A stretch of 64,000 bases of DNA from Brevibacillus choshinensis (GTDB lineage Bacteria; Bacillota; Bacilli; Brevibacillales; Brevibacillaceae): assembly GCF_016811915.1 (NCBI RefSeq), contig NZ_CP069127.1:2641001-2705000 (forward strand), in the 5' to 3' direction. Position 1 is the first letter of the stretch; each line of letters opens with the position of its first letter. The notes under the pieces were generated by a model that did no database searches, was not told the origin of the DNA, and saw only the letters and a program-made list of their open reading frames with translations. The translations under genes were made by a program, and so were the position numbers. Shown piece after piece: positions 1 to 64,000 of this stretch.

Positions 1-1
1 A

Positions 2-1495
2 GCTGCAGCGGGTATGCAAGCCGCGCCGCTGGAGGAGATCGATTCGCTGATCGAGGCGTCGATTGACCAGGGCGTGATGCCCGGCGCCGTCGTACTCGTT
101 GCACGCCGTGGGGTGATCGTAAAAGAACAGGCGTACGGCTACTCGGCGCAATTTGCCGATGATGAAAAGACGCCGTTGGATCGGCCCATTCGCATGGAAA
201 CGGACACCATTTTCGATATGGCCTCGGTAAGCAAGCTGTTTACCTCCACGGCCGTCATGCAGCTGTACGAAAAAGAGCGGTTCGACTTGGACGATCCGGT
301 CGCCGAATACCTTCCTGATTTCGCGGAAAACGGCAAGGAAAAGGTCACCATCCGGCAGCTGCTGACGCATACTTCCGGTTTTGAGCCGTTTATACCGCTC
401 TATCAAATGGGAGCCAGTAGGGAAGAACGGTTGCAGATCGTTTTGCGTCATCCTCTCGTCAACCGCTCGGGGAGCAAATACGTTTACAGCGATTTGAACC
501 TGATCACGCTGGGTGCTTTAGTGGAGAAGCTGACAGGCCAACGCTTGGATGAATACGTCCGCGAGCACATCACGGAGCCGCTTGACATGTCCGATACCAT
601 GTACAATCCCGGGGAACGCTTGAAAAAACGGATCGCGGCTACCGAATACCAGCCATGGACAAACAGAGGGTTGGTCTGGGGCGACGTGCACGACGAGAAT
701 GCCTGGTCGCTGGACGGAGTGGCGGGGCACGCTGGAGTGTTCAGCTCTGCCCGCGACTTGGCAGTCTTTGCCCAGATGATGCTGAACGGCGGAAAATACG
801 GCGGGAAACGGATTCTGTCCAAGGAATCGATCGAGCTGATGACGGAAAACCAGATCCCTCAGTTCCCGGGAGATGATCATGGTCTCGGCTGGGAGCTGTA
901 CCAGGGCTGGTACATGGATGCCTTGAGCGACAGCAAAACGATGGGGCATACCGGATATACCGGTACATCGATCGTCGTCAGTCCGAATAATGAAACCATT
1001 TGCATCGTCCTCACCAATCGCGTGCACCCGACGCGCAATACCGTATCCACCAATCCTGTTCGGAGGGGAGTCGCTCGTCAGGCGGCACTGGCGATCCCGG
1101 TCGATATTCCTTGGAAGGACGGCGCATGGTTTGCGGGAGTCGGCGATGAACGGCAAAACACCCTAACCGCCGAGGTAGACCTTGCGGAAGGTGGGGAAAT
1201 CGCATTCGATACCTGGTTCCGAATTGAAAACGAGTCGGATTACGGCTATGTGGAAGCATCCGTGGATGGAGAGAACTGGACGGAGGTCGGCCCCGCCGCA
1301 ACGGGAGAAAGCGACTGGAAAAAGGTGACGTGGGAGCTTCCATCGGGGATCAAGCAAATCCGTTTTCGCTATGCCACGGACAAGACGGTGAACGGCCGAG
1401 GTTGGTTTGTCCATGATCCGGAAGTAAAGGATGAAGCGGGCCATGAGGTGGATGTCGAATGGATGTCGGATGGATGGTCGCAAGAGGGCAACTAA
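2..1495 (+). CDS. amiE: AmiE/YbbE-like serine amidase (beta-lactamase fold), 5' end missing
   Basis: This is a serine hydrolase of the beta-lactamase/penicillin-binding fold. The frame is open to the left edge, so the true start and any signal peptide lie outside the window; the first ATG is at 14. Counted from that ATG, the S-x-x-K motif (SVSK) is at residues 71-74, a YSD variant of the Y-x-N motif at 158-160, and an H-T-G motif in GHTGYTG near 313. After about residue 365 there is an extra C-terminal beta-rich domain of about 125 residues, absent from the 441-aa B. subtilis protein. In B. subtilis, amiE removes peptides from muropeptides and lies directly before nagZ. The same order here, 45 nt apart, supports the assignment. 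A generic esterase or D-alanyl peptidase is the alternative. Confidence 0.72.
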   Translation, partial: AAAGMQAAPLEEIDSLIEASIDQGVMPGAVVLVARRGVIVKEQAYGYSAQFADDEKTPLDRPIRMETDTIFDMASVSKLFTSTAVMQLYEKERFDLDDPVAEYLPDFAENGKEKVTIRQLLTHTSGFEPFIPLYQMGASREERLQIVLRHPLVNRSGSKYVYSDLNLITLGALVEKLTGQRLDEYVREHITEPLDMSDTMYNPGERLKKRIAATEYQPWTNRGLVWGDVHDENAWSLDGVAGHAGVFSSARDLAVFAQMMLNGGKYGGKRILSKESIELMTENQIPQFPGDDHGLGWELYQGWYMDALSDSKTMGHTGYTGTSIVVSPNNETICIVLTNRVHPTRNTVSTNPVRRGVARQAALAIPVDIPWKDGAWFAGVGDERQNTLTAEVDLAEGGEIAFDTWFRIENESDYGYVEASVDGENWTEVGPAATGESDWKKVTWELPSGIKQIRFRYATDKTVNGRGWFVHDPEVKDEAGHEVDVEWMSDGWSQEGN

Positions 1496-1540
1496 ACCCC
1501 CGATGAGAGGGGACAATTATCAAATAAAGGAGAGGAAGCC

Positions 1541-3640
1541 ATGAGAGTTGGGAGAAAGAAAGTCAGCGTCGTCCTATTCGTACTTGCTTTGCTGCTCAGC
1601 CAGTCCTTTTTTTCGCAGGGCGTCTTGAAAACAGATGCACAAGAACAGACAGAGGTGGTCGATTTGATCATCAGCCTGAACACTCCCGAAGCTGAATTGG
1701 GCGTGACAGGCGACACCCTCCAGCTGCAAGCGCTCCATGTATACCGGGACGGTCATTTTGAAAAAGCCTCCAAAGGCTTGACATGGAAAACATCCAACAA
1801 GAATGTGGCTTCGGTCGATGAACAGGGCACCGTGCAGTTTGCCAATCATCCCGGCAGAACCTTCATCTCCGTTACCGACGGCACGTTCGAGGACCGAATC
1901 GCTTTCGATTACAAAGACAGAGGGGAACAGAAGGTAACGGTATCCAAGCAAAAAGGGGAGCGCTACCAAATCATCGACAAAGCGATCTCTGGCATGACTT
2001 TGGAAGAAAAAGTGGGGCAGATGATGATGCCCGATTTCCGCAAATGGAACGGCAAGGACGTCACGAGCATGCTCCCGGAAATCGAGGCTCTCGTCAAGAA
2101 ATACAAAGTAGGCGGAGTGATTTTGTTCCGGGAAAACGTGGTGAACACAGAGCAGACGATTCGCCTGGTCCATGATTATCAGCTGGCGGCTCAAAAATAC
2201 GGCCTCATGGTTACGATTGACCAGGAGGGCGGGATCGTCACTCGATTGCAGCAGGGAACAGACATGCCGGGCAACATGGCGCTGGGCGCTACGCGTTCGG
2301 AGGAGCTGGCATTCAAGGTAGGAGACGTCATCGGCAGAGAACTGGCTGCCCTTGGGATCAACACCAACTTTGCTCCTGACATGGATGTGAACAATAATCC
2401 GGACAACCCGGTTATCGGCGTCAGGTCGTTTGGGGGAGATCCTCAGCTGGTCAGCGACTTGGGAGTCGCCTACATCAAAGGGCTGCAGCAAAACGGGATC
2501 GCTGCCACCGCCAAGCACTTTCCCGGCCACGGTGATACAGCGGTCGATTCTCATCTGGGATTGCCGGAAGTCCCCCACGACAAAGACCGTCTCTCAAAAG
2601 TAGAGCTCTATCCTTTCCAAAAAGCGATGGAGGCGGGCGTGGACGCGATCATGACCGCACACGTCACCTTCCCGAAAATCGATGACACCAAAGTGATTTC
2701 GAAAAAAGACGGCACAGAGATTGCGCTGCCTGCCACGCTGTCACAAAAGGTCATCACAGGCTTGATCCGCGACGAACTCGGCTTCGATGGGGTGGTATCG
2801 ACTGATGCCATGAATATGCAGGCGATCGCCGATCATTTCGGTCCGGTCGATGCGGCGATTCGAGCCGTGAAGGCAGGCGTCGATATCGTGCTGATGCCGA
2901 TCGGATTGGAGGAAGTGACTACGGGTGTCCTGCAAGCCGTGAAAAATGGAGAGATCAGTGAAGAGAGGATTGAACAATCCGTCAAACGCATCCTGACGCT
3001 GAAGGTGAAGCGGGGGATCTTTAAAGCGGAAAATCCGGAGGGAGTAGACGGGCAAATCGAGCGAGGGAAGTCAGTCATCGGCTCAGCAGAGAACAAGCAG
3101 GTGGAAGCCGAAGCAGCTGCCCGTTCCGTTACTATGGTCAAAAACAGCGGCGTGCTGCCGCTGAAACTCGAGGAAGACAAAAAAATTGTGGTGATTGGGA
3201 CTACCTATGTCGACAACCTGGCAGGTGCCGTGAAAAAACACCATGCCAATACATCGACCATCCAAATTGCCACCGAGGCACTCAGTGACGAGCAAAGGAA
3301 GCAGGTAGAAGAGGCTGACGCCGTGATCATTGGTTCCTATACATTCGATGTCAAAGGCAGATCGCCCGAGAATGCACTGATGAGCATTTACAACCAACTG
3401 ATCCAAAACAACGACAAGCCCGTGATCGGTGTCGGCATCCGCAATCCGTATGACATCATGGCTTATCCGGAAGTGGATGCTTATCTCGCTCAGTATGGTT
3501 TTCGAAATGCCAGCTTTTCTGCAACGGCAGACATCCTGTTTGGCAAAAGCAAACCAACCGGAAAGCTGCCAGTCACCATTCCGGACGGCAAGGGAGGAGC
3601 CCTCTACGAATATGGCTATGGTTTGTCGTACGAACCATAA
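1541..3640 (+). CDS. nagZ: Secreted beta-N-acetylglucosaminidase NagZ (GH3)
   Basis: This exo-enzyme removes N-acetylglucosamine from muropeptides outside the cell during wall turnover. A signal peptide covers residues 1-33. A bacterial Ig-like (BIG2-type) domain follows at about 45-125, then the GH3 barrel. The NagZ signature KHFPGHGDT begins at K325. The catalytic Asp-His dyad is D336/H338 and the nucleophile is D422 in STDAMNM. The H-to-D spacing of 84 residues equals that of B. subtilis NagZ (H234, D318). A C-terminal sandwich domain of the Bacillus type follows. The start ATG has GGAGAGGAAG upstream. The protein is 699 aa against 642 for B. subtilis NagZ; the excess is the N-terminal Ig-like domain. 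It probably shares a transcript with the upstream amidase gene. Confidence 0.93.
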   Translation: MRVGRKKVSVVLFVLALLLSQSFFSQGVLKTDAQEQTEVVDLIISLNTPEAELGVTGDTLQLQALHVYRDGHFEKASKGLTWKTSNKNVASVDEQGTVQFANHPGRTFISVTDGTFEDRIAFDYKDRGEQKVTVSKQKGERYQIIDKAISGMTLEEKVGQMMMPDFRKWNGKDVTSMLPEIEALVKKYKVGGVILFRENVVNTEQTIRLVHDYQLAAQKYGLMVTIDQEGGIVTRLQQGTDMPGNMALGATRSEELAFKVGDVIGRELAALGINTNFAPDMDVNNNPDNPVIGVRSFGGDPQLVSDLGVAYIKGLQQNGIAATAKHFPGHGDTAVDSHLGLPEVPHDKDRLSKVELYPFQKAMEAGVDAIMTAHVTFPKIDDTKVISKKDGTEIALPATLSQKVITGLIRDELGFDGVVSTDAMNMQAIADHFGPVDAAIRAVKAGVDIVLMPIGLEEVTTGVLQAVKNGEISEERIEQSVKRILTLKVKRGIFKAENPEGVDGQIERGKSVIGSAENKQVEAEAAARSVTMVKNSGVLPLKLEEDKKIVVIGTTYVDNLAGAVKKHHANTSTIQIATEALSDEQRKQVEEADAVIIGSYTFDVKGRSPENALMSIYNQLIQNNDKPVIGVGIRNPYDIMAYPEVDAYLAQYGFRNASFSATADILFGKSKPTGKLPVTIPDGKGGALYEYGYGLSYEP

Positions 3641-3680
3641 GCATCTGATTTGAAATGGGATATGGCGTTTTGAAGCGATG

Positions 3681-3716
3681 AAGATCCGGACGAGTGGGCC
3701 GGATCTTCTTTTTTTA
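3681..3716 (+). terminator. Intrinsic terminator after nagZ
   Basis: Nine-base arms at 3681-3689 (AAGATCCGG) and 3699-3707 (CCGGATCTT) enclose a 9-nt loop and are followed by a T-rich tract. It closes the amidase-nagZ transcript. Confidence 0.9.
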
Positions 3717-3826
3717 TTTATTCAAGATCAGCTGTTCATATAGAGTTCATAAAGCAGTTGTACATTTTTCCTGTTACGAATGGGGGCCACGCTCTCTTAG
3801 AAGTTAGGGTAAACGGGGGGATCCGA

Positions 3827-4618
3827 TTGTATCGAGTAAGGAAAGAGGTTGACCTGCCATTTGAGAAACTATCCAATTTTAGGGACATCGGTGGTCTGAA
3901 AACGGAAGATGGCCGGAATATGAAAACGGGAATGTTATATCGTTCTGATGATATATCCCGGATAACTGAACATGATCTAGAACGACTGATTGAATACAAA
4001 ATAAAAGTCATCTGCGATCTCCGTACGCCTAACGAGCACCAATCCAAACACTCTCACATCCTGTCGCACGGACAATTTCGTGTTTTCAATATTCCCCTTC
4101 ATCTGCAGGAAACGGGAGCAAGTAAACGCCAATGGTTCAACTTCTTCTTTGGGAAATCAGGTGATGAACATTTCAAAAAGTTCAGCAGAGCCTATTATCA
4201 TCACATGGCAGTTGAAAGCACTTTCCAGATAAAAGAAATCATTACCCTAGTCTCCCGTGAAGAAAATCTCCCTGCATTGATTCACTGTACGGCGGGCAAA
4301 GACCGAACGGGATATATTTCTGCGGTGATCCAGCTGCTCGCCGGAGTCCCCTATGAAAGCGTCGTTCAGGATTACCTCTTGACGAATGAGTACTACAAAT
4401 CACGTTTGGAGTCAGTCATCAAGATGATGAGATGGATGACTTTATTTCAGGTTACTCCCGAGCGGATGAAGCTCATTTTGATGGCGAATCGGGAATATCT
4501 GGATGAAGTGTATCGTGGCCTTATGGAAACGTACGGTTCCATTGAATTGTACCTGAACAAGGCTTGCGGGATCGAGCTTTGCACACTGCGAAAGTGTAAA
4601 GAACTGCTTCTTGAATAG
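3827..4618 (+). CDS. Tyrosine phosphatase family protein (Y_phosphatase3 type)
   Basis: The active-site loop HCTAGKDRTG, a C-x5-R phosphatase signature, lies about 155 residues in; the catalytic Cys codon is at 4286-4288. The N-terminal FRDIGGLKTEDG and LYRSDD motifs are typical of bacterial lipid/tyrosine phosphatases of this family. The start chosen is TTG at 3827, preceded by GGGGGG at 3815-3820, giving 263 aa. An in-frame ATG at 3758 would add 23 residues but has no clear ribosome site. No signal peptide is visible, so the product is probably cytoplasmic. The next gene begins 46 nt later, so the two may be cotranscribed. The substrate (phosphotyrosine or a phosphoinositide-like lipid) cannot be told from sequence. 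Confidence 0.85.
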   Translation: MYRVRKEVDLPFEKLSNFRDIGGLKTEDGRNMKTGMLYRSDDISRITEHDLERLIEYKIKVICDLRTPNEHQSKHSHILSHGQFRVFNIPLHLQETGASKRQWFNFFFGKSGDEHFKKFSRAYYHHMAVESTFQIKEIITLVSREENLPALIHCTAGKDRTGYISAVIQLLAGVPYESVVQDYLLTNEYYKSRLESVIKMMRWMTLFQVTPERMKLILMANREYLDEVYRGLMETYGSIELYLNKACGIELCTLRKCKELLLE

Positions 4619-4664
4619 CGGGAAGAATGATGACCGTGCACAAAACCTGTGGGAGGAAAAAGAA

Positions 4665-5993
4665 TTGAAGAAATGGTTGCTGCGATTCGTACTTTACCTA
4701 TCGATCTTCCTCATATTTGTTGGGGGAATTGGAGTATGGGGAGCTGTTCATTCACGTGCCGATTGGCTATCTGTACGAGACACACCGGCACCTTCTTTAT
4801 CGGGTGTAAATACCCCTACCTATCATCCGAACAAGCCGACAGTGGCGGTCGTATTGGGAAATCCAATGACGGAGGTGTTTGATTTTGTAGTCCCTTATGA
4901 AATGTTCGCCATGACAGATGCTTATAATGTGTATGCAGTGGCACCTGACAACAAAGTTACAGCATTAACCGGAGGCCTGGATCTAGTCCCGCACTATTCA
5001 TTCAAAGAAATGGATCGGTTGCTGGGAAAGAGTCCCGACCTTATCGTGATTCCGTACATGCCAATGGACGATCAAGAGAAGTATCGCCCAGTCCGAGAGT
5101 GGATCCAAAAGCATGCGAAAACCAAGATCCTGAGCATTTGTTCGGGATCAAGAAATCTTGCCGACGCGGGATTACTAGAAGGGAAAACTTCAACTATTCA
5201 TTGGCGAATCGTGAACCAGGTGAAAAAGGCATATCCAGCTACCAACTGGATCAGAGATCAACGGTTTGTTCAAGATGGAAACATTACATCATCTGCTGGA
5301 CTCACATCAGGAATCGATGCTGTTCTCCATGTCATTTCGCAGCAAGTAGGCGAAACTATGGCCATGAAAGTAGCGAAGGAAATGAACTACCCTTCTTATC
5401 ACTTTGTCAATAATCCGAAGGTAGTTCCTTATGATATCGATCAGACAGAAGCGATTTATTACGTAAATCTAGCGTTTCAATTCATGAAGGAAAAGGTAGG
5501 TGTGCTTCTGTATGACGGGATGGAGGAAAGTGCGCTGACCTCGGTATTTGACACCTATGCCCCTCTAGGGACGACGAAGCTGTTTACCATTTCGAACGGC
5601 GATGGAATCATCGTGACCAAGCATCACCTGAACCTGATTGCCCGATACCAGGTCAACCATGCTCCAACCATAGAGCGATTGCTTGTTACAGGAACGCAGC
5701 CACCCGCGCTGTCGAAGGAGCTGGGGAATGGGGTGGAACCAACGTACATTCATCGTGACAGACCCGACAGATTTGCATTCGATGCAACACTTGAAGATTT
5801 AGCTCAGCAAGAAGATGTTCTGACTGCTAAATGGGCGGCCAAACGACTGGAATATCGTGCCGATCATGTAAAGTTCGAAGGCAAGCCGGTTCCCCTGGAA
5901 GCGATCCTCACGTTGTCCCTCATTGGCATCGTCGGCTTGCTAACAGCCTTTCTTCTTGATAGGCGGTTCGTCTCCAAAAGGGTACAGAAATAA
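4665..5993 (+). CDS. Membrane-anchored DJ-1/PfpI (GATase1-like) protein with two such domains
   Basis: The start chosen is TTG at 4665 behind GGGAGG at 4651-4656, giving 442 aa. A membrane anchor occupies about residues 5-25 and a second hydrophobic segment about 410-430, just before the C-terminus. Between them is a DJ-1/PfpI domain with the nucleophile elbow SICSGS near residue 160. A second, weaker copy starting at KVGVLLYDGMEES near residue 275 lacks an obvious Cys elbow. The first domain resembles the sensor half of GlxA-type AraC regulators, but no helix-turn-helix is present. Predicted topology places the domains outside the membrane. Function is unknown; a sensor, amidase-like or ligand-binding role is possible. 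Confidence 0.75.
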   Translation: MKKWLLRFVLYLSIFLIFVGGIGVWGAVHSRADWLSVRDTPAPSLSGVNTPTYHPNKPTVAVVLGNPMTEVFDFVVPYEMFAMTDAYNVYAVAPDNKVTALTGGLDLVPHYSFKEMDRLLGKSPDLIVIPYMPMDDQEKYRPVREWIQKHAKTKILSICSGSRNLADAGLLEGKTSTIHWRIVNQVKKAYPATNWIRDQRFVQDGNITSSAGLTSGIDAVLHVISQQVGETMAMKVAKEMNYPSYHFVNNPKVVPYDIDQTEAIYYVNLAFQFMKEKVGVLLYDGMEESALTSVFDTYAPLGTTKLFTISNGDGIIVTKHHLNLIARYQVNHAPTIERLLVTGTQPPALSKELGNGVEPTYIHRDRPDRFAFDATLEDLAQQEDVLTAKWAAKRLEYRADHVKFEGKPVPLEAILTLSLIGIVGLLTAFLLDRRFVSKRVQK

Positions 5994-6104
5994 GGAAATG
6001 GGCAATGAAGCATAATTGGCGTGGTTCATATTGCGTTCACAGTGGCGATTTATAGTAGGGATACAGCAAGATCGCAACGACGTGAAATAACGAAAAGGAG
6101 TGGA

Positions 6105-6977
6105 ATGGAAATGGTGAAAACGGCGGTAGGAGCGCTGCTTTATATTGCGGTCGTAATTGGGGGATTTACCATCTATGATAATTACGTTGCAGAAGATCAA
6201 CTAGTGGTTGCAGGAGAGATGCACTCTGAGGACGGAAATCATGGCGTATCGAATGAAGGAAGCCACGGAAATGGGACGGAAGAGCATGGGGAAGGAGATC
6301 ATGGCACCGGAAATCAAGGGCATGGAGCTGCAAGCAGCGATGTGAACACGTATGTTCAGCCAGAGCAAGATGGCATCAAGATCTTCGTAAAGGATAAACT
6401 GGGCAATCCCGTTGGCGATCTTGAAGTGAATCATGAAAAGCTGCTTCATTTCATCGTAGTGGATGAACATCTGCAGAAGTATTACCACGTCCATCCGGAA
6501 CAGATTGGCAAGGGCGAATTTAAAATCGGCAATATTCTGCCTGACGGCTTTTATAAAGCATTTATTGACATCAAGCCAAAGCAGCTAGCTTATCAGGTGG
6601 TTCCGGTTCCATTTGTTGTCGGAAATCCGGGCGAATCTGCTGACCACGGTGGACTTGTGCCAGACAGCAAGCTGATACAAACAGTGGAGGGTGAAACCGT
6701 AAAGCTGGACATGAGTTCTTTTCAGGCAAACAAACCTGTTACGCTGACATTTGAACTGGATCGGTCGAATCTGACTCCGTATTTGGGTGCGATGGGGCAT
6801 GTCGTCATTCTCGATGAAAAAGCGCAAAACTTTCTGCATGTTCACCCTTCCGATCATGATGAACCGGTATTTGAAACACAGTTTTCGAAGCCTGGTCTGT
6901 ATAAAATATGGGCCGAGTTCAAGCAAAATGGGAAGGTCAGGGCGTTTCCATTTGTCGTCGAAATCACGGAAGACTGA
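6105..6977 (+). CDS. His-rich membrane-anchored protein with two HVHP motifs, function unknown
   Basis: An N-terminal transmembrane anchor (about residues 5-22) is followed by a low-complexity His/Gly/Glu-rich linker (about 38-75) of the kind that can bind metal ions. Two related beta-rich modules follow. The first contains LLHFIVVDEHLQKYYHVHP and the second GHVVILDEKAQNFLHVHP. The paired HVHP motifs suggest metal binding, perhaps copper, but that is inference. AAGGAG at 6095-6100 precedes ATG codons at 6105 and 6111, and either may be used. An upstream ATG at 6021 has no ribosome site. The gene follows the PfpI-like gene by about 110 nt and ends in a strong terminator. Confidence 0.7.
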   Translation: MEMVKTAVGALLYIAVVIGGFTIYDNYVAEDQLVVAGEMHSEDGNHGVSNEGSHGNGTEEHGEGDHGTGNQGHGAASSDVNTYVQPEQDGIKIFVKDKLGNPVGDLEVNHEKLLHFIVVDEHLQKYYHVHPEQIGKGEFKIGNILPDGFYKAFIDIKPKQLAYQVVPVPFVVGNPGESADHGGLVPDSKLIQTVEGETVKLDMSSFQANKPVTLTFELDRSNLTPYLGAMGHVVILDEKAQNFLHVHPSDHDEPVFETQFSKPGLYKIWAEFKQNGKVRAFPFVVEITED

Positions 6978-7008
6978 GAACCTAACTTTGGTTAGGTTCT
7001 TTCTTTGT
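6978..7008 (+). terminator. Intrinsic terminator after the HVHP protein
   Basis: Nine-base arms GAACCTAAC (6978-6986) and GTTAGGTTC (6991-6999) with a TTTG loop, then TTTCTTTG. It separates this gene from frlD. Confidence 0.88.
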
Positions 7009-7058
7009 TCTTTTTCCTCAGGCGAGCAAACAACTGGATGGAATGCTACTTTTAAGAA

Positions 7059-7099
7059 TAGACTGTATTTTCTGTTTGTTATATAATGTTATAAGATGT
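7059..7099 (+). promoter_or_regulatory. frlD promoter with AT-rich FrlR-like element
   Basis: The -35 is TAGACT (7059-7064) and the -10 is a perfect TATAAT (7082-7087), 17 nt apart. The -10 lies inside GTTATATAAT/GTTATAAGATG (7078-7098). This resembles the TATATAAC/ACATCTTAT element at the frlB promoter when read on the other strand. Control by FrlR is inferred. Confidence 0.55.
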
Positions 7100-7126
7100 A
7101 CTAATGATTTTGTTGGGGGAATGGCG

Positions 7127-7948
7127 ATGAGACTGATTGCGATTGGCGATAATGTTGTGGATTACTACAAAGACCGCGGCGAAATCTTTCCAGGAGGCAA
7201 TGCGTTGAATGTGGCGGTGCTGGGCAAGCGCTATCAAGCTGCCGTTTCCTCCTATATCGGCATCATTGGTAATGATCGCGCCGCAGAGCATGTGAAACAA
7301 ACCTTGCTTTTGGAGAACATCGATATTTCAAGGCTAAGGCAAGCCTTTGGCCCCAATGGAGAGGCGGTCGTTTCTCTCAATGCAGAGGGGGATCGCGTGT
7401 TTGTGGGTTCGAACGCTGGCGGGGTGCAGGCGTACATGGGGCTTCGGCTGAACCAGCAGGATAAGGAATACATCGCTTCGCACGATCTGATGCACACAAG
7501 CATATACAGCAACCTGGAACATGAGCTTCCCGGGTTGCACAAGAAGATTCCCATCTCGTTTGATTTTTCGACTCGTTGGACGGACTCTTATTTGCAGCGG
7601 GTATGCCCCTACATCGAATATGGGTTTTTCTCGGGAAGTGATCTGACGGAAGACGAGTGTCACCAATTGATCCATCGCGTGCATTCCTTGGGAACGAAAG
7701 TTGTCGGCGTAACCCGAGGCGCCGAGGGAGCGATTTTCTCTGAAGAAGGAAGGCTGTATCGGCAGCATATAACGGAGACGGTGGTCGTGGACACGCTTGG
7801 CGCAGGCGATTCTTTCATCGCGATGTTTTTAATGCAGTATCACCAGAAGCATGATATGGAAGATGCGCTGCGGCAAGCGTCTGTCGCAGCAGCCAAGACG
7901 TGCGGCCACTACGGCGCTTTCGGCTACGGCGTCCCCAAAGTCGGTTAA
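7127..7948 (+). CDS. frlD: Fructoselysine 6-kinase (PfkB family)
   Basis: This enzyme phosphorylates fructosamines such as fructoselysine at the sugar 6-position before deglycation by FrlB. The protein is 273 aa from the ATG at 7127, which has GGGGGA at 7115-7120. An ATG two codons earlier (7121) and a longer frame are less likely. The N-terminus MRLIAIGDNVVDYY and the PGGNALNVAV motif match the FrlD branch of PfkB kinases. The C-terminal DTLGAGDSF carries the anion hole and catalytic Asp. The gene is on the opposite strand to, and convergent with, the other frl genes. In B. subtilis frlD is the last gene of one operon, so the arrangement differs. Confidence 0.88.
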   Translation: MRLIAIGDNVVDYYKDRGEIFPGGNALNVAVLGKRYQAAVSSYIGIIGNDRAAEHVKQTLLLENIDISRLRQAFGPNGEAVVSLNAEGDRVFVGSNAGGVQAYMGLRLNQQDKEYIASHDLMHTSIYSNLEHELPGLHKKIPISFDFSTRWTDSYLQRVCPYIEYGFFSGSDLTEDECHQLIHRVHSLGTKVVGVTRGAEGAIFSEEGRLYRQHITETVVVDTLGAGDSFIAMFLMQYHQKHDMEDALRQASVAAAKTCGHYGAFGYGVPKVG

Positions 7949-7974
7949 TCAAGATTCTCAGGCAATACCAAAAG

Positions 7975-8005
7975 AAAGAAGCTAGATGCGGAATCTAGCT
8001 TCTTT
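7975..8005. terminator. Bidirectional terminator between frlD and frlM
   Basis: Perfect 13-bp arms (7975-7987 and 7993-8005, AAAGAAGCTAGAT and its complement) enclose a 5-nt loop, with A-rich and T-rich flanks. It serves both convergent genes, and one arm touches the frlM stop codon. Confidence 0.92.
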
Positions 8006-8895
8006 TATCCTTTTATGCCGCCGCTCGTGAGACCTCTGACAAAGTATTTTTGCATGAACAGAAAGAGGAGGATGATGGGAAGGGCGGAGATGGTCAGACC
8101 TGCCAGCAGAACGCCCCAATCCGTTTGCAGCATGTCCCGGAAAGCCATTAATCCAGAGGGGATGGTTTTTAGCTTGTTGTCGTCGATGAAGATGATCGAG
8201 AACAGAAATTCGTTCCAGGAAAAGTATGCGGTGAGTAGGGTGGAAGTGAGCAGGATGGGTGTGCTGAGCGGCAGAAAGACCCGCGTGAAGACGCCGAAGC
8301 TGCTGCATCCGTCGAGGTAAGCCGCCTCCTCGATTTCTTTTGGGATGGTCAAGAAGTGAGCGCGGATCAGCAGGATCGTAAAGGGAAGACGGTACGCCAC
8401 ATAGGGGATGATCAAGGCCCAGTACGTATTGAATAATCCTAGGGCTTGGATGAGTTTGTAGAGCGGGATCAAGCTGACCTGCGGCGACAGCATCAGTCCG
8501 CCAAGAATCATAATCAGGATAAGATTCTTGCCCCGAAACTGGAACTGAGTGAGACCGTATGCCCCCAGAGCGCTTAGAAAAACAGTGAGAAAGCAGGTGA
8601 CAGAGGTGACGATGACACTGTTCAGAAAGTAGTCCGAGATTCCCTGCTCCCAGGCTGTCACGTAATTCTCGAACAGCCACTGTGTCGGAAACTTCCAGCT
8701 GTCGCTGAAGATTTCGGAAGAATCCTTGAGAGAATTCATGACCATCCAAAAGAGCGGGTAGGCGATGGCGACAAAGTACAGAAGCAAGACGAGCAACAGG
8801 GTGTAGGTGCCAATCGGAGGAGCACTCTTTTTCTTTGCCAGGGGAAGGAGGGGAGCAGCACTTTGCTCTGAAATCGTTTCCATATTTTTCTCCAT
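8005..8895 (-). CDS. frlM: Fructosamine ABC importer, permease (MalG/AraQ type)
   Basis: This is one of the two membrane subunits of a carbohydrate-type ABC importer (CUT1 family). The 296-aa protein has about six transmembrane helices and the cytoplasmic EAA loop EEIEEAAYLDGCSSFGVF, which docks the ATPase. GAGAGGAGT precedes the ATG at 8895, 5 nt after the frlN stop. No ATP-binding subunit is encoded in the cluster. In B. subtilis the shared ATPase MsmX energises FrlONM, and a distant MsmX-like protein probably does so here. Confidence 0.88.
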   Translation of the reverse strand: MEKNMETISEQSAAPLLPLAKKKSAPPIGTYTLLLVLLLYFVAIAYPLFWMVMNSLKDSSEIFSDSWKFPTQWLFENYVTAWEQGISDYFLNSVIVTSVTCFLTVFLSALGAYGLTQFQFRGKNLILIMILGGLMLSPQVSLIPLYKLIQALGLFNTYWALIIPYVAYRLPFTILLIRAHFLTIPKEIEEAAYLDGCSSFGVFTRVFLPLSTPILLTSTLLTAYFSWNEFLFSIIFIDDNKLKTIPSGLMAFRDMLQTDWGVLLAGLTISALPIILLFLFMQKYFVRGLTSGGIKG

Positions 8896-8900
8896 TGCTG

Positions 8901-9776
8901 TTACTCCTCTCCTGTTTTGGATAGTTTCATTTGGATGAGCGAAATAACGAGGGTAATGGCCAAAATGACGTTCGCAATGGTGGAGGCGTACCCCATCTGG
9001 TCATTGATGAAAGCGGATTGGTAGAGGTAGGTTCCCAGTACCTCGGAAGCATGGCCGGGACCGCCGCCCGTGAGAATGTAGACCTCGTTGAAAACCGTAA
9101 ACGCGCCAGCCAATGTGATGGTGGAGGTAACAAACGTCATCTCCCTCACCTGTGGGACCGTGACATGGAAAAACATTTGTATTTTGCTGGCGCCGTCAAT
9201 TTCGGCTGCCTCATACAGCTCTTGTGGGATTTTCTGGATCGCCACGATGAACAGCATCATAATATAGCCGACGCTCTGCCATTGGGATACGGCGATCGCT
9301 GCGAAAATGGCCGTCGCGGAATCACCTACCCACGCCCTTGTCCAGCTCTCAAGCCCAATGGCTGACAAAAATCCGTTTAGCAGGCCGACCTGCGGATGAT
9401 AAATAAAGTCGAACAAGAGAGCGATCACCGTGATGGAAATGATTACAGGCATAAAGAAAACGGTGCGAAAGACCGGGGAGATTTTTCGGAAGACTTTATC
9501 TTCGAGAACGGCTGCCAAGACGAGCCCGCCGAATACTTGAAAGATCATGGAGATGACGGCGTAATAGATGTTGTTTGCTAAAGCCTTGTAAAAGATCGGG
9601 TCGTGAAACAGCTGTACGTACTGTGCCAGTCCGACGAACGTCTTGTCCGGGGAGAAGGAGCTCCACTCGAACAGACTGTACTCGATGTTTTGAACGATCG
9701 GAAAGTAGATGAAGATGAGGATCATGAGAAAGCATGGAAGAACATACAAGTATCCGGTATATTTGCGCTGGAGCAT
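8901..9776 (-). CDS. frlN: Fructosamine ABC importer, permease (MalF/UgpA type)
   Basis: Partner permease of FrlM. The start chosen is ATG at 9776 (MLQRKYTGYLYVLPC), preceded by GGGGGG at 9782-9788. The frame is open 26 codons further up to 9854, but those residues are not membrane-protein-like and would overlap the frlO stop. The product is about 291 aa with about six helices and an EAA motif (ELYEAAEIDGASKIQMF). It sits between frlO and frlM in the same operon. Confidence 0.87.
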   Translation of the reverse strand: MLQRKYTGYLYVLPCFLMILIFIYFPIVQNIEYSLFEWSSFSPDKTFVGLAQYVQLFHDPIFYKALANNIYYAVISMIFQVFGGLVLAAVLEDKVFRKISPVFRTVFFMPVIISITVIALLFDFIYHPQVGLLNGFLSAIGLESWTRAWVGDSATAIFAAIAVSQWQSVGYIMMLFIVAIQKIPQELYEAAEIDGASKIQMFFHVTVPQVREMTFVTSTITLAGAFTVFNEVYILTGGGPGHASEVLGTYLYQSAFINDQMGYASTIANVILAITLVISLIQMKLSKTGEE

Positions 9777-9853
9777 ATCGTCCCCCCCTTTGTGTATGAA
9801 GAGACAGTGAAGCCGCTCGGACTCCACTGCCATCCTCTTGCTCGTCACAGGCA

Positions 9854-11176
9854 TTACTTGGCCTGTTCCCGCACTAGCTGGGCTGCCTTTCGCACGTCTT
9901 GCATGACATCTTCAGGTGTTTTTTCACCATTGAACATCTGTTGGGTACCCGCCAGGTAAGCGTCGACGATCTTGATGTCCAGGTCGGTATCCAGCCACAA
10001 GGCTAATCCTTCCGCACTGGTGACACGCTTCACCGCCTCAATCCCTAGCGGGGTAGCGGTATTCTCGTTGACTGCGCCTTGGACCGCGCTGTACTTGCCG
10101 ACATCTTTCACGAATTTTTCGGCTTGAGCTTTCGAAGTCAAATACTTCAGGAACTTGACTGCTTCATCGGGGTGCTTGGTAGTCGAGGATACCATGAAGC
10201 CTTCAGGTGCTCCGGTCAAATAGTTTGGATTCCCTTTGCCGCCCTCGATAGCCGGAAAGTCGAGGAAGCCCCACTGGAACTTGGTCTTTGGCTCAACTAG
10301 ACGGACTTCCGCTGTTTCGGCATAGAGGATTGCGGCTTTTTGATCGATGAACATCTGTCTGGCAAACTCGTGGTCCAGTCCATTGACATCTTTGTTGAAG
10401 TAGGGGACGAGCTCCTGCAATTTTTTCAGTGCTTCCACATAGCCCGGGTCTTCAAATGTTCCGGTCGAGCGGTTGTAATCTTTTTCTCGTGTGCCCTCGT
10501 CCACCATGCGCTGATTCAGTGTCCCGATATAGTGGGAGGATGCCCACGGTGCTTTGTTGCCAAAAGTGATGGGGGTGTATCCGTTATCTTTGATCGCTTG
10601 CAGGACGGCGATGAACTCCGACCATGTCTTCGGTACTTGCAGATTCAGCTTGGAGAAAATCTCTTTATTGTAGAAAAACGTCTTACCGTCGATCGTAAGC
10701 GGTACGCCATACAGCTTGTTATCCAGGCTGAATGGCACGAGCTGTGATGCCATCAGCTGTTCAGACCATGCTTTGTCCTGCTGGGCATAGTTTGTCAAAT
10801 CCAGAGCCTTTCCGCCGCGAACGAATTTGTAAGCATATTCGCCGCTCCAGGAAAAATAGATGTCGGGGGGGTTATTCGTTCCTAGCAGGACGCTGATTTT
10901 TTCTTTGTAGGCGTCGTTGAGCACTGCTTCGGTTTCGATGTGGATGTTTGGATTTTCCTTTTCAAAATCCTTGACCACTTGCTCAAAGTAAGTTTTGTCT
11001 GGGTCTCTGGGCCAGCGATGGAACAGGCGAAGTGTGATCTGCTCACCCGTGGGCGAAACCGAATTTCCTCCAGGGTTTGCAGAAGCTTGCTGTTTGGATG
11101 AATCAGCAGTGGAACATCCTGTTGCGAGAGAAAGAACGAGCAGTAAACTAGTCGCGAATCTGGACATCCTCATCAT
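9854..11176 (-). CDS. frlO: Fructosamine-binding lipoprotein of the ABC importer
   Basis: Family-1 solute-binding protein of 440 aa. The signal peptide ends in the lipobox LATGC with lipidated Cys21, so it is anchored outside the membrane and delivers substrate to FrlN/FrlM. The body has the usual two-lobe pattern (AYKEKISVLLGTNNPPDIYFSW and later HPDEAVKFLKYL). AGGGGGG at 11184-11190 precedes the start. It has its own promoter and operator in the 101-nt gap after frlB. Substrate specificity is inferred from the frlB, frlD and frlR neighbours. Confidence 0.88.
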   Translation of the reverse strand: MMRMSRFATSLLLVLSLATGCSTADSSKQQASANPGGNSVSPTGEQITLRLFHRWPRDPDKTYFEQVVKDFEKENPNIHIETEAVLNDAYKEKISVLLGTNNPPDIYFSWSGEYAYKFVRGGKALDLTNYAQQDKAWSEQLMASQLVPFSLDNKLYGVPLTIDGKTFFYNKEIFSKLNLQVPKTWSEFIAVLQAIKDNGYTPITFGNKAPWASSHYIGTLNQRMVDEGTREKDYNRSTGTFEDPGYVEALKKLQELVPYFNKDVNGLDHEFARQMFIDQKAAILYAETAEVRLVEPKTKFQWGFLDFPAIEGGKGNPNYLTGAPEGFMVSSTTKHPDEAVKFLKYLTSKAQAEKFVKDVGKYSAVQGAVNENTATPLGIEAVKRVTSAEGLALWLDTDLDIKIVDAYLAGTQQMFNGEKTPEDVMQDVRKAAQLVREQAK

Positions 11177-11209
11177 GACATTGCCCCCCTTTTATCTTGC
11201 AAGAAAACC

Positions 11210-11258
11210 TATATCATAATATAACATCATATTATGATATAAAATTAGGAATTGTCAA
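11210..11258 (-). promoter_or_regulatory. frlO promoter overlapped by a 13-bp-arm operator dyad
   Basis: On the minus strand the -35 TTGACA (11253-11258) and -10 CATAAT (11231-11236) are 16 nt apart. A perfect inverted repeat with 13-bp arms (11210-11222 and 11229-11241) covers the -10. This is a classic repressor site, most likely for the GntR-type FrlR encoded upstream. Confidence 0.75.
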
Positions 11259-11277
11259 ACAATTCTTGTTTGGCTGT

Positions 11278-12246
11278 TTAGTAGGGGACCTTCCACATGT
11301 AACGTCTTGTTGAGAGTGGGTGATTGCGGGCATCAGCAAGTTCGTTGGCAAACTGGCGCAGGACGTAGTTCAAGACAAGGGGAGCGATGTAGCCTTTCAG
11401 CTCGTCATCCATTCCGGACAAATCAAATTCTTTGGCATCGAGAACGATAAGCTTTTCGCCGTATTGTCGGCTGAAATGCAAGGCGCGTTCTTCCAATGGG
11501 CGCGTTTCATCCAGCCCAAGCAATTGGATGATCGGCACGTACTTGTCGAGAATTTCAAAGGGACCATGGAAATATTCACCTGCGTGGATGGCGTGGGAGT
11601 GGATCCATTGCATTTCCATCAGGATGCAGATCGCAAAGGAGTAAGCTACTCCGAAGTTGGCTCCGCTCGCCATGGTGTAGATGATTTTCTCGTCCTTGTA
11701 GGTTGCTGCGAATTCTTTCGCCTTGTCTGCAAATTGGATTTTCGCCCGATCGTAGGCGGTTTGCAAGTTTTGCAAAGACTGAATAAAGCGGTGGAATTTT
11801 GCATTTTCTTCTTTTACGTAAAGGAGGCCCGTCACCAGCTGATACATGATGGAGTAGTTGGTTTCAAAGGCGGGTGCCTCTGGACCATAGCTGTAAGTGA
11901 TGATGTGTTCCGACTCTTCGGCCAAGGGTGAGGCCGGCTCATGGGTCAAGGAAACGGTGAGGGCGCCTTTACTGCGTGCAAACTTTGCCGCTTCGGCCGT
12001 CTCCGGTGTGTTGCCGGAATGAGAGCAAAGGATGACCAGGGACTTCGAACCGAGCGTGGCTGGGTTGCGGTGAATGAACTCATTGGAACTGTAAAGGTCC
12101 GAGGCAATGGTTTTGGCTTCGCGGTCCAGCCAATATTTACTTGGGTACATCAATGCGGAGGAGCCGCCGCATGCGACGAGAAATACATTTTCGATCGGGC
12201 GGGAACTGATGGCATCCAAAGCCTGCTGAACTTGTGGGTGTAACAT
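11278..12246 (-). CDS. frlB: Fructosamine 6-phosphate deglycase (SIS domain)
   Basis: This enzyme splits 6-phosphofructosamines into glucose 6-phosphate and the free amine or amino acid. The 322-aa protein contains tandem SIS sugar-isomerase domains. VFLVACGGSSALMYPSKY begins near residue 20, SHSGNTPETAEA marks the phosphosugar site near 95, and the C-terminus LSTRRYMWKVPY is typical of FrlB. GAGGAGGT at 12253-12260 lies 6 nt before the ATG. It is the first gene of the minus-strand frl operon. Confidence 0.9.
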   Translation of the reverse strand: MLHPQVQQALDAISSRPIENVFLVACGGSSALMYPSKYWLDREAKTIASDLYSSNEFIHRNPATLGSKSLVILCSHSGNTPETAEAAKFARSKGALTVSLTHEPASPLAEESEHIITYSYGPEAPAFETNYSIMYQLVTGLLYVKEENAKFHRFIQSLQNLQTAYDRAKIQFADKAKEFAATYKDEKIIYTMASGANFGVAYSFAICILMEMQWIHSHAIHAGEYFHGPFEILDKYVPIIQLLGLDETRPLEERALHFSRQYGEKLIVLDAKEFDLSGMDDELKGYIAPLVLNYVLRQFANELADARNHPLSTRRYMWKVPY

Positions 12247-12274
12247 GAAAAGACCTCCTCAAATGGATGTATTG

Positions 12275-12315
12275 GTTATATAACAATATATAACATCTTA
12301 TCAAATTGCATTCAA
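12275..12315 (-). promoter_or_regulatory. frlB promoter with AT-rich operator-like repeats
   Basis: On the minus strand, -35 TTGAAT (12310-12315) and -10 TATATA (12287-12292) are 17 nt apart. The plus strand shows the palindrome GTTATATAAC (12275-12284) followed by a second TATATAAC and ACATCTTAT. The frlD element shares these words. It is a likely FrlR target. Confidence 0.55.
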
Positions 12316-12351
12316 CTGATTTTTCTAAAAATTACACTTTTCATCCAAGCA

Positions 12352-12382
12352 ACAAAAAAACACTGGGTTCTTCGTCCAGTGT
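12352..12382 (-). terminator. Intrinsic terminator after frlR
   Basis: Arms ACACTGG (12360-12366) and CCAGTGT (12376-12382) with a 9-nt loop. Read on the minus strand they are followed by a run of about eight T. Confidence 0.85.
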
Positions 12383-13122
12383 CAGTTGCTGCGGTTTTGT
12401 CCGGTATTGATGGTAAATGTGACGCGATCCGTGGGGATAAGGGAACTGGAGGAATGAAAGGGGGTGCCCTGTTCATCGTAGGCAACCTTGTCGATTTGGT
12501 AGAGGGGGCTACCGATGGAGCAGCGCAGCAGTTGTGCTTCCTCCTGCGTGGCCATGATGACGTTCAATGTCTTCAGATTGGAAGCTGGTTGGATATCATA
12601 GTATTTTTTCAGGACCTGATAGGTAGAAATCGATTCGGCAATATGCTTTTCCAGATCAGGAAATCGGGTCAATGGATAATAAACGGTTTCCCATACCAGC
12701 GGGGTATCATTCACGTAATGGAGCCGCTTCAGCTGAAGGGTGGAAGTCCCGGGTGGAATCTGCAGGGGAGCAGCGATCGCTTCGTCCACTTCGAGGATGG
12801 TGGTAGAAATGATCCTTGGCTGGGGCATTTTGCCGGTCTGCGTAAGAAATTCAGAAAAGCCGTTGACTGCTATCAGCTCGCGTTTCAGCTTGCTTGCCGT
12901 AACGAAGGTCCCTTTTCCTTGCTGGCGCTGCAAGATTCCGGCCTCGACCAGCTCAGTGATCGCCCTGCGTGTCGTGATTCGGCTCACACCGTACATCTCG
13001 CACAGCTCACCTTCAGGAGGGAGCTGCTGACCTACTTTGTATACACCCCGATTCACATCTTCCTTTAGGACTTCCATCAGCTGGATGTATAGCGGCTTGA
13101 GGCTAGCGTTATTTAATTTCAT
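12382..13122 (-). CDS. frlR: GntR/HutC-family regulator of the frl genes
   Basis: An N-terminal winged helix (about residues 8-75, with GVSRITTRRAITEL as recognition helix and QGKGTFV as wing) is joined to a C-terminal UTRA effector domain (about 90-235). The length, 246 aa, is normal for the family. In B. subtilis the homologous FrlR (YurK) represses the fructosamine genes, and its effector would be a phosphorylated intermediate. The dyads at the frlB, frlO and frlD promoters and upstream of this gene suggest control of all four units. A terminator separates it from frlB. Confidence 0.85.
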   Translation of the reverse strand: MKLNNASLKPLYIQLMEVLKEDVNRGVYKVGQQLPPEGELCEMYGVSRITTRRAITELVEAGILQRQQGKGTFVTASKLKRELIAVNGFSEFLTQTGKMPQPRIISTTILEVDEAIAAPLQIPPGTSTLQLKRLHYVNDTPLVWETVYYPLTRFPDLEKHIAESISTYQVLKKYYDIQPASNLKTLNVIMATQEEAQLLRCSIGSPLYQIDKVAYDEQGTPFHSSSSLIPTDRVTFTINTGQNRSN

Positions 13123-13160
13123 CGATTTCGCCTCCGTGAAACAAAATTTTAAATCGTCTT

Positions 13161-13175
13161 ATGATAATATATCAT
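13161..13175. promoter_or_regulatory. Operator-like dyad upstream of frlR
   Basis: ATGATA-ATA-TATCAT is an inverted repeat with 6-bp arms, 39 nt before the frlR start. It resembles the core of the frlO operator (TATCATAAT), which suggests autoregulation. Confidence 0.45.
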
Positions 13176-13435
13176 ATTTCATTTATTCAAGCATTTTGCT
13201 ATCAAGCATCCTGTATACCGCGTGCGAGAGGAAGATAATCAAATTGCAAACAGAATTAGTAAAAATGGTATTAGACTGATCTCAATAATCGAATCAGCGG
13301 TAGCCTTGGACGAGAAAACCAGCTAATGTTTGTCAAGCTTTTCAGTGTAGACATTGTTTTAAACACTGGTATACTGTTTTTTGAGCATAACGAATAATCC
13401 TTCAGGGGAGTGAAGGATTGTGGATAATTATGGTA
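13176..13435. other. Gap between frlR and the IS110 remnant
   Basis: No gene is visible. The stretch holds a CAGTGT/ACACTG inverted repeat near 13340-13365 and a hairpin with 9-bp arms, AATCCTTCA (13396-13404) and TGAAGGATT (13411-13419), just downstream of the transposase stop. It has no T tail on the minus strand. Part of this stretch is presumably the right end of the IS110 element, but the junction cannot be placed. Confidence 0.4.
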
Positions 13436-14614
13436 TTAGATTTGGTAGGGTTCGTCTTTATTAAGGATGGAGTAGATGTGATGAAGTAGCTTGTTGGCGC
13501 AAGCAATCACAACCACCTTGTAGGACTTGCCCTCTTTTCTTTTTTTATCGTAATATTGCTTTATTCTGCTATTTATTCCGCGCCTTAGTCCACATTGAAC
13601 TGCTAAATATAGCGCTCTTCGAAGTCTTTTGGATCCTCGTTTCGTTATCCGGTTACTAGTCGCTGTATACTTACCCGAACTATATACACCAGGATCAAGG
13701 CCGGCGTAAGCAACAAGCTGTTTAGGACTCGTAAATTGACGGGCATCTCCGATCTCGGCTATGATCGTTGCTGCAAGTTTGTCACCTATTCCTGGAATGG
13801 TCTTCAGTAGTTCCACTTCCGGTAAAGTCGCCGATATCTCCTCGATGTGTTTTTCCAGCCTACTTAATTGGTTTTTGAAACTCAAGTAAGAGGGATACCA
13901 TTCCTGCCAGGGCTATGCTTTGCGAAATACTCCTTTTTTTGTTAGACCATTCAAAAAAGGCTTGTCTCAACTGATCTGCCTTCTCCCTGACCCAACCTTT
14001 CGAATGAGATTTCCCGGCTTGTCCCTGAATGATAGTTTCTATCTCTTCAGTCCCATCGCTCAGACAACACTGCAGCACCTTAAGCGCCGTAGTGGAAAAA
14101 AGGTTGCTAAATACATGTTCAAACGCTGGAAATACCTGATCCAATAGGGCTCTCGCGTTTAGCTTTGCCTGAACATACATCGAGGTTATATACTCATGTT
14201 GTCTCGTCACATGCTGCAACTCGGTATGCAACTCATCCCATGTACGATGTGGCGTAACATCACCACGATAATACATGTCGGCTAAGTGCCATGCATCTGC
14301 CGCGTCTGTTTTTACTTTTCGAAGTTGCGTGCTCCTCGCTCGTTTAGATTGAAGAGGATTAATCACAAAATGCTTGTACTCCCTACTCGTAAGATAGGCG
14401 ACCACCCCTCGATGGTAATGGCCGGTAGCTTCCAAAATAACGACTGGTTCCGTTCCTGAAAGTACTTTCAATTCATCAAGTAATTCTCCTAGTCGTTCAA
14501 AACCTCTATCCACGTGCGATATACTCTCCAACTTCCCATACGGTTCGTTTTTCTTACAAAAGCCTGAACGACGCTGGATCCTTTTGATACATCTAATCCT
14601 ACGACTGGCTCCAT
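13436..14614 (-). pseudogene. IS110-family transposase, two frameshifts
   Basis: The enzyme is a DEDD/serine recombinase. Translation begins at ATG 14614 (MEPVVGLDVSKGSSVVQAFV). It must change frame at the T-run 14548-14552 (an A-run on the coding strand) to continue as KKNEPYGKLESISH. It must change again at 13872-13876 to pass from LLLEFQ to NQLSRLEKHI. Recognisable parts are GLDVSK and ILEATGHYHRG with KTDAADA (DEDD acidic residues), then TIPGIGDKLAATIIAEIGDARQF and the SSGKYTATSNRITKRGSKRLRR region holding the catalytic Ser. One base missing at the first site and one extra at the second would restore about 390 aa. Both errors are at homopolymers, so sequencing error is possible. Confidence 0.85.
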
Positions 14615-14639
14615 AACACTCTCCCTCATTCAAAAAATT

Positions 14640-14822
14640 GCCGGCACTCCCACGATGGTTCCAAACCCATAGCTTCGCTTGTGATGCGAGATCCCTGTCT
14701 CAACCAGCTCAAACATGGTCATTGGGGGTAGTGGGAGAACTGTTTTCACGACGGGGTTGATCCTCAATAAAGTCCACGTTCTCCCGGCTACCGCCATCTT
14801 ATAGCGCCCAAGAAAAAAGGCC
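14640..14822 (-). ncRNA. Candidate bridge RNA region of the IS110 element
   Basis: In IS110-group elements, the non-coding end upstream of the recombinase gene encodes a structured bridge RNA that pairs with donor and target DNA. Here that segment contains an 8-bp inverted repeat, GGGAGAAC (14733-14740) and GTTCTCCC (14778-14785), enclosing a 37-nt internal loop. It also has a small TCGC/GCGA stem near 14674-14690. GC content is higher than in the DNA around it. A 65-codon open frame across it has no ribosome site and is unlikely to be a gene. Assignment as bridge RNA rests on position and structure only. Confidence 0.4.
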
Positions 14823-15135
14823 AACAAGAAATCACTGGTTGACCTGATAATACGAAATAAAGTCCTAGACTTCCGCTGTTTTTATTCAGTTCATTTGATG
14901 AGGAGTATAAATAAATTTTCTTTCCTGCTCCCAGGGCAATTCCTTCCCTTTCCCTGCTGAGATCATGACAATTATTACAGCTGCAGCCAAAACTCCCGAA
15001 ACTTCTTCTTGGCCAATTTTACAGAGTTTTGTGATGGTGCCCAACCCTGCAGCTGGAATCTGACCAACCATTTAAAATGCTAGACATTACGCATCAAACC
15101 TGCATATTCCCATTTTCTATTTTAATTATTACGAT
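14823..15135. other. Gap with a possible gene fragment
   Basis: This stretch lies between the IS110 left end and the MerR-type gene. On the minus strand, 14886-15071 is open for 61 codons. Its peptide has a hydrophobic core (VLAAAVIIVMISAGKGKELPWEQERK), but there is no ribosome site and an in-frame TAA directly precedes its ATG. It could be the tail of a larger gene interrupted by the insertion. No function is assigned. Confidence 0.3.
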
Positions 15136-15969
15136 TCAATTTTTATTTATACATTGAACGGATATTTTTAAGGTGTAGTTATTATAGCCACGCATTGCCA
15201 ACTCATCAAGCATAGTATCTTCATAAAAAAAATCTCCGAGATTATAACCCTTACACCTTACATCTGCAACAAGCTGTTGATAACTTTTATATGCACTTCG
15301 GAATCCACCCTTATGATAAATGACTGCGTAAGTCCCTGCAGGCTTAATAGCAATATGAGGGATGTCAATTTTATTAAAAATTCTTGTATAGATTCGAGCA
15401 TAGCCATAAACTTCGGGACCGGGTATATTATCAGTTTTCACTATACCGCTTACCGGGTAAGGACTAAATATTCCAAAGCTATGACAATAATTTAAGTGTT
15501 CAATAAACGCAGTAGTTATCTCGCCGATTTCAGGATTACCAAGATATTCAGAAAAAATATAATACTCTTCAGGTAGAGTAACATATAAAACAGAGTCTTC
15601 AGAAGCATTCATGGATTCAAGTACGATTTCAGATTTAGTAGCAAGATACTTCTTAAGGTAAGAGAGTCTTTCAATTTTTATTTGAGCTTCTTTTTGTTTT
15701 GTTTCAAGTAGCTCGAGTAGGTTCTGAGGATTTCTATTTTCAAGAAATGTTTTTATATCGTTAAGAGGCATATCCATTTCTTTTAAAACAGAAATTCCAG
15801 TAAAAACTTCGAGTTGCTCGTAAGAATAAAATCGATAGCCGCTATCGGCAACTATTTCAGGAGAAAAAAGTCCGATTTTATCATAGTAAAACAGAGTCTG
15901 TTTATTAACGTTGCATAACTTAGCAAACTCTCCTGCTGTAAAATAATGAAGTCTGCCGTTTTTTTTCAT
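15136..15969 (-). CDS. MerR-family regulator with GyrI-like drug-binding domain
   Basis: This protein resembles BmrR. The N-terminal MerR winged helix (about residues 8-78) contains FTAGEFAKLCNVNKQTLFYYDKIGLF and the wing SGYRFYSYEQL. A linking coiled coil follows (about 85-118), then a GyrI-like effector domain (about 125-277). Such proteins bind small, often cationic ligands and activate a divergent promoter with an over-long spacer. Such a promoter is present at 16007-16037. The gene is AT-rich compared with the flanking frl and eut genes. Its targets are most likely the deacylase and exporter genes transcribed away from it. Confidence 0.85.
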   Translation of the reverse strand: MKKNGRLHYFTAGEFAKLCNVNKQTLFYYDKIGLFSPEIVADSGYRFYSYEQLEVFTGISVLKEMDMPLNDIKTFLENRNPQNLLELLETKQKEAQIKIERLSYLKKYLATKSEIVLESMNASEDSVLYVTLPEEYYIFSEYLGNPEIGEITTAFIEHLNYCHSFGIFSPYPVSGIVKTDNIPGPEVYGYARIYTRIFNKIDIPHIAIKPAGTYAVIYHKGGFRSAYKSYQQLVADVRCKGYNLGDFFYEDTMLDELAMRGYNNYTLKISVQCINKN

Positions 15970-16006
15970 AGTATCACCTTTATAAATTAATTTTTTTAGA
16001 AAAAGA

Positions 16007-16037
16007 TTGACTATATAGTTACTATATAGTTTAGCAT
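16007..16037 (+). promoter_or_regulatory. MerR-type promoter with 19-nt spacer and repeated ACTATATAGT
   Basis: The -35 TTGACT (16007-16012) and -10 TAGCAT (16032-16037) are 19 nt apart, the hallmark of promoters remodelled by MerR-family activators. The spacer carries two copies of the palindrome ACTATATAGT (16010-16019 and 16021-16030), separated by one T. It drives the rightward deacylase-exporter pair. Confidence 0.75.
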
Positions 16038-16086
16038 TATTTTAAGCATGATAGATTATCTAATGAATTACGAAAGGGTGCTATAT

Positions 16087-16575
16087 ATGGAATCATATCA
16101 AATTGTATGTGAAGAATTAAAAAAAATGGATATCTCATTTGATATAGTTGAACACCCTCCAGCATTGACAACAGAGGAAGCGGATCGCTACATCGAGGGC
16201 AAAGAAGGTGTTCGTACAAAAACATTGTTTTTAACCAACCGAAAAAAAAGTGCATATTATTTAGTCATATTAGATGATACAAAGCGTCTGGACATGAAGA
16301 AACTTGGTGAACTCATCAGTGAAAAGGGGATGCAATTCGGGTCGGCAGAAAATTTAATGGAAAAAATGTCACTGCCTCCGGGAGTTGTATCATTGTTCGG
16401 GCTGTTAAACAATTCAGAGCATGATATTAAAGTGTGCCTTGATAAAGAGATGCTATCTGAAAATTTTGTAAGTTTTCATCCGAATGATAATTCAAAGACT
16501 ATTTTTATTTCGACTGATGATATGTATAGATTTATTACTTTATTAGGTTATGAATATTCAATAATTGATTTATAA
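16087..16575 (+). CDS. YbaK/ProX-type aminoacyl-tRNA deacylase
   Basis: This is a free-standing editing domain of 162 aa from ATG 16087, preceded by AAAGGGTG. An upstream in-frame ATG at 16048 lacks a ribosome site. Family features include FDIVEHPPALTTEEAD at the N-terminus, KTLFLTNRKKSAYYLVIL in the middle and SLPPGVVSLFGLLNN near residue 100. These match the PrdX/ProXp group, which hydrolyses mischarged tRNAs such as Ala-tRNA(Pro). The pairing with a drug-type regulator and an exporter (16-nt gap) is unusual for a housekeeping editor. It suggests protection against a toxic amino acid or analogue. Confidence 0.85.
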   Translation: MESYQIVCEELKKMDISFDIVEHPPALTTEEADRYIEGKEGVRTKTLFLTNRKKSAYYLVILDDTKRLDMKKLGELISEKGMQFGSAENLMEKMSLPPGVVSLFGLLNNSEHDIKVCLDKEMLSENFVSFHPNDNSKTIFISTDDMYRFITLLGYEYSIIDL

Positions 16576-16590
16576 GGTAGGTAGATAGCA

Positions 16591-17553
16591 TTGACAATAA
16601 AAAGGAATATTATATTGGGTAGTTTAAGTGCAATCTTTTGTGAAGTGTTATTTGGCTTTAGTTATCTTTTTACAAAAAGGATTACAGACTCAATATCCCC
16701 AATGACATTACTAAGTTGGCGATTTATTTTTGCCTTTCTTTTTTTGAATATATGTATGGTTGCTGGTATCATGAAAGTGGATTTTAAAAACAAATCAATT
16801 TCATCGCTATTTTTTGTGGCAATTTTTCCAGTTTTATATTTTATTGGAGAAACCATTGGTATTAATTTAACTTCTGCCTCTGAAAGCGGTGCAATAATCG
16901 CCTGTATTCCAATTGTTACACTATCGTTTTCTGCTCTTATATTGAAAAAAATCCCTACAAGATTGCAAGTAACAGGCGTCAGTATTACAGCAATAGGTAT
17001 TATAGTAATTGTATTAACAAAAGGAATGGAAGCAACATTTAGTCCAATCGGCTATATAATGCTGTTCCTTGCAGTAACTTCATACAGTCTATACTCTATT
17101 TTTTCTGAAAAAGCAGTTGAGTTTACTAGTACAGAGAAAACCTATGCAATGATTGCATTGGGAACAGTTGTTTTTACTCTCATAGCGCTTATCGAAAATT
17201 TAAATTCTGGAACATTAAAAGATTTTTTTGTTCTTCCATTTACAAACTTTGATTTTCTTATTGCAGTACTTTATTTAAGTATAAGTTGCTCTGTAGTTGC
17301 TTTTCTTCTCTATAATTTGGCCATTTCTTATATTGGTACAAATAAATCCGCCTCTTTTGTCGGCATTTCTACTATTGTTACAGTAATAGCAGGTATAGTT
17401 ATATTAAAAGAAAAATTTACCTTGGTTCAAATGCTTGGTGCAACATTAGTGATTAGTGGGGTTTACTTGGCAAATTTTATTTATGAAAGTAGTAAATCAG
17501 AAGGTGAGCATCATAATAAAGAAATAGTTTCGGACGACACATATCCATCATAA
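16591..17553 (+). CDS. EamA/DMT-family exporter
   Basis: The protein is 320 aa with ten predicted transmembrane helices arranged as two EamA repeats (about residues 8-145 and 160-300). Members export amino acids, metabolites or drugs. The start is TTG at 16591 with AAGGTAGG upstream, 15 nt after the deacylase stop, so the two genes form one operon. Codon use is strongly AT-rich. Substrate is unknown; the adjacent tRNA editing enzyme suggests an amino acid or amino acid analogue. Confidence 0.87.
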   Translation: MTIKRNIILGSLSAIFCEVLFGFSYLFTKRITDSISPMTLLSWRFIFAFLFLNICMVAGIMKVDFKNKSISSLFFVAIFPVLYFIGETIGINLTSASESGAIIACIPIVTLSFSALILKKIPTRLQVTGVSITAIGIIVIVLTKGMEATFSPIGYIMLFLAVTSYSLYSIFSEKAVEFTSTEKTYAMIALGTVVFTLIALIENLNSGTLKDFFVLPFTNFDFLIAVLYLSISCSVVAFLLYNLAISYIGTNKSASFVGISTIVTVIAGIVILKEKFTLVQMLGATLVISGVYLANFIYESSKSEGEHHNKEIVSDDTYPS

Positions 17554-17613
17554 TATAGCCTGTTTCTTAATCCATTCGATATGTTTCTTAATTGTAATGC
17601 CGTCAAGAATTCC

Positions 17614-17651
17614 AGAGGCTCACCTGATCAATGGGAGCCTCTTTGTTTTTC
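17614..17651 (+). terminator. Intrinsic terminator after the EamA exporter
   Basis: Arms AGAGGCTC (17614-17621) and GAGCCTCT (17635-17642), then TTGTTTTT. The rest of the gap to 17851 holds no recognisable gene. Confidence 0.85.
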
Positions 17652-17851
17652 CACGCTAAACTGCCCGTTAGTTTAGTGCTATCGCCAGTCTAATACTTTA
17701 TTTTTCAGTCTAATGGTTTTTTTTCTTTTAACAATAATCGAATCTTTATTCTGCCATTGGGGAGAAGCTAATAAAGTTTCAAAGAAAATTAAAACAAAAA
17801 ATTTGGGAGTAGAAATTGTACCAGACAAAGGGGAAAGACTCCTCAGGTAAA

Positions 17852-17878
17852 CAAAAAAGGCTTGGAAATCCAAGCCTT
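17852..17878 (-). terminator. Intrinsic terminator after the helicase-nuclease gene
   Basis: Nine-base arms AAGGCTTGG (17857-17865) and CCAAGCCTT (17870-17878) with a 4-nt loop, followed on the minus strand by a T-run. Confidence 0.88.
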
Positions 17879-17882
17879 TAAC

Positions 17883-20800
17883 TCACGGAAAAACGTTCAT
17901 GCGCTTCTTCATCGCTTCTTGAATCCGTTGCTCGATTCTCGCTACTTCATATTCAGGGCGTCTCCACCAGTTGCGACTCCAGATCCTTTCTATTGTCCAG
18001 CCCTTGTTTTCCAAAAAGCGTTGTCGGGTAACATCCCTTTCCCTTGCTGTTTTAGAGCTGTGATACATTGCTCCGTCGCATTCGATACCCATCAAATACG
18101 AATTTGGGTTATTTGGATCAACCACCCCTAAGTCGATCCGATACGAAGACTCACCGACTTGTGTAACTAATCGATATCCCTTCTCGGAAAGGGCGTTGTA
18201 AACCTCCTCTTCAAAAGTGCTATCGAACTTCAATTCTTTACTGTCTTGACTCATTTTATAATCGGAGTTAATTCGAGCTAACACCGACTTCGCCATCTGG
18301 AGATTGCCTTCTGAGATTGCATAGGCATATTCCAAAAATCGCTTAAAGTAATAGACGCCTCTATTTTCTTCATCTCCTGCCATTTCTGAAGGATAGAGGG
18401 AGGCGACGATACGCATTCCTTGCTTTGCCCGTGTAATTGCTACGTTTAGACGATTCTCACCATCATCGTGATTAATCAAACCAAATCGCCCCGAAGTATT
18501 TCCTTTCACATCTCTTGCATAAGTTACCGAGAAAATGATGATGTCGCGCTCGTCCCCTTGGATATTTTCGATGTTACGGACGATCAAAGTTTTCTCTAAA
18601 TCTCCCCCCATCACTTGGTTATAAACTACGCCAAACTCCGAATCTTCTTGTGCTCTCCGTGCAATCAGCCGCTCGATGAGATCCTGTTGGTGACCATTCA
18701 TTGCTACTACACCCAAGGAGAGGGTCCGATCACCATGAAGGTAATGGTCTCCTATCAGATCTACGACTTTCTTAGCTTCTGCCATATTTGAATTGTTAGC
18801 CCACTGCCCATTCTCCACATGAAACCATTGGATCGATGGAGGATCTTGGGTTGGGAGGACATTTGGGGCCACTTGGATATTCTTATAAAAAGCGTGGTTC
18901 GAGAAATTTATAAGCTCCTCGTATTTCGAACGGTAATGCCACTTTAACGGTTTTGGTTTGAAATTGAGCTTTGCTAAATCTAACAGGGACTCAGCTGTCT
19001 GGATGTCCTCGTAATAGTCTTCGTCGTCTTCATCCATTACGTACGTCTTCTTACCGATCATAGTTGGTTTTAATTGTTTTTCATCCCCAGCTACTATAAT
19101 GCGACGTCCACGAAACAAAGCTGGTATGCCGTACTCTGCTGGACATTGACTCGCCTCATCAAAGATGACGAGGTCAAACAGTTCTTTTTCTAAGGGAAAA
19201 ATGGTGCTCGCTATAGAAGGAGACACCAACCAGACGGGCACAACTTTGGCCAATATATCGGGGTATTCTTGGAGCAATTTCCGAATTGGCCATGTTTTGT
19301 TTTTCAATCCACAACGATAAGCGATATCACTCCTTACCTTTTCGGGAATTTCAGTAATTTCGTGCTTAAGTTTCATTCGAAGGTATAAAGCGGAGACTTC
19401 TTGTTTTCGTTTTAATAAAGCGGCGAATTGTTGACGCTGGATTTCGTACTCATCTTCAGACACATCTTTGACCTTTGGATTTCCTTCTTCTGCAACATGA
19501 ATCCAATAGTCAAGGTAAGCTTGTTCAACTAGCTCCCACCAAATTGATCCCTGTGATAGTTCTTTAATGGGGGGGATAGTTTGCATACACATTTTAAAGA
19601 TCTCTTGCTCCGTATTAGGGAGGGACGCTACTTCCCGATCCATTTGTTTCATCTCGTCCCAATCTGATAGCAAGGAATCATGTAATCCTTGCAGCCAGTC
19701 ACGTAAGGATTCTCCCTGTTTCCATCGGTGGTATTGATCTTGGAGATAATCTTCTGGGAAAAGGGGAGTTAAACTATGTATGTGCTGCTCAAACTGCTCA
19801 CGTGTTTCTCGCCACCTCCGAAAGTTGGAGAAGTGATCCAATAACTTGTCCCATTCGAGTTCATCATGTCCTCCTAACCGAGTGACAACATGTTGATTTT
19901 TCTTTACCCAACGATTCCAATACCACTTAGCTAGCCACTTCCTATCCATGGCACGACGTAAGAGTGAATGACCTTGATCAAATGCTTGTCCATTTCTCTC
20001 TAGATAACTTATGGGGAATCCTAAAGTTTCCCACTGGTGCCGTTCTAGTGCCTCCTGTTCTTCTTGAACTAAAAGTGCGCCAAAAACATCAAACCATTGA
20101 TTGCGCTTCGTGATATCCCAATCTGCAAGGCTTTTTCTCTTGGACCACGGATGCCCAGCATGGAGATAGCGACTGGCGTAGCGCCCGAGACGCTCTAATT
20201 TTTCTTTAAGTTTGTCTATATCATCTACCCTCATATCATACCCCTTCGAAGGCAGACGAAAGAGGGGGGCTTTGTTCCTATACTTTAAAGCCCGATCGTA
20301 CATCCGAAATAAGGATATACCATTGGATTGGTTTAGCCATAGCGTATCAGATATACCTTTTAAATATGTCGTCTTTACCGCAATTTGTTCGGAGTAATGA
20401 GTGTACTCCCGTTTAGCTCGTTCGAACTCTACGTTATGTGTACCTCCAACAAGTTTTGCAATTTTATCATAAAGCAAACTCCGATCTTCTTTTTCATCGT
20501 GGACCAACGCAACAAATTCCTCTAAACCAACCTCCTGCAACCGTTGTAGTACGACGGTCAAGGCGGCTTTCTTTTCCGCAACCAATAGTACTGGTTTACC
20601 GAGTCTGATGGTGTCAGCGATTAAATTGACTATCATCTGGGACTTACCTGACCCTGGTGGCCCATTTACGACGATCCCTCGTTCAAAGCGAGCTGACAAT
20701 ATCACTTCCTCTTGTGATGAATCGGAATCGAGGATAAATACATGCTCTTCTTCCTTACCTTCATCCACGTTGAGTATCGGTTTTTTGTCAGTTTCTCCGA

Positions 20801-21665
20801 GCTCTAATGTGAGTTCATTTAATAAAGCCGCCACTAAATCCGCTTTTTCTCCTTGCTCGACTTCTTTTATTAACGATTGATAGTCTTTTGAAATGCCCCT
20901 TTTCCCTTGACTAAATTGCCCGAGGATTGCATGTGGGACGATTTGAAGTGGAGTTTCAACTTGATCCCATGCAAACTTCTTCGTGGATTCTTTTGGGATG
21001 ACTCCGTCCTTTAACATCTTCAAATAGTCATCAAAAGGAACAAGTGACAGGTTTTGATGTGGTTGAGGAGAGTGAAGGGGAAGGCCCCAATCCCATAGCA
21101 TGGTTTGGTATGATACTAGGTCATAGGGATCTTTCAATGGAAGCGTTTGTTCCAATTGACTGTCGTTTATCTTGATTTCATTGGCTTGTTGGACGGCCAG
21201 AATTAAAGCTCGATTCCAACTTACTTCCCCGTCTTCTTCAAAGGAAAGAAACCAATCTCCGTCTTTCTTCTTTAGCTCAACCGGATAGAAAAGTAGTGGA
21301 CCATGAATAAAGGAGCCATCTTGCAATTTTCCTGAAAGAAAGGGGAACCCAACAAACATATCCCGCTCGCCTGTTTCCGTATGGCGAGTGGTCCATTCTT
21401 TATGAAGATCTTTACATTGATTCGTCCATTTCGTTTCATCCATTAGAGGACTCTTTGATAGAGTAATTTGTAGGTTGCTGGTATTTCGGTGAAGAATGAC
21501 GTGATCAAGAAGATCAAAATTGCTTATCCTTCCTTGAGGAATGGTTGTTAAATCAATATAAGACTTATCGCATTGGGTAAAACGAATGTTTTTATTGTTT
21601 CTTCGAAGATCATTTAATTTGTCATGGTATTTTTTGAGCTTGTCCACGAGTTGCATAGGGATCAC
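17883..21665 (-). CDS. Superfamily 1 helicase with C-terminal PD-(D/E)XK/MTES-type nuclease (candidate defence protein)
   Basis: This 1260-aa protein has three parts. The N-terminal third (about 1-300) resembles the DUF4011-type region of large COG1112 helicases (VGFPFLSGKLQDG...GPLLFYPVEL). The Upf1-like SF1 helicase follows, with Walker A GPPGSGKS at 335-342, DEASQ at 836-840, GDEKQLKP after it, and motif VI in NVAITRAKQGMRIV near 1075. The C-terminus (about 1160-1255) is a Vsr/MTES-like nuclease with D1178 in RIDLGVVD and E1195-C-D1197 in GIECDG. Such fusions occur mainly in defence islands. No methylase or partner gene is adjacent. The start ATG at 21665 has AGGTGAT just upstream. Confidence 0.82.
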   Translation of the reverse strand: MIPMQLVDKLKKYHDKLNDLRRNNKNIRFTQCDKSYIDLTTIPQGRISNFDLLDHVILHRNTSNLQITLSKSPLMDETKWTNQCKDLHKEWTTRHTETGERDMFVGFPFLSGKLQDGSFIHGPLLFYPVELKKKDGDWFLSFEEDGEVSWNRALILAVQQANEIKINDSQLEQTLPLKDPYDLVSYQTMLWDWGLPLHSPQPHQNLSLVPFDDYLKMLKDGVIPKESTKKFAWDQVETPLQIVPHAILGQFSQGKRGISKDYQSLIKEVEQGEKADLVAALLNELTLELGETDKKPILNVDEGKEEEHVFILDSDSSQEEVILSARFERGIVVNGPPGSGKSQMIVNLIADTIRLGKPVLLVAEKKAALTVVLQRLQEVGLEEFVALVHDEKEDRSLLYDKIAKLVGGTHNVEFERAKREYTHYSEQIAVKTTYLKGISDTLWLNQSNGISLFRMYDRALKYRNKAPLFRLPSKGYDMRVDDIDKLKEKLERLGRYASRYLHAGHPWSKRKSLADWDITKRNQWFDVFGALLVQEEQEALERHQWETLGFPISYLERNGQAFDQGHSLLRRAMDRKWLAKWYWNRWVKKNQHVVTRLGGHDELEWDKLLDHFSNFRRWRETREQFEQHIHSLTPLFPEDYLQDQYHRWKQGESLRDWLQGLHDSLLSDWDEMKQMDREVASLPNTEQEIFKMCMQTIPPIKELSQGSIWWELVEQAYLDYWIHVAEEGNPKVKDVSEDEYEIQRQQFAALLKRKQEVSALYLRMKLKHEITEIPEKVRSDIAYRCGLKNKTWPIRKLLQEYPDILAKVVPVWLVSPSIASTIFPLEKELFDLVIFDEASQCPAEYGIPALFRGRRIIVAGDEKQLKPTMIGKKTYVMDEDDEDYYEDIQTAESLLDLAKLNFKPKPLKWHYRSKYEELINFSNHAFYKNIQVAPNVLPTQDPPSIQWFHVENGQWANNSNMAEAKKVVDLIGDHYLHGDRTLSLGVVAMNGHQQDLIERLIARRAQEDSEFGVVYNQVMGGDLEKTLIVRNIENIQGDERDIIIFSVTYARDVKGNTSGRFGLINHDDGENRLNVAITRAKQGMRIVASLYPSEMAGDEENRGVYYFKRFLEYAYAISEGNLQMAKSVLARINSDYKMSQDSKELKFDSTFEEEVYNALSEKGYRLVTQVGESSYRIDLGVVDPNNPNSYLMGIECDGAMYHSSKTARERDVTRQRFLENKGWTIERIWSRNWWRRPEYEVARIEQRIQEAMKKRMNVFP

Positions 21666-22544
21666 CTGTCATCTACGTAGTTGTGTTTGTTTTTAGTATT
21701 TCTTAAGAGTGGGTAGCATAGACCTTTAGACCTATAAGTTGAAAACTAAATATGTTTTATTGATTAACCTAGTTCTTGTTTATCGGTAGCTTAATAAGGG
21801 GATTCAACACGATCAGTGGACATCCCATCGAATACTTTTACCTACAACTATGACGTATTCACATTTTTGTTTTTCAGGCATTGTTCTGTTCCGATCAACT
21901 CCCAAGCCGAGAGGGGAAAAACATGCCTAAAAACTCGAGATACGGATCCTATGAACGAAATCATAAAAAATTGAGGATGCACCCTCTTCTATGTTCAGTA
22001 CTATTTTGTGAGTTAGTTCTAACGGGAAGCAAGTGATCTTTCTAGCGATTAATGTTGCTGAACCTGACCTTTTGCTACATCTCCTCAGATTTAAGAGCGG
22101 GTTAAATACATCAAACAGCGTCTGTGATTACCCCAGATTCGCATACACAAAACAGCGTCTGTGATTACCCCAGATTCGCATACACAAAACCTCGAAGCGG
22201 TGAAGTTATCGACAACATTTAGTCCAGCGGCATGGTGGTCAAGCTAAATGATGGCGTTTAGAACTTAACATGCTAATTATAGCTATCATTGAGTATTAGA
22301 AAAGCTCATACCTCATTCCTCATACCAACTTTACGATTCATCATGATCCTACGGGTCGTCTTCAGCTTAATAGTGTATTGGTTTGGAATGCTTGTAGGAT
22401 GACTTGATTCAGGGTGGAAAATGCCAGACTTTATCGATATAATGTTATTATTCTGAAAATATCGCATTTCGACAACGGCGTCGATCTGCCTTGTTTTTTT
22501 AATGAATGTGCACGTCCATTCTCTGAGAAACTGGAGGTGGAGTT
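21666..22544. other. Gene-poor 0.9-kb gap
   Basis: No recognisable gene, RNA or promoter consensus was found. It holds a 37-bp tandem duplication at 22113-22186. It also holds a 37-codon open frame at 21923-22036 (plus strand) with a good ribosome site (GAGAGGGG) but no recognisable product. The composition is AT-rich and looks like decayed sequence at the right edge of the accessory region. Confidence 0.5.
22113..22190. repeat. 37-bp tandem duplication, two copies
   Basis: Copy 1 is 22113-22149 and copy 2 is 22150-22186. They are identical, and the first four bases of a third copy (AAAC) follow. Each unit starts AAACAGCGTCTG. With two directly abutting copies and no spacer this is not a CRISPR array. 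Confidence 0.9.
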
Positions 22545-22916
22545 TTGCGTCAACCCTATCGAATCATTGTCATTGATGACGATCCGATCACTCGCATGGA
22601 CTTGATCGAGATGCTGCAGGAGGTCGGATATCATATCGTGGCTGAAGGTAAAAATGGAGAAGAAGCAGTCCGCTTGACGCAAACGTGGCACCCCGATCTC
22701 CTCATCATGGACGTGAAGATGCCGGTCATGGACGGGTTGACAGCGACTGGAATCATTCGCAGCTGCTCAGATACCGCGATCCTGCTCTTGACGGCTTACA
22801 GCCAAAAGGACATGGTGGTGCAGGCGATGGCCAAGGGTGTAAGCGCTTATCTGATCAAACCGGTCATGGAAGAGGAGTTTTTGCCCGCCGTGGAACAAGT
22901 CCTGACGAACCGTTAA
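22545..22916 (+). CDS. Stand-alone response-regulator receiver, EutV-like but without ANTAR domain
   Basis: The 123-aa protein is a single receiver domain. It has the acidic pair DDD near residue 12, the phosphoacceptor D56 in LLIMDVKMP, a Thr in LLLTAYS and the invariant Lys in YLIKP. The start is TTG at 22545 behind GGAGGTGG. Its position before eutBC and its sequence resemble EutV/AmiR-type regulators, which add an RNA-binding ANTAR domain of about 60 residues. Here the protein stops right after the receiver, and no ANTAR sequence appears in the following frames. No sensor kinase is adjacent. It may be a truncated regulator or a Spo0F/CheY-like phosphate relay protein. Confidence 0.8.
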   Translation: MRQPYRIIVIDDDPITRMDLIEMLQEVGYHIVAEGKNGEEAVRLTQTWHPDLLIMDVKMPVMDGLTATGIIRSCSDTAILLLTAYSQKDMVVQAMAKGVSAYLIKPVMEEEFLPAVEQVLTNR

Positions 22917-22948
22917 AGCAGCAGAGAAAAGTGAACAAAAAAAGCAAC

Positions 22949-23007
22949 GGCGCTTTGGAAGCATACGGTCACAACCGTGTGTTCGTTCAAGGCGTCTTTT
23001 TGTTTTT
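22949..23007 (+). terminator. Terminator or attenuator between the receiver gene and eutB
   Basis: Arms at 22949-22957 and 22988-22996 pair over 9 bp (two G-U) and are followed by CTTTTTGTTTTT. The loop contains its own hairpin, ACGGT (22965-22969) and ACCGT (22974-22978). Placed in the eutB leader, it could attenuate eutBC. ANTAR proteins act by antitermination at such sites, but the canonical paired hexaloops were not recognised. Confidence 0.65.
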
Positions 23008-23042
23008 CTATGACCCGATCCAACAGAAAGAGAGTGATACCC

Positions 23043-24404
23043 ATGAAATTGGCATGTGTCATCCGCAAACAACACTATTCGTTTGGTTCTGTGCGTGAAG
23101 TGCTGGCAAAGGCGAGTGAAGAAAAATCCGGTGATCAAATGAGCAAAATCGCGGCACAATCAGCCCTGGAGCGGATGGCTGCGAAAGTCGTGCTCAGTGA
23201 GATGACACTGGCGGATTTGTATGAAAACCCTGTGATCCCGTATGAGAAGGATGAAGTCACCCGGATCATTTACGATGACCTGAACCTTTCGATTTACGAA
23301 GAAATCAAAAATTGGACGGTCGGTGAACTGCGGGAGTACATTTTGTCCTTTTCGTCCGGAATGTCTGAGCTGACTCGTATCAGCCGTGGTTTGACCAGTG
23401 AAATGATAGCTGCGACGGCCAAGCTGATGTCGAGCATCGACCTCGTGATGGCCTCGCAAAAGATGCGTCATCAAGCGTATTGCAATACATTGATCGGTGA
23501 GCCTGGCCGACTCGCGTTTCGCTGTCAGCCCAATCATCCGATCGATGATCCGGAAGGGATTCTCGCCTCTATCAAGGAAGGGCTCTCCTACGGGTCGGGG
23601 GACGCGGTCATCGGGATCAACCCAAACAACGATTCAGTCGAAAGCGTCACGAAGCTGCTCAAGATGAGCCATGAATTCATGCAAAAGTGGGAGATTCCGA
23701 CGCAAAACTGCGTGCTCGCACATATCACGACACAGATGCAGGCATTGCGCGGTGGCGCCCCGATTTCCCTGATGTTTCAGAGCCTGGCCGGCTCACAGCG
23801 CGCCAACGAGGCATTCGGTGTCTCCAAAGACCTGTTGGACGAGGCGATGGAGCTGATGCTGCGCAAAGGGACGGCAGCAGGGCCAAATGTGATGTACTTT
23901 GAGACGGGTCAAGGCTCAGAGGTATCGCTGGATTCACATGAAGGTGTCGACATGCAGACCTTGGAGGCGAGAACGTACGGTTTCTGTCGTCACTGGAAGC
24001 CTTTCATGGTCAATAACGTCTCAGGGTTCATCGGACCGGAGACGCTTTACGACGGCAGGCAAATGATCCGAGCCGATCTGGAAGATTTGTTCATGGGAAA
24101 GCTGCACGGATTGCCCATGGGAATCGCACCGACCTATACCAATCACATGAATGCCGATCAGAATGACCAGGAGATCGCTGGAATGCTGACGACGCTGGCT
24201 GGCGCCAACTTTTACATGGGGGTACCCGGCGGAGACGATGTCATGCTCAGCTACCAGGATACGAGCTACCACGACGATGCTAGCTATCGGGAGCTACTCG
24301 GCCTGAGACCGCTGCGCGAGTTTGAAAAATGGCTGGAGAAGATGGGGATCATGGAAAATGGTCGACTGACAGAGCGGGCAGGGGACTTGTCCATTTTTGA
24401 CTAG
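23043..24404 (+). CDS. eutB: Ethanolamine ammonia-lyase large subunit
   Basis: With EutC and adenosylcobalamin this subunit converts ethanolamine to acetaldehyde and ammonia. The start ATG 23043 (MKLACVIRKQHYSFGSVREVLAKA, AAAGAGAG upstream) gives 453 aa, the usual family length. A frame open further upstream to 22977 would run back into the terminator. Family blocks include LTSEMIAATAKLMSSIDL, YCNTLIGEPGRLAFRCQPNHP and the C-terminal GVPGGDDVMLSYQDTS. There are no shell genes, eutA reactivase, aldehyde dehydrogenase or permease next to it. The likely role is nitrogen acquisition rather than a microcompartment pathway. Confidence 0.96.
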   Translation: MKLACVIRKQHYSFGSVREVLAKASEEKSGDQMSKIAAQSALERMAAKVVLSEMTLADLYENPVIPYEKDEVTRIIYDDLNLSIYEEIKNWTVGELREYILSFSSGMSELTRISRGLTSEMIAATAKLMSSIDLVMASQKMRHQAYCNTLIGEPGRLAFRCQPNHPIDDPEGILASIKEGLSYGSGDAVIGINPNNDSVESVTKLLKMSHEFMQKWEIPTQNCVLAHITTQMQALRGGAPISLMFQSLAGSQRANEAFGVSKDLLDEAMELMLRKGTAAGPNVMYFETGQGSEVSLDSHEGVDMQTLEARTYGFCRHWKPFMVNNVSGFIGPETLYDGRQMIRADLEDLFMGKLHGLPMGIAPTYTNHMNADQNDQEIAGMLTTLAGANFYMGVPGGDDVMLSYQDTSYHDDASYRELLGLRPLREFEKWLEKMGIMENGRLTERAGDLSIFD

Positions 24405-24424
24405 ACAGTGAGGAGGGGAAATGA

Positions 24425-25252
24425 ATGAAACCAATCGATGTGGATGATCTGGTACAGCGTGTCTGGGAAGAAATGATGCGGAAGAGGCAGGAGGCCATTC
24501 CATTTCCAGAGCAGAAGCAACGGGGCGTCGAGCGTCCAAAGAACCCGGAAGCGTTGGAGCGAGCGATGAATCGGACGCCTGCTCGAATCGGCATCGGCAG
24601 GGCAGGGACTCGGATGAAGACCGGAAGCTACCTGCAATTTCGCATTGATCAGGCGGCGGCTCAGGACGCGGTCATGAAATCGATCAGTCCCGACTGGCTC
24701 GAACAGCTTCAGCTGCCGGCCCTCTGCACGAGAGCGAAAGACATGCAGGAATATTTGATGAATCTCGATTCCGGCCGGATGCTCTCGAATGAATCCGCCG
24801 CTTGGCTGCAGCGCCATGGAGAGATGGGAAAAGACGTGCAGATCATCATATCGGACGGCCTCAGCACGTCCGCATGCGAAGCCACCATACCTGACTTGCT
24901 GCCAGCACTGATGCAAGGGCTGACATTGAAAAAGATCAGCGTCGCAAAACCGATCTTCATCCACAGAGGGCGAGTATGGGTGCAGGATCATGTCGCTTCC
25001 ATCGTGAAATGCAAGGTGGTTATTTCGTTGATTGGGGAGCGGCCCGGACTCGCTACAGCGGAAAGCCTAAGCGCCTACATGATCTATCAGCCCAATGAAC
25101 AAACGGTGGAGTCGGATCGCACGGTCATTTCCAACATCCATCGTGGAGGGACACCACCGATCGAAGCGGGCGCCTATTTGGCGGAGATTCTGGAGGAGAT
25201 TTTACGCTATCGAGCGAGTGGGGTAAAATACGCCCAAATGCGTTTGAAATAA
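24425..25252 (+). CDS. eutC: Ethanolamine ammonia-lyase small subunit
   Basis: This subunit completes the cobalamin-binding site of EutB. The 275-aa protein has the family blocks ARIGIGRAGTRMKTGSYLQFRIDQAAAQDAV, VQIIISDGLSTSACEA and VVISLIGERPGLATAESLSAYMIYQP. GAGGAGGGG lies before the ATG. The gene starts 20 nt after eutB, so the two are cotranscribed. The N-terminal 40 residues are the variable linker normal for EutC. Confidence 0.95.
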   Translation: MKPIDVDDLVQRVWEEMMRKRQEAIPFPEQKQRGVERPKNPEALERAMNRTPARIGIGRAGTRMKTGSYLQFRIDQAAAQDAVMKSISPDWLEQLQLPALCTRAKDMQEYLMNLDSGRMLSNESAAWLQRHGEMGKDVQIIISDGLSTSACEATIPDLLPALMQGLTLKKISVAKPIFIHRGRVWVQDHVASIVKCKVVISLIGERPGLATAESLSAYMIYQPNEQTVESDRTVISNIHRGGTPPIEAGAYLAEILEEILRYRASGVKYAQMRLK

Positions 25253-25335
25253 CAGGTAGATTCCTACTGGCATCTCGGTCGTTCATGCTCTAGAATACAT
25301 ATGAGTAGATCATTATTGATGAGGAGTTGCTACGC

Positions 25336-25545
25336 ATGACGGAGCCTAATCAAAACGAAAAAGACACGTCCGAACAAAAGCCAGGTAAAATCAGCCTGCA
25401 AGAAGCAATGAAACGCAGACTCGCGGAGAAAAAGGCACAGCAAGCTATGGCCAACAATCCGATCAATCAAAAAGCAAAAAACGATGTCGTGAAGAGCCAG
25501 AATACGAAGAAAATCAACAATCAACGTCGCCGCATGGGCGTATAA
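25336..25545 (+). CDS. Small basic protein, function unknown
   Basis: This 69-aa protein is rich in Lys, Gln and Asn, with no Cys and no membrane segment. It starts at ATG 25336 with GAGGAG at 25321-25326; a TTG 9 nt earlier is too close to that site. A helical block (SLQEAMKRRLAEKKAQQAM) is followed by a basic tail ending QRRRMGV, consistent with nucleic-acid binding. It is separate from the eut genes and is followed by a long hairpin. No family was recognised. Confidence 0.6.
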   Translation: MTEPNQNEKDTSEQKPGKISLQEAMKRRLAEKKAQQAMANNPINQKAKNDVVKSQNTKKINNQRRRMGV

Positions 25546-25585
25546 CGCGTCTTTTTGAACGATATTGGATGAATGCCAAGCGAGA

Positions 25586-25627
25586 AGGGGATGTGCAGTG
25601 GTTCGTCTACTGTGCGTCCCCTATTTA
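25586..25627 (+). terminator. Long hairpin terminator after the small basic gene
   Basis: Fourteen-base arms at 25586-25599 and 25609-25622 pair completely if three G-U pairs are allowed. The T tail (ATTTAGTT) is weak. Confidence 0.6.
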
Positions 25628-25655
25628 GTTGTCAGGATGTAAAGGGGGATTCGTG

Positions 25656-26600
25656 ATGAAGATCGAACGACTTCTGGCTATCGTCACGCTGCTGATGGGC
25701 AAGCGGAGAATGAGCGCCACGGAGCTGGCCAAGCACTTTGAGGTGTCCCTTCGCACCATCTATCGCGATCTGGAAACGATCAACACAGCAGGAATCCCCA
25801 TCGTCGCCTACCCGGGATCGAGCGGCGGCTTTGAAATCATGGAGAGCTTTACCATAGATCGGCAATACGTATCCTTGGACGAGCTAGTGACCCTCATTGC
25901 AGCTCTTAAAGGAGTGCAGACCTCCGCGGCTGAAAGGCAGGTGGGGCCCTTATTGGAGAAAATCAAATCGCTGGTGTCGACCGGAAGCGAAAAAAGAGGA
26001 ACCGCACACGCGCATCCGATCGTCTACGATTTTAATCCATGGGGGCATACAGAAGAATCGATGCGTAGGGTGAACCAGCTCCGCGAGGCAATCGAAAGCA
26101 GGCAGCGAGTGACGTTTCTCTATACGAAGTACCAAGGTGAGACTCAAAAAAGAACGGTGGAACCAATCACACTGATCTTGAAGGGATACGTCTGGTACGT
26201 ATACGGATACTGTCAATGGCGGCAAGCGTATCGGCTTTTCCGGCTATCCCGGATGGCTGACTTGATGGTGAAAAATGACACGTTTCACCCGCATCAATAT
26301 ACAGGGGAAGCGCTGAAGTGGCTGGAAGAGTGGAATCAGGAAGAGCAAGTCATGCTGGTCCTGGAGTTCTCACAAAGCGTCCACGTACGGGTCCGAGACA
26401 TGTTTCGACCAGAAGAAATCGAGACCAAAGAGGATGGCACGCTCCTCGTCAAAACGATGGCGTCCCATGATGAGTGGTTGTACGGAATGCTTCTCAGTTT
26501 TGGAGATGCGTTGTATGTGATGGAACCAGAATTGGTCAGGTGCCGCCTCCATGATACAGTGAAAAGGATGGCGGCACGATACGAAAGGGAAGAACGTTGA
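25656..26600 (+). CDS. YafY-type transcriptional regulator (HTH plus WYL domain)
   Basis: The N-terminal HTH_11 domain (about residues 1-58) has LAKHFEVSLRTIYRDLETINTAGIPI. A central WYL ligand-sensing domain (about 135-215) has RQRVTFLYTKYQG and KGYVWYVYGYCQWRQAYRLFRLSRM. A C-terminal WCX extension ends at residue 314. GGGGG before ATG 25656 fixes the start; the frame is open nine codons earlier without a ribosome site. The next gene encodes an effector-binding-domain protein, a common partner of YafY regulators. The TGACA-N6-TGTCA dyad at the stop codon may be its operator. Confidence 0.88.
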   Translation: MKIERLLAIVTLLMGKRRMSATELAKHFEVSLRTIYRDLETINTAGIPIVAYPGSSGGFEIMESFTIDRQYVSLDELVTLIAALKGVQTSAAERQVGPLLEKIKSLVSTGSEKRGTAHAHPIVYDFNPWGHTEESMRRVNQLREAIESRQRVTFLYTKYQGETQKRTVEPITLILKGYVWYVYGYCQWRQAYRLFRLSRMADLMVKNDTFHPHQYTGEALKWLEEWNQEEQVMLVLEFSQSVHVRVRDMFRPEEIETKEDGTLLVKTMASHDEWLYGMLLSFGDALYVMEPELVRCRLHDTVKRMAARYEREER

Positions 26601-26613
26601 CAGACAGTTGTCA
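26598..26613. promoter_or_regulatory. TGACA-N6-TGTCA dyad between the WYL regulator and its neighbour
   Basis: TGACA (26598-26602) and TGTCA (26609-26613) form an inverted repeat over the regulator's stop codon, just upstream of TATACT (26626-26631), a possible -10. TGTCA half-sites are frequent at YafY-family targets; the assignment is inferred. Confidence 0.4.
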
Positions 26614-26670
26614 GGGTAGGATTCGTATACTGTTACTTGTAACCAACTCTTTCAAAGGGGCGAGAAAAGC

Positions 26671-27180
26671 ATGAGGAAACCTACCTTTATCGAACTGGGT
26701 GAAATGAAGGTTGCCGGGATCGGCATTCGCACGACCAATCAGCAGCAAAGTGACGGCAATAATGCCATAGGTGAGCTGTGGCAAAGATACTACCAGGACG
26801 GGATTCAGGATCGTACTCCAGATCGCCTGGACCCGGATGTCGTGGTAGGCGTGTATTCGGGGTATGAGAGTGATGAAAACGGAGCGTACGACCTGTTGAT
26901 TGGATCAGCCGTGCCGCCTGAAACCGATTTGCCTCAAGAGCTTTCGGTTGTCACCATCCCTGCTGGCACTTATGCGGTTTTTACGTCACGACGCGGGCCA
27001 CTCGTGGACGTAGTTGTCGAGGCATGGGGGCACGTGTGGGAATGGACCCGTCAAAGTGGGAATAAACGCACATTTACAGCAGATTTTGAACGGTATGATC
27101 GTCAAAATTGTGCCGATCCGAGCAATGCGCAAATTAAGCTGTACATTGCATGTGAACCTGGCCATCATCCAGCCCCATGA
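26671..27180 (+). CDS. GyrI-like effector-binding domain protein
   Basis: The 169-aa protein is a lone AraC/BmrR-type effector-binding domain (about residues 5-160). It has the typical GELWQRYYQDGI, VVGVYSGYESDENGAYDLLIGSAV and VVTIPAGTYAVFTSRRGP segments. Proteins of this family bind or hydrolyse small toxic compounds, or act as ligand sensors. It has no DNA-binding domain, so it is not itself a regulator. It probably responds to the WYL regulator just upstream. Confidence 0.82.
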   Translation: MRKPTFIELGEMKVAGIGIRTTNQQQSDGNNAIGELWQRYYQDGIQDRTPDRLDPDVVVGVYSGYESDENGAYDLLIGSAVPPETDLPQELSVVTIPAGTYAVFTSRRGPLVDVVVEAWGHVWEWTRQSGNKRTFTADFERYDRQNCADPSNAQIKLYIACEPGHHPAP

Positions 27181-27245
27181 TTTCTTCACAAGTTTGGTTT
27201 ACTCTGTAGAGAGAAAGTAGTCGAGAGGAGTGTACGGGGCATTTC

Positions 27246-27830
27246 ATGGATTGGATAACAAACGTAGAGGGCTTAGCCGAATGGATTCGTTCGTGGGGTG
27301 TTCTCGGCATATTGGGGAGTATCGCGCTAAATGTCATCATCAGCATAGCAGGCGTACTTCCGTCCATCTTTTTATCTGGGGCGAATGCGATCGTCTACGG
27401 GCTGGTGGGAGGATTCTTCGTTTCATTGACAGGGGAAGTGCTGGGGGCGACGGTGGCATTTCTGCTGTATCGATACGGCTTGCAAAAATCGAAAGGACTG
27501 AAAAAGCTGGGGAAGTTCTCCTGGATTCAAACGATCAATGGATCGACTCGCTTTCGCAAAGGATTGGCGATCGTCTTGCTGAGGATGAATCCGCTTATTC
27601 CATCCGGGATCATCAATCTGGGAGCTGCACTCACAAGCATTTCCTTCGTTGATTTTCTCGTCGCCACGCTTCTGGGAAAAATACCGTCCATGGTCTTCGA
27701 AACATTCGTCGGGCATGATCTGGTCTATCTGTCCGAAAACAAATATCGGTTGATCATCTCCCTGCTCGCGGGTTCCTTGGTATTTCTGCTCTTTTGGCGG
27801 AAGGAGAAAAAACGCCCGCAACAATCCTAG
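27246..27830 (+). CDS. TVP38/TMEM64-family (VTT domain) membrane protein
   Basis: The 194-aa protein has about five hydrophobic segments and the VTT/SNARE-associated core (about 35-160). Its diagnostic features are GANAIVYGLVGGFFVSLTGEVLGATVAFLLYRYG and LRMNPLIPSGIINLGAALTSISF. Relatives in the DedA superfamily are linked to lipid scrambling or transport and envelope stress. GAGGAG lies 15 nt and GGGG about 6 nt before the ATG. The response-regulator gene starts 24 nt later, so it likely belongs to one operon with the two-component system. Confidence 0.85.
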   Translation: MDWITNVEGLAEWIRSWGVLGILGSIALNVIISIAGVLPSIFLSGANAIVYGLVGGFFVSLTGEVLGATVAFLLYRYGLQKSKGLKKLGKFSWIQTINGSTRFRKGLAIVLLRMNPLIPSGIINLGAALTSISFVDFLVATLLGKIPSMVFETFVGHDLVYLSENKYRLIISLLAGSLVFLLFWRKEKKRPQQS

Positions 27831-27854
27831 CAAGTGGTCAAAGGAGGTCCTATC

Positions 27855-28556
27855 ATGTCTACGATTCTGCTGGTAGATGACGAGCCTCAAATCCTGGAAA
27901 TATTATCGTCCTACCTGCAAAAGGACGGCTTTCATGTGGTGACGGCATCGTCTGGCAGCGAGGCACTCGAGCTGGCGAATTCGCTCGATCCTGCTTGCAT
28001 CATCCTCGATTTGATGCTCCCTGACCTGAATGGAGAAGAGGTGTGCAGCCAGATCCGCAAACGCTCCCGTGTTCCGATCCTGATGCTAACCGCGAAAAGC
28101 AAAGAGTCCGATCGGGTTCATGGTCTGGAGATCGGCGCCGATGACTACTTGGTCAAGCCCTTTAGTCCGAGGGAGCTGGTCGCAAGGGTCCGGGCCATTT
28201 TGCGACGAGCAGGGGATTATCAATCATTGACGGATCAGGTACAGATCGGTGATTTGCTTATTTTCATGAGCGACAAGCGAGTGAAAAAAAAGGACGTCCT
28301 GCTCGAATTGACCCCCAATGAGTACCGACTGCTCACGACGTTTGTCCGGTATCCAGGGCGGACGTGGAGCAGAGAAGACCTGGTGGCGGAGGTGCTCGGC
28401 TACGACTTTGACGGCTATGACCGGACAATCGACACACACGTGAAAAACCTGCGCCAAAAAATCGAAGACGATCCGAAGTGCCCTGTCTATATTAAAACGG
28501 TATACGGTTTCGGGTATCGGTTTGAAAATCCGGAAGCTGAACGCGGTCTGCGATGA
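27855..28556 (+). CDS. OmpR/PhoB-family response regulator
   Basis: The 233-aa protein has a receiver domain (about 1-115: DDE at 8-10, phosphoacceptor D52 in ILDLMLPD, Lys in YLVKPFSPREL) and a C-terminal winged helix (about 135-230, ending VKTVYGFGYRF). AAAGGAGGT precedes ATG 27855; the frame is open seven codons earlier. It overlaps the kinase gene by 4 nt (ATGA), so the two are translationally coupled. The target genes are unknown, but the membrane protein upstream is the obvious first candidate. Confidence 0.93.
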   Translation: MSTILLVDDEPQILEILSSYLQKDGFHVVTASSGSEALELANSLDPACIILDLMLPDLNGEEVCSQIRKRSRVPILMLTAKSKESDRVHGLEIGADDYLVKPFSPRELVARVRAILRRAGDYQSLTDQVQIGDLLIFMSDKRVKKKDVLLELTPNEYRLLTTFVRYPGRTWSREDLVAEVLGYDFDGYDRTIDTHVKNLRQKIEDDPKCPVYIKTVYGFGYRFENPEAERGLR

Positions 28557-29890
28557 AAAAGGTCTGGGTAAAGCTTGCATTCGTGCTGATGGCGGTAGGG
28601 ACGTTGGCGATATTGCTGTCAACTGTGCTGTCTCTAAAGGAAATGGACTATCATTTCGCCATGTACTTGGGCGAAGTCAGAAACCAGCACAATCAGGAAA
28701 TTTCAAAGACAGCGGTTCATGCTTTTGAAGAAAGCGGCGCGTGGAACGAAAAAGTCTATGGAAAGCTGGAGGCAGTCTCAGCGGTGCTGGGGCTGCGTCT
28801 TGCGCTGTATGATGATCGCAAGCAGCTTCTCGGATCGTGGGGCCAAGGCACGCTGCAAAGCAGTCTGGAGGATAGCATACCGCTCGATCTGAATGGGAGG
28901 CGAATCGGATATCTGTCTGTCGCCCACCAAGATCAGAACGGATACAAATCGCTGGAGGATCACTTCCAGATGGCCCACACGAATGCGATGCAATGGACAG
29001 TGTTCGCCTTGATCCTGCTCGTGATCCTCATCAGCATCCTACTGGCGCGTACGCTGGTACGACCTATTGTTCAGATGAGCGGGGCAGCACAAAAGGTGGC
29101 AAAAGGCAATTTGCATGTCCGAGTGACGCCACCGCGTAGTCAGGACGAGATCTCTTCATTAGTAGACAACTTCAATAATCTTGTCCATAGCCTAGAGCAT
29201 CAGGAGGAGCTGCGAAAACGTCTGACCTCGGATGTTGCCCACGAGCTGCGTACCCCACTCAACACACTGCTGGCACAGGTCGAAGCCATGATCGATGGTG
29301 TATGGGAGACGAGCCCTGCGCATCTGGAGTCCATGCGCGGTGAAGTTCTGCGCTTGAGCCGCCTCGTACGTGACTTGGATCAGGTGATTCAGGTAGAGTC
29401 TGGGGTCCAGCGCATGAACAGAGAGGCAGGAAACCTGAGCGAGATTGTGCAGGAGGTTCTCGATGCCATGAGCGCGGCTTTTACACGTGACGACATCCAG
29501 CTACGAGGAAAGCTCGCAAAAGAGGCCTGGGTAATGGGAGATCAGCAAAGACTGGCTCAAGTGGTGACCAATCTTTTGAGCAATGCCGGCAAACATACGC
29601 AGGCGGGTGGATGGATCGAGGTCACTGTCATTCAAACAGGAGATTGCGTAACCCTTCAAGTAGCGGATAATGGCTCTGGAATTCCCAAGGATGACATTCC
29701 ATTTGTCTTTGAGCGCTTTTACCGGGGGGATCGGTCACGAGTCAGAGAGAGTGGAGGATCGGGCCTTGGGCTGACCGTTGTCAAAGGGATCGTGGAAGCC
29801 CACAATGGGAAGGTTGCTTTGGAAAGCGAGGAAGGCATAGGGACGCGGGTCTTGGTCACGCTGCCTTCCATTCCGTCCCCGATCAGGTAA
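28553..29890 (+). CDS. Sensor histidine kinase, partner of the upstream response regulator
   Basis: The 445-aa protein has two transmembrane helices (about 5-25 and 145-165) around an extracytoplasmic sensor of about 120 residues. A HAMP domain (about 165-218) follows, then the dimerisation domain with phospho-acceptor H230 in DVAHELRTPLN, and an ATPase domain with NLLSNAGKHT, DNGSGIP and GGSGLGLTVVKGIV. The layout resembles BaeS-type envelope-stress kinases. Its last bases overlap the convergent AraC gene by 8 nt. Confidence 0.93.
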   Translation: MKKVWVKLAFVLMAVGTLAILLSTVLSLKEMDYHFAMYLGEVRNQHNQEISKTAVHAFEESGAWNEKVYGKLEAVSAVLGLRLALYDDRKQLLGSWGQGTLQSSLEDSIPLDLNGRRIGYLSVAHQDQNGYKSLEDHFQMAHTNAMQWTVFALILLVILISILLARTLVRPIVQMSGAAQKVAKGNLHVRVTPPRSQDEISSLVDNFNNLVHSLEHQEELRKRLTSDVAHELRTPLNTLLAQVEAMIDGVWETSPAHLESMRGEVLRLSRLVRDLDQVIQVESGVQRMNREAGNLSEIVQEVLDAMSAAFTRDDIQLRGKLAKEAWVMGDQQRLAQVVTNLLSNAGKHTQAGGWIEVTVIQTGDCVTLQVADNGSGIPKDDIPFVFERFYRGDRSRVRESGGSGLGLTVVKGIVEAHNGKVALESEEGIGTRVLVTLPSIPSPIR

Positions 29891-30758
29891 TTCGCTGCCA
29901 CTTTTTGCGATAGGCCAACGGAGTCATCTCGACTCGCTGTTTGAAAAGGTTGATAAAGTGGCTGACGTTATCCATTCCAATCTGGTTTGCGATCTGTGCA
30001 ACCGTCCATTCGGAGTATGTGAGGAGCTCTTTGGCATACGTAATCCTGCGATGAATCAGATACTCGTTCGGCGTGTAGCCCGTATACTTTTTGTACTCTC
30101 GCAGCAGGTGGTACTTGCTCATGGCATGTTCACTGGCCAGCTGATCGAGAGACATCTTCTCCGCAAAGCGCTTGTCCAGCTCCGAGACGATGCGCTGAAT
30201 ATGAGCGGGCAGAAAGCTTCCGGCTGCTTCTCTAGGATTCGTGACGAGAAGCAGCTCCGTCAGTAAATCGACGAGATGTTTGGATGAAAGCGGCTCGGTG
30301 CGTACGTCATTCTGACGGTTTGTCAGAAGGAGCTGAGCGAGGATACCGGGAATCGGACTATTTTCCCCGACGGAGATGACGGGACAGCCGTTCTTGGCAA
30401 ACTGCTCATAGTAGCCCCGGCTGCTGCTCCCATTAAAATGAACCCAGGCGATTTCCCAGAGATCGGCTTTGTCCGTTCGGTAATGCTGGTACTCTTGGCA
30501 GTCGATGAAGAAAACGTGATGGGGCAAAAGCTCGTGGGTCGTCCCCTGATAGTGCAGATACCCTTTGCCTGCCAGCGTGTAGACAATCAGAAAGGAATTC
30601 AAATGCTGCCGCTCGGTGAAATAGGTAGGCAGCGTTCGGAAATGCCCTACCTCCTGCACATAATAATACGTAGATTTCGCCGCCATGCTCGGGGTCGCTA
30701 TGATTCGGACAGAGTCGTCTGTCCAGTCATGGGCGGCTTTTTCCATGTACGTCCCCAT
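29883..30758 (-). CDS. AraC-family transcriptional regulator
   Basis: An N-terminal cupin-type sugar-sensing domain (about residues 20-150) is followed by two C-terminal helix-turn-helix units (about 190-290: LDQLASEHAMSKYHLLREYKKYTGYTPNEYLIHRRI and VAQIANQIGMDNVSHFINLFKQRVEMTPLAYRK). AAGGAGGGA just upstream selects ATG 30758, giving 291 aa. It is transcribed away from the isomerase-family gene, with a shared 116-nt intergenic region, and most likely activates that gene in response to a sugar. Confidence 0.9.
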   Translation of the reverse strand: MGTYMEKAAHDWTDDSVRIIATPSMAAKSTYYYVQEVGHFRTLPTYFTERQHLNSFLIVYTLAGKGYLHYQGTTHELLPHHVFFIDCQEYQHYRTDKADLWEIAWVHFNGSSSRGYYEQFAKNGCPVISVGENSPIPGILAQLLLTNRQNDVRTEPLSSKHLVDLLTELLLVTNPREAAGSFLPAHIQRIVSELDKRFAEKMSLDQLASEHAMSKYHLLREYKKYTGYTPNEYLIHRRITYAKELLTYSEWTVAQIANQIGMDNVSHFINLFKQRVEMTPLAYRKKWQRIT

Positions 30759-30819
30759 ATGATTTCCCTCCTTGAGCAAGATTCTGTTATAAATGATCAA
30801 GAACCATGGATGATCTTCC

Positions 30820-30839
30820 CATTGTAAGCGAATACAATG
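30820..30839. promoter_or_regulatory. CATTGTA-N6-TACAATG dyad in the AraC/isomerase intergenic region
   Basis: Perfect 7-bp arms at 30820-30826 and 30833-30839. The dyad overlaps a possible rightward -35 (TTGTAA, 30822-30827) with CATAAA 16 nt downstream. It is a candidate site for the AraC regulator. Confidence 0.45.
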
Positions 30840-30874
30840 AACGCATAAAGCTTGTATTTTTAGGGGGGATCAGG

Positions 30875-32377
30875 ATGACAATCTTGCAGCCGATCAAACC
30901 GGCCAAAAAAGCGCGAATCGGACTCTATACGATCGGGCTTGCCGCGTATTGGAAGCAGTTTCCTGGACTGCGGGAGCGGCTTCTGGAGTATGGACGTTTT
31001 TTGGAGACCAAGATGTCCGAGTTCGGTGAGGTTTTCTTTTACGGTCTGGTGGATCATGAGGGTGAAGGGAGACGAGCGGGGGAGTGGTTCAATGAAAAGA
31101 ACGTCGACCTGGTGTTCTGTCACTCCGGGACCTATTGCACCAGCTCAGCGGTTCTTCCTGTGCATCAAATCTGCAAGGCACCCGTTGTCGTCCTGAATTT
31201 GCAGCCCGCAGCGAGAATCAACTATGAGCAGACCACGACAGGCGAATGGCTTGCTCACTGCGGAGCGTGCCCTGTGCCGGAAATATCCAATTCCTTTGAA
31301 CGTGCAAAGATTCCGTTTCGGGTGATCAATGGATTGCTCGGCCTGGCTTATACACCTGACATTTCCCTCGCGAATGAGCATACCATAGATCATCCATCGT
31401 CCAAGCGGGCGTGGAAGACGATTGAGGAGTGGATTCGAGCAGCGTCTGTTCCACGTACGCTGCGGCACAGCCGATTCGGATTTCTCGGAAATACGTACAG
31501 CGGCATGCTGGATATGTACAGTGATTTCACCATGATCCAGGCTCAGACCGGCTTGCATGTAGAGATCTTGGAGATGTGCGATTTGGACCGGATGCTGCGA
31601 GACGTGACAGATGCCGAAGTGAAGGAAAAGCTGGAGCAGGTACACGAAATGTTCACTATCAGTGAAGATTCGCCTGCCGATCCGATCGCAAAACGTCCAA
31701 CCGAAGAACAGATGCAGTGGTCCTGCCGCGTCGCAGCGGCTCAGGAAATGCTCGTCCGCGAGTATGATCTGGACGCATTGACGTACTACTATCACGGAGC
31801 TCCTGGCAATGAGTACGAAAAGCTGCAGGGTGGATTTATCGTAGGGCACTCCTTGTTGACCGCACGAGGTATCCCCTGTGCAGGTGAGGGAGATCTCAAG
31901 ACGGCTGTTGCGATGAAAATATGCGATACACTCGGCACGGGAGGAAGCTATTCAGAGATCGTCGTGGTAGATTACGAAGACGAGTCCATCCTGCTCGGTC
32001 ACGACGGTCCGTTTCATATCGCCATCTCGGAAGGCAAGCCCATTTTGCGTGGGATGGGTCTCTACCACGGCAAGCAAGGAACAGGGGTTTCCGTCGAGGC
32101 AAAAGTAAAAACAGGTGCGATCACGACGCTCAATGTGACGCAGACAGGGGATGGCCAGCTAAAAATGATCAGTAGCGAGGGAGAATCAACGGACGGGCCG
32201 ATCATGAAAATCGGCAACACCCAAACACCGGTCAAATTCCGGAAACATCCGGACGATTATATGGAGGAGTGGTTTCGGGAAGCGCCTACCCATCATTGCG
32301 CGATGGCCATCGGTCATCAGGCGCGGCTGTTCCAAAAGGTAGCCGAGCTGCTGGGAATGGTGCACGTTACTTTATAA
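30875..32377 (+). CDS. L-arabinose/L-fucose isomerase-family protein
   Basis: The 500-aa cytoplasmic enzyme is of the AraA/FucI superfamily (aldose-ketose isomerases, Mn-dependent). Family features include LQPAARINYEQTTTGEWLAHCGACPVPEI, CAGEGDLKTAVAMKI with the likely metal-ligand Glu, GHDGPFHIA and the C-terminal THHCAMAIGH with His ligands. AGGGGGGATCAGG precedes ATG 30875. Isomerase activity is likely, but the substrate is not certain because no kinase, epimerase or sugar importer follows. A terminator closes the gene, so it is a single-gene unit under the divergent AraC regulator. Confidence 0.8.
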   Translation: MTILQPIKPAKKARIGLYTIGLAAYWKQFPGLRERLLEYGRFLETKMSEFGEVFFYGLVDHEGEGRRAGEWFNEKNVDLVFCHSGTYCTSSAVLPVHQICKAPVVVLNLQPAARINYEQTTTGEWLAHCGACPVPEISNSFERAKIPFRVINGLLGLAYTPDISLANEHTIDHPSSKRAWKTIEEWIRAASVPRTLRHSRFGFLGNTYSGMLDMYSDFTMIQAQTGLHVEILEMCDLDRMLRDVTDAEVKEKLEQVHEMFTISEDSPADPIAKRPTEEQMQWSCRVAAAQEMLVREYDLDALTYYYHGAPGNEYEKLQGGFIVGHSLLTARGIPCAGEGDLKTAVAMKICDTLGTGGSYSEIVVVDYEDESILLGHDGPFHIAISEGKPILRGMGLYHGKQGTGVSVEAKVKTGAITTLNVTQTGDGQLKMISSEGESTDGPIMKIGNTQTPVKFRKHPDDYMEEWFREAPTHHCAMAIGHQARLFQKVAELLGMVHVTL

Positions 32378-32387
32378 GCGAAGAATC

Positions 32388-32425
32388 AAAAGAGCACGGA
32401 GACATAGAATCCGGCTCTTTTTTTA
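32388..32425 (+). terminator. Intrinsic terminator after the isomerase-family gene
   Basis: Arms AAAAGAGC (32388-32395) and GCTCTTTT (32414-32421), extended by CGGA/TCCG inside, followed by a T-run. Confidence 0.9.
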
Positions 32426-32484
32426 ATTCGCAACCCAAAAAACAAACGAAAAACCAAAAAAAATCCTGCGTACCCATGTAAAAC

Positions 32485-32493
32485 TGGTATAAT
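32485..32493 (+). promoter_or_regulatory. Extended -10 promoter of the DeoR-family gene
   Basis: TG-G-TATAAT (32485-32493) is an extended -10 element with no clear -35, about 70 nt before the start codon. Confidence 0.45.
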
Positions 32494-32561
32494 CAAAACT
32501 ATACAAATAATTACGCGCCTAGAAGAAATTGCGATCATTATACAAGGGAAAGAGGATGACG

Positions 32562-33323
32562 ATGCTTGTAGCGGAAAGACACGAAAAGATTGTCCGTCTG
32601 GTCAACGATAGAGGAAGTATCCGCGTCTCGGAATTAAGTGAAATCTGCCAAGTGACGGAAGAAACGATCCGCCGGGACCTGGACCGGTTGGAAGAAGCCG
32701 GGCGTTTGCTTCGCAGCCACGGCGGTGCCGTCAGCGTCACCGAGCACCAGCCGGAGATCCCGTATATCGAGCGGGAAATCACCCAGATGGAAGAGAAAAA
32801 ACGGATAGCGAAAAAAGCGGTATCCTACATTGAACCAAACGACCGGATCATTCTCGATGCGAGCACGACGGCCTGGTATATGGCCTCCATCATTCCGGAT
32901 ATTCCGCTTACCGTGTTGACGAACTCTATCAAGGTAGCGATGGAATTGAGCTCGAAGGAAAAAGTCGAAGTCATTTCAACAGGGGGAAAGCTGGCACCGC
33001 GTTCCCTGTCCTTCTTGGGACCGAGCGCAGAGCGTTCTCTCGATCAGTATCATGTCGATAAGGTGTTCCTCTCCTGCAAGGGCATCCATCTGGAGAGGGG
33101 GATCAGCGAGTCGAATGAGATGCAAGCGTTGGTCAAGAAAAAGATGATTGGAATCTCGGACAAGGTCTACTTGCTCGCCGATACGAGCAAATTCGGCGTG
33201 CAGGCATTTACCTATTTTGCCGAGCTCAAACAGATCGACGAAATCATCACCGATAACGAAATTGATGCGCTTTCGGTGCGACAGCTGGAAGAAAAATCGG
33301 TGATTGTGACGGTTGCCCCTTGA
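32562..33323 (+). CDS. DeoR-family sugar regulator
   Basis: The N-terminal DeoR helix-turn-helix (about residues 1-57, ICQVTEETIRRDLDRLEEAG and RSHGGAV) is followed by a sugar-phosphate sensor domain (about 72-240) with the conserved DASTTAWYMA, TGGKL and LLADTSKFG motifs. AAAGAGG precedes ATG codons at 32556 and 32562; the second gives the usual MLVAERHEKI start (253 aa). The downstream gene encodes a rhamnose-type sugar-binding protein, which suggests a role in deoxysugar uptake. Confidence 0.9.
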   Translation: MLVAERHEKIVRLVNDRGSIRVSELSEICQVTEETIRRDLDRLEEAGRLLRSHGGAVSVTEHQPEIPYIEREITQMEEKKRIAKKAVSYIEPNDRIILDASTTAWYMASIIPDIPLTVLTNSIKVAMELSSKEKVEVISTGGKLAPRSLSFLGPSAERSLDQYHVDKVFLSCKGIHLERGISESNEMQALVKKKMIGISDKVYLLADTSKFGVQAFTYFAELKQIDEIITDNEIDALSVRQLEEKSVIVTVAP

Positions 33324-33341
33324 TGAATGTGCAGAGAAGAG

Positions 33342-33373
33342 AAGGTGTATCTGATCAGGTACGCCTTTTTTTC
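33342..33373 (+). terminator. Intrinsic terminator after the DeoR-family gene
   Basis: Arms AAGGTGTA (33342-33349) and TACGCCTT (33360-33367) with one G-U pair, then a T-run. Confidence 0.85.
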
Positions 33374-33777
33374 TTCAAAAACGTAGAAATATTTTTGAAA
33401 ACGAGAAGGAAATCAGAAACATACAACGAATGCATAGATACAGAACATAAATAATAAAATACAAACAAAAATAAAACAAAATGAATTTCTCTTTTAGGGG
33501 ATGTCTGAACACTTTTGTTGTACTGTTTTCTAATGGCTGGCTCATTCTTGTCTGTTTCTGGAAAGGAATTTCTGATAATGAATCATAGGCTGCACCGTGC
33601 CTATCTGCATCCGGAAAGAAACAAAAACATGATTGTGCAAAAGCGGATGCAAACAAAAGATATTGTTTTCACATCAATTTGAGAGCGCTTACTTCAAGGT
33701 GAAATGCCCGACATCGATACTCGGCAGTCCAGGGGACTGTTTAGTATACATAATGGAAGATAAGGGGAGGAGCACAA
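33374..33777. other. AT-rich leader region before the sugar-binding lipoprotein
   Basis: About 400 nt without a gene. The part at 33375-33490 is very A-rich. A cre-like site lies at 33680-33693 and TATACATAAT near 33745 could be a -10. No riboswitch was recognised. Confidence 0.5.
33680..33693 (+). promoter_or_regulatory. Catabolite-responsive element (cre), likely CcpA site
   Basis: TGAGAGCGCTTACT matches the cre consensus TGWAANCGNTNWCA at 12 of 14 positions, including the central CG. It lies about 85 nt before the sugar-binding protein gene and suggests glucose repression. Confidence 0.7.
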
Positions 33778-34821
33778 ATGAAGAAGTTCTTCACATCGTG
33801 TCTGTCTTTGATGCTCGCGGTTACCGTCATGGTCGGTTGCAGCACGCAGGCACCAAAATCGGCTGACAACGCAGGCAGTGCCGACGGCGGTAAAAAGAGA
33901 TTTGCCATCATCTTTAAAAACACGGGGAACCCTTATGGGGAGAAACAAATGGAAGGCTTCAAGAACGCCATCGAGGAGCTGGGCGGGGAGGCCATCCTGA
34001 AAGCGCCTGACCAGCCGACAGCAGAGGCACAAATTCAAATGATCGAAGAACTCATCTCTCAAAAAGTGGATGCCATCGCGATAGTCGGAAATGATCCGGA
34101 TGCACTGCAGCCGGCACTGAAGAAAGCCATGGATGCGGGCATCAAGGTGTTGTCGCTGGATTCAGCGGTTAACGCGCAAAGCCGGATGGTGCATGTCAAC
34201 CAGGCAGACCCTGAACGAATCGGCCGCGTGCAAATCCAAGCTGTCAGCGAAATGATCGGCGGCAAGGGGGAAATCGCGGTACTGAGTGCCACTTCGCAAG
34301 CTACCAACCAGAACACGTGGATCGAATGGATGAAAAAAGAGCTGGAAGATCCAAAGTACAAAGACATCAAGCTGGTGAAGGTCGCTTACGGGGATGACTT
34401 GCGCGACAAGAGCGTATCGGAGACAGAAGCACTTTTAAAATCCTATCCCGATCTGAAAGGAATCATTGCTCCAACAACCGTGGGGATTGCGGCAGCAGGA
34501 AAGGTCCTGACCGATAAAGGGCTGAAAGGGAAAGTCCAGCTGACTGGTCTGGGTCTGCCAAGCGAAATGGCGGAATACATCGAGAGCGGTGTGTGCCCGT
34601 GGATGTACTTGTGGAATCCGGTAGACGTAGGCTATCTGTCTGGCTATGCTGCTGATGCACTCGTAAAAGGGACCATTAGCGGCAAGGCTGGCGAGAAGTT
34701 CAAAGCGGGACGTTTGGGCGACAAAGAAATCATCCAGGATGGCGACGGCACGCAGATCATGCTGGGTGACCCGTTCAAATTTGATTCAGGCAATATCGGG
34801 GAATGGAAAAAAGTATACTAA
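33778..34821 (+). CDS. Rhamnose-type sugar ABC importer, solute-binding lipoprotein (orphan)
   Basis: The 347-aa protein is a pentose/rhamnose-class periplasmic-binding-protein-like lipoprotein (Peripla_BP_4). The signal peptide ends in MVGC with lipidated Cys21. KSYPDLKGIIAPTTVGIAAAG and the repeated use of SQKVDAIAIVGNDPDALQPALKKAMDAGIKVLSLDS match RhaS-like proteins. GGGGAGGAG precedes the ATG. No ATPase or permease gene accompanies it, and a terminator follows immediately. Its transporter must be elsewhere, or the protein may work as a sensor. The cre site predicts catabolite repression. Confidence 0.87.
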   Translation: MKKFFTSCLSLMLAVTVMVGCSTQAPKSADNAGSADGGKKRFAIIFKNTGNPYGEKQMEGFKNAIEELGGEAILKAPDQPTAEAQIQMIEELISQKVDAIAIVGNDPDALQPALKKAMDAGIKVLSLDSAVNAQSRMVHVNQADPERIGRVQIQAVSEMIGGKGEIAVLSATSQATNQNTWIEWMKKELEDPKYKDIKLVKVAYGDDLRDKSVSETEALLKSYPDLKGIIAPTTVGIAAAGKVLTDKGLKGKVQLTGLGLPSEMAEYIESGVCPWMYLWNPVDVGYLSGYAADALVKGTISGKAGEKFKAGRLGDKEIIQDGDGTQIMLGDPFKFDSGNIGEWKKVY

Positions 34822-34834
34822 AGCGAGAAAGTGG

Positions 34835-34886
34835 AAGCGTGGAGGATCGGACATAAAGCTCAATGTCCCGTCTGCCACGCTTTTTC
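34835..34886 (+). terminator. Two-tier hairpin terminator after the sugar-binding gene
   Basis: Outer arms AAGCGTGG (34835-34842) and CCACGCTT (34875-34882); inner arms GGACAT (34849-34854) and ATGTCC (34863-34868); then TTTTTC. Confidence 0.85.
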
Positions 34887-34909
34887 TATGGTCTATTTGA
34901 TGAAAGAGA

Positions 34910-34938
34910 TTGAAATTCCAAAATATTACACGTAGAAT
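34910..34938 (+). promoter_or_regulatory. Promoter of the RibD/DHFR-like gene
   Basis: -35 TTGAAA (34910-34915) and -10 TAGAAT (34933-34938), 17 nt apart, 29 nt before the start codon. Confidence 0.65.
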
Positions 34939-34967
34939 GAGGTGTCGGAACAAAGGAGGCGTATGAT

Positions 34968-35518
34968 ATGGCGACATTGGTATATCACGTTGCGGTTTCG
35001 CTTGACCACTTCATTGCCGATCCAGGGATGGTGGATGGAAAATTGGACAAAACTCTCTTCTTGTTTGATGGAGATCACGTTCCTGACTTTTTATCAGACA
35101 TCCAGCAATACACGGCGGTATTGATGGGCAGAAGAACGTATGAGTTTGGATTTCAATTCGGTGCAAAACCGGGTGAGCCCGGCTATAAAGGCATCAAGCA
35201 TTACATCTTTTCGCGTTCCCTGCAGTTTGAATCCAATGACGAGGTCGAGCTGGTACGCGGGATTCAACAGCCTTTATCCGAGACCTGAAAGAAAAGGAAG
35301 ATGGAAAGCTGTGGCTGTGCGGCGGCGGTGAACTCGCCGGTGCTTTGCTGGAAGAACAGCTGATCGATCAATTGGTGCTGAAGGTGAACCCGATTTACGT
35401 GGGTGAGGGTGTACCGATGTTCGGCAGCGTAAAACCACGCATGACGCTCGAGCTCTCGGATTTGAAGCGCTATGATAGCGGCGTGCTGAAAACAACCTAC
35501 GACATCCGCTATCCTTAG
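34968..35518 (+). pseudogene. Dihydrofolate reductase/RibD C-terminal-like protein, frameshifted
   Basis: The first frame (MATLVYHVAVSLDHFIADPG..., VLMGRRTYEFGF) runs to a TGA at 35286-35288. The remainder of the domain continues in another frame: STAFIRDLKEKEDGKLWLCGGGELAGALL... to the TAG at 35516-35518. Adding one G to the GGG at 35259-35261 would join them into a normal protein of about 183 aa. GGAGG precedes the ATG and a good promoter lies upstream. The family is an uncharacterised reductase group (YyaP/YwjB-like). The lesion is either a recent mutation or a sequencing error. Confidence 0.82.
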
Positions 35519-35535
35519 ATGATCACAAATAAAAG

Positions 35536-35560
35536 AAGGGACCCAGCTGCCGGGTCCCTT
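35536..35560. terminator. Bidirectional terminator between the DHFR-like and MFS genes
   Basis: Arms GGGACCC (35538-35544) and GGGTCCC (35552-35558) plus flanking AA/TT pairs, with A-rich and T-rich flanks. It serves both convergent genes. Confidence 0.88.
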
Positions 35561-35574
35561 TCTATTGTTTTCGA

Positions 35575-36807
35575 CTATTTCGTAGCAAGCTGTGCTTCCG
35601 ACGTTTTTTGTTGTTTCACACCTTGGACCGCTTCATCCGGCTTCCGGTATCGGATCAAGATAGCGGTAGCCAAAAGGGCGATACCATTGATGATGAAAAC
35701 GATGCGGATGGGGATCAGGCCGCCCATGACACCGCCGATTACCGGACCCAGCATGGTGGCAATCTGTGTCGATGACTGATTCAGACTGAATGCCCTGCCG
35801 CGAAACTCGGGATCGGTCACTTTGACAATCATCGCGTTGATGGATGGGTAGACAGCCGCGAAAAACAGGCCGTACACAAAGCGAAGAATGCCAAAGCCAT
35901 ACAAGCTCGTAAAAAAGAATTGCAGCAAGTTTCCGATAGCGCCACCGATCAGCCCGATGAACAGGATCTTGGAGTAGCCAACTCTGGTACCGAGCTTGCC
36001 CCAGCGCGGAGCCGCGATGACGGTAGCGATTCCTACTGCGGCAAAAATAATTCCGGCACTGAGCGAAGCATCCTTTTGGGAAGCGCCCAGCTGCAAGACG
36101 TAGACAGTCAACAGCGGTTCGAGCAGCATCACGGACATCGTCACAATCAAGCTCAATCCCAGGATCGACATGAGCGGCTTGTTAGCGATAGCGGAACGCA
36201 AATCATCGCGCACATGGGAGCGTACACCGGAACGGTTGATATTCGTTTCCTTGACCATGAAAGTGGCGATGAGTGCCGCTACCAGGACAACGACGCCCGA
36301 AAATAAAAAGGCTTCCCTGTTTCCCCACATATGGCTGACAACTCCGCCGACGAGGGGACCGATAATGCCTCCAGTGGCACCTGCCGTCGCCATGACGCCA
36401 AGCGCGTATCCAACATGTTTTTCAGGCGTATTCGTAGCAACCAGCGCGATAGAAGCAGGAACAAACCCTGCCAGGAGGCCTTGAAAAATGCGCAGGACGA
36501 GAAACGAATACGGGTCGGTAATAAAGTAAGTGACAAAATACAGCACCGCAAGACTGAAACCGGATCGGATCAGCATCGGCTTACGGCCATATTTGTCTGC
36601 GAGTGATCCCCAATAAGGAGAGATCAACGCACTGGCCAAAAAAGTAATCCCGAATGAGATACCAGACCAAGCTTCCAGATTCTCAGTGACTCCGAGAGAA
36701 GTGTGAAGGAAGATGGGCAAAAACGGTATCGCGATGGAATAGGCTGTGCTGCAAAAGAACACACCGACCCACAGTACAATTAAGTTACGTCTCCAGGAAA
36801 AATCCAT
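35575..36807 (-). CDS. Major facilitator superfamily multidrug-type transporter
   Basis: The start chosen is ATG 36807 (MDFSWRRNLIVLWVGVFF), giving 410 aa with 12 predicted transmembrane helices. The 54 extra codons open upstream are not protein-like. Motif A of drug/H+ antiporters is present as SPYWGSLADKYGRKPML between helices 2 and 3, with a related copy APRWGKLGTRVGYSKIL in the second half. The family includes MdtG/YfnC-type exporters; the substrate is unknown. The ribosome site is weak (AAAGG about 14 nt upstream). Confidence 0.85.
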   Translation of the reverse strand: MDFSWRRNLIVLWVGVFFCSTAYSIAIPFLPIFLHTSLGVTENLEAWSGISFGITFLASALISPYWGSLADKYGRKPMLIRSGFSLAVLYFVTYFITDPYSFLVLRIFQGLLAGFVPASIALVATNTPEKHVGYALGVMATAGATGGIIGPLVGGVVSHMWGNREAFLFSGVVVLVAALIATFMVKETNINRSGVRSHVRDDLRSAIANKPLMSILGLSLIVTMSVMLLEPLLTVYVLQLGASQKDASLSAGIIFAAVGIATVIAAPRWGKLGTRVGYSKILFIGLIGGAIGNLLQFFFTSLYGFGILRFVYGLFFAAVYPSINAMIVKVTDPEFRGRAFSLNQSSTQIATMLGPVIGGVMGGLIPIRIVFIINGIALLATAILIRYRKPDEAVQGVKQQKTSEAQLATK

Positions 36808-37161
36808 CTTTCTGTCACAACCTTTGCAGTCAAGAAGCAGGATACTCGCATTGATTATTCTAGCACTGCTAACCCCCCTGACTAATAAAGAAATGCGATC
36901 ATTCTTATGCCAAACAGAAATAAGCAGAAACTGGTTGTATAACTTGACGTACCATTTTGCCATTCCCAAAGTCTTTTTGACGGCCTATGCAAGCTGCAAG
37001 AATGCCGATTAAAGAACTAGTCCGAAAGCACTGCGTCTTTCCTCTCAAAATAAGCCTTGTTCATTGAGCAAGCACGAAAAGCAAGGTAAGATAGAAAATA
37101 GACATAACTTTCAGACAACTGCAGGCGATCCTCCACATATCCGAAAAAAGGTGGGTACCAC
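36808..37161. other. Divergent intergenic region, MFS gene and P1 peptidase gene
   Basis: No gene. A modest rightward promoter is visible: TTGAGC (37064-37069) and TAAGAT (37087-37092), 17 nt apart. No clear promoter was found for the MFS gene, and no riboswitch was recognised. Confidence 0.45.
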
Positions 37162-38352
37162 ATGGCGAATGATTGGGATGAATCGGCTTTTGTACGAGGG
37201 GAAAGAAAGGTGAAGCAAGCCGGGGAGATTGTTTCTAGACGGAAGTTTTTGCAGAAGACTGCCATGCTAGGCTTGGCCGCGGCTGTTCCAGGCTCTTTGC
37301 TCACCATGTCTGCGATGGCGGAGGAAAAAGCTCAGGGTAAAACCGGGCTGGAAGCAGGTCTGGCTGCCGGAGCCGCTGTCAAACTGGCGAACGGCAGCAT
37401 CGTGGATGTGCCAGGAGTGAAGGTAGGACAAGTATCGGATGAAACGGCTTTGACTGGATGCACCGTCATCGTTTTGGAAAAAGGGTCTGCATGCGGCGTA
37501 GACGTACGAGGCTCTGCTCCAGGAACGCGGGAGACAGACTTGCTCAATCCGATCAACTCGGTACAGGAAGTCAATGCCGTTGTTTTGACGGGGGGAAGCG
37601 CGTTTGGACTGGATGCTGCGAGCGGAGTCATGCGATTTTTGGAGGAACAGGGACAAGGGTACAACGTCGGTGTAGGAGTGGTACCCATCGTACCGGCAGC
37701 CGTCATCTTCGACCTGTCCATCGGCAGCTCCAAAATTCGCCCTGATCAACAAATGGGTTATGAAGCGGCACGAATCGCAAGCAAGGATCCGGTTCAGCAG
37801 GGAAATGTAGGGGCTGGAACCGGAGCTACTGTCGGGAAGCTCGCGGGGATGAAGCGGGCCATGAAAGGCGGCCTGGGATCTGCTTCACGAAGGCTTCCGA
37901 ACGGTCTGGTCGTAGGGGCCATTGTAGCGGTAAATGCGGTCGGCGAGGTACGATCACCGCATACGGGAGAGATCCTGGCAGGTGCTCGTGATGACAGTGG
38001 GAAAATCCGCGATGCCATGTCCTGGATGATCGACGCCAGTACACCGCCTGCACCAACGGGAACCAACACCACGATCGCTGTGGTAGCGAGCAATGCCAAC
38101 CTGAACAAGGTACAAGCGAACAAGATCGCGCAAATGGCTCACAACGGATTGGCGAAAACCATCCATCCCGTCCATACGATGAGCGATGGCGATACGGTTT
38201 TTGCGCTGGCCACAGGCGGAGTGGATGCATCCGTCAATCTCGTAGGAGCTCTTTGTGTGGAAGTATTGGCAGAGGCAGTAGCCAATGCCATCTTGTCCGC
38301 GAAAGGGGCAGGAGGCGTGCCGTCCTATCAGGATCTGCAGGCAAAACCATAA
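37162..38352 (+). CDS. P1-family (DmpA/BapA-type) aminopeptidase with Tat signal
   Basis: The 396-aa protein is an N-terminal-nucleophile peptidase that matures by self-cleavage and releases N-terminal residues, in some members D-amino acids or beta-amino acids. A twin-arginine signal (SRRKFLQKTAMLGLAAAVPG) occupies residues 25-44, so it is exported folded. Conserved blocks are PGVKVGQVSDE, DVRGSAPGTRETDLL, VVLTGGSAFGLDAASGVM and the cleavage region PTGTNTTIAVVAS. The likely nucleophile is T303 after N302. AAGGTGGG precedes the ATG. It begins a block of peptide-degrading genes but forms its own unit, with a terminator after it. Confidence 0.9.
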   Translation: MANDWDESAFVRGERKVKQAGEIVSRRKFLQKTAMLGLAAAVPGSLLTMSAMAEEKAQGKTGLEAGLAAGAAVKLANGSIVDVPGVKVGQVSDETALTGCTVIVLEKGSACGVDVRGSAPGTRETDLLNPINSVQEVNAVVLTGGSAFGLDAASGVMRFLEEQGQGYNVGVGVVPIVPAAVIFDLSIGSSKIRPDQQMGYEAARIASKDPVQQGNVGAGTGATVGKLAGMKRAMKGGLGSASRRLPNGLVVGAIVAVNAVGEVRSPHTGEILAGARDDSGKIRDAMSWMIDASTPPAPTGTNTTIAVVASNANLNKVQANKIAQMAHNGLAKTIHPVHTMSDGDTVFALATGGVDASVNLVGALCVEVLAEAVANAILSAKGAGGVPSYQDLQAKP

Positions 38353-38369
38353 AGGAACAAAAAGAAAAC

Positions 38370-38408
38370 AACAACCCTTAGGATTCTCTCCTAAGGGTTG
38401 TTCTTCTT
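38370..38408. terminator. Bidirectional terminator after the P1 peptidase and M20 genes
   Basis: Perfect 13-bp arms AACAACCCTTAGG (38370-38382) and its complement (38390-38402) with a 7-nt loop, flanked by A-rich and T-rich tracts. Confidence 0.93.
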
Positions 38409-38415
38409 GCTTCAG

Positions 38416-39540
38416 CTACAGCCGTGTCATCAGGGAGGCGAGCATTGCGGCTCTCATGGGAAGCTGGTCGATCAAGATGTGCTCGTATTCAGCATGCGGC
38501 CCATCTCCCATGGCGCCTAGACCATCCAGCGTGGGGATTCCGAGGGCTGCCGTAAAATTGCCATCGCTGCCGCCGCCGACATGCGCTTCGGTTAGCGATA
38601 TACCCACTTCTTTTGCGCACGCGGTCGCAAGGTGGTAAAGCTTCTCCGTCTGGGCCGTACGCTCCATCGGTGGGCGGTTCACATCGCCGTCGATCTGCAG
38701 AGTCGTTCCTTCGAGGTGTGGCGTCGATTGGAGGATGAGAGAGCGAATTCGATCGGCCTCGGAAAGACGGTTGATTCGTACATCGATATCAAGCTGAGCA
38801 CTTTCGGCCACCACATTGCTCCGATTCCCGCCGCTCGCAACACCAACGTTGATAGTCGTCCCCTGTCTGTAATCGGTCAAGCCCTGCAGAAACAGGATTT
38901 GATGGGCCATTTCCTCTACGGCGCTGATGCCTTCCTCGTGATGGTTGCCGGCGTGGGAGGCTTTTCCCCTGATGCGCATGGTGAAGTGACCGACCCCTTT
39001 GCGAGAGGTCTTCAAGGCACCGGTATTTGCCTCGGGAGGCTCGACGACCAGAACGACATCGCTCTTTTTGGCTTCCAGCTCGATGTATTCACGGGAGCTG
39101 GCACTGCCCGTCTCCTCGTCACTCGTACAAAGGAAAACGACTTTTTTCTTCAGGGAAACACCGAGATCCTTGCAAGCCTTCAAAGCCCAAATCGCTTGGA
39201 CGATCCCGCCCTTCATGTCCTGGATGCCGGGGCCGAATGCTTTGTTGCCTTCGATGCGGTAGGAGAGCCTGCCGATGTCCCAGACCGTGTCGATATGTCC
39301 CAAAATGAGAATTTGCCCGCTGCCCTCGCCATATGTGAAGCGCAGGTGGTTGCCGGTCACCTCCATGGGAATGATTTCAGCGGTGAGTCCCAAATGCTCC
39401 GCAAACAGCGACTGAAACACTTCCCCGCAGCGATCTACGGCTTGCTTGTCGTGGGTAGGGGACTCGGCCTTGACGACACGTTCTACATCCCCCAAAATAT
39501 TTTCCTGATTTTCTTGCAAGTAATGTAGGAACTCGGTCAT
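38416..39540 (-). CDS. M20 metallopeptidase, carboxypeptidase G2-like
   Basis: The 374-aa cytoplasmic di-zinc hydrolase is of the ArgE/CPG2 type. Metal ligands are visible in GHIDTV (His with base Asp), the bridging Asp in GIQDMKGG, the general-base Glu pair in SDEETGS, and the C-terminal His in GPHAEYEH. It removes a terminal amino acid, often glutamate, from amide-linked substrates. It is the second gene of a minus-strand pair, 34 nt after the AbgA-like gene. Exact specificity is not predictable. Confidence 0.88.
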   Translation of the reverse strand: MTEFLHYLQENQENILGDVERVVKAESPTHDKQAVDRCGEVFQSLFAEHLGLTAEIIPMEVTGNHLRFTYGEGSGQILILGHIDTVWDIGRLSYRIEGNKAFGPGIQDMKGGIVQAIWALKACKDLGVSLKKKVVFLCTSDEETGSASSREYIELEAKKSDVVLVVEPPEANTGALKTSRKGVGHFTMRIRGKASHAGNHHEEGISAVEEMAHQILFLQGLTDYRQGTTINVGVASGGNRSNVVAESAQLDIDVRINRLSEADRIRSLILQSTPHLEGTTLQIDGDVNRPPMERTAQTEKLYHLATACAKEVGISLTEAHVGGGSDGNFTAALGIPTLDGLGAMGDGPHAEYEHILIDQLPMRAAMLASLMTRL

Positions 39541-39574
39541 GATCGTATTCCTCCTGTCAGGTATGGATCGTCCC

Positions 39575-40897
39575 TTACGCTGTGGTCACAGGCAAGGACA
39601 GTTCGCGGGCATTGATCGCGCACAACGCGAGCGTTTTTACTGCAATCTTCATGACCTCTTCATCGATGTCGAACCTTTCGTTGTGATGGCCGGCAGCCAG
39701 CGTAGTGCCGAATAGGAGATAGGAAGCGAGACCACCGTTTTCTTTCACCCGCTCCATCAGGTATGTGGCATCTTCTGAGCCGCCGGCTGACGTCATATCC
39801 ACCACGGACTCTACCCCCTGCACGTTGCTTGCCTGTGAGCGAATGTAGGGAAGAAGCTCCGGACTCGGATCGCTGCTGCCAGCCTTGCCAACGATCTCAA
39901 TCTTGGATTCAACCCCGTACATCTTCGCGGAACCATGGATGACGTCGAGAGCTCGAGCCAGGATGTACTCATTCACTTCACTCGTGTCGCCTCTCGTCTC
40001 CAGCTTGAGCGTGGCGTGGTTCGGGATGATATTTCGCCCGCTTCCGGCTTCCAGCACACCGACGTTGATCCGTGAATTGCCGCCGCTATGACGGGAGATG
40101 GCGTGCAGATTCATGACGGCAGAAGCAGCCGCGAGCAAAGCGTTCCTGCCTTCCTCGGGATTGCCGCCGGCGTGAGAAGCGACACCGGTATAGACGACGT
40201 CCATTTTCGTCGTCGCGAGATAGCCTTGTGCTCCGCAAACGACTTCCCCCAGAGGGACGCCGGTGCCGATATGGGTGGCGAATAAAGCATCCACATCGTC
40301 CACAACTCCTGCCTCCACCATCGCTTTAGCGCCGCGCACGCCTTCCTCGGCAGGCTGGAAGATCAGCTTTACACGACCATGGAGCTCCTCTTTTCTCTGA
40401 CTCAGGACGTAAGCCAGCCCGAGTCCGATCGACGTATGAGCATCGTGGCCGCAGGCGTGCATCATTTTATCGTTGACTGATACAAAATCACCTGCTACTG
40501 GCGGATGATCCGCGTCTCCTGATTCCTGGAGATCGAGGGCATCCATATCGACGCGAAAGGCAACGGTGGGACCCGGTTTGCCGGAATCAAGAATGCCAAC
40601 AACCCCAGTAAAGCCTCCTGAAAAAGCAGGGAGCCATTCCTCGTCAGCCCCCTGGGACAGCGCCCTCTGTTCCTGAGCCTTGAGAAAGGCGAGAGGAGGG
40701 ACACCCATGCGTGCTTCCTCTTTAATCACTTCTCGCCCGGCTTTTACTTCAAAGCCCCACGAACTCAGTTTGCTCGCCACAATGCTGGCAGTGCGGAATT
40801 CTACCCAGCCTGATTCGGCATACTTGTGAAAATCACGGCGCCATTCCTGCAGAGAGGGATACAGTTCTTCCACAAGGCCATTTAGACGATCTTCCAT
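39575..40897 (-). CDS. M20D amidohydrolase, AbgA-like (p-aminobenzoyl-glutamate hydrolase type)
   Basis: The 440-aa protein matches the length of E. coli AbgA (436 aa). It has FRVDMDALDL, MHACGHDAHTSIGLGLAYVL with Cys/His metal ligands, FQPAEEGVRGAKAMVEAG with the catalytic Glu pair, and GVASHAGGNPEEGRNALLAAA. No AbgB partner is present, so it may act alone on N-acyl-amino acids or folate breakdown products. AAAGGGGAAAT lies just before the ATG. It heads a two-gene operon divergent from the dipeptidase/Dpp operon. Confidence 0.87.
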   Translation of the reverse strand: MEDRLNGLVEELYPSLQEWRRDFHKYAESGWVEFRTASIVASKLSSWGFEVKAGREVIKEEARMGVPPLAFLKAQEQRALSQGADEEWLPAFSGGFTGVVGILDSGKPGPTVAFRVDMDALDLQESGDADHPPVAGDFVSVNDKMMHACGHDAHTSIGLGLAYVLSQRKEELHGRVKLIFQPAEEGVRGAKAMVEAGVVDDVDALFATHIGTGVPLGEVVCGAQGYLATTKMDVVYTGVASHAGGNPEEGRNALLAAASAVMNLHAISRHSGGNSRINVGVLEAGSGRNIIPNHATLKLETRGDTSEVNEYILARALDVIHGSAKMYGVESKIEIVGKAGSSDPSPELLPYIRSQASNVQGVESVVDMTSAGGSEDATYLMERVKENGGLASYLLFGTTLAAGHHNERFDIDEEVMKIAVKTLALCAINARELSLPVTTA

Positions 40898-40995
40898 AGC
40901 GATTTCCCCTTTGAATTTAGGAATGATTTAAGAAATTTTCCCTTAATGAAAAAACGTTTCTTCGTAAATCAAATAAACCCTGCAAAAGAGCAGGA

Positions 40996-41021
40996 AATAT
41001 TCTTTTAAAATTTAGAATATT
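40996..41021. promoter_or_regulatory. 26-bp dyad between the divergent peptidase operons
   Basis: AATATTCT (40996-41003) and AGAATATT (41014-41021) are perfect 8-bp arms around a 10-nt AT-only spacer, ending just before the rightward -35. It is placed to control both directions. The AT-rich sequence is loosely reminiscent of CodY sites, but the regulator is unknown. Confidence 0.5.
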
Positions 41022-41026
41022 TGAAG

Positions 41027-41055
41027 TTGACACTATTTTTCTAATATTTTATAGT
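41027..41055 (+). promoter_or_regulatory. Promoter of the dipeptidase-dpp operon
   Basis: -35 TTGACA (41027-41032) and -10 TATAGT (41050-41055), exactly 17 nt apart, 54 nt before the GTG start. Confidence 0.8.
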
Positions 41056-41108
41056 TTTTCTAATAAGAGAACAATAAGCGAATATTTCTGTTAAGGGAGC
41101 TGACTTCT

Positions 41109-42458
41109 GTGCAGGACGTGTATGCATTCATTGAACAAAACAGGGAGATGTACATTCGCTGGCTTCAACAGATTTGCCAACAGCCGAGTGTCGCGGCCCA
41201 AAATCGGGGCATGAAAGAAACGGCGGCGATGGTGGAGCAGTTTATCCATCAAATCGGCGGGGATTCAAAGCTGCTGGAAACGTCGGGGTATCCGATCGTG
41301 TACGGCGAGTTTGCAGGTGAGAGCGAAAAGGTCTTGTCCTTTTACAATCACTATGACGTGCAGCCGGAAGATCCTCTGGATTTATGGGAGTCTCCTCCTT
41401 TTGGCGCTGAAATTCGCGATGGCCGCATGTACGCTCGAGGTGTGGCTGACAACAAAGGAAACCTCATGGCAAGGCTCGCTGCAGTCCATGCCTATACGCA
41501 GGTACGGGGAAAGCTGCCGACTCGCGTCAAGTTCATCGTAGAAGGAGAAGAAGAGATCGGAAGCGTGCACCTGGAAGAATTCGTGGAAAAGTATCGCGAT
41601 CAGATCCAGGCGGACGGCTGCATCTGGGAGTTTGGGTATAAGAATGCAGATGGACGTCCGCAGGTCAGCCTAGGGGTCAAAGGAATGTGCTACGTCGAGC
41701 TGGTTTGTCGGGGCGCGAATACAGACCTGCATTCGGCCAATGCGGCGATCATTGAAAACCCCGCCTGGAGATTGCTTTGGGCACTGAATACATTGAAGAC
41801 ACCGGATGAAAAGATTCAAATCAAAGGATTTTACGACAAGGTAGCGACGTTAAATGAACACGACGCCTCGATGCTTGAGCAGATGATTTACAACGAGGAA
41901 AGCACATTGGAAAAACTGGGTCTGAAGTAGTTTTTGCTCGATTTGTCGGGGGTCCCTTTAAAAGAAAAGCTAATCTTCCAACCCACGTGTACGGTATGCG
42001 GACTGGTATCCGGCTATACCGGCACCGGTTCGAAAACGGTGTTGCCGGCTGAAGCGAGGGTCAAACTGGACTTCCGGCTGGTGCCAGACCAAGATCCTCA
42101 TGAAATCTTCAACCTTCTGCGCGCGCACCTGGATGAGCACGGGTTCTCCGATATCGTGATGGAAGGATACACGTTGGAGCATCCAGCGCGCACACCTCTG
42201 AACAATCCATTGACGCGAGCTGTGGTGAACACGGTAAAAGACGTCTATGGAATGGAGCCGACGATCATGCCGATGTCACCTGGCACAGGGCCCATGTACA
42301 TCCTCTGCCAAAATCTCGGAATCCCGGCGGTATCGGTAGGCGTAGGCAATTTTGCTTCCAATAATCACGCTCCTAACGAAAATGTCATCATCGAGGACTA
42401 CATCCAGGGGATCAAGCACATGGCGGCCATATTCGAAGAGTTTGCGAAGGAGGCATAA
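41109..42458 (+). pseudogene. M20 dipeptidase interrupted by an in-frame TAG
   Basis: A continuous frame of 450 codons from GTG 41109 (GGGAG upstream) is broken only by TAG at 41928-41930, codon 274. Sequence on both sides is well conserved for ArgE/DapE-type dipeptidases. Before the stop: FYNHYDVQPEDP, GVADNKGN and EGEEEIGS. After it: LDLSGVPLKEKLIFQPTCTVCG, SKTVLPAEARVKLDFRLVPDQDP and NNHAPNEN with the last His ligand. Relatives have a sense codon where the TAG lies (CAG or AAG would be one base away). As read, the product would lack the dimerisation/second half and the last metal ligand and be inactive, unless the stop is suppressed or miscalled. Confidence 0.85.
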
Positions 42459-42462
42459 ACGG

Positions 42463-43665
42463 ATGGACCAGATCCCTGTCTTGTACCGCAGCTCCGAAAT
42501 CCTGTCCAAAGCAAGCTCATTAAAAGAACAGGTAACGGCTTGGAGACGGGATTTTCACCAAAATCCTGAGCTCGGATTCGAGGAAGTGCGCACTTCAGAG
42601 CGGGTAGCCAGACATCTGGAGCACATGGGGCTTGAAGTAAGGCGCGGCGTCGGGCGTACGGGAGTCGTGGGCTTGCTGCGCGGTCGGCAGCCCGGCCCGA
42701 CAATCGGCCTTCGCGCGGATATGGACGCATTGCCCATCCAGGATCAAAAGCAAACGGCGTATCGCTCTACCGTACCGGGCAAGATGCACGCCTGTGGACA
42801 TGACGCCCATACCAGCATCCTGATGGGGGCAGCCCAATTTCTGTCCCAGCAGGAACGGCCTGAAAAAGGCAACATCGCGTTTGTTTTCCAGCCAGCTGAA
42901 GAAGGGCTGGGCGGTGCCAGCGAGATGATCAAGGACGGACTCTTGACTGCGTACAACATCGAGGCGATGGCGGGACTTCACGTCTATCCCGGATTGCCGA
43001 CAGGACAGATCTCTTGCGTGCGCAACGTGAGCTGTGCCGCTGCTGACCGGATCCGCATCAACATTATCGGGAGAGGCGGCCATGCCGCTCATCCTCATCA
43101 GGCGATCGATTCTGTCGCTGTTACGGCGGAAGTGCTCTCCGCCCTCCAGCACATCGCGAGCCGCCAAGTGAATCCACTGGATCCGATCGTCATTACCATC
43201 GGCAAAATTCAGGGGGGCATTGCCAGCAATGTCATTGCCCCTGAAGTGGAGCTGCTGGGTACGGTCCGGACATTGAACCCAGCTTTGCGGGAGCAGATGC
43301 CCGGCAAGATTGAAGCGGTCGTCAAAGGTGTGACGATGGCACTCGGGGCTTCCTATGAGTTTGACTATCATTTTGGCTATCCTTCCATTGTGAATGATGA
43401 TCAAATGGTCGATCTGCTCTTGGCAACCTCTGATCAAGTGCTCGGTGCAGGAAAGTACCAGATGGTGACACCCTCCATGGGGGGCGAGGATTTCTCGTAC
43501 TACACGGAACAAGTGCCGGGCGTATTTTTCCGTTTGGGTGTCGGCAGCGAGGAGAAGCAATCGACATATCCGCTGCACCACCCGATGTTTGACATCGATG
43601 AGGATGCGCTTCCCGTCGGCATCGCCATGCTGTCATCGTTCGCCTTGAACTACCTTAACAAGTGA
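42463..43665 (+). CDS. M20D amidohydrolase (N-acyl-L-amino acid/hippurate hydrolase type)
   Basis: The 400-aa protein starts at ATG 42463, 4 nt after the dipeptidase stop, with AAGGAGG upstream inside that gene. Features: WRRDFHQNPELGFEE, GLRADMDALPIQ, MHACGHDAHTSILMGAAQFL, FQPAEEGLGGASEMIKDG, GRGGHAAHPHQAIDSV and PSMGGEDFSYYTEQVPG. These are the full set for the hippurate-hydrolase/IAA-amino-acid hydrolase group. It sits between the broken dipeptidase and the peptide importer, implying intracellular deacylation or cleavage of imported amides. Confidence 0.92.
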   Translation: MDQIPVLYRSSEILSKASSLKEQVTAWRRDFHQNPELGFEEVRTSERVARHLEHMGLEVRRGVGRTGVVGLLRGRQPGPTIGLRADMDALPIQDQKQTAYRSTVPGKMHACGHDAHTSILMGAAQFLSQQERPEKGNIAFVFQPAEEGLGGASEMIKDGLLTAYNIEAMAGLHVYPGLPTGQISCVRNVSCAAADRIRINIIGRGGHAAHPHQAIDSVAVTAEVLSALQHIASRQVNPLDPIVITIGKIQGGIASNVIAPEVELLGTVRTLNPALREQMPGKIEAVVKGVTMALGASYEFDYHFGYPSIVNDDQMVDLLLATSDQVLGAGKYQMVTPSMGGEDFSYYTEQVPGVFFRLGVGSEEKQSTYPLHHPMFDIDEDALPVGIAMLSSFALNYLNK

Positions 43666-43728
43666 AAAAATGATGGATGCAAGCTGGGAAAGAGAAGAGA
43701 GACTGAAAAACGTTAGGGGGCGTACAAC

Positions 43729-45318
43729 ATGAAAAAGCGTTTTGCCGGAATCGGGCTTGCCGCCGTGCTGGCTCTGTCTACAGCAATCGTGGGATGCAGC
43801 AGTCAGCCGACGACTACGACGGCACCAAAACAGGAGCAGACCTCACAGGGCTCGACTGCTCCTGCTCAGAGTGACAGCGGTGAAAAAGTGCTAACCTTTG
43901 CCAGCGGAAATGACATTGTCAGCTTCGACATTCACGACCACAACAACACGTCGACGGAAGCAGTACATGTCAATATGTTCAACTATCTGGTGAAGAAGGA
44001 CAGGGATCAAAAAGTACAGCCTGATTTAGCCACTTCCTGGGAGATCGTCAATGACAAGACCTGGCGTTTCAAGCTTCGTGAAGGGGTCACCTTCCACAAC
44101 GGCGATCCGTTTACCGCGGAGGACGTGAAGTTTACCCTGGAGCGGATTGCAAAAGACCAAAAGCTGTTGGAATACGGCAACTACAAGCAGATCAAAGAAG
44201 TGAAAATCGTGGATCCGCACACGGTTGAGATCATCACCAACGAATCGGAGCCCGTCCTGTTGAACAGGCTGTCCCGACTTGGTTCCAGTATGCTGCCATC
44301 CAAGTACATAAAGGAAAAGGGCTGGGATGAGTTCCTGAAGAATCCGGTTGGAACAGGCCCGTACAAATTCCAGGAATGGAAGCGTGACGACCGTTTGATC
44401 CTGGTGAAAAACGAGCAATATTTCGGTGACAAGCCAAAGTGGGACAAGCTCATTTTCAGATCGATTCCAGAGGATGCGACGCGGGTAGCTGAGCTATTGA
44501 CTGGCGGGGTAGATATCGCGGTGAATATTCCGCCGAGTGATCTTGACCGGATCGAGGGCAACGAAGGCACTCACACGGCAACAGGACCGACTCAGCGCGT
44601 CATGCAGCTGACTGTGCGCACGACGCCGGGAACCGTCACGGAAAATCCGAAAGTTCGTGAAGCCATTGACCTCGCAATTGATGAAAAAGCTATCGTGGAC
44701 AGTATTTTGGCAGGGGGCGGAACGCCGACCCGCACTCGTGTAACACCAGGGAACTTCGGCGCCAATCCTGATCTGTTCGGCAAAGCGCTCTATGATCCGG
44801 AACGTGCGAAACAGCTTTTGGCCGAAGCCGGATATCCGAATGGCGTGGACATTACCTTCAGCGCGACAAGCGGTCGTTATTTGAAGGACAAGGAGACTGC
44901 CGAGCTGATTCAAGCGATGCTGGGGGAAGTCGGCATCCGTGCAAAGCTGGATCTGCTGGAGTGGAGCAAGTTCAATGAGACGTACAAAGCGAAGAAATTT
45001 GGCGAGCTGTTCATGATCGCTTATGCGAACTCCATGTTTGATGCTTCCCTTGCGTTCGACCGCATCACTACCGAACGTGGAAAAGGCGAGACGGACTACA
45101 GCAATCCAGAGGTAGACCAGCTGTTGAAGGACGCCGAAAAGAACATGAACCTGGAAGAGCGAGCGAAGCAATATGTAAAAGTGCAGGAAATCATTGCACA
45201 GGATCGTCCGCAAATCTACATGTACCAAATGAATGCGAACTATGGTGTGAGCGATAAAATCAATTTTGAGCCTCGACTGGACGAAATGCTGTTCGCGGAT
45301 GAGATCACCAAGAAATAA
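43729..45318 (+). CDS. dppA: Peptide/nickel-type ABC importer, solute-binding lipoprotein
   Basis: The 529-aa family-5 solute-binding protein has a signal peptide ending in AIVGC with lipidated Cys23. A Thr/Gln/Ser-rich linker and the signature WRFKLREGVTFHNGDPFTAEDVKFTLERI follow. Similar proteins bind di- or oligopeptides, glutathione or amides. The gene begins 63 nt after the amidohydrolase and leads dppBCDF-like genes. The peptidase neighbours support a peptide or acyl-amino-acid substrate. The symbol denotes the family, not a proven substrate. Confidence 0.9.
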   Translation: MKKRFAGIGLAAVLALSTAIVGCSSQPTTTTAPKQEQTSQGSTAPAQSDSGEKVLTFASGNDIVSFDIHDHNNTSTEAVHVNMFNYLVKKDRDQKVQPDLATSWEIVNDKTWRFKLREGVTFHNGDPFTAEDVKFTLERIAKDQKLLEYGNYKQIKEVKIVDPHTVEIITNESEPVLLNRLSRLGSSMLPSKYIKEKGWDEFLKNPVGTGPYKFQEWKRDDRLILVKNEQYFGDKPKWDKLIFRSIPEDATRVAELLTGGVDIAVNIPPSDLDRIEGNEGTHTATGPTQRVMQLTVRTTPGTVTENPKVREAIDLAIDEKAIVDSILAGGGTPTRTRVTPGNFGANPDLFGKALYDPERAKQLLAEAGYPNGVDITFSATSGRYLKDKETAELIQAMLGEVGIRAKLDLLEWSKFNETYKAKKFGELFMIAYANSMFDASLAFDRITTERGKGETDYSNPEVDQLLKDAEKNMNLEERAKQYVKVQEIIAQDRPQIYMYQMNANYGVSDKINFEPRLDEMLFADEITKK

Positions 45319-45340
45319 GTAAGGAAACGAATAGGTCACG

Positions 45341-45372
45341 GGAGGAGGTCTCTTCAAGCTGAGGCCTCCTCC
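45341..45372 (+). promoter_or_regulatory. Intercistronic hairpin between the binding-protein and permease genes
   Basis: Twelve-base arms (45341-45352 and 45361-45372, one G-U pair) with an 8-nt loop and no T tail. In many ABC operons such a structure stabilises the binding-protein mRNA and reduces expression of downstream genes. Confidence 0.7.
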
Positions 45373-45403
45373 TGTCTAAAAAGACTCTTGCGGAGGTGAC
45401 ACC

Positions 45404-46321
45404 ATGAAGCAGTATTTGCTGAAATCACTGCTCCAGATCATTCCCGTCCTGTTTTTGATCTCTGTCATCGTATTCGTGCTCGTGTACTGTACGGGCGACC
45501 CGGTTTCCCTGATGCTGGCCGATACCGCAACAGACGAAGACAGGAGAATTTTGATTGCTGCGCTCGGCTTGGATCAGCCTCTGTATGTACAGTACTTCAC
45601 CTTTATCGGGCACCTGCTCCAAGGAGATTTCGGTAAATCATTCCGTTATGACATGCCTGCTCTGCCGATTGTGATGGAGAGACTCCCTGCAACATTTGAA
45701 CTGGCGATTGCCGCCATGCTCGTGGCAACCGTGATCTCCATCCCGTTAGGCATTCTTTCCGCCACCAAGCGCAATTCATTTCTCGATGTCCTTTTTTCCG
45801 GGAGCTCTGTTTTGGGGAAAGCGATGCCCCATTTTTGGCTGGGGATCATGCTGATCCTGCTGTTTGCGGTGGAGTTGAAAGCCTTGCCGGTATCCGGACG
45901 CGGAACATTGGCGCACTTGATCCTGCCTGCCTTTACGCTGGGGACCGGGATCGCGGCCGAAATGACACGTCTGATCCGTTCCAGCATGCTGGAAATATTG
46001 AATCAGGATTACATTCGCACCGCACGCAGCAAAGGGCTGTTTGAGTCGATCGTCGTGTACAAGCATGCGCTGCGAAACTCCATGATTCCCGTGGTGACCA
46101 TCATGGCGCTGCAGACCTCAACCCTGATAGGCGGCACGTTGATTACCGAGACCATTTTCTCCTGGCCGGGAATGGGCCAGTTGATCATCCAGGCAGTCAA
46201 TACCCGTGACATGGCGATCGTACAGGCTGCCGTGTTTGTCGTCGCTTTTCTCGTCATCATCAGCAATCTGCTGGCAGATATTCTCTACCGTGTCCTCGAC
46301 CCGCGGATCAAGTACAACTAA
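45404..46321 (+). CDS. dppB: Peptide ABC importer permease (DppB type)
   Basis: The 305-aa inner-membrane subunit has six predicted helices. The N-terminal segment MKQYLLKSLLQIIPVLFLISVIVFVLVYCTGDPV is typical of DppB/OppB. The cytoplasmic coupling loop LEILNQDYIRTARSKGLFESIVVYKHALRNSMIPVV is conserved. GCGGAGGTG precedes the ATG at 45404. Confidence 0.93.
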   Translation: MKQYLLKSLLQIIPVLFLISVIVFVLVYCTGDPVSLMLADTATDEDRRILIAALGLDQPLYVQYFTFIGHLLQGDFGKSFRYDMPALPIVMERLPATFELAIAAMLVATVISIPLGILSATKRNSFLDVLFSGSSVLGKAMPHFWLGIMLILLFAVELKALPVSGRGTLAHLILPAFTLGTGIAAEMTRLIRSSMLEILNQDYIRTARSKGLFESIVVYKHALRNSMIPVVTIMALQTSTLIGGTLITETIFSWPGMGQLIIQAVNTRDMAIVQAAVFVVAFLVIISNLLADILYRVLDPRIKYN

Positions 46322-46336
46322 TCGGAGGTGAGCCTG

Positions 46337-47263
46337 ATGTCTGCATCCTTGGAGACACAATCTCCGCAGCTACAGAGCATAGGCGAGCGAAGGCGGCAAA
46401 CCGGACAGTTTGGACGCATTGCCCGCATGCTGCTCAAGAGCAAAACCGGCACAATCGGATTGATCATCGTTGTTGCCGTCGTGTTCATGTCGGTCTTCGC
46501 CGGTGCTATCGCCCCGCATGACCCGGCCAAAACGCAGGCGGCGAAACGCCTCAAACCGCCAATGTGGATGGAGGGCGGATCCTCAGCCAACCCACTGGGA
46601 ACGGACAATCTGGGCAGAGACGTGTTGAGTCGGATCATTTACGGATCGCAAGTATCGCTTTTGGTCGGCATCTGCGCCGTCATACTAGCTGGAGCCATCG
46701 GGGTCATTCTCGGCTTGGTATCCGGCTATTACGGGGGATGGATCGACAGCATCATCATGCGGACGGTTGATGCTTTTCTGGCGATCCCCAATATTTTGTT
46801 CATGCTGGTTATTCTGGCCGTTCTGGGACCCAGCCTCATGACCTTGATCCTCGTCCTGGGTTTTACCAACTGGGTGAAATATGCGCGGATCATTCGCAGC
46901 GAGGTGTTGGGGGTAAAAGAGCGGGATTTCGTCAAAGCTGCTCTGACCGTCGGAGCCAGCGACAGGAGAATCATCCTGACGCACATCCTGCCCAACGTCA
47001 TTTCCTCCTTTATCGTGGTTTCCACGTTGAGCGTAGCCACCACGATCATCGCTGAAGCGTCCCTGAGCTTTCTCGGGCTCGGAATTCAGCCGCCAACCGT
47101 TTCATGGGGAGGCATGCTCAGCGACGGAAGGCAATACCTGGCTACGAGCTGGTGGGTAGCTACGTTCCCTGGGATTGCCATCACGATTACCGTGCTGGGA
47201 ATCATGTTCCTCGGGGACTGGCTGCGTGATGTGCTCGATCCACGGATGAAAGCCAGAAAGTAG
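46337..47263 (+). CDS. dppC: Peptide ABC importer permease (DppC type)
   Basis: The start chosen is ATG 46337 with GGAGGTG at 46324-46330; a GTG three codons earlier lies within that ribosome site. The 308-aa protein has the N-terminal OppC segment, APHDPAKTQ, HPLGTDNLGRDVLSRIIYGSQVSL-like blocks (here NPLGTDNLGRDV) and the coupling loop LGVKERDFVKAALTVGASDRRIILTHILPN. It partners DppB; the gap to dppB is 15 nt. Confidence 0.93.
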   Translation: MSASLETQSPQLQSIGERRRQTGQFGRIARMLLKSKTGTIGLIIVVAVVFMSVFAGAIAPHDPAKTQAAKRLKPPMWMEGGSSANPLGTDNLGRDVLSRIIYGSQVSLLVGICAVILAGAIGVILGLVSGYYGGWIDSIIMRTVDAFLAIPNILFMLVILAVLGPSLMTLILVLGFTNWVKYARIIRSEVLGVKERDFVKAALTVGASDRRIILTHILPNVISSFIVVSTLSVATTIIAEASLSFLGLGIQPPTVSWGGMLSDGRQYLATSWWVATFPGIAITITVLGIMFLGDWLRDVLDPRMKARK

Positions 47264-47274
47264 GGGGTGGTCAA

Positions 47275-48237
<963 letters not shown>

Positions 48238-48251
48238 GGAGGGACTGTCTC

Positions 48252-49235
48252 ATGAATCGAGCACAGGAAGCATTGTTAGAGGTGAAAGGGCTGAAAAAGC
48301 ACTTTCCGTACAAGCAAGGAGTCTTTTCAAAAAAGCTGGGACACGTTCGGGCAGTTGATGGGGTTGACTTTACGGTCTGCAGAGGGGAGACCTTGGGGAT
48401 CGTAGGGGAGTCGGGCTGCGGCAAGTCCACGACGGGCCAAATGATCCTCCAGCTCCTGGAGCCTACGGAAGGGGAGATCTGGTTCGAGGGAAAGCGCCTG
48501 GAAGGCTTGGGGAAAGAGGAAGAAAAGGCGGTTCGGCGGAACATGCAGATGATCTTCCAGGATCCGTACTCCTCGCTCAATCCGAGGATGCGGGTGGAGG
48601 ATATCGTGGCTGAGCCGCTCCGCGTGCACGGAATGGGACGGGGAACGGAAGTGAGGGAAAAAGTGGTGGAGCTGCTGCGGCTGGTCGGTCTGGACGCCCA
48701 TCACTTGAATCGTCACCCCCATGAGTTCAGCGGAGGACAGCGACAGCGCATCGGAATCGCGCGAGCCCTCGCTCTTCATCCCAGTCTCATCGTTTGCGAT
48801 GAGGCAGTCTCGGCCCTTGATGTTTCGATCCAGTCACAAATCTTGAATCTCCTGAAGAAATTGCAAAAGGAGCTTAACCTCACCTATATTTTCATTTCGC
48901 ATGGGCTGCCCGCGGTCAAGCACATCAGCGATCGGATCGCCGTCATGTACTTGGGCAAGATCGTGGAGATGGCAGAGCGCGACGAGCTGTTTGCCAGACC
49001 CATGCATCCGTATACGGAGGCGCTGTTGTCCGCCGTTCCGATTCCGGACCCGACGCAGCGAAAAGAGCGGATCGTTTTGCAAGGAGATTTGCCCAATCCT
49101 GCAAATCCGCCGTCAGGTTGCCATTTCCACACACGCTGTCCCTATGCACAGGACTTGTGTCGTCAGACAGCGCCACCGCTGCAGCAACATGCGTCAGGTC
49201 ATTCGGCAGCCTGTCATTTCCCATTGAATGCGTAG
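48252..49235 (+). CDS. dppF: Peptide ABC importer ATPase (DppF type)
   Basis: AAGGAGGG at 48237-48244 selects ATG 48252, giving 327 aa; the frame is open 41 codons earlier inside dppD. Motifs are Walker A GESGCGKS, signature FSGGQRQR, Walker [13 protein letters not shown], and the C-terminal [14 protein letters not shown] cluster shared with DppD. It is the last gene of the operon, before a terminator. Confidence 0.95.
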
Positions 49236-49249
49236 CTATTTCCCCGGTT

Positions 49250-49285
49250 AAAGAACAGCAGCCTCAGTGGGCAGCTGTTCTTTTC
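49250..49285 (+). terminator. Intrinsic terminator of the dpp operon
   Basis: Arms AAAGAACAGC (49250-49259) and GCTGTTCTTT (49274-49283) with a 14-nt loop and trailing T. Confidence 0.88.
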
Positions 49286-49742
49286 CGCATTTTAGGAAGG
49301 CGAGCGGCTGGTATCAGGCAGGTCCACTCAAAAATACGCTCACGTGCAAGCCCTCGCATCAGGTGCCTTCCGCCCACGGCCATTTTGTCGAGAAAAACTC
49401 TATCCGCATTCTTGCAGCGATACTCTTCGGTTTATATCAAACCGGACAGAGAGCATACAGGGACTGGAATCATACGCGTCTGGAAAAAAAGCGGCCGCTA
49501 TTCCTTTGTAAGGGTAAAAGGAAAGAATTGGTCTCGCTCTGGGAGTGTGCAGCGGATCGGGTCAATCATGAGGTTCCTTCGAATATGCTTTTCTATCGGT
49601 TAAAGGACAAATCGTACTTTCATTATATTCGCAGACTGGCTCGCACGTATAAAAAGCGAAAGTAAATAACCATTTCCCGAGGATGCAGGCTGAAAAGGGA
49701 TTCACTTCCAAGAAAAGAATCGCTACCAAACAAGTTAGCCTA
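49286..49742. other. Gap between the dpp terminator and the ABC exporter promoter
   Basis: No convincing gene. Open frames of 130-160 codons cross it on the plus strand, but they overlap the dppF end or the terminator and show no recognisable domain or ribosome site. Nothing else was seen. Confidence 0.5.
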
Positions 49743-49762
49743 TATAATGAAAATGATTATCA
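49743..49762 (+). promoter_or_regulatory. Fur-like box overlapping a TATAAT -10
   Basis: TGAAAATGATTATCA (49748-49762) matches the 7-1-7 Fur consensus TGATAATNATTATCA at 14 of 15 positions. It abuts the -10 TATAAT (49743-49748), about 35 nt before the ABC exporter start. Iron-dependent repression is predicted. The -35 is weak. Confidence 0.7.
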
Positions 49763-49796
49763 TGGGTGGTGTCCCTGAAAGAGAGGAGCTCTGGAC

Positions 49797-51539
49797 ATGC
49801 TTCGTCGTTTTTTTTCCTATTATCAACCTTACAAAGGATTATTTCTGCTTGATTTTACATGTGCGATCCTCGCTGCTTTGCTGGAGCTGGGATTTCCGCT
49901 CGCGGTCAACATGGTTGTGGACCAGTTGCTGCCGAGCAAAGACTGGCCATTGATCCTATGGGCATGTTTTGGACTTCTCGTGATGTACATCCTCAATGCA
50001 GGGATGAACTACGTGGTCACGTACTGGGGACACATGCTAGGGATCAATATTGAGACAGACATGCGAAAAAAACTGTACGACCACATTCAAAAGCTTTCCT
50101 TCCGCTTTTTTGACAACACGAAGACGGGCCATCTTCTATCCAGATTGACGAACGATTTGATGGAAATAGGCGAGGTCGCACACCATGGACCGGAAGACCT
50201 GTTCATCGCCGTCATGACATTGGTCGGCGCATTCTGCCTGATGTTCAGCATCAATGAAGAAATGGCCATCATGACATTCCTGGTAATCCCAATCATGATC
50301 TGGGCGGTCATTTACTTCAACCGGAAAATGACGGCGGCGTTTCATCGAATGTACGGTGACATGGCTGAGTTTAATGCTCGGGTGGAAGACAATGTCGGCG
50401 GGATTCGTGTCGTCCAAGCTTTCGCAAATGAAGAATTCGAAAATGGCCGCTTTGCTGAAAATAATCTCCGCTTTCGGCTTACCAAGCTTTTGTCCTACAA
50501 AATCATGGCTCAAAACTCTTCGGTAAGCTATATGATGATGCGTCTTGTGACGTTGTTTGTCTTGATTTGCGGAAGCTGGTTTGTCCTGCAAAACCAATTG
50601 ACTTATGGAGAATTCGTCGCTTTCCTGCTTTTGACGAACGTCTTCTTCCGTCCGATGGAAAAAATCAACGCGATCATCGAAAGCTATCCAAAAGGGATTG
50701 CAGGTTTCCGCCGCTATGTAGAAATATTGGATACCGTACCGGATATTGCTGACGCTCCGGGTGCCATTGCGGTAGAAAAGCTGCGGGGAGATATCGAATA
50801 TCAGGGTGTGACATTCAGCTATGACCGTGAATCGAACATTTTGCAGCACATAGATTTGAAAATTCGGGCTGGAGAGACCATTGCATTTGTGGGACCTTCC
50901 GGTGCTGGAAAAACCACGCTTTGCAGCCTGCTGCCGCGTTTTTATGAAATCGACAGTGGAAGCATTACGATCGACGGCTTCGATATTCGCCACATCAAGC
51001 TGTCGTCATTGCGCAGCCAAATCGGGATTGTTCAACAGGATGTATTCCTTTTTTCGGGGACGATCCGCGAGAATATCACCTACGGGAACCAAACGGCGAC
51101 GGAAGAGGAGATCTGGGATGCTGCGCGGAGAGCGAAACTGGAGGACTTCATAAAGGCGCAGCAGGATGGGCTGGAGACGATAATCGGGGAGAGGGGCGTC
51201 AAGCTGTCCGGGGGGCAAAAACAGCGGCTGGCGATTGCGCGCATGTTCTTGAAAAACCCACCGATTCTCATTTTGGATGAAGCGACTTCTGCTCTGGATA
51301 CGGAAACAGAACAGGCCATTCAGCAGTCACTGGCAGAGCTGTCCTATGGACGTACCACGCTGGTCATCGCCCACCGTTTGGCCACGATTAAAAACGCGGA
51401 CCGCATCATGGTCGTCACAGAAGAGGGCATTGCGGAACAAGGCAGCCACGACGAGCTGCTGATGCAGGGGGGAATCTACAGCCGATTGTATCAGGCCCAA
51501 TTCGGTACCTACGCTGAACAGACGGCTTTCTCTAGGTAA
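49797..51539 (+). CDS. ABC exporter (fused membrane and ATPase domains), probably iron-regulated
   Basis: The 580-aa half-transporter is of the Sav1866/MsbA/YfiB-YknU type and works as a homodimer. The N-terminal six-helix domain (about 1-320) is followed by the ATPase, with Walker A GPSGAGKTT near 366, signature LSGGQKQR near 470, and Walker B LILDEATSALD near 494. GAGAGGAG precedes the ATG. The Fur-like box upstream suggests a role in iron limitation, such as export of a siderophore or uptake of an iron complex as in IrtAB-type proteins. No siderophore genes are nearby, so the substrate is unknown. Confidence 0.9.
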   Translation: MLRRFFSYYQPYKGLFLLDFTCAILAALLELGFPLAVNMVVDQLLPSKDWPLILWACFGLLVMYILNAGMNYVVTYWGHMLGINIETDMRKKLYDHIQKLSFRFFDNTKTGHLLSRLTNDLMEIGEVAHHGPEDLFIAVMTLVGAFCLMFSINEEMAIMTFLVIPIMIWAVIYFNRKMTAAFHRMYGDMAEFNARVEDNVGGIRVVQAFANEEFENGRFAENNLRFRLTKLLSYKIMAQNSSVSYMMMRLVTLFVLICGSWFVLQNQLTYGEFVAFLLLTNVFFRPMEKINAIIESYPKGIAGFRRYVEILDTVPDIADAPGAIAVEKLRGDIEYQGVTFSYDRESNILQHIDLKIRAGETIAFVGPSGAGKTTLCSLLPRFYEIDSGSITIDGFDIRHIKLSSLRSQIGIVQQDVFLFSGTIRENITYGNQTATEEEIWDAARRAKLEDFIKAQQDGLETIIGERGVKLSGGQKQRLAIARMFLKNPPILILDEATSALDTETEQAIQQSLAELSYGRTTLVIAHRLATIKNADRIMVVTEEGIAEQGSHDELLMQGGIYSRLYQAQFGTYAEQTAFSR

Positions 51540-51553
51540 TAACATATCATGAG

Positions 51554-51589
51554 CGGCTCGGACAATTGGTCGAGCCGTTTTCATTTTGA
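51554..51589 (+). terminator. Intrinsic terminator after the ABC exporter
   Basis: Arms CGGCTCG (51554-51560) and CGAGCCG (51571-51577), then TTTTCATTTT. Confidence 0.88.
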
Positions 51590-51725
51590 ATGGACAAGGG
51601 CAGAGTTATGGTGTCATCGAAAAACTGGACAGGCCATCAGTCATCTTATAAAGTAAATAGGAGACCCGAATTACCAAAATTAAGAATTTTTTATATGTCG
51701 AATGCAACTTAGATCGGAGGAAGTG

Positions 51726-54014
51726 ATGAGTATGCAGCCTTGGTACCGAATGAATGAGGTAACAGAACCGGATGAATGGGAAAGCAGCCTATTGAGTGCT
51801 CTCATACGTCACGAGCTATTCCTCCACTATCAACCTATGGTCGACTTGAAGTCCGGAAAAGTAACGGGAGCAGAAGCCCTGCTGCGCTGGAATCATCCAG
51901 AAAAAGGCGTGCTGCTGCCGAAAGACTTTTTTACCTGTGCAGAAAAAGGGGGAGCACTCTCTTCGGTTGAAGAGTGGATTTTGCATACGGCTTGCAAGCA
52001 AAACAAGCAATGGCAAGATCAAGGTCTTCCACCTTTCGTAGTCTCGGTCAATATTTCCGCATTCCCTTTGCTTCATGGAGATCTCGTACGGGCGGTTGAA
52101 CAAGCGCTGCTGGACAGCGGGCTAGAACCGAAATATTTGGAATTGGAAATTACCGAAAAGATGGCGATGGATGCAGTCCGCACGATTGATATTCTGTTTC
52201 AGCTCAAGCGAATCGGTATCTCAATCAGTGTGGATGATTTCGGAAAAGGATACAGCTCCCTGAACTACCTAAAGCGTTTTCCGATCGATAAGCTGAAAAT
52301 TGACCAATCGTTCGTGGAGCAATGCTTGGAGGATGAAAAAGAGGAGTCGGTCGTGAAGACGATCATCGGAATGGCAAAAAATCTGCGCCTCCAAGTCGTA
52401 GCAGAAGGGGTAGAGACGAGGGAGCAGCTTTTGTTTCTCCAGCAAAATCTGTGTGATGCTGCGCAAGGGCACTTGATATGCAGGCCAATTTCAGCTGGGG
52501 AACTGACAGATCATTTTTCGCGCGTACAGGAGATTGTGCCAGCGATCGGGATGGGGCCGGATCAGATCAAGCAGCTCTGGAAAAAGGAGGTCCACTCCCA
52601 AGCGCGGATCGAACTGAGTGAAGCGTTGAAGAATCAACAGGGAATGACGTTCAAGTTTACAAAGATAGATGAACGGTATATCCATACACTGTGCGAAGGC
52701 GAGCTTATGTACAGGATGGGGCTGAATGCCGAGCAAGTTTTGGGCAGGGAACTGTCCGCGTTTTTGGATTCTGCCGAGGCAGAGAGAAAAACGAGTTTCT
52801 ATGAACGTGCATGGAACGGAGAAGAAAACGTCAACTACGAAGGCTGCGTGAACGGCGTCTATTATCTGGCAGCGCTGCGCCCCATTTACCAGAGCGGAAA
52901 AGTCAAAGAAGTACTGGCTTCCTGTGTGGATATTACCGATTTGAAAAAAACGGTAGAAGCGCTGCGAGCGAGCGAAGCAAAATACCGTCTGATTGCAGAA
53001 AACATGTCGGATATCATTGTTGTGCTCAATCGAGCGGGGAGCATCACCTACACGTCACCGGCTGTTACAACGGTTTTGGGTGTCCTGCCTGAGGAGCTGC
53101 AGGATCGGCAAATGCTGCAGTTCATCCTCCCCAAAGAGAAAGAAAAGGTACAGCACGCCGTGCAGAAGATGATGGAGGAAAAGCTTCCCACGCAACTCAC
53201 GTTTTCCAGTGTGCATCGAAATGGCACCGACGTCATTCTCGAAGCAAAAGGCACTCCGGTGATTGACAATCAAGGCGAGGTCCAGCAAATCATCCTGATC
53301 ATCCGAAATATCACCGCGCAAGTCCATGCAGAGGAGTTTTTGCGGAAGATCGACAAGCTGGCAGCGGTTGGACACCTGGCGGCAGGAGTGGCTCATGAAA
53401 TCAGAAATCCGGTGACTTCCATAAAAGGCTTCGTCCAGCTCTTGAGACATGATCAAGGAAAGCAGGAATATTTTGATATCATGCTGGCTGAGTTTCAGCA
53501 GTTGGAGAACATTCTGCGTGAATTTGTGTTTTTGACCCAACAGCGTTCAGCTATCTATGAGAGGGTAGCCATTGGGAAGATGCTGGAAGACGCGATAGCA
53601 CCTTTGCGGGAATCATGCACGAACCATACGTTCAAACTCCATCCCGGAACAGCACTAGACCTGCAAATCTGGTGCGACCCAAGCCAAATTCGCCAGCTTT
53701 TTGACAATCTGCTGTCCAATTCAGTCAATGCCATGCCAAACGGGGGGACTGTTCACATCAAAGTGATCCCGGAAGAACACGACAAGGTGAAGATTCAGAT
53801 CGTGGATCAGGGCTGTGGCATGTCTGAAGAGCGGATCAAACGGCTCGGGGAACCCTTTTACAGCACAAAGGAGAAAGGGACTGGTTTGGGACTCATGATC
53901 AGCTACAAGATCATGGAGTATCACGGAGGCTATCTCCATTTTACCAGCGAGCCCGAGAAAGGCACTACAGTAGAAGTGGTTTTTCCATTGGAAAAGGTCC
54001 GATCAGCTACTTGA
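51726..54014 (+). CDS. EAL-PAS-PAS-histidine kinase fusion, sporulation-kinase-like
   Basis: GGAGGA at 51715-51720 precedes ATG 51726 (another at 51732), giving 762 aa. An N-terminal EAL domain (about 15-260) keeps the key residues: E50 in EALLR, Asn in VSVNIS, EITE, D170-D171 in DDFGKGYSSL, KIDQSF and AEGVET. The family's DDFGTG has Lys for Thr here. Two PAS-like regions follow (about 300-410 and 415-535). The kinase core has H557 in AAGVAHEIRNPVTSIKGFVQLLR, an arrangement typical of KinA/KinE-type Spo0 phosphorelay kinases, and an ATPase domain (NLLSNSVNAMPNGG, GTGLGLMISYKI). No transmembrane helix is visible. It may couple c-di-GMP level to phosphorylation. Confidence 0.88.
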   Translation: MSMQPWYRMNEVTEPDEWESSLLSALIRHELFLHYQPMVDLKSGKVTGAEALLRWNHPEKGVLLPKDFFTCAEKGGALSSVEEWILHTACKQNKQWQDQGLPPFVVSVNISAFPLLHGDLVRAVEQALLDSGLEPKYLELEITEKMAMDAVRTIDILFQLKRIGISISVDDFGKGYSSLNYLKRFPIDKLKIDQSFVEQCLEDEKEESVVKTIIGMAKNLRLQVVAEGVETREQLLFLQQNLCDAAQGHLICRPISAGELTDHFSRVQEIVPAIGMGPDQIKQLWKKEVHSQARIELSEALKNQQGMTFKFTKIDERYIHTLCEGELMYRMGLNAEQVLGRELSAFLDSAEAERKTSFYERAWNGEENVNYEGCVNGVYYLAALRPIYQSGKVKEVLASCVDITDLKKTVEALRASEAKYRLIAENMSDIIVVLNRAGSITYTSPAVTTVLGVLPEELQDRQMLQFILPKEKEKVQHAVQKMMEEKLPTQLTFSSVHRNGTDVILEAKGTPVIDNQGEVQQIILIIRNITAQVHAEEFLRKIDKLAAVGHLAAGVAHEIRNPVTSIKGFVQLLRHDQGKQEYFDIMLAEFQQLENILREFVFLTQQRSAIYERVAIGKMLEDAIAPLRESCTNHTFKLHPGTALDLQIWCDPSQIRQLFDNLLSNSVNAMPNGGTVHIKVIPEEHDKVKIQIVDQGCGMSEERIKRLGEPFYSTKEKGTGLGLMISYKIMEYHGGYLHFTSEPEKGTTVEVVFPLEKVRSAT

Positions 54015-54026
54015 TCGGACCTTTGT
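53995..54026. terminator. Terminator between the EAL-kinase gene and the ywqA operon
   Basis: Eleven-base arms AGGTCCGATCA (53995-54005) and its complement (54012-54022), with A-rich and T-rich flanks, so it can serve both strands. The kinase stop codon lies inside the right arm. Confidence 0.85.
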
Positions 54027-54055
54027 TATACAGAGAAACTCAGCTTTCCACCTTA

Positions 54056-54187
54056 TTACTCGGGAGACTTTCCATAGTGTCGGCGGATGGCGTCAAGAAG
54101 GCGCAGCCAGGCATCCGGAAGTTTGGGAGGGAGCTCTGGGATCTGCTCAGGGATGGGAGAATTGGATTTTTCCTCGTTTTGACCCAC
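54056..54187 (-). CDS. Possible 43-aa protein encoded after ywqA
   Basis: On the minus strand a GTG at 54187, with AAAGGA (54199-54204) 11 nt before it, opens a 43-codon frame. It begins 8 nt after the ywqA stop codon. The peptide is acidic/Pro-rich at its start (SPIPEQIPELPPKLP) and ends in an amphipathic helix (DAWLRLLDAIRRHYGKSPE). Its regular composition and position favour a real gene, but no family was recognised. The promoter and terminator would be shared with ywqBA. Confidence 0.45.
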   Translation of the reverse strand: MGQNEEKSNSPIPEQIPELPPKLPDAWLRLLDAIRRHYGKSPE

Positions 54188-54195
54188 GGTGTCGT

Positions 54196-57051
54196 CTATC
54201 CTTTCGTGTCGAGCCAGTCACGTCGAAGGGCAAACAGCTCCCGCAGCTCGTTGGTAGAGAGTTCGGTTATCCACGACTCGCCGCTTCCGACGATCTGTTG
54301 ACTCAGCGTCAGTTTTCTTTCCATCATTTCATCGATTCGTTCTTCAATGGTTCCGAGAGAGATAAATTTATACACCTGGACGTTCTTGCTTTGTCCGATT
54401 CGGTGAGCACGGTCGGTCGCTTGATTCTCGACAGCGGGATTCCACCAGCGGTCGAAGTGAACGACGTGATTGGCCTCGGTCAAATTCAGGCCGGTGCCGC
54501 CAGCACGCAAGGAGAGGATAAAGATGGCGCCGCGTTCTTGATCGGGCAAGCTCTCGTTCTGGAAGCGTGAGATCATGTCATCTCTCGCTTCCTTTTTGGT
54601 TGAACCATTCAAGAAAAAGACAGGTCCGTATCCTTCCCGAATCAGTACGCGCTGAAGCATATTGCCCATCTCGATGTACTGGGTGAAGATCAGGCAGCGC
54701 TCTCCTTTTTGCCGGATATCGCTGATTAATTCCAGCAGACGCTCCAGCTTGTGGGATCGGCTCGCCTCATCTCTGGCCATGCTCTCGCCGAGGAACAAGG
54801 CGGGATGATCACAGAGCTGCTTGAGTCTCGAAAGCGTCGTGAGGATGAGTCCGCGCCGTTCCATTGGACTCGTGTTTTCCATGCGGGCGAACATCTCCTG
54901 AATGGCAGTTTCATAGAGCGCTCCCTGCTCTGCGGTGAGAGGCACGTATTCCTTGGCTTCATTCTTTTCAGGAAGATCCAGCTGAATATGCGGGTCCGTC
55001 TTCACACGCCGGAGCAAGAACGGCTGAATCAGGCGTTGGACTTGCTGGATCAGACTCTGATCCTGATCCCGCTCGATAGGCTGCACATACCGTCTCGCGA
55101 ATTCGCCGAGGCTTCCTAAATAGCCAGGATTCAAGAAATCAAAAATCGACCATAGCTCGCTCAAACGGTTTTCGATCGGTGTACCAGTCAAGGCGATCCG
55201 ATGCCAAGCATTCAAATCTCGCACAGCAGAGGCTTGCTTGGTGTAGGCGTTTTTGATGTTTTGCGCTTCATCCAGACAGATCGTATTCCACGTCACCATC
55301 GATAGCTCTTCCTCATCCAAATGAGACAAGGCGTATGACGTGATGACCAGATCCGCTCCGGCGATGGCAGGGAGGAAATCCTCCTTCCGTTGCCGCGCAT
55401 TTCCGTAATGAATAAATACCTTGAGCGAGGGAGCGAATCGTTCCAGCTCCTTCTGCCAGTTTCCGATGACAGAAGTCGGGCAGATCAGTAGCGAGGGGGA
55501 GTCCCCGCCTCCTTCCTGCTTCAAGTGGAGTAAATATGTGATGAATTGGACCGTTTTCCCTAGCCCCATGTCATCCGCCAGGCAAGCTCCGAGACCGAAT
55601 CGGCGGAGGAAGAACAGCCATGAGCTTCCTTCCAGCTGATATTTGCGCAGCGTCCCCTGAAACGCCGGCGGCTGCGCAAGAACGGGAACTTCCTTCGTTT
55701 CTTGCAGTTGATGCATCAGCTGCAGCAAATGCTGATTCAACTCCACTTCGACGGAAAGGGGATAGGACTCCTGATCGTAATCCTCTTCCGGCTCATCCTC
55801 CAATTCAGCGGGTGCAGTCAAATGCATCTTCATGACATCACGCAAGGTCAGCGCATTTTTCCCTCTCGATTTTTTCAGGGTCTCCTGCAGCTGCAAGAAC
55901 AGATCAGGGGTCAGCTGCACCCAATGCCCGCGGATTTTAAGCAGTCGCTGCTTCTGCATAATCAACTGTTGGAATTCATCTTCACTGAGCTCGACGGGGC
56001 CGAGTGCAAGCTTCCACTCGAAATCCATGAGTTGCGAGATTCCCAAATACGACTGCCGGCTCGCTCCGACAGAGGAGGTGACCTTCGCTTTCAGCTTCGG
56101 CTTGACCCGTCTGACCTGTTCCCACCATGCCGGTAAAAAGACGTGGATGCCGGCTTGTACGAGCAATAAACTGCTTGCAGTCAAGAACGTCCAGGCTTGT
56201 TCATTTGTGAGATGAGCCCGCAAGATCCCGCTCTTTTCCGACTCTTCCCAAGGCAATATGTCACGGCATTTGTGGATATCATGCAGGAAGCGATCCCAAT
56301 GCTCCAGCCAGTCAGCCGGTATGCCAGACGATGAGTAGCCATGTGGGGTGTCCAGATCTTGCTCCATGAGAAAGAGGCGGTCCGTTTCTTCACGATCCTG
56401 CAAGTAGACGGAAAGCAGCCATTCCCCATAGCTGTCCTCAGCCTCGATCAGGCGCAAACAGGTCCGAAACGGGGTGAGGTCGGGGAGCCAACCGATCGTT
56501 TGCAGCCATTCGCGTTCCTCCATATGAGGCGACAAATCCCCACCCATGACGGTCAGGGCAGGGTACTGAGTCAACAACTGATCCCAAGCGAGTCCGACCT
56601 CGCTTTTGGAAAACAGCGTCTCCTCCAATGCGAGCGATAGCCATCTGTTTCCAAACGGGGGATAGTCGTCAGGCGTATCGATCAGCTTCCAGCCATAGTG
56701 TCCAGCCTTCCATTGGGAAAAATCCGGGGATATGCGTCCGGATGCCAACGCTTTGTGAATGGCATTCGCTGTTTCCTGATAGCTGGAAAACGAATGATCC
56801 GTCTTGTATACCATGTGCTCGAGCCAGGCAGGAGTGGCAAAAAAGGAAAGGGCTTCGGAGGGGCTCAGGAGCAATCCTTGCTCGGATTTCTCCAGGAATG
56901 TCCCGTAGAACGATTTTTCATCCCAGGCAAACAGCACTCCTGCCAGCTTCTCCGGATCCACCATTTCTCCGTGCGTGCCCGTTCCGGTGATCAAAAAGCG
57001 TCCGTCTGCCAATATTTCCGCAGCTAAACCCAGCGTTGTGACAGTGGTCAT
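54196..57051 (-). CDS. ywqA: SNF2-family helicase (YwqA/HepA-like)
   Basis: The 951-aa protein has a long N-terminal region (about 1-440) characteristic of bacterial SNF2 proteins associated with SWIM proteins. The two RecA-like helicase lobes follow: Walker A DDMGLGKTVQF near 496, LDEAQNIKN near 593, and C-terminal motifs FILSLRAGGTGLNLTEANHV and QATDRAHRIGQ. It is an ATP-driven DNA translocase, probably in DNA repair or nucleoid remodelling. Its ATG overlaps the ywqB stop by 4 nt, so the two are translationally coupled. The same gene pair occurs in B. subtilis as ywqA-ywqB. Confidence 0.92.
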   Translation of the reverse strand: MTTVTTLGLAAEILADGRFLITGTGTHGEMVDPEKLAGVLFAWDEKSFYGTFLEKSEQGLLLSPSEALSFFATPAWLEHMVYKTDHSFSSYQETANAIHKALASGRISPDFSQWKAGHYGWKLIDTPDDYPPFGNRWLSLALEETLFSKSEVGLAWDQLLTQYPALTVMGGDLSPHMEEREWLQTIGWLPDLTPFRTCLRLIEAEDSYGEWLLSVYLQDREETDRLFLMEQDLDTPHGYSSSGIPADWLEHWDRFLHDIHKCRDILPWEESEKSGILRAHLTNEQAWTFLTASSLLLVQAGIHVFLPAWWEQVRRVKPKLKAKVTSSVGASRQSYLGISQLMDFEWKLALGPVELSEDEFQQLIMQKQRLLKIRGHWVQLTPDLFLQLQETLKKSRGKNALTLRDVMKMHLTAPAELEDEPEEDYDQESYPLSVEVELNQHLLQLMHQLQETKEVPVLAQPPAFQGTLRKYQLEGSSWLFFLRRFGLGACLADDMGLGKTVQFITYLLHLKQEGGGDSPSLLICPTSVIGNWQKELERFAPSLKVFIHYGNARQRKEDFLPAIAGADLVITSYALSHLDEEELSMVTWNTICLDEAQNIKNAYTKQASAVRDLNAWHRIALTGTPIENRLSELWSIFDFLNPGYLGSLGEFARRYVQPIERDQDQSLIQQVQRLIQPFLLRRVKTDPHIQLDLPEKNEAKEYVPLTAEQGALYETAIQEMFARMENTSPMERRGLILTTLSRLKQLCDHPALFLGESMARDEASRSHKLERLLELISDIRQKGERCLIFTQYIEMGNMLQRVLIREGYGPVFFLNGSTKKEARDDMISRFQNESLPDQERGAIFILSLRAGGTGLNLTEANHVVHFDRWWNPAVENQATDRAHRIGQSKNVQVYKFISLGTIEERIDEMMERKLTLSQQIVGSGESWITELSTNELRELFALRRDWLDTKG

Positions 57052-58649
57052 AAATATAGATTTCCTCTCCTTAGCTCCTCCTGGAAAGCACGCAATCGGT
57101 TATGCTTGGCACCCAATTGATCCACGTAGCGCTCCCAACGAGATTCTTGGTTCGCTTTGCTGTAAGCCGTACGAATTTTCTTCAGCAGCTTGATCGCTTC
57201 CTTGTATGCGGGACGGTTTCGCTCTGCGATCAGTCGATTCACTTCACGGACGTAGAGCGGGAAGGTCAGCGCGGGATGTGTCTCTTCCAATTCTTTGAGT
57301 GGAGCCGTGAGAACATCCGTCAAAGGAACCTGATAAGACATTTGCAAGTCCATCCATTGGCGAAATTGTTTTTGCTCATACAAATACGTTGCGTATTCGT
57401 GGAAGCTGCTTGGCAGGAACTGTTTCAGTCCAGCTCCGCATTCTTCGCCTCGTCCTTCTCTCTCCATAGCCTCTTGCCAAATCGCCGCGACGAGCTGGTA
57501 ATTTTGCGGATCTGCCTGACCGATCAACGAGTGAAGAGCATCCGTCCAAGCCAGGAAGCGAGACCACTTTTCGTTGCGAGCAAACATTTTCAAATATGGA
57601 AGGTAGAAAGAGAGAGAGAGTCGCTGATTCGAGCTCCAAATGCGAATAGCCGCCTCGTCTTTCTCTTCCATGACATAAAAGTGGGCACGCAACAGACGAT
57701 AGACGTCTTTCGCTGAAGATGCAGCGTCAGGATCGCGCATCAAACGGTCGAGATCCTCGATTTCTGACTGAATCCATTCGTCTACCTGAAGCAAGCTCCA
57801 CCAGAGCAGTTGATAGGCAAATGTCCAATAGAGAGCTGAGGACTCAGTTCCCTTCATCCTTTTGACGGTCAGAAGGGTTTGTTCCAGCAATTCTGGATGC
57901 TGATCGCGGAGCCTGGCGTCATCCATGTAGAAAAGGGTCGCTTCCAGCTGCTCGAGGAGTCTCTCTGCAGTCTGGGACAAATCTTGGAACCAATAGGATT
58001 GCCGGTTCGTTTTGACAAATTCCTGCAGCTTTAACAGATGAAACACGTTGGCATGTACCGCAAAGAGCTGCGCGCGTTCGGGCGGCCATGCAGCTGCAAC
58101 TCCGAGTACGTTTTGATAACTCGACAAAAGCTCGGAGGACGCCCGGTACGTCTCCATCGCGGAGGGCAAATTACGGGTCCAGCTCTCAAAAAAGGACCAC
58201 CAATCCTGAACAGGACTGTCTGGCTTTAGTGGAGATTGTACGGCCGCACCTTCTTGCGGGCTTGGCAATGCCAGGTTTTTATAAGCGGGCACGAGCATGG
58301 CGGGAGAGAATCTCGCGCGTCTCGGCTGCTGCGCTCGGGACATGTATTGGCGAGGGTTCTCAAATACGCTGTACATTTGAAAGAAGGTAGCTGCAATGTG
58401 CTTGCACAGTCGGGTGTAAGGGCAAGTGCACGTACTGTTCTGGACGTCTTCCAGATCCAAGACGACGCGATATACCTGCGACCCTTGGACGTCACTCGTC
58501 AGCAATGTTCCTTTTTCTACACGGGTGTTGAAGACCACGCCATCTGAAAAATAGGAGTAGCCGCGCTCCATCACCGATCCTTCCGCAAAAACAAGGAGCT
58601 GTTCTCCCGCCTGCACCGCTTGTTCCCGAGTCAGTTCTCTTTGCAACAT
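57048..58649 (-). CDS. ywqB: SWIM zinc-finger protein (YwqB-like)
   Basis: The 533-aa protein carries one SWIM zinc finger: C74-x-C76-x5-C82-x-H84 in STCTCPYTRLCKH. A long helical region without recognised domain follows. SWIM fingers bind DNA or proteins and often pair with SNF2 ATPases, as here. GGAGGATCTG precedes the ATG. It is the first gene of the ywqBA operon. Confidence 0.9.
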   Translation of the reverse strand: MLQRELTREQAVQAGEQLLVFAEGSVMERGYSYFSDGVVFNTRVEKGTLLTSDVQGSQVYRVVLDLEDVQNSTCTCPYTRLCKHIAATFFQMYSVFENPRQYMSRAQQPRRARFSPAMLVPAYKNLALPSPQEGAAVQSPLKPDSPVQDWWSFFESWTRNLPSAMETYRASSELLSSYQNVLGVAAAWPPERAQLFAVHANVFHLLKLQEFVKTNRQSYWFQDLSQTAERLLEQLEATLFYMDDARLRDQHPELLEQTLLTVKRMKGTESSALYWTFAYQLLWWSLLQVDEWIQSEIEDLDRLMRDPDAASSAKDVYRLLRAHFYVMEEKDEAAIRIWSSNQRLSLSFYLPYLKMFARNEKWSRFLAWTDALHSLIGQADPQNYQLVAAIWQEAMEREGRGEECGAGLKQFLPSSFHEYATYLYEQKQFRQWMDLQMSYQVPLTDVLTAPLKELEETHPALTFPLYVREVNRLIAERNRPAYKEAIKLLKKIRTAYSKANQESRWERYVDQLGAKHNRLRAFQEELRRGNLYL

Positions 58650-58684
58650 TTGGTCAGATCCTCCGCACGAAGTGTCATCCCTCC

Positions 58685-58713
58685 ATTATAACCCAAACAG
58701 CGGGGAATGGAAA
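58685..58713 (-). promoter_or_regulatory. ywqBA promoter
   Basis: Minus-strand -10 TATAAT (58685-58690) and -35 TTTCCA (58708-58713) are 17 nt apart, 36 nt before the ywqB start. Confidence 0.55.
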
Positions 58714-58727
58714 AAGGAAGAGCGCAA

Positions 58728-59768
58728 CTACTCCGTAATTCCATTGAGATATCGGAAAATCACGTCGTAGAGAGGATCTTTTGACTGGTACAGACTGACC
58801 ATAGCCTGTTTTCTGCCGTTTTTGCCAAAGAACCAGCCTCCTGTATACCACGCGAGAGGGGATTCGTATCCGTAGGGCCCAAAATACCGTCCTTGTGCAT
58901 CCGTTCCGCCTGTTGCCCCCAGGCGTAAATACTCGAGCAATTTCTCGCGCTTCGCTTGATCATATGTGACGGCCAAGTCGAACTCGATCATGACTCCCAT
59001 GTCGTTCTCATAGGCAGATGCCGCGGCTTGACTGATGCTGCGTTGGGGATTGAAGTACGCATTGGGCTGCAGAAAGGCGAGGTCAAAGCCCAAGGATCGC
59101 CATTCGTTCCATCCGTTCGCCAGCTGATAGGGAATCCAGATCGACTGCAGGGGAACCCCGTTTTCTTTGCAAGCATGGATTTCCCGATTCACCTCAGTCA
59201 TGACAAAACGGTCATCGAATGCGCCTCCATACTCGTACAGGCTCTCTTGCAGCCAATAGAAGCCTTTTAGATTCAGGCAGCATTTCAATGGACGGTTTGA
59301 CCAATTTTCTAGGAACAGGCAAATCCACTCGACGACAGCCCGGATGCGAAGGTGATCACTCGGAAAGATTTGAGGATTGGGATAGGGGAGAGCGATCCAG
59401 ACGTTCGTGGAAGAAAGAGAGGATCTTTGAACTGCCTGACACAGTGCATCGAGGTTCCGATCGCACAAAAAAAGCTCGTTTTGGTACCGCACCCATTCGT
59501 TCCAATTGGCGGGGGCTTTCTCGTTACGAGGCAGGAATCGGCCTTCGCCGGATTCATTCAAGATTCCCAGTGCGAGAAACAAAAAATCGGTAAACATCGT
59601 TCCGTCCACGCAGCCGGTGACTTCATCCGTATGTGTCAGGAGTGGAAGAAAATCAGTAGGCTCCCAAAACTGATAGTGAGGCGTACCATCCGTACCAATG
59701 CTGTAACCCGTATAGGCGAGAAACAGCTGATCGATCTGTCCTTTGCTCAAAGAAGGATATGGAGACAC
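58728..59768 (-). CDS. DUF4855-like protein
   Basis: The 346-aa protein has no signal peptide. The sequence pattern (DRFVMTEVNREIHACKENGVPLQSIWIPYQLANGWNEWRSLGFDLAFLQPNAYF) and a barrel-like alternation match DUF4855 proteins, which are distantly like glycoside hydrolases. It includes GVMIEFDLAV with a conserved acidic pair. Function is unknown. It lies upstream of ywqB in the same direction, but the ywqB promoter falls between them. It could be a sugar- or spore-related hydrolase. Confidence 0.7.
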   Translation of the reverse strand: MSPYPSLSKGQIDQLFLAYTGYSIGTDGTPHYQFWEPTDFLPLLTHTDEVTGCVDGTMFTDFLFLALGILNESGEGRFLPRNEKAPANWNEWVRYQNELFLCDRNLDALCQAVQRSSLSSTNVWIALPYPNPQIFPSDHLRIRAVVEWICLFLENWSNRPLKCCLNLKGFYWLQESLYEYGGAFDDRFVMTEVNREIHACKENGVPLQSIWIPYQLANGWNEWRSLGFDLAFLQPNAYFNPQRSISQAAASAYENDMGVMIEFDLAVTYDQAKREKLLEYLRLGATGGTDAQGRYFGPYGYESPLAWYTGGWFFGKNGRKQAMVSLYQSKDPLYDVIFRYLNGITE

Positions 59769-59874
59769 GGATCACCACCGCTTTCCCCGAGGATTGGAGC
59801 TATCATCCTTCATGTATATGAAAAAACGGCTTGGACTATCCGTGCTCCTGAAGTGCAAGCTGGATGATGTTGAA

Positions 59875-59943
59875 TGTTTATGGAAGGTTTATGACTGATT
59901 TTGAACGAAAATGATTGTTTATGAAAGGTGCCTGCGATATAAT
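59875..59943 (+). promoter_or_regulatory. fru promoter with DeoR-type direct repeats
   Basis: TGTTTATGGAAGG (59875-59887) and TGTTTATGAAAGG (59916-59928) are near-identical direct repeats 41 nt apart, with a partial GGTTTATGA between them (59886-59894). The -10 TATAAT (59938-59943) lies 17 nt after TTGTTT (59915-59920), so the second repeat covers the -35 and spacer. Repression by FruR is likely. Confidence 0.7.
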
Positions 59944-59974
59944 CAGGGACAAGAAGCACAAAGAGGAGGTAACC

Positions 59975-60730
59975 ATGCTAACTCCTGAGCGCCATCAACT
60001 CATTTTATCCTTGCTCAAAGAGAGAGATACGGTTCGCATCAATGAACTGGTTGAAATGACAGGGGCCTCAGAGTCCACGATCCGTCGTGACCTGAGTGAA
60101 CTGGAAGAGCAGTCCCTTCTGAAACGTGTACACGGAGGAGCATCCTCCCTGCAAAACAAGATAGAAGAACCGACGATGCTGGAAAAATCGGTCAAATACG
60201 AGCGGGAGAAGACGGCTATCGCCAAATATGCCGCAAGCCTGGTGAGCGAACGGGACTCGATCTTTATCGACGCAGGCTCGACGACCTCGCGCATGGTTCC
60301 CTTTTTGCCATACGAGAATATCGTGGTGGTCACGAACAGTCCGGACATCGGGATTCAGCTGATCAAGCGAAACATCAAGACATTTCTTCTTGGTGGTGAA
60401 TTGAAAGCGGCTACATGGTCACTGGTTGGGCGGGATGCGATCAAATCGATTGGACAGTATCGATTTGACAAATGCTTTATCGGCACAAATGGAATCGATC
60501 TCACCCATGGGCTGACGACTCCCGACCCGGACGAAGCCTACGTGAAGCAACTGGCTTTGCAGTATTCGGACAGACGCTTTGTCCTTGCCGATTCATACAA
60601 ATTCAATCGAGTGACCTTTGCCAAAATGGGGGACTTCTCCCATGTGACCGTCGTCACAGACGATGGGCTGGGGGCGGATGACCAGGTAGCGTACGGCAAA
60701 TTAACGACAATAAAAGTGGTGAGAGCATGA
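59975..60730 (+). CDS. fruR: Fructose operon repressor (DeoR family)
   Basis: The 251-aa protein starts at ATG 59975 behind AGAGGAGGT. A DeoR helix-turn-helix (about 1-57: LVEMTGASESTIRRDLSELEEQ, KRVHGGAS) is followed by a sensor domain (about 72-235) with DAGSTTSRM, LLGGELKAATWSLVG, GTNGIDLTHGLTTPDPDEA and VLADSYKFNRVTFAKM. The effector is presumably fructose 1-phosphate. Its end overlaps fruK by 4 nt (ATGA), so it is cotranscribed with the genes it controls. Confidence 0.93.
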   Translation: MLTPERHQLILSLLKERDTVRINELVEMTGASESTIRRDLSELEEQSLLKRVHGGASSLQNKIEEPTMLEKSVKYEREKTAIAKYAASLVSERDSIFIDAGSTTSRMVPFLPYENIVVVTNSPDIGIQLIKRNIKTFLLGGELKAATWSLVGRDAIKSIGQYRFDKCFIGTNGIDLTHGLTTPDPDEAYVKQLALQYSDRRFVLADSYKFNRVTFAKMGDFSHVTVVTDDGLGADDQVAYGKLTTIKVVRA

Positions 60731-61638
60731 TCTACACAGTAACCTTGAACCCGTCCATCGACTATCACGTGTGGATCGAGACGATGACGGAGGGCGCCAT
60801 CCACCAGGCACAAAAAGAGTGGAAGGCTGCCGGCGGCAAAGGGATCAATGTCTCCAAGGTCTTGCACAATCTGGGGAGCGCGAGTGTTGCATTGGGATTT
60901 GTAGGAGGCTTCACAGGCTCCTTTATCCGGCAGCAGCTCGAGCAGGAAGGGATAAAACACCGTTTCATCCCCATTTCTGAAGATTCGCGCGTGAACATCA
61001 AGATCAAGGCAGAGCGGGAGACGGATCTTAGCGGAGTTTCCCCGCACATTCCCAAAGAGGCCTTAAAACAGCTGCTGGACCAACTCGATCAGCTGGAGCG
61101 CAATGATTTTCTCGTGCTTGCGGGAAGCGTTCCGGAAAGCTTGCCAGCAGATATTTACAGATTGATCATGCAGCGGATGAATGAGATTGGCGTCCATGTC
61201 ATTTTGGATGCAAAGGGAACGGCGCTGGGCAATGCGCTGGCAGAAAAGCCGTTTTTGATCAAACCGAACCATCATGAATTGGGAGATTTGTTCGGAGTCT
61301 CGGTAACGACGCCGGAAGACGCTGTTCTCTATGGGAGGCGGGCATTGGAGATGGGTGCGTCCAACGCTATTGTCTCCATGGCAGGGGATGGAGCCGTTTT
61401 TGTCAATCGTACAACTGCTCTTTTAGCTCAGTTCCCCAGACAGCAGCTCGTCAATTCGATTGGAGCAGGCGATTCTATGGTTGCCGGTTTCTTGTATGCG
61501 TATACACGCGGTCAGGGCGAAAAAGAAGCCTTTCGTTATGCGGTTGCAGCTGGTAGTACGACCGCCATCTCGGAAGGATTCTGCACACCCGAGAAGATCC
61601 AAGCGTTTCTACCAACAATCTCGATTACAGAGCTATGA
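60727..61638 (+). CDS. fruK: 1-Phosphofructokinase
   Basis: This enzyme phosphorylates fructose 1-phosphate to fructose 1,6-bisphosphate, linking the fructose PTS to glycolysis. The 303-aa PfkB-family protein has the N-terminal VTLNPSIDYHVWI, AGGKGINVSKVLHNLG and C-terminal NSIGAGDSMVAGFLYA with the catalytic Asp. It lies between fruR and fruA in the standard Bacillus order. Confidence 0.96.
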   Translation: MIYTVTLNPSIDYHVWIETMTEGAIHQAQKEWKAAGGKGINVSKVLHNLGSASVALGFVGGFTGSFIRQQLEQEGIKHRFIPISEDSRVNIKIKAERETDLSGVSPHIPKEALKQLLDQLDQLERNDFLVLAGSVPESLPADIYRLIMQRMNEIGVHVILDAKGTALGNALAEKPFLIKPNHHELGDLFGVSVTTPEDAVLYGRRALEMGASNAIVSMAGDGAVFVNRTTALLAQFPRQQLVNSIGAGDSMVAGFLYAYTRGQGEKEAFRYAVAAGSTTAISEGFCTPEKIQAFLPTISITEL

Positions 61639-61656
61639 GAGGGGGCATCACTCATT

Positions 61657-63552
61657 ATGCAAAATCAAATTCGGATCGCAGACCTTCTGAAGGCCGACAC
61701 CATCGTTATTCCATTGACTGCGACGACAAAGGATGCGGTATTGGACGAATTGATTGACCGTTTGGATCAAGCCGGTCGATTGAATAGCAAGGAAGGCATG
61801 AAGTCATCCATTTTGGCGCGCGAAGCACAAGGCTCGACGGGAATCGGCGAGGGAATTGCCATTCCCCACGCAAAGACTGGCGCAGTGAAGCAGCCGAGCA
61901 TTTGCTTTGGATTGTCACCGGAAGGGGTCGACTTTGATTCTCTCGATCAGCAAAAAGCACATCTGTTCTTCATGATTGCGGCTACCGAAGACGCCAATCA
62001 GGCTCACTTGGAAACACTCGCCTTGCTTTCTCAAATGCTGATGGATGATGCCGTCCGCCAGCAATTGATGACGGCCACGACAAAAGAGCAGGTGCTCGAA
62101 CTCCTCACGAAAAAAGAGCGGGAAATGAACGGCGAGGATGAAAGTATCGAGGTGGAAAGAGCAGATTTTGGATCGGCAGCCAAAATCGTTGCCGTCACGG
62201 CATGCCCGACAGGTATCGCCCATACGTACATGGCTGCGGACGCCCTCAAGAAAAAAGCTGGTGAGCTGGGCATCGCGCTCAAGGTCGAGACGAATGGTTC
62301 AGGTGGGGTAAAAAACAAGCTGACCGAACAGGATATCGCCGAAGCGACCGCTGTCATCGTGGCTGCGGACAAGCAGGTGGAAATGGACCGATTCGCAGGC
62401 AAAACGGTGATCGAGGTGCGCGTAGCGGAAGGGATTCGCGATCCGGAAGGCCTGCTGACGCGCGCGCTCAACCAGGATGGACCGACTTATCAGGCAAAAA
62501 ACAGCGGTCAGTCAGGAGGCAGCAAAAGCCAGAAACGAGAGTCTTACTTCTATAAACATCTGATGAATGGCGTCTCGAACATGCTGCCGTTCGTCGTCGG
62601 CGGAGGAATTATCATCGCATTGAGCTTTATGTTCGGCATCAAGGCGTCTGATCCCAATGATCCGTCCTTCCATCCATTTGCCAAAATTCTGATGGATATC
62701 GGCGGGGGCAGTGCCTTTGCCCTGATGATCCCGGTATTGGCAGGCTTTATCGCAATGAGCATTGCGGATCGACCAGCCTTTGCGCCGGGTATGGTGGGAG
62801 GGATGCTGGCGACATCGGCAGGAGCAGGCTTCTTGGGCGGTTTGATTGCCGGCTTTTTGGCAGGCTACGTCGTGGTTCTGCTGCGCAAGGCATTTTCCAG
62901 ATTGCCGGTTTCGCTGGAAGGCATCAAGCCGATGCTGTTGTACCCGCTATTCGGCATTTTGATCACTGGTTTCATCATGATTTACGTCGTATCGGGTCCT
63001 GTGGCCGCCATCAATGGAGCACTGGGCGACTGGCTGAAAAACATGAATTCCGGCAATGCGGTGCTGCTCGGACTGGTGCTCGGGGCGATGATGTCCTTTG
63101 ACATGGGCGGCCCGCTGAATAAAGCAGCCTTCACCTTTGGCATCGCAATGATTGCGGAAGGAAGCTATACTCCGCACGCTGCGATCATGGCAGCTGGGAT
63201 GACTCCGCCATTGGGACTTGCACTGGCTACCACGTTGTTCAAGAAAAAATTCACAGACGAAGAGCGTCAGGCAGGCAAAACGGCATACGTGCTCGGAGCA
63301 TCCTTCATTACCGAGGGAGCGATCCCGTTTGCGGCAGCGGATCCGACCCGCGTCATTCCATCGATCATGATCGGTTCAGCCGTAGCAGGTGGCTTGTCCA
63401 TGTATTTCGGATGCACCTTGCCTGCTCCCCACGGTGGATTATTCGTCCTGCCGGTCGTAGGCAATGTCGGGATGTATATCGTTTCGATCCTCGCAGGAAC
63501 CGTGGTCACAGCTCTGATGCTGAGGCTGCTGAAAAAAGACATTTCAGAATGA
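61657..63552 (+). CDS. fruA: Fructose-specific PTS enzyme IIABC
   Basis: The 631-aa three-domain transporter has EIIA (about 1-150) with phospho-acceptor H71 in IAIPHAKTG. EIIB (about 168-265) has phospho-acceptor C183 in VTACPTGIAHTYMAA. EIIC (about 285-625) has around nine membrane segments and the substrate-binding GGPLNKAAFTFG region. It imports fructose as fructose 1-phosphate, the FruK substrate. GAGAGGGGG precedes the ATG, 18 nt after fruK. The lengths are typical of Gram-positive FruA. Confidence 0.95.
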   Translation: MQNQIRIADLLKADTIVIPLTATTKDAVLDELIDRLDQAGRLNSKEGMKSSILAREAQGSTGIGEGIAIPHAKTGAVKQPSICFGLSPEGVDFDSLDQQKAHLFFMIAATEDANQAHLETLALLSQMLMDDAVRQQLMTATTKEQVLELLTKKEREMNGEDESIEVERADFGSAAKIVAVTACPTGIAHTYMAADALKKKAGELGIALKVETNGSGGVKNKLTEQDIAEATAVIVAADKQVEMDRFAGKTVIEVRVAEGIRDPEGLLTRALNQDGPTYQAKNSGQSGGSKSQKRESYFYKHLMNGVSNMLPFVVGGGIIIALSFMFGIKASDPNDPSFHPFAKILMDIGGGSAFALMIPVLAGFIAMSIADRPAFAPGMVGGMLATSAGAGFLGGLIAGFLAGYVVVLLRKAFSRLPVSLEGIKPMLLYPLFGILITGFIMIYVVSGPVAAINGALGDWLKNMNSGNAVLLGLVLGAMMSFDMGGPLNKAAFTFGIAMIAEGSYTPHAAIMAAGMTPPLGLALATTLFKKKFTDEERQAGKTAYVLGASFITEGAIPFAAADPTRVIPSIMIGSAVAGGLSMYFGCTLPAPHGGLFVLPVVGNVGMYIVSILAGTVVTALMLRLLKKDISE

Positions 63553-63575
63553 TAACGAAACAGGAGTGAAGAGCT

Positions 63576-63836
63576 ATGGTAGCAAAAACATTCGTCATTC
63601 AAAATCCAACAGGCTTGCATGCCCGCCCGGCGTCCTTGTTTGTACAAAAAGCAGCATCGTTCCCGTGCGAGGTGCAGGTCATCAAAGGAAGCAAGAAGGT
63701 AAATGGAAAAAGCATCATGGGTGTGATGGCTCTGGGTGCAGCGAAAAACGATGAAATCATCCTGGAAGTGACCGGTGACCGCGAAGAGGAAGCGCTGGAG
63801 GAGTTGGGAAAAGTCCTCACTCAGGTACACGGGTAA
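63576..63836 (+). CDS. ptsH: PTS phosphocarrier HPr
   Basis: The 86-aa protein has the catalytic phospho-acceptor H15 in GLHARPASLF and the regulatory S46 in NGKSIMGVMALGA, so it can be phosphorylated by enzyme I and by HPr kinase. Retained Ser46 means it could also serve as CcpA corepressor, unlike Crh, which lacks His15. AGGAGTG precedes the ATG, 23 nt after fruA, so it is cotranscribed with the fructose genes. No enzyme I gene (ptsI) follows inside the window. It may be the main HPr or a fructose-dedicated second copy. Confidence 0.93.
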   Translation: MVAKTFVIQNPTGLHARPASLFVQKAASFPCEVQVIKGSKKVNGKSIMGVMALGAAKNDEIILEVTGDREEEALEELGKVLTQVHG

Positions 63837-63862
63837 GCGAAGTTCAACACACGAGGGAAATG

Positions 63863-63896
63863 CCGCTGGTCTTCACGGAAGCCAGCGGTTATTTTC
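63863..63896 (+). terminator. First terminator after HPr
   Basis: Arms CCGCTGG (63863-63869) and CCAGCGG (63882-63888), then TTATTTTC. Confidence 0.8.
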
Positions 63897-63933
63897 ATAT
63901 GTACAACTCCGAAGCAGAGGGAAAATACGATCC

Positions 63934-63970
63934 AGCCAACCAGTCAGTGAACGGGTTGGCTATTTTTTTG
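63934..63970 (+). terminator. Second terminator after HPr
   Basis: Arms AGCCAACC (63934-63941) and GGTTGGCT (63954-63961), then ATTTTTTT. With the first hairpin it makes a tandem stop at the end of the fru operon. Nothing further is recognisable before the window ends. Confidence 0.88.
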
Positions 63971-64000
63971 GTATGGGCTGGGAATGATGAAACTATGGAA

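Follow-up and report, generated by a model that had tools for sequence, protein, structure and literature searches.

The eutB2C2 genes of Brevibacillus choshinensis raise the question of how a transcription terminator lying right before an ethanolamine ammonia-lyase operon could be relieved, when the response regulator encoded just upstream is not an EutV, because it contains a receiver domain and lacks the C-terminal ANTAR RNA-binding domain. The locus belongs to a window of 64,000 nucleotides (the whole stretch of DNA that was analysed, at 2.64-2.70 Mb of a 6.17 Mb genome assembled in one contig), and its features are collected in Table 1. A preliminary description of this DNA had proposed, among other readings, that RNA binding is carried out by another protein, or that the leader now attenuates eutBC without relief.

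Table 1. Predicted features of the eutB2C2 locus, as positions in the window.
Feature	Position	Strand	Remarks
Sigma-70-type promoter-like site, TGGAAA - 17 nt - TATAAT	22415..22443	+	10/12 matches
P1-type ANTAR hairpin, UCGAC[AACGGC]GUCGA	22469..22484	+	Hexaloop with A1 and G4; AC/GU closing pairs
Receiver-only protein gene, 123 aa	22545..22916	+	Paralogue of the EutV receiver domain, without ANTAR output domain
Linear AAGTGAA element	22926..22936	+	Conserved; precedes the P2 stem
P2-type ANTAR hairpin, AAAGC[AACGGC]GCUUU	22941..22956	+	Excludes the terminator fold, and vice versa
Intrinsic terminator	22949..23001	+	Nested stem 22949-22996; U run 22997-23001
eutB2, second ethanolamine ammonia-lyase large subunit gene	23043..24404	+	ATG start; passes family cut-offs
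eutC2, ethanolamine ammonia-lyase small subunit gene	24425..25252	+	Passes family cut-offs

The receiver-only gene and the EutV/EutW pair

The receiver-only gene starts with a TTG codon preceded by the ribosome-binding site GGAGGTGGAG, and Pfam detects in its product a single domain, Response_reg (PF00072, E 1.8e-26). In agreement with the preliminary description, which had called it a receiver without ANTAR, the ANTAR domain (PF03861) was not found in the protein with Pfam, and a tblastn search of 27 loci, with the C-terminal part of EutV as query and covering 3 kb 5' of eutB2, returned scattered matches only (best E 1.2) and no ANTAR remnant. None of the 25 families listed, of the 103 NCBIfam families matching the protein, was above its cut-off. 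The protein is 62% identical to the receiver domain of EutV from the same genome (residues 3-121), with 9/13, 8/12 and 7/11 identical positions in the likely kinase-contact regions, which are thus not clearly better conserved than the remainder of the domain (46/82). Residues D11, D12, D56, T83 and K105, which we take to be the phosphorylation residues, are invariant in all 19 receiver-only proteins found upstream of eutB2 in the genus, and residue 102 is Y or F. A lone receiver with these residues intact and PF00072 alone resembles the single-domain response regulators, which are known as phosphate sinks or act via protein contact; unlike the known ones, it is encoded in the leader of genes that its full-length paralogue appears to control.

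eutB2 is present in 22 of 26 genomes of the genus, and in 19 of these 22 a receiver-only ORF lies directly upstream, always with a TTG start and coding for 123-135 aa, so that neither a longer ORF nor a frameshifted full EutV, which the preliminary description had considered as an explanation for the missing ANTAR domain, is found at these loci. The receiver is dispensable, since it is absent from the other three eutB2 loci (G012, G025 and G017), which cluster in the EutB2 tree with fork supports of 84/70 to 94/89, under the strict mark. Where present, it has a median dN/dS of 0.07 (65 of 171 pairs, those with 0.05<dS<2; the remaining 106 were excluded as too similar or saturated) and, judged from these substitutions, the gene is under constraint. 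A tree of receiver domains separates the 19 receiver-only proteins, which have longer branches than the genus EutV receivers, from the EutV proteins of the genus (support 85/66 and 94/96), so the duplication that separated them is probably older than the genus, although the support is modest. A tree of 37 EutV proteins showed long branches that meet, and no argument rests on it.

The genome contains two eutB genes, eutB2 and a copy at 5.916 Mb that belongs to the main eut operon. The searches for eutW and for separate ANTAR proteins suggested by the preliminary description led to this main operon, about 3 Mb from the window, where a full EutV of 198 aa, the sole ANTAR protein found in the genome, is encoded beside EutW. 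The same holds across the genus: a single strong ANTAR match (E below 1e-14) and a single EutW (at least 79% identity) were found in each of the 23 eutB-bearing genomes, and neither in the three eutB-free ones; weak ANTAR matches occur in G009 and, as a second match, in G017. EutB is 89-94% identical in the named Brevibacillus species (8 loci).

Two further features of the window were noted upstream of the promoter-like site: a 37-nt unit, aaacagcgtctgtgattaccccagattcgcatacaca, repeated twice in tandem in non-coding DNA (22113-22186, by eye), and a minus-strand gene (17883-21665) for a 1260-aa protein with DUF4011, AAA_11/AAA_12 and MTES_1575 nuclease domains, which may be a defence or DNA-repair gene.

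Terminator and hexaloops of the eutB2 leader

The terminator with a nested hairpin that had been described before eutB is borne out by folding: the 67-nt stretch 22946-23012 reaches -28.2 kcal/mol, vs -13.0 +/- 2.7 in shuffles (z -5.5, 0/200 as good), with an outer stem of 11 bp, an inner stem of 10 bp and a 2-nt bulge, and a longer stretch of 132 nt shows a weaker excess (z -2.2, 4/200 shuffles as good). A simple scan, whose promoter-like and terminator-like sites are no commoner than in shuffles, did not list this terminator, probably since it seeks an unbulged stem directly at a T run. From the receiver stop to eutB no promoter-like site was seen, and a weak one (9/12) lies within the receiver gene (22606-22634).

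The preliminary description did not include the two hexaloops, P1 and P2. The P2 loop carries A1 and G4, its hairpin overlaps the 5' arm of the terminator, and its 3' arm pairs into the terminator in 22/22 eutB2 leaders of the genus (by folding). Because EutV could thus open the terminator, the leader is probably not an attenuator without relief; RNA binding by another protein would fit best, that protein being EutV, the one ANTAR protein found in the genome. Action of the receiver through protein contact, a further reading of the preliminary description, is plausible as well. Among 50 terminator calls on both strands of the window, a P2-like hexaloop was present only at the eutB2-leader terminator, which was called twice, and among 376 calls in 29 loci, nearly all picked for eut genes, it was present in 30, many of them at eut leaders. 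The bare 14-nt P2 pattern, with one mismatch allowed, is not enriched genome-wide (50 matches vs 57 for reversed-pattern controls), so the argument rests on position and conservation and not on the motif alone. Two leaders (G008 and G024) have G instead of A at position 1 of the P2 loop, and the idea that control has been lost there was weakened by the finding of G in leaders of other Bacillales as well.

P1 lies just 3' of the TATAAT box, in the 5' untranslated region of the receiver gene, and ends about 60 nt before its start codon. It was found in 21/22 eutB2 loci of the genus (18 with the receiver and the three without it), the exception being G008, and in G024 its stem has only 3 bp. Over 21 aligned rows, 17 of them distinct, 91.6% of the P1 stem cells are paired (0/500 shuffles as high) and 7 cells are changed on both sides, vs 2.7 +/- 1.3 in shuffles (1/500 as high), the rows being closely related and such rows being able to exceed shuffles without structure; the pairs with changes on both sides (3) and the further pair types (7) are not unusual (150/500 and 226/500 shuffles). 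When the partner is slid by 1-3 columns, pairing falls to 13-52%. Of the 26 genomes, 19 contain a single match to the pattern TATAAT-N10..40-GACAANGGNGTC, each time at the eutB2 locus, and the reversed pattern gave 1 match across all 26.

P1, receiver, P2/terminator and eutBC would be part of one transcript starting from the promoter-like site of Table 1, with the receiver gene between its two hexaloops, since P1 is 5' and P2 is 3' of this gene. This order is found in the window and in 17 further genomes. In the window 456 nt separate the end of P1 from the P2 stem, and the spacing of the two hairpins is about 470 nt. Measured from loop to loop, 17 of the 18 receiver loci that have P1 fall within 467-479 nt and the remaining one (L048) has 501 nt, vs 61-71 nt in the three receiver-less loci. 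A hidden P1 near the receiver stop, CUGCU[ACCGGC]AGUGG (AGUAG in one case), was seen in nine loci and rejected, being absent in the window and in other lineages. Between P1 and the ribosome-binding site of the receiver (22495-22544), a CACGTCCATTCTCT-like stretch is kept in most receiver loci (by eye) and could pair with the GGAGGTG of this site.

In the whole window no Rfam family reached its gathering score. Five cobalamin riboswitches were found in the genome, all of them at places other than the eutB2 leader; the P1/P2 pair was not seen at the two riboswitches inspected, where one isolated match to the hexaloop pattern occurred.

One genome (G007), in which eutB2 and eutH were not found, has kept the receiver gene (L258) with an intact frame of 127 aa, at the same site by eye; the WYL-type regulator gene behind it looks, also by eye, like the WYL-type gene 3' of eutC2 in the window. 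Its P1 is degenerate, with U at loop position 1 (by eye), and a terminator with P2 was not found at this receiver locus. Its receiver has a dN/dS of 0.09-0.17 vs three of four relatives (the fourth comparison is saturated) and carries C at residue 102, vs Y or F in the others, which may be a sign of decay, possibly early. Since G007 keeps the receiver without eutB2, use of the receiver need not depend on eutB2 in cis, and its persistence, in this one genome, points to a role in trans, with EutW or EutV as the target and the receiver competing for phosphate or acting as a dimer partner.

Other eut leaders in Brevibacillus and related Bacillales

eutH is present in the same 22 genomes as eutB2, and each of the 22 eutH leaders carries two motifs, a P1-type hexaloop 7-19 nt behind TATAAT and another one 70-152 nt beyond it, with no receiver-sized gene in the gap. 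The second motif pairs into a terminator in 21/22 (by folding); in the exception, G017, no T run was accepted by the rule. The canonical eutA leader has the same P2/terminator arrangement, and the EutV regulon of Brevibacillus would probably comprise the eutA operon, eutH and eutB2C2. A GCATGC[AACGGC]GCATGC hairpin within the eutV coding sequence, about 120 nt 5' of the canonical P2, was set aside because it spells conserved codons. In 19/22 eutH leaders (L122-L143) the sequence TGAAAGCGGTTCCA, which we take to be like a catabolite-response element, lies between P1 and P2 (by eye) and may add carbon control within the eutH antiterminator. Rfam searches of the eutH leader with an E-value threshold gave five weak matches below the gathering score, which were taken as chance, and a cspA element above the gathering score was found on the minus strand of L143 (335-601).

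An adjacent P1, defined as an A1/G4 hexaloop ending 0-20 nt before the P2 stem, was found in none of 70 leaders (from the genus, 22 each of eutB2 and eutH; from other Bacillales, 17 of eutB2; from the genus and family, 9 canonical eutA leaders obtained from 10 loci given), with a shuffled expectation of 0.1-0.2 per set; L173, where P2 was not detected by the rule, was left out. A control scan of 53 loci (L177-L229), with slightly different stem rules, recovered 13 P2 terminators, 11 of them with a P1 3-8 nt upstream, in clostridia (most), Paenibacillus and B. laterosporus, and one of the two P2 terminators lacking it belongs to a Brevibacillus parabrevis locus. An AAGT element, counted with no shuffle control, starts 12-17 nt 5' of the P2 stem in 22/22 eutB2 leaders of the genus and in 21/21 eutH leaders with a detected P2; it was found in 9/16 leaders of other Bacillales in which P2 was detected (among L159-L175, L183 and L184), in an AAGTGAA-like form 13-14 nt before P2, and in 0/2 other family leaders with P2.

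In the eutB2 leaders of other Bacillales the P2/terminator follows closely behind a predicted promoter-like site (by eye), leaving little room for a P1. An ANTAR gene was found in 20 of the 21 genomes of this group that were searched, the exception being B. massiliensis (L158), where eutB2 is present and neither P2 nor ANTAR was found; two loci, L157 and L176, belong to genomes with ANTAR genes, yet have no clear P2 before eutB2. The single-P2 pattern is, hence, not perfect across these bacteria. In L057 (G035) and in the Lysinibacillus loci L162, L164, L166, L168, L172 and L173, a gene for an EutW-like histidine kinase precedes the eutB2 leader, in the place held by the receiver gene in Brevibacillus.

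Proposed control of eutB2C2 and its alternatives

The system resembles that of E. faecalis, where EutV requires A1 and G4 in the hexaloop (PMC3369931) and P1 has AC/GU closing pairs (in the numbering of that paper). According to published descriptions, antitermination by EutV depends on a pair of hexaloops separated by a few nucleotides, and the structural work poses the need for both as a question (PMC8934654). The P1-P2 linker of the E. faecalis eut leaders is 5-12 nt; induction fell drastically when it was 3 or 14 nt long, and antitermination in vitro was abolished by 20 additional nucleotides (PMC3369931, PMC8934654). Compared with what these sources describe, Brevibacillus shares the A1/G4 hexaloop, a P2 over the 5' arm of the terminator, the closing pairs of P1, the eut target genes and the presence of EutV and EutW in the genome. 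It differs in that P1 lies about 44 to about 490 nt away, or is not found, in that P1 and P2 flank a gene in 18 genomes, that of the window among them, and in having the linear AAGUGAA before P2 and, in the window, a protein without ANTAR.

On balance, we consider it fairly probable that the eutB2C2 leader is an ANTAR-controlled attenuator, in which EutV antiterminates in trans and the receiver protein acts as an EutV-derived modulator. Transcription would begin just 5' of P1, run through the receiver gene and halt at the terminator. In response to ethanolamine, EutW would phosphorylate EutV, both supplied by the main eut operon, and EutV would bind the P2 hexaloop, with help from P1 at the 5' terminus, from the linear AAGUGAA or from both, blocking the terminator and allowing transcription of eutB2C2. 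Because the terminator is 3' of the receiver gene, the short terminated transcript would yield the receiver-only protein also when no inducer is present; most likely this protein would compete with EutV for EutW phosphate, or pair with EutV, setting the induction threshold by tuning EutW/EutV. The P1-P2 gap of about 470 nt, vs 5-12 nt in E. faecalis, speaks against this model, and so do the lack of P1 in G008 and its 3-bp stem in G024, both with G at P2 loop position 1, the ordinary number of P1 pairs changed on both sides, the kinase-contact regions that do not stand out in conservation, the three eutB2 loci lacking the receiver and the C at residue 102 in G007.

It is conceivable, though unlikely, that P1 serves the receiver gene instead, EutV at P1 controlling receiver translation or mRNA stability and P2 (with AAGUGAA) antiterminating alone, which is compatible with the remainder of the EutV attenuator model. 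The position of P1 some 60 nt 5' of the receiver start, the lack of an adjacent P1 in 70/70 leaders and the scant room for it in other Bacillales would agree with such a division of labour, but P1 is retained at the three receiver-less eutB2 loci and in the eutH leaders. These same leaders count against the rather improbable idea that the receiver is a positive partner of EutV, forming mixed dimers with it or helping over the long P1-P2 distance, with no damping: P1 and P2 occur with no receiver in three genomes that form one clade, the eutH leaders carry P1/P2 at a distance of about 70-150 nt with no gene of receiver size between, and G007 retains the receiver though P2 and eutB2 are gone. 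In favour of a partner, the receiver gene sits exactly between P1 and P2 with a steady loop distance (17/18), and phosphorylation makes EutV dimerise (PMC3369931).

A receiver acting on the eutB2 leader independently of EutV, through some other RNA-binding partner, is very improbable; single-domain regulators that work by protein contact are known, and this one has no output domain, but the leader carries ANTAR-type hexaloops, EutV is the one ANTAR protein found in the genome, and strong ANTAR matches follow eutB throughout the genus (23/23 vs 0/3). Still less credible is that the terminator merely ends the receiver gene, with eutB2 using its own promoter and P1 and P2 being there by chance. 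The lack of genome-wide enrichment of the P2 pattern, the shuffle-like frequency of simple-scan sites and the weak promoter-like site inside the receiver would be expected from this; on the other side stand the absence of a promoter-like site between the receiver stop and eutB, the pairing of P2 into the terminator in 22/22 orthologues, the lack of such a hexaloop at the other terminators called in the window, the covariation of P1 and the similar architecture of eutH. That the receiver is the decaying remnant of a truncated EutV copy, the leader now only attenuating, we regard as scarcely tenable: its longer branches and the C at position 102 in G007 are in line with decay, but dN/dS is low, the TTG start is constant and the 19 orthologues contain neither frameshift nor ANTAR remnant.

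In the open-licence literature, to which the search was limited, so that it gives no proof of novelty, no paper on EutV in Brevibacillus was found, and none of the matches listed dealt with eutV/eutW together with Lysinibacillus. The attenuator with an EutV-derived modulator recalls the EutX/Rli55 RNA that sequesters EutV (PMC5821096), as a second layer tuning EutV output in trans, although the candidate tuner is here a protein. What is unusual is the receiver gene between P1 and P2, together with the absence of an adjacent P1 from the leaders examined in this group, suggesting, as far as comparison of genomes can tell, that a known type of RNA switch has been wired in a new way. More tentatively, and with slightly more doubt than belief, this could be generalised: in Brevibacillus and related Bacillales the target of EutV would be a single P2 hexaloop, often with the linear AAGUGAA about 13 nt upstream, the classical P1 being absent (other Bacillales) or shifted to where the transcript begins, as far as about 500 nt off (Brevibacillus), with an EutV-derived receiver gene in the gap whose protein feeds back on the kinase-regulator pair controlling read-through. 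Since the leaders vary naturally, with P1 not found or lying about 45-60, about 60-140 or about 460 nt away, the role of P1 is directly testable. If the model is true, the attenuated transcript would encode a modulator of its own antiterminator.
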